Below, piece by piece: positions 1 to 20,589 of a DNA stretch of 20,589 bases. The notes below the pieces were generated by a model that saw only the letters and a list, made by a program, of their open reading frames with translations, made no database searches and was not told the DNA's origin. The number at the start of each line of letters is the position of its first letter. Within the stretch, counting starts at the first letter, position 1. The DNA is taken from positions 1-20,589 of IMG/VR virus record IMGVR_UViG_3300046534_000939; one strand, 5' to 3'. The position numbers were made by a program, and so were the translations under genes. The stretch is from a virus.

Positions 1-1246
1 TAGTCACACTTTCCTGTGAAGATGCATTAGTTACAGGTGATTGAAGTTCACACGTAAACGTCACCTTGTGCGTATTATCTGATCCAGTGTCTTGACTAAC
101 AGTGTAGGTATATCCGAATGTTACAATACCGATGTCGTCTGTATCAAGGGTGTATGTTTGGTTTACACCTGTGCGATACCAAATACGAATGATGCCACGA
201 GGAATGTCGCTGAATACTCCGTCACCAAATTGAATATTGACGTTGTCTTGGTCCATTGTTTTGACTGTGTATAGCTTGCGATTGTCTTGGCGAATGTTAT
301 TAAATACTGTGTTTGCTCCAAACCCACTATCAATCTTTGTCCATGTGTCTTGGATTTCACCAGCAGTGTTAATTTCCTGAACCCAGATGTCGCTGTTATT
401 GACATTGGTGGCTGATAAGTCAACCACCAAGTTGGAAATAGCGGTTGTGGCGTTGACGTCGGTGAATTGTAAATTACCTTGCTTGAACCCAACGAAAAAA
501 CCAGTGTCTTCACTGCCGATGCCTTGTCCATCATTCTTATAAACAATGTCAAAACTTTTATTTTGGTCTGGGGCGGTTTCGAGTAATACGTTGGAAGAAT
601 TGTCGATTTCTAATCCATGAATTTCAAAGTTACCACTATTGCCATTTACCTTGCCTTGGACACCAAACACCACATTGTGACCAGCTTCAATGCTTGTCGC
701 ATAAATGTCATGCTTGATGTTACCGATGCGCGACGTATCGGTTGGTCGGCCAAATTTGTTGACATTGCCTAGAACTTCATTCATAATAAGCAAGAAATTC
801 TGGTAGTTATCTTCGAAGTCGACGGTAGTATTCTTAAGGGTACGTCCATTGATGTCGTACACGTCTTGTGTGGTACGGATGCCAGTTACCTTGAGTTGAC
901 CTCGCGCAGGCTGGTGACGGCTTGGAGTGTATCCTAAAAAGTCAGCAATACGCAAAACGCTCGCGCGGCGTTCGGCTGTGCTCAAGAAGTTTTCGCGACC
1001 TGTTTGGTCAATTCTGAAGGCTAATGAGTGTGCGAGAAACGACAGTGTTTCAATCAGCGCCACAAATTCAGAACTTTGAATCCAGTCATTGAAGTTTTCA
1101 GGATATTGTTGCTGGATATAATCTACCAATGCACCACGGATGGTGTCATAATCATAGGCTTGGAAATTCGCCTGCTTGAAACTATCGTAAACTACTCTGT
1201 AATCTTCTGCTGCGAACAGATTTCTTTGTCGGATGCTTTGTGCCAT
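1..1246 (-). CDS. 6: Baseplate wedge protein gp6 (partial, 3' end outside window)
   Basis: T4 gp6-type baseplate wedge subunit, which dimerises to form the inner ring of the baseplate. The reading frame is open from the ATG at 1246 to the left edge (415 codons), so the C-terminus is missing; T4 gp6 is about 660 residues. The N-terminus starts MAQSIRQRNLFAAEDY. It then has the family-typical segment FVALIETLSFLAHSLAFRID (ending near residue 70) and TAERRASVLRIADFLGY, followed by a beta-rich region with VNIQFGDGVFSDIPRG, the FGDG motif common to gp6/gpJ-like wedge proteins. The start lies 3 nt after the gp25 stop, so the two genes form one unit in the T4 order 25-6. The assignment rests on remembered family motifs, not an alignment, but the fit is good. 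Confidence 0.9.
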   Translation of the reverse strand, partial: MAQSIRQRNLFAAEDYRVVYDSFKQANFQAYDYDTIRGALVDYIQQQYPENFNDWIQSSEFVALIETLSFLAHSLAFRIDQTGRENFLSTAERRASVLRIADFLGYTPSRHQPARGQLKVTGIRTTQDVYDINGRTLKNTTVDFEDNYQNFLLIMNEVLGNVNKFGRPTDTSRIGNIKHDIYATSIEAGHNVVFGVQGKVNGNSGNFEIHGLEIDNSSNVLLETAPDQNKSFDIVYKNDGQGIGSEDTGFFVGFKQGNLQFTDVNATTAISNLVVDLSATNVNNSDIWVQEINTAGEIQDTWTKIDSGFGANTVFNNIRQDNRKLYTVKTMDQDNVNIQFGDGVFSDIPRGIIRIWYRTGVNQTYTLDTDDIGIVTFGYTYTVSQDTGSDNTHKVTFTCELQSPVTNASSQESVT

Positions 1247-1249
1247 GTG

Positions 1250-1615
1250 TTAAATCTCTTCTGTGCTAGTGTATTTTAATACCAATTGTTCTTGACTCAA
1301 GTCGGGAACATAACTTAGTTGAATCTTGATAGTCAATGCGTGCCCGATTGCGTCAATTTCATAATCTATCAGTCGCCATCTAGGGTCCAAATCAATAATT
1401 GTGCGGACGTCTTCATCTGCGGTGTCAATTACTAATTGGTCTAACTGCTCAAATATCAATTCTGGTAGGATGCTGCCAAACGACGGTTCTCCTAACCGCT
1501 CACCACGGCGGGTGTAAAAATGATTTAATAGATCACGAATTGCCAAGTCCTTATCTTCTAGGACATTGGTTCCTGTTCTTTTTCCGTATGTTGAGAAGCC
1601 TACAAATGTTACCAT
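1250..1615 (-). CDS. 25: Baseplate wedge protein gp25
   Basis: A 121-aa protein of the gp25/IraD-like family of small baseplate wedge proteins (T4 gp25 is 132 aa); gp25 joins gp6 and gp53 in the wedge core that contacts the sheath. Family signs are DLAIRDLLNHFYTRRGER near residues 22-39, then GEPSFGSILPELIFEQLD, and a C-terminal beta part ending LVLKYTSTEEI. The R-x-GER...P-x-FG-S pattern is the hallmark of the family. The frame is open upstream to 1852, but that part overlaps the divergent promoter and the next gene and is not gp25-like, so the start is placed at the ATG at 1615. gp6 follows after 3 nt. A TAAATA element ends only about 5 nt before this ATG, so a transcript from it would be almost leaderless. 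Confidence 0.9.
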   Translation of the reverse strand: MVTFVGFSTYGKRTGTNVLEDKDLAIRDLLNHFYTRRGERLGEPSFGSILPELIFEQLDQLVIDTADEDVRTIIDLDPRWRLIDYEIDAIGHALTIKIQLSYVPDLSQEQLVLKYTSTEEI

Positions 1616-1620
1616 ACTGT

Positions 1621-1628
1621 TATTTATG
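1621..1628 (-). promoter_or_regulatory. Late-type -10 element upstream of gp25
   Basis: On the minus strand the sequence reads CATAAATA, one base from the T4 late promoter box TATAAATA. It ends about 5 nt before the gp25 ATG, so transcription starting 6-7 nt downstream would give little or no leader. Similar boxes precede the other structural units in this window. No -35 element is expected for gp55-type promoters. Confidence 0.45.
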
Positions 1629-1651
1629 TGACTGAAAAGTGCCTTTTGGTA

Positions 1652-1680
1652 TTGACAATACAGATAATGTACCTTATAAT
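1652..1680 (+). promoter_or_regulatory. Consensus sigma-70 promoter for the repeat-protein operon
   Basis: TTGACA at 1652-1657, a 17-bp spacer and TATAAT at 1675-1680 match the consensus perfectly. Transcription would begin near 1687 and give a leader of about 13 nt with AAAGGA before the ATG at 1700. It points away from the gp25 late-type element, so the two units diverge here. Confidence 0.85.
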
Positions 1681-1699
1681 TAACGACAAAGGATATACA

Positions 1700-1999
1700 A
1701 TGGCTGAGAGTGATATGCAATCTGTAATGACGGAGACAGGCGCGGGCGACAGGTGGTGGCGCAATAATTTCATCAGACTTCACCGCATTGACGGACCCGC
1801 TGTTGAATTGGTGAGTGGCCGCAAGGAATGGTGGATTGACGGCAGACTTCACCGAACTGATGGACCTGCAATTGAATATGCATATGGTGCCAAGAGTTGG
1901 TATCTAAACGACGGTCGTTATACGTTTGACGAATGGCTCGACAAAAATCAAGAATTGACCGACGAAGAAAAGGTCATGTATAAATTGGAATATGGATAA
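1700..1999 (+). CDS. HR-x-DGPA repeat protein 1
   Basis: A 99-aa member of a six-gene paralogous family; its function is not recognised. After a divergent N-terminus it has two copies of a ~20-residue unit (W..N..LHR-DGPA-E..-G-K-W), RLHRIDGPAVE and RLHRTDGPAIE, then the shared C-terminal cap YTFDEWLDKNQELTDEEK ending YKLEYG. Comparable repeats occur in uncharacterised proteins of phages and giant viruses, and the W/Y-G spacing resembles MORN/YwqK-type repeats, but neither homology proves a role. The start at 1700 was chosen because AAAGGA sits at the right distance and a consensus promoter lies just upstream. The end overlaps the next ATG by 8 nt. Confidence 0.85.
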   Translation: MAESDMQSVMTETGAGDRWWRNNFIRLHRIDGPAVELVSGRKEWWIDGRLHRTDGPAIEYAYGAKSWYLNDGRYTFDEWLDKNQELTDEEKVMYKLEYG

Positions 2000-2222
2000 A
2001 GATGTGCAACCTGTGATTACTGTAAATAAGTATGGTGACAAATTTTGGAAGTTGAACGCCAGACTTCACCGCGAAGATGGTCCTGCCATTGAGTGGGCGA
2101 CTGGGAAGGACAACAAGGAGTGGTATTTGTTTGGCATACCCTATTTATTTGAAGAATGGCTTGATCAACACCCACATATGACTGACGGAGAAAAAGTGAT
2201 GTATAAATTGGAATATGGATAA
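1992..2222 (+). CDS. HR-x-DGPA repeat protein 2
   Basis: A 76-aa paralogue with a single repeat (ARLHREDGPAIEWATG) followed by the cap (YLFEEWLDQHPHMTDGEK, ending VMYKLEYG). It is the shortest of the six. Its ATG lies inside the last codons of gene 1 (TAT GGA TAA read in another frame gives ATGGATAA), an 8-nt overlap that implies translational coupling. The C-terminal ten residues are identical to those of protein 1, which points to recent duplication or gene conversion. Function unknown. Confidence 0.8.
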   Translation: MDKDVQPVITVNKYGDKFWKLNARLHREDGPAIEWATGKDNKEWYLFGIPYLFEEWLDQHPHMTDGEKVMYKLEYG

Positions 2223-2503
2223 TGAAGACAGGCATATTCGAATATGCGTCTGGTGTCAAAGTTTGGAAGTTGGACAGCAAACTTCACCGCGAAGATGGCC
2301 CTGCCATGATACATGCAGATGGGCATAAAGAATGGTATTTAAACGGAAACCGTCACCGCACAGATGGTCCTGCTATTGAATGGATAAATGGGGATAAATG
2401 GTGGTTTTTGGATGACATTGGTATGCCATTTGAAACGTGGCTTGATAACAACCCAGATATGACTGACGAAGAAAAGATCATGTTTAAGCTACAATATGGT
2501 TGA
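2222..2503 (+). CDS. HR-x-DGPA repeat protein 3
   Basis: A 93-aa paralogue with two repeats, KLHREDGPAMIHADG and RHRTDGPAIEWINGDKWW, and a variant cap (MPFETWLDNNPDMTDEEK, ending IMFKLQYG). The first repeat has AMIHADG instead of A-x-EWADG. The start overlaps the preceding stop by one base (TAATG). Its TGA stop lies within the TTGACA of the promoter for the next gene, so the first sub-array ends where a new transcription unit begins. Function unknown. Confidence 0.8.
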   Translation: MKTGIFEYASGVKVWKLDSKLHREDGPAMIHADGHKEWYLNGNRHRTDGPAIEWINGDKWWFLDDIGMPFETWLDNNPDMTDEEKIMFKLQYG

Positions 2504-2528
2504 CACCATAGCGCCTTGCTGCTATAAA
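2500..2528 (+). promoter_or_regulatory. Sigma-70 promoter for the 280-aa zinc-motif protein
   Basis: TTGACA at 2500-2505, a 17-bp spacer and TATAAA at 2523-2528. The stop codon of repeat protein 3 (TGA, 2501-2503) is part of the -35 hexamer. The start codon at 2557 lies about 28 nt after the -10 box, with AAGGAAA at 2544-2550 as ribosome binding site. Confidence 0.8.
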
Positions 2529-2556
2529 GAACAAGTAAGCAAAAAGGAAACATGAC

Positions 2557-3399
2557 ATGACACGCACTGACATTCACCGCCCTAGCGTTATTAATCCTGA
2601 CGATTATCAGTTCGTATCGTTCCACAGTCATCATGACGATTATGTAGTCAACCTTATTGAGCAAGAGCAATTTCGCACTCACATGGCTAAGACAGGTGGC
2701 AAGTTCTCCCGTCATAACCACGGCGGCTCGTGCCACGTTTGCGGCGCACATGCAATGACTGTTGCTCGCTTTCACCATGTTCCAAGCAACACTTATGTCC
2801 AGACTGGTGAAGATTGTGCTGAAAAGTTGCATGAGGGTGATGCACTTAATTTCCGCAGCTTCCGTGTTAAAGCCAAGAAAGGTATTGACGCCGCAGCGGG
2901 TAAGCGGAAGGCACAAGTTTTCCTTGAGAACGCCAACTTGACTGCCGCATGGGCCATCTATGATGGCGGACTTGACTTCGACCCAAAGTGGGAAGAAAAC
3001 ACCATCTACGACATTGTTCGTAAGTTGGTCCAGTATGGTAGTATATCGGATAAGCAAAAATCATTCATTGGCAATCTTCTTGGCCGGATCGTGGATCGTG
3101 CACAGATTGCCGAACAGCGGGCCGCAGAGGTGGCAGCAGCGTTGCCTATCCCTGTAGAAGGCCGTATGGTCGTGACGGGCGCTGTACTCACCCTGAAAGG
3201 ACAGGAAACAGAGTTTGGTTATGTGACTAAGATGCTGGTTCAGCATGCCGAAGGATGGAAAGTATGGGGCACAGTCCCAAAGGCTCTTGCTGAAGTTAAA
3301 AAAGGCCAACAGGTTATCTTTACCGCAACGATCACAGTATCCGACAATGATCCCAAGTACGGGTTCTTCAAGCGGCCAGCCAAAGCGATGGTCGCATAA
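2557..3399 (+). CDS. Phage protein with N-terminal zinc motif and OB-like C-terminus
   Basis: 280 aa; no gene name recognised, although the overall pattern is familiar from uncharacterised phage proteins. The N-terminal half has CHVCG (C59, C62) with later candidate ligands H73/H74 and C87 in YVQTGEDCAEKL, which looks like a small zinc-binding module. A helical middle follows (SISDKQKSFIGNLLGRIVDR, about 162-181). From about 200 to 275 there is a beta-rich segment (GRMVVTGAVLTLKGQETEFG, WKVWGTVPKAL, GQQVIFTATI, FGFF-like KYGFFKRP) that reads like an OB-fold. Nucleic-acid binding is therefore a guess. The start at 2557 is preceded by AAGGAAA; an ATG at 2552 meets a stop after two codons. It sits inside the repeat-protein array and its stop overlaps the next ATG (TAATG), so repeat genes 4-6 are coupled to it. 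Confidence 0.85.
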   Translation: MTRTDIHRPSVINPDDYQFVSFHSHHDDYVVNLIEQEQFRTHMAKTGGKFSRHNHGGSCHVCGAHAMTVARFHHVPSNTYVQTGEDCAEKLHEGDALNFRSFRVKAKKGIDAAAGKRKAQVFLENANLTAAWAIYDGGLDFDPKWEENTIYDIVRKLVQYGSISDKQKSFIGNLLGRIVDRAQIAEQRAAEVAAALPIPVEGRMVVTGAVLTLKGQETEFGYVTKMLVQHAEGWKVWGTVPKALAEVKKGQQVIFTATITVSDNDPKYGFFKRPAKAMVA

Positions 3400-3749
3400 T
3401 GGAACCAAAGATGGAAATAGATCGGAAGGGCAACAAATTTTGGCGATTGCATGGTCGACTGCATCGCGAAGATGGGCCTGCCGCTGAATGGGCGGATGGC
3501 GACAAGATATGGCGGTTGAATGGGGAAAATCATCGCACTGACGGTCCTGCTATTGAATGCGCAGATGGTGGCAGATTTTGGTGCCAATACGGCAGCACTC
3601 ACCGAACAGATGGTCCTGCGGTTGAATTTGCTGATGGGTATGTAGAATTCCGATTGCGCGGCAGATACTATACGTTTGAAGAATGGCTGGAAGCAAATAC
3701 AGAAATTTCAGATGAAGAAAAAGTCATGATGAAGCTACAATATGGATGA
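3399..3749 (+). CDS. HR-x-DGPA repeat protein 4 (three repeats)
   Basis: A 116-aa paralogue, the longest of the family, with three repeats: RLHREDGPAAEWADGDK, NHRTDGPAIECADGG and THRTDGPAVEFADG. The cap is YTFEEWLEANTEISDEEK, ending VMMKLQYG. The start overlaps the stop of the zinc-motif gene by one base (TAATG). The repeats are imperfect (the third lacks the W-x-LNG element), so this copy is not the product of very recent expansion. Function unknown. Confidence 0.85.
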   Translation: MEPKMEIDRKGNKFWRLHGRLHREDGPAAEWADGDKIWRLNGENHRTDGPAIECADGGRFWCQYGSTHRTDGPAVEFADGYVEFRLRGRYYTFEEWLEANTEISDEEKVMMKLQYG

Positions 3750-4032
3750 TACAACGCCAATAATGACTACGGATAGCACAGGCAACAAATTTTGGACGAT
3801 GAATCGCGGCTACCACCGTACAGACGGACCTGCCGCTGAATGGGCGGATGGCGACAAATATTGGTGGTTGAACGACAGAATTCACCGAGTTGACGGACCC
3901 GCTATTGAATCGGCAAATGGCAACAAGGAATGGTGGTTACATGGCAATCATTATACGTTTGATGAATGGCTTGATCAAAATTGCGCATTAACTGAGGAAG
4001 ATAAAGTTATGTTAAAGTTACAATATGGTTGA
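3742..4032 (+). CDS. HR-x-DGPA repeat protein 5
   Basis: A 96-aa paralogue with two repeats (GYHRTDGPAAEWADGDKYWW and RIHRVDGPAIESANGNKEWW) and the cap YTFDEWLDQNCALTEEDK, ending VMLKLQYG. The first ~65 residues are nearly identical to protein 6, at the DNA level too, with a copy spacing of 283 bp. The ATG overlaps the end of gene 4 by 8 nt, inside the TAT GGA TGA that encodes the terminal Tyr-Gly-stop. Function unknown. Confidence 0.85.
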   Translation: MDDTTPIMTTDSTGNKFWTMNRGYHRTDGPAAEWADGDKYWWLNDRIHRVDGPAIESANGNKEWWLHGNHYTFDEWLDQNCALTEEDKVMLKLQYG

Positions 4033-4318
4033 TACAACGCCAATAATGACTACGGATAGCACAGGCAACAAATTTTGGACGATGAACGGCGACTACCACC
4101 GTACAGACGGACCTGCCGCTGAATGGGCGGATGGTGACAACTATTGGTGGTTGAACGACAGAATTCACCGCACTGACGGGCCAGCTATTGAAGAGGCAGA
4201 TGGTAACAAGCAATGGTATTTGAACGGTCGTCGATTTTATACGTTTGATGAATGGCTGGAAGAAAATACAGAAATTTCTGACGGAGGAAAAGTCATGATG
4301 AAGCTAAAATATGGTTAA
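4025..4318 (+). CDS. HR-x-DGPA repeat protein 6
   Basis: A 97-aa paralogue. The N-terminal two thirds copy protein 5 (both have DTTPIMTTDSTGNKFWTMN), whereas the C-terminal cap ENTEISDGGKVMMKLKYG is much closer to protein 4 than to protein 5, so the gene looks like a recombinant of its neighbours. The ATG overlaps gene 5 by 8 nt. It converges on the minus-strand lysozyme-fold gene, and the two stop codons overlap in a TTAA (4315-4318) with no terminator hairpin between them. Function unknown. Confidence 0.85.
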   Translation: MVDTTPIMTTDSTGNKFWTMNGDYHRTDGPAAEWADGDNYWWLNDRIHRTDGPAIEEADGNKQWYLNGRRFYTFDEWLEENTEISDGGKVMMKLKYG

Positions 4319-5028
4319 GTTCTAGCTTGTGCAATTACTCTGCGTTGCCGCAATTGTGTCATTCCTGGCAAAAATGTACCAAACTGTCGATAGTATACAA
4401 ATTCTGTTTGCTTTTTATCAAATTCATTGGCAATTCCCGCTACGTATTGTGTGCGCAATAGTTGCACGCCTTGAGCAACTTGTTGATTGCGCGTTTTAGT
4501 AAAACTATAGTCACCTAATCGCATCGCCCGTGCTTCTTTTTTCCGCAGATCATTATTGATTTTGCCTCGTGATATAATATCCGCAGCTAATAACCAATTC
4601 CCATCTTTTACGGACGTGGCGAGATCATACGTGCCTTCTTCTGCTTGCACAGTTCTCCATGTACCAGTGTCAATATACAGACTTAGTAGTGCGTCAAATA
4701 TTGTTTGTGTGACATATAATATTGGCAACTGTGCAATAAGACGTTTCTGACGATTACGCAAGTCACCAACCCATTCCGCGTATGCCTGCGATTCAGTATA
4801 CCCTTGTACGTCGTCGGGATCACCTACGCCATATCCGATGACATATTTTCCTGTTGTAGGGTCTTTTTTACGGACGCCTGACCATGTGCGGCGGCTAAGT
4901 ATCAGGTCTTTCATTCCGTCACTCACAGTTGCCCTACGTACCGGATAACGATAGTCAACTGCAAATGCATTTTGTACGGTAAAGGTTTCCCATTGTATGC
5001 GGTATTGGGCTGCAACTATAGTTAACAT
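4315..5028 (-). CDS. Lysozyme-fold (GH24-like) baseplate-operon protein, catalytic Glu absent
   Basis: 237 aa. Residues ~38-175 follow the T4-lysozyme/GH24 layout: GMKDLILSRRTWSGVRKKDP aligns with the catalytic segment, TGKYVIGYGVGD with the GYYTIGIGH turn, QTIFDALLSLYIDTGTW with the Q-x-A-L-x-S-x-x-x-N-x-G helix, and INNDLRKKEARAMRLGD with the GL-x-RR-x-x-E segment. The catalytic Glu (T4L E11) falls on Arg46/47, and T26 and H31 of T4L are Val. Only an Asp (D56) near T4L D20 remains. By known GH24 chemistry the protein is therefore probably not a lysozyme, and a structural part in the tail tip is inferred. It is the last gene of the operon and its start overlaps the spike gene stop (TAATG). 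In T4 the lysozyme domain is inside gp5; here the fold is a separate polypeptide. Confidence 0.65.
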   Translation of the reverse strand: MLTIVAAQYRIQWETFTVQNAFAVDYRYPVRRATVSDGMKDLILSRRTWSGVRKKDPTTGKYVIGYGVGDPDDVQGYTESQAYAEWVGDLRNRQKRLIAQLPILYVTQTIFDALLSLYIDTGTWRTVQAEEGTYDLATSVKDGNWLLAADIISRGKINNDLRKKEARAMRLGDYSFTKTRNQQVAQGVQLLRTQYVAGIANEFDKKQTEFVYYRQFGTFLPGMTQLRQRRVIAQART

Positions 5029-6770
5029 TATGAAAATCCTCCTGCGCGGTGTTTGTTTACTGTTGGTGCGACATATGCTGCCAATGATGTATAAGAGTAA
5101 TTATTGCCCCATCCTGCTCTTGCGCCTGTTCGATTATCAAAGTGCATGCCGCCACCTGAGTATACCCCGATGCCGCGTATGCCTATCGTACTTGCAATTT
5201 TAACCAGTGAAATTCGGTCAGCATTTGAAAGTGCTGCGCCGGATACGTCGACTGCATGGCCAAGAAGATGCTGTGAGTTTGTTGCGCCGCCAGCAGTTTC
5301 ATTTCTAGTTGGATCACGTGCACCACTGGAAATAACTAACGAGCGACCAAATTGGCGGGCGACTTCTTCCATAGTGGTAATGAGTGCCGGATCGACACGA
5401 GTATCGACGCCTGATTGGAAGGACAATCGTGAATTTGGTGGTAATGTTACTCTGGAAAAGTCATTAAATGACAAGCTACCCGTTTGGCCGTCGAAACTTT
5501 CCACATCGACCGGAGCACCATAGTATGTAGTATCACTACTTGTTGTGCCCGATGGTCGCGTAGACACGTCTAAGTGGCCTGCCCATGGTTCATGCTCTGG
5601 TACACGTGTCGACACGCTTTCAGTTATGTTTGTGTTGCCTGCATGCTGGACAATGGATGGGGTTGCTGCGGCGGCTGCTGCTGGGCCATTCATATCGATG
5701 CGGCCAGCAGTTTCACGGTAGTTGCCTGCGACCCGAATATTACCGTTTGCGTCAGCTTGTAAATTCATGTTGGCTGCACATTTCATATTGAAACTGCCTC
5801 TTGCCGCCTCCATTTTTATTCCTTGTGCGCCTAGTGATTTCATATTAATGTCGCCGCCAGATTGTACATTAAAATTTCCACCACAATGTACGTTGAAGTC
5901 ATTTTCAGCATGATAATTGATACTACCACCTGCATAGATGTCCATATCGCCATTGCGATTTAATTCAATCCAAACATTGCCTTCACGGTTGTTGATGTAG
6001 GTTAACCCTAGCGTATCATCCATAAGAATTTGTGCACCACCCGCAGTTCGTAGCCGCATACGCAACCCCTGTCCGTCTTCCAAGCTACCATCGTCCATGA
6101 CAATAGAATGTCCTGCTGGGCTGCTCATACCACCAACTCGCGAACTTGGATCGCGTGCGGGGGAACTGGTGTTTTGGCCCCGCACGAGATCGTCTTGTAT
6201 CCCTTGGTTTATCAATGCGGCGTTTTGTGGATGTGGTGATGGCGTAGCGTCTGCCGAGTTAGCAGTCTTAGGGGTTTCTAGTGACATTGTGTTTCCAGCG
6301 GTGGTTTCACGCTGGATGCCAGCGCCAGCAATGCCGTCACTTCTGTCAATATCGGGCAATACCCCGATAACAATACCACTGTGCATATCACCACCAAAGG
6401 CGACTAATACCTCATTGCCTAGACTGGGCGGCGGACCAAATGCACCGTATGTAGTTTGTCCTACCGAGCCTGCCTCGCCTTCTGGTACAGTCGTTCCACC
6501 TGTTGGCAGCATTTGGCGGCACCACATTGCACCCACCCATTCACTGCCATCAGAGTTGTTGGTTGCATCTGCATCAGAGCCAACAACGGCTGTTCCATAG
6601 AATTTCATAATCTGTACTCTGATCCGGCCTTTTTTGACAGGGTCTTGATTATTAACCACAATTCCACGGTAAACGCCAGACGGAATTTTGATCCCCTTGG
6701 ACATGGTATTTTGATTATATGCCTCACGGACCTTGCGGCTATAGGTATCTGAGCTTCTATCTTTTGACAT
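5028..6770 (-). CDS. 5: gp5-like central spike protein with C-terminal M15-type peptidase domain
   Basis: 580 aa. Residues ~30-140 form the gp5/VgrG OB-fold domain (GVYRGIVVNNQDPVKKGRIR, later LGNEVLVAFGGDMHSGIVIG). Residues ~215-360 carry beta-helix repeats typical of the membrane-piercing spike stalk (G-x-x-W-IELN-x-NGDMDIYAGG, GGNFNVQSGGDINMKS). After a Ser/Thr/Pro linker, residues ~440-565 look like a zinc D-Ala-D-Ala carboxypeptidase/endopeptidase (M15/VanY-like): SSGARDP at 481-487, H501 and D508 in SQHLLGHAVDV, and H543 in GMHFDN are the expected metal ligands. It would cut peptidoglycan cross-links during DNA entry, replacing T4's gp5 lysozyme domain. The start at 6770 has AGGAAG upstream; the hub gene ends 15 nt before. 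Domain assignments are by motif only. Confidence 0.85.
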   Translation of the reverse strand: MSKDRSSDTYSRKVREAYNQNTMSKGIKIPSGVYRGIVVNNQDPVKKGRIRVQIMKFYGTAVVGSDADATNNSDGSEWVGAMWCRQMLPTGGTTVPEGEAGSVGQTTYGAFGPPPSLGNEVLVAFGGDMHSGIVIGVLPDIDRSDGIAGAGIQRETTAGNTMSLETPKTANSADATPSPHPQNAALINQGIQDDLVRGQNTSSPARDPSSRVGGMSSPAGHSIVMDDGSLEDGQGLRMRLRTAGGAQILMDDTLGLTYINNREGNVWIELNRNGDMDIYAGGSINYHAENDFNVHCGGNFNVQSGGDINMKSLGAQGIKMEAARGSFNMKCAANMNLQADANGNIRVAGNYRETAGRIDMNGPAAAAAATPSIVQHAGNTNITESVSTRVPEHEPWAGHLDVSTRPSGTTSSDTTYYGAPVDVESFDGQTGSLSFNDFSRVTLPPNSRLSFQSGVDTRVDPALITTMEEVARQFGRSLVISSGARDPTRNETAGGATNSQHLLGHAVDVSGAALSNADRISLVKIASTIGIRGIGVYSGGGMHFDNRTGARAGWGNNYSYTSLAAYVAPTVNKHRAGGFS

Positions 6771-6785
6771 TAATTACTTCCTGTG

Positions 6786-8888
6786 TTATGCGATCCCTGA
6801 CTGGAGCGGTTGGAAAAGAGCGGCTAATGCTGCTGCATCAACTTGTTGATTAGTCGTAGTTGAATCTACGCCAGGTGGACTATAGTTCGGCAAGTTGTCC
6901 AATATGTCCTGTGCCGTTGGGGTATTTGTTCCTAAGTCACGGACCGCGTTCAAATACATGGTAAACTGTCCACCTGTATAACGGGTAATCACGTCTATTA
7001 CCGTATAAAATCCACTAATTTCATATTCTACATTGGGCTTGCGTCTACCGTCTGCATCTTCAAACGGATATGGCAACGAACATTTAAGATAAAATCCGTT
7101 TGATCCTCGCTCAAAGTCAGCAAGATTTTCGCCGTTTTTTAGCGCGGTATCATAAAAACTGTTAGGTTTCCCTAACCAATATGGGTCACCGCGAATGCCT
7201 AGTTCAATGGTCATTAGGTCGGCTTGGTTTTCAATATTGGCTACCAATGCACCAAACTTTAAGTGTCCACCAGTATTATCGTTATCACTGCCTGCTGTGT
7301 CTCCGTCACTGATAACGTCTTGTGCAAACCGTAGAGCCATTGCAACTTCGCTGCCTGTCATGCCAGATTCCTGCAGTAGTATTCCGAGTGCTGCGGCTTC
7401 TCGTCGGACATCCGTGGCAAATCCCTGTATCTGAGCAGTTGTGTTTGCAACAGTGGCGGCATCAGAATTGCGATTTTGTTCCCCAAATGGACCGGGCTGG
7501 CTAAGTGTGATTCGGTTTTCAGCGCTTCGCTGTGACCTTCCTAATTCTGATATTTGGGATTTCAGTTGTGATATGTTATCAATTAGTACGCCTAATGGAC
7601 TGTCATTTGCTCCGGCCTGCGTCGGTGCCGTTATATTTGCGTTGCCAAGCATACCACCACCATAAGGTGTGGTGTGGTAATATGCGTAATCAATTGAAAT
7701 ATCAAATTCTAATACCTCTGTGTTGCCACCTGTAAAAATGTAATCATATTTTTTACGTAATAATCCTCTGTCTTTTAACGCCTGCACTCTGCGAGCCTGA
7801 ATAGCTGCATTGGTGATGCCGCGAACATATTGCTCTGGGCTTAATATTTGTTCGGGCTTGATATACGGAATAACACGGTAATAACATTTTCGGGTATAGT
7901 CGCCTCGTAACCAGTCATAGTCCTCATATATCACATCGGCCACTACCTTGTGAAATACTGGCAACTGAGCCAAGTCTGTGGTCACATCATCACTGGGGTG
8001 CGGTCTTGCAAATTCAGAATTGCCACTACCTTCTAGCACAATCTGTTTATATTCTGCTGTTTGGCTCAATATAATATTGACAATATCCGTTAAGTTTGAT
8101 CCGTTAGTAATAGTTATTTGTAATAAACTGTCGCCTGAACCTACGCCTGCTGAAATAATATTAACATTGTCGTGTGTTTGTTCTTCGGTAATTGCTTGAA
8201 ATTGCCAATTCTTCCAGTCACCGATTGAATCGTCGAATGTGATATCAAAGGTGTCAGCAAACAATTGATCAACTGAATACACGATGGCATCTTCAGCAGA
8301 TCGGTTAGCCAACTTGACAAATTCCGTGAAAAACTCACCGACCGTACTAGCTAAAATTGTCACCTGATTTTTGATTACGTTGCTCAAATAATTATAAGCA
8401 CTGGTTGAGTTTTCAATTGCAGTGATGCTATAATTTGTACCACCTTCGTCAACCTTAAATTGGAAATCTGTGATCTTGATTGGATAATAAAATACCTGTG
8501 GGTGCTTGTGGGCCAATCCGTCAGACTTTCGGCCATTAAATTCTATTACTAATATATATACCGCCTGCTTGTGATCTACAATTCCCATTGCGGCAGCGTT
8601 GCGCCGAATAGTATCCAATAGCGTAACACCATTTGCTTCGGCCACTTGTATTGTGAATCTATTTACGAACGTGTTTCGCACCCTGTTGTGCCCTACAACA
8701 TACTGCTGTTCGAGGTTGTTAATATTGTAATCCGCAACACCAGCGTTATCTATGATTAATGCTGCATTACCACCGAACTGCGGAAGGTTTTTTTCCATTT
8801 GTGGCGTGTTTTCAGGTTTAATCATATACAATTTGAGATTGTATGTATAGGTCTCGTATACATTTAGGGCGTTGGGTAAATAGGTCAT
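6786..8888 (-). CDS. Baseplate hub protein (gp27-position)
   Basis: A 700-aa structural protein. The N-terminal ~170 residues (NLKLYMIKPEN, later VNRFTIQVAEANGVTLLDTI, VYILVIEFNGR and YPIKITDFQFKVDEGGTNYS) are beta-rich and resemble tail-hub domains of large T4-like phages. The middle (~175-330) includes a hub-like segment, and YRVIPYIKPEQILSPEQYVR is followed by FTGGNTEVLEFDISIDYAYY. The C-terminal part has YPFEDADGRRKPNVEYEISG, FYTVIDVITRYTGGQFTMYL and LNAVRD, the pattern of beta-domains that cap hub proteins. Its place directly upstream of the gp5-like spike gene is where gp27 function is expected, but T4 gp27 is only ~390 aa and I see no clear sequence match. Start overlaps the gp53-like stop (TAATG). 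Confidence 0.55.
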   Translation of the reverse strand: MTYLPNALNVYETYTYNLKLYMIKPENTPQMEKNLPQFGGNAALIIDNAGVADYNINNLEQQYVVGHNRVRNTFVNRFTIQVAEANGVTLLDTIRRNAAAMGIVDHKQAVYILVIEFNGRKSDGLAHKHPQVFYYPIKITDFQFKVDEGGTNYSITAIENSTSAYNYLSNVIKNQVTILASTVGEFFTEFVKLANRSAEDAIVYSVDQLFADTFDITFDDSIGDWKNWQFQAITEEQTHDNVNIISAGVGSGDSLLQITITNGSNLTDIVNIILSQTAEYKQIVLEGSGNSEFARPHPSDDVTTDLAQLPVFHKVVADVIYEDYDWLRGDYTRKCYYRVIPYIKPEQILSPEQYVRGITNAAIQARRVQALKDRGLLRKKYDYIFTGGNTEVLEFDISIDYAYYHTTPYGGGMLGNANITAPTQAGANDSPLGVLIDNISQLKSQISELGRSQRSAENRITLSQPGPFGEQNRNSDAATVANTTAQIQGFATDVRREAAALGILLQESGMTGSEVAMALRFAQDVISDGDTAGSDNDNTGGHLKFGALVANIENQADLMTIELGIRGDPYWLGKPNSFYDTALKNGENLADFERGSNGFYLKCSLPYPFEDADGRRKPNVEYEISGFYTVIDVITRYTGGQFTMYLNAVRDLGTNTPTAQDILDNLPNYSPPGVDSTTTNQQVDAAALAALFQPLQSGIA

Positions 8889-9175
8889 TATAATCCTGCG
8901 ATAAAGTTTCTGTTAGGGACTAATATAGTTAGTCCCGTGGTGAAGTCATTGATGGGGTCAAGAATTAAATTCTTGTTATAAACAACAAACACCCACCAAT
9001 ATGCCGCTTCGCCATAACGCTCATATGCCAATATATCTGGTCGCTTATTGTATTTTTGTGTTAGTGTAAACACTGTTGTTTGTGAGTAATTTGGCCTGAT
9101 TGAAGGGTTATACATCGTTGTATAACCGTTTACTACCGGAGTTGCACTCAGGTGACTAGTTTGTTTGTAAGCCAT
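8888..9175 (-). CDS. 53: gp53-like / LysM-like baseplate wedge protein
   Basis: 95 aa. The core, residues ~42-90 (NKRPDILAYERYGEAAYWWV, then NLILDPINDFTTGLTILVP), has the pattern D-x-lA-x-x-x-YG-x-x-x-x-WW-x-x-x-x-x-N-x-I-x-D-P-x-x-x-x-x-G-x-x-l-x-vP. This is shared by gp53 of T4 and by short LysM-like tail proteins (gpX class) that clamp wedges at the hub. T4 gp53 is twice as long, so this is a minimal version. Both ends overlap neighbours by TAATG, which implies tight coupling in the tail-tip operon. Confidence 0.7.
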   Translation of the reverse strand: MAYKQTSHLSATPVVNGYTTMYNPSIRPNYSQTTVFTLTQKYNKRPDILAYERYGEAAYWWVFVVYNKNLILDPINDFTTGLTILVPNRNFIAGL

Positions 9176-9816
9176 TATAAGAATCCTCTTTTGTATCCAG
9201 TGCCTTGTGCAAATTCACCTAGATTGAAGCTATTTTGCTTGCTAGCGGAATATTGTGGTATCAGACTGATAGCAATTGTCATCATTGCCGGAATTTGTAC
9301 AGTTTCACCATTGACCCCGACTTCCACATAATCTGTATCGTCCTCATAGTTAAAGGTGAAATCACCGATTAACACTGGGACGCGGTGAAAGTTATATGTG
9401 CCATATGCATTAAACTCACACACAGGGGGCGGGGTGCCGCGTTCATCATCACTTGTGCCGAAATTCATTTTACTCATTACTCGTAGGAAATGCATAACAC
9501 CTACCGTGTATGCTGCTTCTTCTGGGGTCTGACTGGCAAACACCCCTGAAATTTGAATAGAAGGATTTCGGGTCCTGCTATATGCATTTTGCTGGTAGTT
9601 GGTATGAACTAGGTCATATTGACTATATTCCACGGTATGGGCTACGTTAATATTTGGAGTGAATGGGAATATAATGCCGTTTGTTGTGCGCAACGCTGCG
9701 CCTGGGCCTTCGAACGGCACATTATAATTTGTTTCAAATGCTGCCACGCCACTTCGACCGGAGTATGCAGAACCTCTAGGTGATAATCTTGCTCTTAAAT
9801 CTTTGCGTGGTGCCAT
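9175..9816 (-). CDS. Baseplate-tube junction protein (tail-tube fold, gp48/gp54-like)
   Basis: 213 aa, first gene of the tail-tip operon. Residues ~85-200 read like a tail-tube-type beta domain: SIQISGVFASQTPEEAAYTV, GVMHFLRVMSKMNFG, then YNFHRVPVLIGDFTFNYEDD and IPAMMTIAISLIPQYS. The arrangement (membrane-free beta sandwich, V-P-V-x-I-x-x-F-x-F-x-Y-x-D-D-x-D-Y-V, then M-T-x-x-I-x-L-x-P) fits the tube initiator/cap class represented by T4 gp48 and gp54, but I cannot choose between the two and the similarity is weak. A late-type element lies ~60-70 nt upstream on the same strand. The stop overlaps the gp53-like start. Confidence 0.5.
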   Translation of the reverse strand: MAPRKDLRARLSPRGSAYSGRSGVAAFETNYNVPFEGPGAALRTTNGIIFPFTPNINVAHTVEYSQYDLVHTNYQQNAYSRTRNPSIQISGVFASQTPEEAAYTVGVMHFLRVMSKMNFGTSDDERGTPPPVCEFNAYGTYNFHRVPVLIGDFTFNYEDDTDYVEVGVNGETVQIPAMMTIAISLIPQYSASKQNSFNLGEFAQGTGYKRGFL

Positions 9817-9826
9817 TTTATTTCCC

Positions 9827-9834
9827 GATAAATA
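9827..9834 (+). promoter_or_regulatory. Late-type -10 element pointing toward gp55
   Basis: GATAAATA on the plus strand, in T4-late-box form. It lies about 120 nt before the gp55 ATG and faces the minus-strand element at 9880-9887. It could give gp55 a late, self-reinforcing transcript in addition to the sigma-70 promoter at 9904-9932. Confidence 0.35.
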
Positions 9835-9879
9835 CCAGTGATAATATACCTATATAATTAGGCATACACTGTGTGATGA

Positions 9880-9887
9880 TATTTATC
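9880..9887 (-). promoter_or_regulatory. Late-type -10 element for the tail-tip operon
   Basis: The minus strand reads GATAAATA. It would start transcription roughly 60 nt upstream of the ATG at 9816 and is the only promoter-like element for the five-gene minus-strand operon. With the copy at 9827-9834 it forms an 8-bp inverted repeat. Confidence 0.5.
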
Positions 9888-9903
9888 AGCCAAAAAATAG
9901 TGT

Positions 9904-9932
9904 TTGACATCAATGGGTTAAAGTATTATAAT
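9904..9932 (+). promoter_or_regulatory. Consensus sigma-70 promoter for gp55
   Basis: TTGACA at 9904-9909, a 17-bp spacer and TATAAT at 9927-9932 match the consensus perfectly. The 12 bases TTGACATCAATG are shared with the gp47 promoter, so more than the two hexamers is conserved. The gp55 ATG follows ~22 nt after the -10 box, with AGGAAA as ribosome binding site. Confidence 0.85.
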
Positions 9933-9953
9933 AGTATAGAACAGGAAACCAAA

Positions 9954-10847
9954 ATGGCTAGAAAAAAATCCACGAAATACTTAAACAACAAAGACATGCT
10001 AAGAGAAATCCATTCCAGCAAATTAAGTTATTGTTATGCGATGGATGATAAATTTATGACCTTTGACCTTATTGTCGAAGACATTAATGATATCAATGAC
10101 GAGACAATCCAACAAGCTAAAGAAAACAAGGCACGCCGCTTGTCCGGCCTTGGATATGAAAAAGGGATCACCAAATGGGACGCTGAATCTGGCAAACTAG
10201 CTACTAAGCCTAAGCAGGCTGAATTTAAGGTTGACGCCAGCACCATAGATACAGACGACGTTGTAATCCGTGTCATGACTTATAATCATATCCCAGAAGC
10301 GCCAGGTCGCAAGAAAAATCCAAAGACAGTGGCAGACAAGCATGAACGCCTAAATTTCCCTCCATTCCAGCATCATGCGTGTGTGGACGGTACGTGGCAA
10401 GAAGTTTTGCGGTCACACTGGCAAGATGGGTTTGCAAACGGGTCATTCCGGCTGGATCATGGTGGTCTTACCCCTGAGTTGGCCAAGATGATGATGAAGT
10501 TGGTAGAACGCTATGCTATGCGTGGCAACTGGCGTGGCTACAGCTACCGTGACGAAATGGAGTCATCAGCCTTGTTACAACTGAGCGAAGTAGGCCTAAA
10601 ATTCAATGAGGCACGATCAGACAACCCATTCGCATATTACACTCAAATTTTACAAAATTCGTTCACTCGTGTGTTGAACTTAGAGAAGCGTAACCAACAT
10701 ATTCGTGACGATATTTTACAAGACAGTGGGTACATGCCCAGCTTCAATCGTCAAATCGACGACGAAGTTGCACAACAACGTGCCCGTGAGGATGATATCG
10801 AAAAAGGCCAACAAGAGCTTAAAGACCGTGGTTATAATATTCTTTGA
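9954..10847 (+). CDS. 55: gp55-like late sigma factor, long N-terminal extension
   Basis: 297 aa. Residues ~195-255 carry the region-2-like core of phage late sigma factors: RGYSYRDEMESSALLQLSEV, then RSDNPFAYYTQILQNSFTRV and LNLEKRNQHIRDDIL. The NPFAY-x-TQI motif is characteristic of gp55 in T4-like phages. In T4, gp55 replaces sigma-70 on host RNA polymerase and reads TATAAATA promoters with gp45 and gp33. T4 gp55 is 185 aa, so ~110 N-terminal residues are extra; they include MLREIHSSKLSYCYAMDDKF, TFDLIVEDINDIND and a basic APGRKKNPK stretch. The start at 9954 is chosen over 9873 because promoter and ribosome binding site lie between them. The order 55-47-46 matches T4. Confidence 0.85.
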   Translation: MARKKSTKYLNNKDMLREIHSSKLSYCYAMDDKFMTFDLIVEDINDINDETIQQAKENKARRLSGLGYEKGITKWDAESGKLATKPKQAEFKVDASTIDTDDVVIRVMTYNHIPEAPGRKKNPKTVADKHERLNFPPFQHHACVDGTWQEVLRSHWQDGFANGSFRLDHGGLTPELAKMMMKLVERYAMRGNWRGYSYRDEMESSALLQLSEVGLKFNEARSDNPFAYYTQILQNSFTRVLNLEKRNQHIRDDILQDSGYMPSFNRQIDDEVAQQRAREDDIEKGQQELKDRGYNIL

Positions 10848-10872
10848 CATCAATGACTTATCATGATATAAT
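10844..10872 (+). promoter_or_regulatory. Consensus sigma-70 promoter for gp47 and downstream genes
   Basis: TTGACA at 10844-10849, a 17-bp spacer and TATAAT at 10867-10872 match the consensus perfectly. The gp55 stop codon TGA (10845-10847) is part of the -35 hexamer. The gp47 ATG follows at 10893 with AAGGCA upstream. Confidence 0.85.
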
Positions 10873-10892
10873 ATTGTAAAATAAGGCAACAT

Positions 10893-11915
10893 ATGACAAC
10901 TAATTTATTCAAACATGCCGCTATATTTAGCGATATCCATTTCGGTATGAAGAACAACTCCAAAATCCACAACAACGACTGTGAACGGTTCATTGACTGG
11001 TTCATTAATGAAGCCAAAGCCAGAGGATGCGAAACTTGCATTTTTTCTGGTGACTGGCATCATAACCGTGCCAGCGTGAATGTCTCCACCCTAAACTATT
11101 CAGTCAGGAACTTACAAAAATTGAGCGCCGCTTTTGAAGAGGTATATTTTGTCGTGGGCAACCATGATTTATTCTATCGTGAAAAGCGTGAACTCAACTC
11201 ATTCCCGTATGCAGAGTTATTAGATAACATGCACATTATCAATGATCACATCACTGAAATTGGTAATGTTGCATTGGTTCCGTGGTTGATTGGTGACGAG
11301 TGGAAACAAATGAAGAAACTGAAATCCAAATATGTTTTTGGTCATTTTGAGCTTCCACACTTCATGATGAACGCAGTGGTGCAAATGCCTGACCAAGGTG
11401 AGTTGAACGCAAGTGATTTCAAATCGGCTGATTATGTGTTCAGTGGGCATTTCCACAAGCGACAAACTAAAGACAAAATTCATTATCTGGGTAGCCCCTT
11501 TGCACATAATTATGCAGACGCATGGGACGAGGATCGCGGCGCAATGTTCCTAGAATGGGACGGGGTGCCAACATACGTGAACTTCGAAGGTCCACGGTAT
11601 GTGCGATTAAATCTGAGTGACCTGATCGATAATCCTAGTGACTATTTAAATGATCGAACTTATTGTCGCGCAGTCCTAGACGTCCCTATCAGCTACGAAG
11701 AAGCCAATTTTATTAAAGAAACATTTATGACTCAATTTAATCCCTGTGAACTATCACTTATACCACAGAAAAAAGAAGAACACAACTCCGATCCTATCCA
11801 AGAGGGCGAATTCAGTGTGGAAAGTGTGGACCAAATTGTCTACCAACAGTTACAGACGGTTGAATCTGACATGATCCAGCAAAAGCTGCTCATGGATATA
11901 TATAAGGACTTATAA
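10893..11915 (+). CDS. 47: Recombination endonuclease subunit gp47 (SbcD/Mre11 type)
   Basis: 340 aa (T4 gp47 is 339). The calcineurin-like metallophosphoesterase motifs appear in order: SDIHFG (D14, H16), SGDWHHNR (D54), VVGNHD (N90, H91, D92), GHFELPH (H151) and SGHFHKRQ (H186, H188), the full set of two-metal ligands of Mre11 nucleases. With gp46 it forms the complex that resects double-strand ends for recombination-dependent replication. The C-terminal ~100 residues are the less conserved capping and gp46-binding part. The gene has its own promoter, and the next start codon abuts its stop directly. Confidence 0.95.
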   Translation: MTTNLFKHAAIFSDIHFGMKNNSKIHNNDCERFIDWFINEAKARGCETCIFSGDWHHNRASVNVSTLNYSVRNLQKLSAAFEEVYFVVGNHDLFYREKRELNSFPYAELLDNMHIINDHITEIGNVALVPWLIGDEWKQMKKLKSKYVFGHFELPHFMMNAVVQMPDQGELNASDFKSADYVFSGHFHKRQTKDKIHYLGSPFAHNYADAWDEDRGAMFLEWDGVPTYVNFEGPRYVRLNLSDLIDNPSDYLNDRTYCRAVLDVPISYEEANFIKETFMTQFNPCELSLIPQKKEEHNSDPIQEGEFSVESVDQIVYQQLQTVESDMIQQKLLMDIYKDL

Positions 11916-12131
11916 ATGAAAGATATTAAAGAAATAGACACCCGCGTAACAAATATGAGTAACCGTGCCCACAAAAATGGAACATTGTTATCAGACGACC
12001 CTGAATTTAAAGAACTCGTAGAGGCGCTGATGGAGGCAAATCATGACGATCTAATGGTATTACTAGGTGCTGCCATGTCAGAGGCCAACACGCTACCCAC
12101 ATGGCTTACAGAAGGACTACAAGATGACTAA
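11916..12131 (+). CDS. Small acidic hypothetical protein between gp47 and gp46
   Basis: 71 aa, probably all-helical and acidic (FKELVEALMEANHDDLMVLL), C-terminal LPTWLTEGLQDD. Not recognised. The ATG directly follows the gp47 stop with AAGGAC upstream, and the stop overlaps the next ATG by 8 nt, so it is almost certainly translated as part of the operon. T4 also has small unknown genes (46.1, 46.2) at this place, but I see no sequence match to claim. Confidence 0.75.
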   Translation: MKDIKEIDTRVTNMSNRAHKNGTLLSDDPEFKELVEALMEANHDDLMVLLGAAMSEANTLPTWLTEGLQDD

Positions 12132-12432
12132 ATTTATAACCCCAGGAACCATGCCAACGGCATACGAAGCCGAATTATTGATCATTTTGATTGAAGAATG
12201 CGCGGAAGTTGCTCAGCGTGCAACCAAGATGTTGCGATTTGGTATTGACGAAATTCAACCTGGACAGCCTCTCGATAATGCAGATAGGCTTTCGGACGAG
12301 GTAGGTGATCTTGAATGCATGATCCTTAAATGTGCCGACCATGGGTTGATTTCAGGCAAGAGAAAACATGATGCCCACCGGAAAAAATGGGATAAGCTCG
12401 CTAAATTTATGCAACAGGAAGCACCTAAATGA
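12124..12432 (+). CDS. MazG-like nucleotide pyrophosphohydrolase
   Basis: 102 aa from the ATG at 12124 (an upstream frame start at 12067 lies inside the preceding gene and lacks a ribosome binding site). The helical EExxE...ExxD signature of MazG/all-alpha NTP pyrophosphatases is visible: LIEECAEVAQRATKMLRFG at ~24-42, then DRLSDEVGDLECMI at ~60-73. Enzymes of this family hydrolyse (d)NTPs or ppGpp-like nucleotides. The length fits a single-domain phage MazG. Its place inside the gp47-gp46 operon (8-nt overlap before, ATGA overlap after) ties its expression to recombination and DNA replication; the substrate cannot be told from sequence. Confidence 0.7.
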   Translation: MTKFITPGTMPTAYEAELLIILIEECAEVAQRATKMLRFGIDEIQPGQPLDNADRLSDEVGDLECMILKCADHGLISGKRKHDAHRKKWDKLAKFMQQEAPK

Positions 12433-14201
12433 TTAGTATTAAGAACATCACACTCAAAAATTTTATGTCGGTCGGAAACGTGACCCAAGCTGTTAATTTC
12501 CAAGACTCAGGTTTAACGCTTGTATTAGGTAATAACTTGGACTTGGGTGGCGACGGTGCACGAAATGGCGTGGGCAAGACTACAATGGTCAACGCATTAA
12601 GCTATGCACTATATGGTAACGCGATCACCAACATTCGTAAAAATAATTTGATCAACAAAACAAACAGCAAGGGCATGTTAGTAACTGTTGAATTTAGTGT
12701 TGGCACTACAGAATATCGTATTGAGCGCGGACGCAGTCCAAATGTATTAAAATTCATGGTTAACAATGTTGACGCAATTGAAGAAACTGATGAGGGCCAA
12801 GGCGAAATGCGTCTTACTCAGCGTGAGATCGAGAATGTCATTGGTCTGAACCACATCATGTTCAAGCATCTCATTGCACTGAATACCTACAATGAACCAT
12901 TCCTTGCTCTTAGTGCCAACAATCAGCGCGAAATTATTGAAAATCTGTTAGGCATTACATTGTTATCTGAAAAAGCGTTGGTACTCAAAGAACTGTTAAA
13001 GAATACACGGGACTCTATCAAAGAAGAAGAATACCGTATCAAAGCCGTAGAAAATGCCAATGAACAAATTAAAAAAAGCATCACTGATTTGAAACGGCGT
13101 CAGCGGGTATGGGCACAAAAGAACCAAGAGACTGTTGCCGATCTTGTGCGAGAAGTTGCAGAGCTTACAAGCTTAGACCTAGAAAAAGAACTAGAACAAC
13201 ACCTAGAACTTGACGCCTATAATAAAACCCAACTGGTACTCGCCGATCACAACAGAGCCATTGCTAATTTTGATGCAACCTTGATGCGTGAACAACGTAT
13301 TAAAGATAAGGCACAAAAAGACTTAGTTGCCGCACAGAACCATAAATGTTATGCATGTGAGCAAGATTTACATGACGTGTCAAATACTACCATTATCGAG
13401 ACTAAAACACAAGACGTCGCAAATGCTATACAAGAAATTGCGGCTGCTGAAAATGGTGCTGCTGAGATTAAAGAAGCTATTAAGGGCCTTGTCCAGCTAG
13501 GGTTGCCGCCAGTTACTAAATATGCGACAGCACAAGAAGCTTACGAACGCCAAAATCAACTAACCACATTACAAAGCAAGCTGGACGACGCCAGCACAGC
13601 CGAAGACCCATATTCTGATCAAGTCAAATCACTTGAGGAAAGCGGGTTACAGGCTATCGATTGGGATATCATGAACAACTTTCATAACTTACGGGAACAC
13701 CAAGATTTCCTTTTGAAGTTGCTTGTGAACAAGGACAGCTTCATTCGTAAGCGGATTATCGAACAAAATCTACAGTATCTTAACTCACGGTTGAACTATT
13801 ATTTGAACAAGCTGGGCCTCCCACATGAGGTAGTATTCCAGAGTGACCTGTCTGTAGAAATTACAGAATTGGGACGTGAACTAGACTTTGATAATTTGAG
13901 CCGTGGTGAGCGGAATAGATTAATCCTTGGTCTTAGCTGGGCGTTCCGTGACGTGCATGAAAGCACTAACATGCCCATTGACTTTATGGCTATCGACGAA
14001 TTAATCGACAGCGGTATGGACAGCAATGGAGTTGAAAGTGCTCTAACTGTGTTAAAGAAAATGCACAGAGATCGCAACAAAAACATTTTTCTTATTTCAC
14101 ACAGAGAAGAACTTGTTGGCCGTGTCAACAATACACTGTATGTGATGAAAGAAAATGGATTTACCAGCTTTAGTACCGAACAAGAGGTTGACATTGTATA
14201 A
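12429..14201 (+). CDS. 46: Recombination endonuclease subunit gp46 (SbcC/Rad50 type)
   Basis: 590 aa (T4 gp46 is 560). ABC-type ATPase of the SbcC/Rad50 family: Walker A GARNGVGKTT at 43-52, coiled-coil arms flanking a zinc hook CYAC at 307-310, ABC signature LSRGERNRL at 490-498, Walker B IDFMAIDELID at 517-527 (D523, E524) and the H-loop LISHRE at ~555-560. It partners gp47 to process DNA ends. The ATG overlaps the MazG-like stop (ATGA). The last codons contain the -35 box of the next promoter. Confidence 0.95.
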   Translation: MISIKNITLKNFMSVGNVTQAVNFQDSGLTLVLGNNLDLGGDGARNGVGKTTMVNALSYALYGNAITNIRKNNLINKTNSKGMLVTVEFSVGTTEYRIERGRSPNVLKFMVNNVDAIEETDEGQGEMRLTQREIENVIGLNHIMFKHLIALNTYNEPFLALSANNQREIIENLLGITLLSEKALVLKELLKNTRDSIKEEEYRIKAVENANEQIKKSITDLKRRQRVWAQKNQETVADLVREVAELTSLDLEKELEQHLELDAYNKTQLVLADHNRAIANFDATLMREQRIKDKAQKDLVAAQNHKCYACEQDLHDVSNTTIIETKTQDVANAIQEIAAAENGAAEIKEAIKGLVQLGLPPVTKYATAQEAYERQNQLTTLQSKLDDASTAEDPYSDQVKSLEESGLQAIDWDIMNNFHNLREHQDFLLKLLVNKDSFIRKRIIEQNLQYLNSRLNYYLNKLGLPHEVVFQSDLSVEITELGRELDFDNLSRGERNRLILGLSWAFRDVHESTNMPIDFMAIDELIDSGMDSNGVESALTVLKKMHRDRNKNIFLISHREELVGRVNNTLYVMKENGFTSFSTEQEVDIV

Positions 14202-14216
14202 AATAATTGTTATACT
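14188..14216 (+). promoter_or_regulatory. Sigma-70 promoter at the end of gp46
   Basis: TTGACA at 14188-14193, a 17-bp spacer and TATACT at 14211-14216. The -35 hexamer lies in the last gp46 codons and the gp46 stop lies in the spacer. Transcription would begin near 14223, immediately before two hairpins. Confidence 0.75.
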
Positions 14217-14222
14217 AAATCT

Positions 14223-14275
14223 AATGTTCGCTACGATTACGAACAAGCCACGCTATAGTAATAGCGTGGTTTTAA
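14223..14275 (+). ncRNA. Putative ~50-nt phage small RNA (two hairpins)
   Basis: This is the predicted transcript between the promoter above and the terminator at 14248-14273. The first hairpin pairs GTTCG (14226-14230) with CGAAC (14240-14244) around a 9-nt loop. The second is the terminator stem. No start codon with a usable frame fits inside. It may instead be only the gp46 operon terminator preceded by a chance promoter, or a leader that controls the nuclease gene at 14291. Confidence 0.5.
14248..14273 (+). terminator. Rho-independent terminator
   Basis: A perfect 9-bp stem CCACGCTAT / ATAGCGTGG (14248-14256, 14261-14269) with loop AGTA, followed by TTTT. It would end both the gp46 operon and the short transcript started at 14223. 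The nuclease GTG lies 18 nt downstream, so that gene would need read-through. Confidence 0.8.
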
Positions 14276-14290
14276 TTGAAATGATTAATA

Positions 14291-14800
14291 GTGACATCAA
14301 AGAGTAAAGCAAAAGGCGGTGCATGGGAACGTGACATCGCCAATTTCCTATCTAAATTATATGACTCTCCCTTCATGAGGGTCCCACAAAGTGGGGCATG
14401 GACCGGAGGTCAAAATGCTGTCCGAAAAACTCATATGAGCGAGGGACAGATTAGACATATGAAAGGCGACATCGTTCCGCCCGACGATTGGAATAATTTC
14501 AATTGTGAGGCCAAGAACTATGCAAGTTTTGCCTTTCATCGTCTATTGTTCAAAGTTCCAGTCCCACAATTAGAGGACTGGTTAGATCAAATCAAAGATG
14601 CTGAAGACGAGGGTGACGTAAACATGTTGTTTATGAAAATCACTCGGATTGGCAAATTTGTTGGGTTTGAAGCCCACCAGCCGTTCACAACTCATCGTCA
14701 TGTCGATTATACTGACAAAGACGGTCGAGATTGGAAACTAACTGAGTTTGATAGTTTTTTCGAACTTAACGCATCAGCTTTTCGAGATGCACACAAATAA
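14291..14800 (+). CDS. PD-(D/E)XK-like nuclease, possible Holliday-junction resolvase-type
   Basis: 169 aa. The N-terminal KAKGGAWERDIANFLSKLY (E13 in the first helix), MRVPQSGAWTGG, then KGDIVPPDDW (D59) and FNCEAKNY (E72-x-K74) give the E / GD / E-x-K order of restriction-like and resolvase-type nucleases. In T4, endonuclease VII (gp49) lies between genes 55 and 47; no such gene is seen here, so this protein could do the junction-resolving or debranching job, but that is inference. The start is a GTG at 14291; an ATG at 14281 is in another frame and stops after eight codons. The ribosome binding site is poor and a terminator lies just upstream. Confidence 0.65.
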   Translation: MTSKSKAKGGAWERDIANFLSKLYDSPFMRVPQSGAWTGGQNAVRKTHMSEGQIRHMKGDIVPPDDWNNFNCEAKNYASFAFHRLLFKVPVPQLEDWLDQIKDAEDEGDVNMLFMKITRIGKFVGFEAHQPFTTHRHVDYTDKDGRDWKLTEFDSFFELNASAFRDAHK

Positions 14801-15267
14801 GAATTACATACCATTGGATTTTGGGTATTAAAACTGAAAATTCCCTAGCGGACCACCCCCCAATTATGGCTCACATCGAACCCTTATAGAGATGACACAA
14901 ACGTCTCGATATCTATACTAGAGATTCAATTTCTCGATATAACCCACAGAACCCTACATAGCGACCTTACAAAACACCTTGAGGAAACGGAAGCCATTGC
15001 TTGCGTCTACGGAACTGGTGAGTCGCAGTCATCTATGCATCTGGCTTGACGTCCAGAAAATGAGTAGGCTCTCCTGACCAATTGGACCCTACAGGTAGCG
15101 ACAGTGTTAACATAACAGCACATCGTGTTCCCGCGTTGATTAAGTAGAATATAAAAGGGTATCGCTCAACCGCCCTTTCCCGGCTATACAGGGTTATTCT
15201 GTTATGAAGTGGTCCCGAACGATTGTTTGGGTTGCGACGGTAAGGTATGAACAAGTACGACCGAAAC
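14801..15267. other. Non-coding stretch with no recognised gene
   Basis: About 470 bases with frequent stops in all frames apart from an unconvincing minus-strand frame (15033-15278). Base composition by hand count is ~46% GC over 14821-15240, not far from the neighbours. A short direct repeat TCTCGATAT occurs twice (near 14913 and 14932) among small inverted repeats. I see no tRNA, promoter with both hexamers, or phage intron core. This much non-coding DNA is unusual for a T4-like phage. Confidence 0.5.
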
Positions 15268-15307
15268 AATAGCCGCACTTAGCTGTAATAGGCTAAGTGC
15301 GGCTATT
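15268..15307. terminator. Strong hairpin, possible bidirectional terminator
   Basis: A perfect 16-bp stem (15268-15283 with 15292-15307; core GCCGCACTTAGC / GCTAAGTGCGGC) and an 8-nt loop. On the minus strand it is followed by a U-containing GTTTC, on the plus strand by ACTCTGG, so it looks more like a terminator for leftward transcripts coming from gp26. Without a clear U-tract, another structural role remains possible. Confidence 0.5.
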
Positions 15308-15386
15308 ACTCTGGTAAACTATATATGTATTAGATATAGTTATAATCTGTTTAAGAATAATATATGGTTTATAATAGTAAAGAAAG

Positions 15387-15488
15387 ATGATCATATACCG
15401 AATGGAAATGAGCAAAGCTCATTGACTAAGAGGTATATGAATCACGAAGGGATATGAAATATCCCTTATACGACAGACATATGATCTA
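15387..15488. ncRNA. Compact structured element with competing helices
   Basis: This contains hairpin AATGAGC-AAA-GCTCATT (15407-15423) and hairpin AAGGGATAT-GAA-ATATCCCTT (15447-15467). Two 8-bp helices cannot form together: GATCATAT (15389-15396) with ATATGATC (15479-15486), or CATATACC (15392-15399) with GGTATATG (15432-15439). A -10-like TATAAT at 15370-15375 would start a plus-strand transcript close to 15382, but no good -35 is present. It could be a structured RNA on either strand or a DNA-level element such as an origin. No known ribozyme core was found. Confidence 0.45.
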
Positions 15489-15521
15489 ACATATTACGGT
15501 TGAGGATATTCCGTCTTGTAG

Positions 15522-15764
15522 TTAGAGGTATTCTACACCCTTTGTCCCAGTTTCCGCTTTCTGTTTAGCACTGATACGTTCAACATATACGTTAACACGT
15601 GAAGATGTCATGTGTCCTATATCTGCGTATTGCAGTGATCCCTTAGCGGCAAGTACCACATCAATTAAATATGTTTCGATATCCTCCACCTCTTTAGCAA
15701 GGCTGTCTAAGTAATCGGAAAGTTTATTCCGATCAAGGTCTGCTATCGTGGCTAGAAAAAATTT
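15522..15764 (-). CDS. -1-frame extension of gp26 (frameshift-expressed C-terminal domain)
   Basis: Reading from the slippery site in the -1 frame gives 80 codons to the TAA at 15524-15522: a helical, acidic beginning (ATIADLDRNKLSDYLDSLAK, then VEDIETYLIDVV) and a basic end (MTSSRVNVYVERISAKQK). The frame has no ATG, GTG or TTG at its beginning; a stop precedes the slippery site by about 15 codons and the first ATG comes ~51 codons in. Expression is therefore expected as a 352-aa fusion with gp26. In T4 gene 51 follows gene 26, so this may take the place of gp51, but no sequence match is claimed. Confidence 0.7.
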   Translation of the reverse strand, partial: KFFLATIADLDRNKLSDYLDSLAKEVEDIETYLIDVVLAAKGSLQYADIGHMTSSRVNVYVERISAKQKAETGTKGVEYL

Positions 15765-16579
15765 ACAGGATTGATATCCACTGCCGTCTTATATTCATGC
15801 TGACATTTTTCACAGGTAATATTGAAAGTGTTATCCATTTCACCATTACTCAATTCAATAATTTTTGCAATGATTATTTTATATGTTTCTTTATTCATGT
15901 TTTGCACCCATCCTAAGATGAAATCAGGACTGGTCACGTCTTCTTCGTCATGTGGGGTCACTCTGATAATATTTTCGGCAACCAGCGCAATTTGGATTAA
16001 ACTACTTGCTGCCATAGCCTCATCAAATGCTTTTGTTTTTTCCTCTTTGTCCACATTATCAGAAATTAAAATTTGCTGTATACGGTGTTGGTGAAATTCC
16101 TGCACCTTTGATTTTACTTGTGTTTCTAGGCTATATGGTCGAACTTCAATCACAGTCTTATCGTTTAATGTGACAGTAGTTTCGGTCGAAATGCTGCCAA
16201 CGCTGTTCAACATAGTCCCCAAACTCAATTCATATTCGGCGGGTTCTGAACATGACGGGCATGTACTGCTAATTTCAATATTCTTTTTACCTGCTGCCAT
16301 ACGGATACCGATAAGAATAGAGTCAATATCACATTGCGGGATTTCCTTTGGATTCACAATGTCTGGGACACAACTACGAAACAATTCATATAATGCCTCG
16401 CCGTTAAATAGGACGTCGGGGCTTTTTAGTATGATTTCATCTCTGATAGTCATGGGCATAATACCCAATTCATTATCAACACTTAGCGTAATTCCGCTAG
16501 GATAATGTGCGCCTTTACTTGGCAATTCCAAATAATATGATTTGTTTCGAAATAATTTTTGTAGTGGGTTGTTTGTCAT
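15752..16579 (-). CDS. 26: gp26-like baseplate hub / tail assembly protein
   Basis: 275 aa, T4 gp26 family (T4 gp26 is 208 aa). It begins NNPLQKLFRNKSYYLELPSK with GAHYPSGI, then PMTIRDEIILKSPDVLFNGE, the family's typical N-terminal half. Two Cys pairs, CPSC (107-110) and CEKC (256-259), probably make one zinc site. T4 gp26 is needed for hub assembly. The last codons are GTA AAT TTT TTC TAG, where a -1 slip leads into an 80-codon open frame. The gene diverges from the tape-measure-like gene at 16651. A late-type element lies ~45 nt upstream. Homology of the N-terminal part is recalled from T4-like marine phages. Confidence 0.75.
   Translation of the reverse strand: MTNNPLQKLFRNKSYYLELPSKGAHYPSGITLSVDNELGIMPMTIRDEIILKSPDVLFNGEALYELFRSCVPDIVNPKEIPQCDIDSILIGIRMAAGKKNIEISSTCPSCSEPAEYELSLGTMLNSVGSISTETTVTLNDKTVIEVRPYSLETQVKSKVQEFHQHRIQQILISDNVDKEEKTKAFDEAMAASSLIQIALVAENIIRVTPHDEEDVTSPDFILGWVQNMNKETYKIIIAKIIELSNGEMDNTFNITCEKCQHEYKTAVDINPVNFF
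15755..15764 (-). promoter_or_regulatory. Candidate -1 programmed frameshift site
   Basis: The minus strand reads A-AAT-TTT-TTC before the 0-frame TAG. It contains two overlapping X-XXY-YYZ heptamers, A AAT TTT and T TTT TTC. A perfect 7-bp hairpin ATCGGAA/TTCCGAT (15733-15727 with 15720-15714, 6-nt loop) follows 21 nt downstream, farther than the usual 5-9 nt, so its stimulatory role is uncertain. Confidence 0.65.
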
Positions 16580-16589
16580 TTAAATCTCG

Positions 16590-16596
16590 CTAAATA
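16590..16596 (+). promoter_or_regulatory. Late-type -10 element for the tape-measure-like gene
   Basis: CTAAATA on the plus strand, ~55 nt before the ATG at 16651, which is preceded by AAAGGA. It pairs as an inverted repeat (TAAATACTA / TAGTATTTA) with the minus-strand element at 16621-16629. Confidence 0.5.
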
Positions 16597-16620
16597 CTAT
16601 GAGTAATAACTTTACTAGTA

Positions 16621-16629
16621 GTATTTATC
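16621..16629 (-). promoter_or_regulatory. Late-type -10 element for gp26
   Basis: GATAAATAC on the minus strand, ~40 nt before the gp26 ATG at 16579. It is identical over its first eight bases to the elements at 9827 and 9880. It faces the plus-strand element, so the two transcripts would overlap at their 5' ends by a few bases to ~20 nt. Confidence 0.5.
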
Positions 16630-16650
16630 TACGTATTTAAAGGACGAAAA

Positions 16651-19600
16651 ATGGCAAACAAAGAAATGCAGGACCTTTATATTGCTGGTGAAAAGATAAC
16701 TGTGCCTGCATGGTCAACTGAAACTACATTAAGCGCTGTCGCAGGCTATAGTGAGGCAACGGCGAAGTCGCTTGATGCTATGCTCAAGTCACAGGGCAAG
16801 GAAGGCGCTATAGCTAGAGATAACAAGAAAATCTTTAGCAATATATTAACTGCACAAAAAAACACTGTTGACCAGGCCGAAACTGCTGCCAAGAATGCTC
16901 AAAAAGATGCCAAGAATGCGGATAAGGCAAGCAAAAAAGAATTAGCAGAATTAAAGAAGGCAAGCGACGAGCGCGTCACAAGCCTCAAATCCTTCACCAA
17001 ATCCTTCAACGACCAAGATTTAGAAGGTATGACTAAGGCAATTGCTGGCACTGGCATGCTTGGGGTTGCAGCAGGTATTGCGGTTGGTACCGTGGTACAA
17101 TTTAGTAAAGACTTGACCGAAATGTCGAATATTGGTGTAGGGTTTGGTGATACATTACTAGAACTTAAAGCACATTCTACTGCTACTGGGTTGAGTTTGG
17201 CCGACTATGGTAAGCTTGTTTCTGGAAACCTTGACGGCATGATTGCCCTAGGTGGTACTGTTCACGAAGGTGCGCGGTTATTCAGTGGACTAAGTAGACA
17301 AATTAGAGATGCATCAAACGATTTCCATCAATTCGGTTTATCCAATATGGAAATGAACCAAGTTATTGCGGATGAAATTGAATTGCGTCGCAAATCAGGC
17401 ATGCAACAATCATTGATTGCTGGTAACGTGGCAGCAAGCATGAACGACTTGATGCTGGAAACCTCTGCATTGGCTAACATTACAGGACAAGACAGACGCG
17501 AAGTAATGCGTGCCCGTAATGAAGCCATGAATGACGAGGTGACATCCGCATTCATAGGCACGTTAAGTGATGCTGCTAGAGATAATGTACTAGGTACAAG
17601 TGCAATTTTCAGCAAGTTAGGTGCGGCTGGCGACACTATGTTTTCATCAATATTCGGAGGCATGGCATCTGGGGTAGATTCTGATGTCATAAACGGTGGC
17701 GTATTAGCTAAATTAACAGCATTAAGCCCTGAGATCGGAACAATGATATCTGGGATAGATGACTTTATCACGGCCAACGTAGGCAACGAGAGCAACCCAG
17801 AATATCTAGCAGAATTAACTTCAATGGTTGGAAACATGCAAAATGCAATCTCCGGCGACGAACGCGAGAGGTTATCTCTTATAGCCTTGACAAATGGCTC
17901 ACAGGCTGAAAACGCCAGATTGTTATTAGGTATGCGCCGTGACGCCGCTGGATTGAACACTGACGCTGCCGAAAATCAACAAGAATTTATACGTACTAGC
18001 GTTGAAATGGCGCTATCACCACTGATAGGACTAGGATCAACGTTTGAGGATGCAGCGGTCACATTGCAGTTGGCAGCATTAGAAACAGTGATTGGTGGGT
18101 TTGATACCCTTATGGCCAAACTGATGGGTGATTCTGACATAGTGGGGGCCGCAGGCACCAGCATGATCGGGGCGCTAGATGCACTTACAGCAGCATATAC
18201 TGATACAAACCTCGTAGGTGGGACATATAACCTACTTAAGGACGTTGATAAGTCCACACTCCTTATGGCTGGTGCTGCTACCGCCCTGTTGGGATATTTG
18301 CGTGGTCGAGAAGGCGCAGGCGCAGGCAGCGGCGTCGGCGGCACAATACTTAGCGGCCTTGGTGTATACACTGCAATTGCATGGGGCAAATCTGTAGTCA
18401 CTAGGGCCACTGTTGGTGCCGTTAACATCGTCTCGAATGCGGCCACAGCCGCCCGCACTGCTGCGGTGGCCACAGCCCGTGTAACGTCAACGTCAGCCGC
18501 CGCAGCCGCTAGGGAAGCATCTGCTATTATTACCGCCCGCTCTATTGCAGCCCGTGAGGCGGCAATAGTCGTCGCCAACGCGGCCCGTGTAACGTCAACG
18601 TCAGCCGCAGTCAAAGCTGTACAGGTTATGGCCAACGCGGCAAGAATTTTAGGCGGTCCTGTATCATTGGCCGCACAGTTCATCGCCGCGCCTACCGCCG
18701 CAGGTGACGGCACAATGCCCGAACCAGACGATTACCGCGCAGCAATTGAAGCAGCCACAGAGTCAAATCGCGCGGATGCCGTTAGGGAATCTCGTATATA
18801 TAAAAATGAAACGCGAACCCAACGGGCAACTGACCTTCCACCAATTATTGAACACAATGCCCCCATTCAGGCAGGACAAGTAAGACCAACCGAAACTGGT
18901 GCACTAGAAACTGGTATGACGACAGATAATGCTTGGCGTCATGGAATCAGAGGGCAGAGATTCTTAGAATCGCTGATGCCATCACCGCCAGTTGTTGAAG
19001 TTTATGTCGAGCCGATAATCAACGTTCATGCACCAGCCGTGCCATCTATTGTTATTCCAGAACAAGATACTCCAACAATCAATGTTCATGCACCAGCTAT
19101 TGTAGTTCCAGAGCAAGATGTCCCAGCTATCAATGTTCATGCACCAGCTATTGTTGTTCCAGAGCAAGATGTCCCAGCTATCAATGTTCATGCACCAGCT
19201 ATTGTTGTTCCAGAACAAGATATTCCGACAATAAATGTCCCTGCACCAGTTGTACCAGCTATTGTTGTTCCAGAACAAGATATTCCGACAACCAATGTTC
19301 ATGTACCAGCTATTGTTGTTCCAGAACAGGTAGCCCCAAATATCAATGTCCCTGCACCAGTTGTACCAGCTATTGTTGTTCCAGAACAAGATATTCCGAC
19401 AATAAATGTCCCTGCACCAGTTGTACCAGCCGTCGAAGTTCGCGCTGAACTTATCGAAAACATTCCTAATGCATTGGCCAACAATCGCAACGTATCACCA
19501 ATTATTGACCAATCTGAGCGCACCCGTCCAGAGCAACCAAAGCCAACAAAACATGGTGCCTCAGAAACTGATATAAAAACAGATAGTGCGCGACGAAACA

Positions 19601-19728
19601 GCCAACGTGAAAAAGACTTGGTAAAAGAGCAAGAACAACAGGCACATCATTATCAAAATTATCAAAAACACGCACAAGAAACTAATCATTTACTTCGCAG
19701 ATTAATCACTGCTTTTGAAAACAACTAA
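16651..19728 (+). CDS. Tape-measure-like tail protein with repeat-rich C-terminus
   Basis: 1025 aa. Residues ~60-125 are a Lys/Ala/Glu coiled coil. Around 130-150 there is a Gly/Ala hydrophobic stretch (GMLGVAAGIAVGTVVQFSKD) of the kind found in tape measure proteins. Residues ~150-490 are a helical region familiar from large T4-like phages (e.g. IADEIELRRKSGMQQSLIAG, LANITGQDRREVMRARNEAM). Residues ~550-685 are Ala-rich with a 26-bp exact DNA repeat. Residues ~790-930 are Pro/Val tandem repeats, followed by a charged end (RREKD-like, helical last ~50 residues). Tape measure proteins set tail length and line the tube. T4 gp29 is 590 aa and lacks such a tail. Position next to gp26 supports the role. 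Start at 16651 has AAAGGA upstream. Confidence 0.65.
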   Translation: MANKEMQDLYIAGEKITVPAWSTETTLSAVAGYSEATAKSLDAMLKSQGKEGAIARDNKKIFSNILTAQKNTVDQAETAAKNAQKDAKNADKASKKELAELKKASDERVTSLKSFTKSFNDQDLEGMTKAIAGTGMLGVAAGIAVGTVVQFSKDLTEMSNIGVGFGDTLLELKAHSTATGLSLADYGKLVSGNLDGMIALGGTVHEGARLFSGLSRQIRDASNDFHQFGLSNMEMNQVIADEIELRRKSGMQQSLIAGNVAASMNDLMLETSALANITGQDRREVMRARNEAMNDEVTSAFIGTLSDAARDNVLGTSAIFSKLGAAGDTMFSSIFGGMASGVDSDVINGGVLAKLTALSPEIGTMISGIDDFITANVGNESNPEYLAELTSMVGNMQNAISGDERERLSLIALTNGSQAENARLLLGMRRDAAGLNTDAAENQQEFIRTSVEMALSPLIGLGSTFEDAAVTLQLAALETVIGGFDTLMAKLMGDSDIVGAAGTSMIGALDALTAAYTDTNLVGGTYNLLKDVDKSTLLMAGAATALLGYLRGREGAGAGSGVGGTILSGLGVYTAIAWGKSVVTRATVGAVNIVSNAATAARTAAVATARVTSTSAAAAAREASAIITARSIAAREAAIVVANAARVTSTSAAVKAVQVMANAARILGGPVSLAAQFIAAPTAAGDGTMPEPDDYRAAIEAATESNRADAVRESRIYKNETRTQRATDLPPIIEHNAPIQAGQVRPTETGALETGMTTDNAWRHGIRGQRFLESLMPSPPVVEVYVEPIINVHAPAVPSIVIPEQDTPTINVHAPAIVVPEQDVPAINVHAPAIVVPEQDVPAINVHAPAIVVPEQDIPTINVPAPVVPAIVVPEQDIPTTNVHVPAIVVPEQVAPNINVPAPVVPAIVVPEQDIPTINVPAPVVPAVEVRAELIENIPNALANNRNVSPIIDQSERTRPEQPKPTKHGASETDIKTDSARRNSQREKDLVKEQEQQAHHYQNYQKHAQETNHLLRRLITAFENN
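18475..18608 (+). repeat. 26-bp direct repeat in the Ala-rich region
   Basis: An identical 26-base stretch starts at 18475 and at 18583 (108 bp apart, in frame) and encodes ARVTSTSAA each time. The surrounding sequence is an Ala-rich, similar-sounding ~36-residue unit, so this is probably an old internal duplication. Confidence 0.75.
19018..19440 (+). repeat. 51/60-bp in-frame tandem repeats in the tape-measure-like gene
   Basis: About eight copies of a 17-residue unit, consensus INVHAPAIVVPEQDVPA, some expanded to 20 residues (INVPAPVVPAIVVPEQDIPT). Adjacent copies are identical over long stretches, so copy number could change by slippage or recombination. The repeats also leave the minus strand open (18982-19389), which is a by-product. 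Confidence 0.9.
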
Positions 19729-19731
19729 ATA
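19725..19731 (+). promoter_or_regulatory. Late-type -10 element for gp20
   Basis: CTAAATA overlaps the stop codon of the tape-measure-like gene and lies ~32 nt before the gp20 ATG, with GAAGG at about 19749-19753 as ribosome binding site. It could give the portal gene its own late transcript. Confidence 0.4.
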
Positions 19732-19763
19732 TTGGCAATAGAAACAAAGAAGGTAATACTAAT

Positions 19764-20589
19764 ATGAGCTGGCGCAAGCATTTTACGACATACAACGGAC
19801 AACAAAGCCCAATCAGTGGTGCAAGAAAAGGAGGCAACGATAGTGCAAGCCGCTTCCAAAGCTGGTTGCCGGAGGTATATACAGGCCAACCCAACAGAAT
19901 GGATCGTTATATGCAATATGACGCCATGGACCAAGATAGTGAAATCAACACTGCATTGGACACTATTGCTGAGTTCTCAACCCAACAAGACGAAAGCACC
20001 ACCACTCCATTTGTTATTGAATGGAATGATGATCCAACCGAAACTGAAAGTGAAGTTTTACAGACTGTACTAAAACAATGGTGTCGTGTCAATGACTGGG
20101 ACCGCCGTTTATTCAATACATTCCGTAATACTGTAAAATATGGCGACCAGCCATTTGTTCGTGATCCAGAAACATGGAAATTGTTTTATGTAAATCCATC
20201 GGACGTTATGCGTGTTATTGTTGACGAGGCAAATGGCAAAGAACCTGCACAGTATGTTCTTAAAAACCTTGATCCTAATTTCCAAACATTAATAGCAACC
20301 ACACCACATAATGGCGGTCATCAAATTGCTGGACTGGGTACTATGCAATCACGGAATGTAGCACAGGTAAACAATGTGAACGGCATGGGTAGCGAAACTG
20401 AAACCACAGTAGACGCGTCTCATGTTATTCATATCGCTATTACAGACGGTATGGACTTGAGTTGGCCATTTGGTAATAGTATCTTAGACGCTATTTTCAA
20501 AACATACAAGCAAAAAGAATTACTAGAAGATTCAATCATTATCTATCGTGTCCAACGTGCACCAGAACGTCGTATCTTTTATATCGATG
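19764..20589 (+). CDS. 20: Portal vertex protein gp20 (partial, 5' part)
   Basis: The frame runs from the ATG at 19764 to the right edge (275 codons); T4 gp20 is 524 aa, so about half is present. Recognisable gp20 segments are RMDRYMQYDAMDQDSEINTA, LDTIAEFSTQQDE, then FNTFRNTVKYGDQPFVRDPE and the strongly conserved YRVQRAPERRIFYID at the edge. The portal dodecamer forms the DNA entry vertex of the head, nucleates head assembly and docks the terminase and later the neck. The start is set by GAAGG upstream. It follows the tape-measure-like gene by 35 nt. Confidence 0.95.
   Translation, partial: MSWRKHFTTYNGQQSPISGARKGGNDSASRFQSWLPEVYTGQPNRMDRYMQYDAMDQDSEINTALDTIAEFSTQQDESTTTPFVIEWNDDPTETESEVLQTVLKQWCRVNDWDRRLFNTFRNTVKYGDQPFVRDPETWKLFYVNPSDVMRVIVDEANGKEPAQYVLKNLDPNFQTLIATTPHNGGHQIAGLGTMQSRNVAQVNNVNGMGSETETTVDASHVIHIAITDGMDLSWPFGNSILDAIFKTYKQKELLEDSIIIYRVQRAPERRIFYID

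Follow-up and report, generated by a model that had tools for sequence, protein, structure and literature searches.

Conserved -1 frameshift signal at the 3' end of gp26-family genes and its likeness to the tail-assembly chaperones of lambda and T4

In phage lambda, a short protein, gpG, is accompanied by gpGT, a rare -1 fusion with a small C-terminal domain, and the tape-measure gene is adjacent (PMC5009743); the same 2016 review presents T4 as the exception to the conserved G-T frameshifting of tailed phages. The tail-assembly chaperones of T4-like phages have already been identified by Vladimirov, Gautam & Davidson (2022, Virology 566:9-15), according to two papers that cite this study (PMC10274946, PMC12846349). 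The first of these relates that a short gene is accompanied by a longer, fused one in some T4-like phages, and the second mentions poly-T slip sites in T4-like TAC-N genes. As far as the citing papers relate it, that system resembles the one described here in its T4-like chaperones, its short/fused gene pair and its poly-T slip sites, and because it had been reported in 2022 the central idea followed here is not new. A conserved -1 frameshift, with a GTTTTT slip and an open -1 frame, has also been described for the chaperones of the Vandenendeviridae and Andersonviridae (PMC12846349); these are other phage families, likened to the present locus by frameshift features.

The locus lies in a 20,589-nt stretch of viral DNA (IMG/VR record IMGVR_UViG_3300046534_000939), hereafter the window, whose features are collected in Table 1. 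Its gp26-family gene matches the PF12322 (T4_baseplate) profile with 54.3 bits against a curated cut-off of 24.5, and the encoded protein shares conserved CxxC pairs with its relatives; the 0-frame product would be a short tail-assembly chaperone, 'G'-like or TAC-N. The gene ends GTA AAT TTT TTC TAG, and the two overlapping slip heptamers that an earlier note had claimed there are found, both in the 0 frame, T_TTT_TTC abutting the stop codon and A_AAT_TTT ending one codon before it. A 0-frame X_XXY_YYZ heptamer just 5' of the 0-frame stop is thus combined with a -1 frame that is open from position 15788 and runs for 80 codons from the slip, stop included. The fusion is 352 aa long whichever heptamer slips, so that both the open frame and the extension from 275 to 352 aa given in the earlier note were reproduced; its predicted junction-spanning peptide is TAVDINPVNFFLATIADLDR. 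The claim that about the first 51 codons of the -1 frame hold no start codon stood for ATG, the first of which comes about 50 codons in, but had overlooked two earlier GTG codons, the first lying 23 codons past the second slip Phe codon, where the nearest relative (L111) has GTC. The -1 domain of the window aligns with those of 37 relatives nearly free of gaps, starting at the slip Phe-Phe, and its structural model is all-helical (pLDDT 84); a BFVD search with this domain gave no match below E=0.02.

Table 1. Position of the features of the frameshift locus in the window
Feature	Position	Strand	Basis or remark
gp26-family gene, 275-aa 0-frame product	15752..16579	-	PF12322 E=1.9e-14; phrog_150 baseplate hub E=8e-20
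Slippery stretch AAATTTTTTC	15755..15764	-	A_AAT_TTT 15764-15758 overlapping T_TTT_TTC 15761-15755
0-frame stop TAG	15752..15754	-	Immediately 3' of slip site
-1 frame domain, 'T'-like, 79 aa from first slip Phe	15522..15761	-	Open frame; stop 15522-15524
Downstream stem, 5' arm TAGCAG	15740..15745	-	9 nt past T_TTT_TTC
Downstream stem, 3' arm TTGCTA	15695..15700	-	Encloses inner hairpin
Inner hairpin GATCGGAA / TTCCGATT	15727-15734 / 15713-15720	-	Inside downstream stem
Tape-measure-like virion gene, 1025 aa	16651..19728	+	Divergent from gp26; position and relatives

Sequence searches for close matches found jumbo phages (RaK2/PA5oct/CBB/GAP32/121Q/Atu_ph07-like) first and cyanophages, phiM12, ACP17 and AS-szw next, together with 176 viral-contig loci, some of them cultured-phage records; 114 relatives were left after dereplication, marine uncultured jumbo-like phages among them. 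The earlier note had pointed to gp26 homologues as the place to look for conservation of the heptamer and the -1 frame, and there it was found: 110/114 dereplicated relatives have an in-frame X_XXY_YYZ heptamer within the last 60 nt of gp26, and a small conserved domain follows 3' of it in an open -1 frame. Slip site and -1 domain recur at a gp26 identity to the window of about 25-56%, including cultured phages with finished genomes, which excludes chance; across a diverse subset the identity falls to 23-34%, so that the shared slip site does not reflect recent common descent of one contig. Among cyanophages whose gp26 ends in Phe-Phe, T_TTT_TTC is used in 39/40, as against 8% expected from codon usage, and in the jumbo-type set it is present in 57/67, with TTTTTTT in three and AAATTTT alone in seven. 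These counts do not amount to a probability over independent trials because the sequences are related, although large divergence separates the sites. The observation of a conserved -1 frameshift signal at the end of gp26 is confirmed.

The heptamer is missing in four relatives (L020, L022, L027 and L029), three of which show other arrangements. In Pseudomonas phage Cygsa01 (L027:3238) the domain has an ATG of its own that overlaps the gp26 stop (TAATG), and re-initiation may there replace frameshifting. In Salmonella phage aagejoakim, of the Ackermannviridae (L029, about position 3244), the domain lies in the -1 frame, with neither a canonical heptamer nor an early ATG. In Microcystis phage Mel-JY01 (L022:3722-3958) the locus lies between the tail tube gene and a very large gene and consists of a distant gp26 homologue with a similar small domain 3' of it, in the +1 (or -2) frame.

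Frameshift sites usually have a spacer of 5-9 nt between the slip and the downstream structure (PMC5009743). In sliding windows along the relatives, RNA stability was unusual solely in those beginning 0-5 nt past the heptamer, other positions having a mean z of about -0.3. The means there were -1.7/-1.5 for the jumbo-type set (-1.7 at offset 0, with 53% below -2) and -1.95/-2.7 for cyanophages (-2.7 at offset 5, with 75% below -2). Most lineages have a stem-loop at the classical distance. A stem arm begins 4-7 nt past the slip in 36/40 cyanophages and in 27/67 jumbo-type representatives; in a large marine group the stem starts 2-3 nt past TTTTTTC, that is, 5-6 nt past A_AAT_TTT. The stem sequences vary by lineage while pairing is kept, with 97.3% of cells paired and 6 doubly changed pairs in the group near the window, and 96% paired and 2 doubly changed pairs in the marine group; in slid registers the pairing collapses. 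A 3' structure about 5-9 nt downstream is therefore carried by the group signal and the covariation; the window itself is a moderate case with a 9-nt spacer, its stem being modest (z=-3.86 over 61 nt, equalled by 0/200 shuffles; z=-2.63 over 75 nt) and its nearest relative having no clear equivalent. Cyanophages also have a Shine-Dalgarno (SD)-like GAGG/AGGG (GAG-GGN) about 10 nt 5' of the slip, within Leu-Glu-Gly codons. The Glu in question is GAG in 36/40, as against 246/856 Glu codons (29%) elsewhere in the gene, and the other four read GAA-GGG. An upstream SD-like element is a stimulator of frameshifting in E. coli dnaX. Stimulators of this 5' kind are discussed in the 2016 review (PMC5009743).

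Pairs of relatives were compared over the codons that lie past the 0-frame stop but before any possible start codon. Over 234 codons, differences at codon positions 1/2/3 numbered 35/24/83, and the changed codons were 59 synonymous and 48 non-synonymous; both the codon-position pattern and the synonymous excess indicate that this start-less stretch is translated in the -1 frame. In PA5oct, ATG, GTG and TTG are absent from the entire -1 frame, and together with the selection on start-less codons this makes frameshifting the likely route into that frame. Slip-codon conservation, the selection just described, the 3' stem-loops and the cyanophage SD-like element all support the reading of these sequences as a programmed -1 shift.

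The link to T4 was sought in gp26 and gp51, which the earlier note had taken for separate genes with no such frameshift known and for the T4 counterparts of G/GT. Both proteins match PF12322, gp51 across residues 1-201, and residues 200-246 of gp51 align (32% over 47 aa) with the -1 domain of cyanophages; phrog_634 already unites the gp51 C-terminus with small downstream ORFs. T4 has two PF12322 genes, whereas 17 other phages searched have one each, and exactly one is present within the window, a 20.6-kb fragment from an incomplete record, which in this respect differs from the T4 system of two genes, one fused in frame. The Phe-Phe codons of T4 gene 26 are TTC TTT, and the gene continues straight into gene 25. 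T4 thus has the same family, and in gp51 a domain homologous to that of the cyanophage -1 frame, but divided between a short gene and a long one fused in frame, without frameshift; the absence of the shift from T4 was borne out, and the likening of gp26/gp51 to G/GT gained support from the shared family, the extra domain of gp51 and the two genes of T4 against one elsewhere. The simplest reading of these comparisons is that T4 swapped frameshifting for a duplicated, fused gene. The -1 domain of the jumbo type gave a profile probability of 54%, a marginal value, with the cyanophage -1 domain, and no significant match in a profile comparison with gp51; its position and the marginal cyanophage match may tie it, weakly, to gp51. 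Evenly poised, in our judgement, is the broader proposal that single-gene gp26 frameshifting was ancestral in the T4 superfamily and spread through jumbo, marine and cyanophage lineages with lineage-specific stimulators, T4 having lost it by duplication into gp26 and gp51; in the literature that we searched, neither the jumbo/marine part of this proposal nor the stimulators had been described.

The gene beside gp26 in the window is tape-measure-like on grounds of position and relatives. Its product has 39% identity over 551 aa to that of the gene in the same place in the nearest relative, and it matches part of GAP32_244 weakly (E=3.6e-6); GAP32_244 carries the annotation virion structural protein, and the SNUABM_47 gene in the corresponding position that of putative tape measure protein. 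The product from the window had no match in Pfam, no significant match in PHROG and none in a sequence search of annotated phages. Near the end of this gene (19042-19420), PAIVVPEQDIPTINVHA-like units are encoded by 51/111-nt repeats in tandem. The lambda-like arrangement claimed in the earlier note held in that a tape-measure-like gene adjoins gp26, but not in orientation, since the gene is divergent on the opposite strand. The lambda gene order is therefore not copied in the window, which also differs from lambda in its slip, A_AAT_TTT/T_TTT_TTC, and phiM12 and the cyanophage relatives come nearer to that order. In phiM12 it is tail tube, gp26, gp51, one gene, tape measure; in Syn19 it is gp26, a small ORF and a large gene, the gene upstream being unannotated. 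Profile and Foldseek searches for homology of gp26 to gpG or solved tail-assembly chaperones found no PDB match, and an NCBIfam search gave no useful match. As neither sequence nor solved fold links them, gp26 may be said to work like lambda G/GT, not to be homologous to it. The AlphaFold2 model of gp26, a confident one (pLDDT 87), is similar to predicted structures of T4-like hub assembly proteins.

In the explanation that we prefer, one gp26-family gene would give two proteins. Most ribosomes would stop at TAG and release the 275-aa short protein, and a minority would slip by -1 at A_AAT_TTT or T_TTT_TTC, aided by the downstream stem-loop and, in cyanophage relatives, also by the upstream SD-like element, to yield the 352-aa fusion, which ends in the small helical domain. 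On the model of lambda gpG/gpGT and T4 gp26/gp51, the short protein would serve to coat or hold the tape measure, recruitment of tail-tube subunits would fall to the rare fusion, and the ratio of the two products would consequently matter for tail assembly. The computations show the conserved slip site, coding in the -1 frame, the stem-loop, the family membership and the paralogue pair of T4; that ribosomes slip in vivo, how efficiently they do so and that the products act as chaperones is what we infer, the last from the neighbouring genes, the logic of the two products and the T4 assignment already in print. As a whole, with the lambda- and T4-like chaperone roles included, we hold this explanation to be highly probable.

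The same observations have been set against three other readings. The downstream frame could be a separate small gene that ribosomes enter by re-initiating or at a start codon of its own, the heptamer being incidental. Public annotations frequently give the -1 domain as an ORF of 51-76 aa, Cygsa01 lacks the canonical heptamer and has the TAATG overlap, and in many cyanophages an ATG lies two bases past the 0-frame stop, although many of these ATG codons belong to the 5' stem arm. More generally, ATG, GTG or TTG comes soon after the slip in most cyanophages and in about one third of the jumbo-type set, so that re-initiation could add some free T domain. As the sole route it is nevertheless quite unlikely: slip codons are kept far above codon-usage expectation, the -1 protein sequence is conserved 5' of any start codon, PA5oct has no start to use, the stem-loops stand at the classical frameshift spacing, and the first start in the window, the GTG 23 codons past the slip, is not kept in the nearest relative. 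A sequencing or assembly error, by which the run of six T would really be seven and the frame continuous, comes to mind because homopolymer runs are prone to error, but the frame break is repeated, with differing flanking bases, in dozens of independent assemblies and in finished cultured genomes, and a base-calling error is not the explanation; we give it hardly any credence.

Somewhat less improbable than either, though still unlikely, is that the frameshift is real but its products serve baseplate-hub assembly unrelated to chaperoning of tape measure and tail tube. The phrog_150 annotation reads 'baseplate hub', gp26 and gp51 appear in the older T4 literature among the chaperones of hub assembly (PMC3004832), and the gp26 model matches no tail chaperone of solved structure. 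Against this, the pair lies just 5' of a large tape-measure-like gene in cyanophages and phiM12, in the latter also after the tail-tube gene; the logic of short and long products equals that of G/GT; and Vladimirov et al. 2022, according to the papers that cite it (PMC10274946, PMC12846349), call the T4-like genes tail-assembly chaperones.

With the two-product explanation, the window presents nothing new in kind but a well-supported further case of known chaperone frameshifting. It places frameshifting in many T4 relatives, T4 gp26/gp51 looking like its duplicated replacement, in agreement with published work. A limited literature search found nothing on frameshifting in jumbo/RaK2-like or marine lineages or on RNA stimulators, and these, as far as that search and the papers citing Vladimirov et al. 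2022 reach, are left as new. In many genomes the -1 domain is overlooked or entered in the annotation as a hypothetical gene of its own, and clean, testable frameshift cassettes are to be had from the conserved stem-loops.

Elsewhere in the window, a perfect 16-bp inverted repeat with an 8-nt loop (15268-15307), for which Rfam gave no match, lies in a region of 720 bases that has no clear gene. At 1628-4318 (+) there are six tandem small paralogous genes rich in 'HREDGPA..W..N' repeats, interrupted by an unrelated ORF; two of the six were compared with PHROG and had no match. At 9873-14201 (+), genes for a late sigma factor (gp55-like) and for SbcD/SbcC-like proteins (gp47/gp46) adjoin the tail genes.
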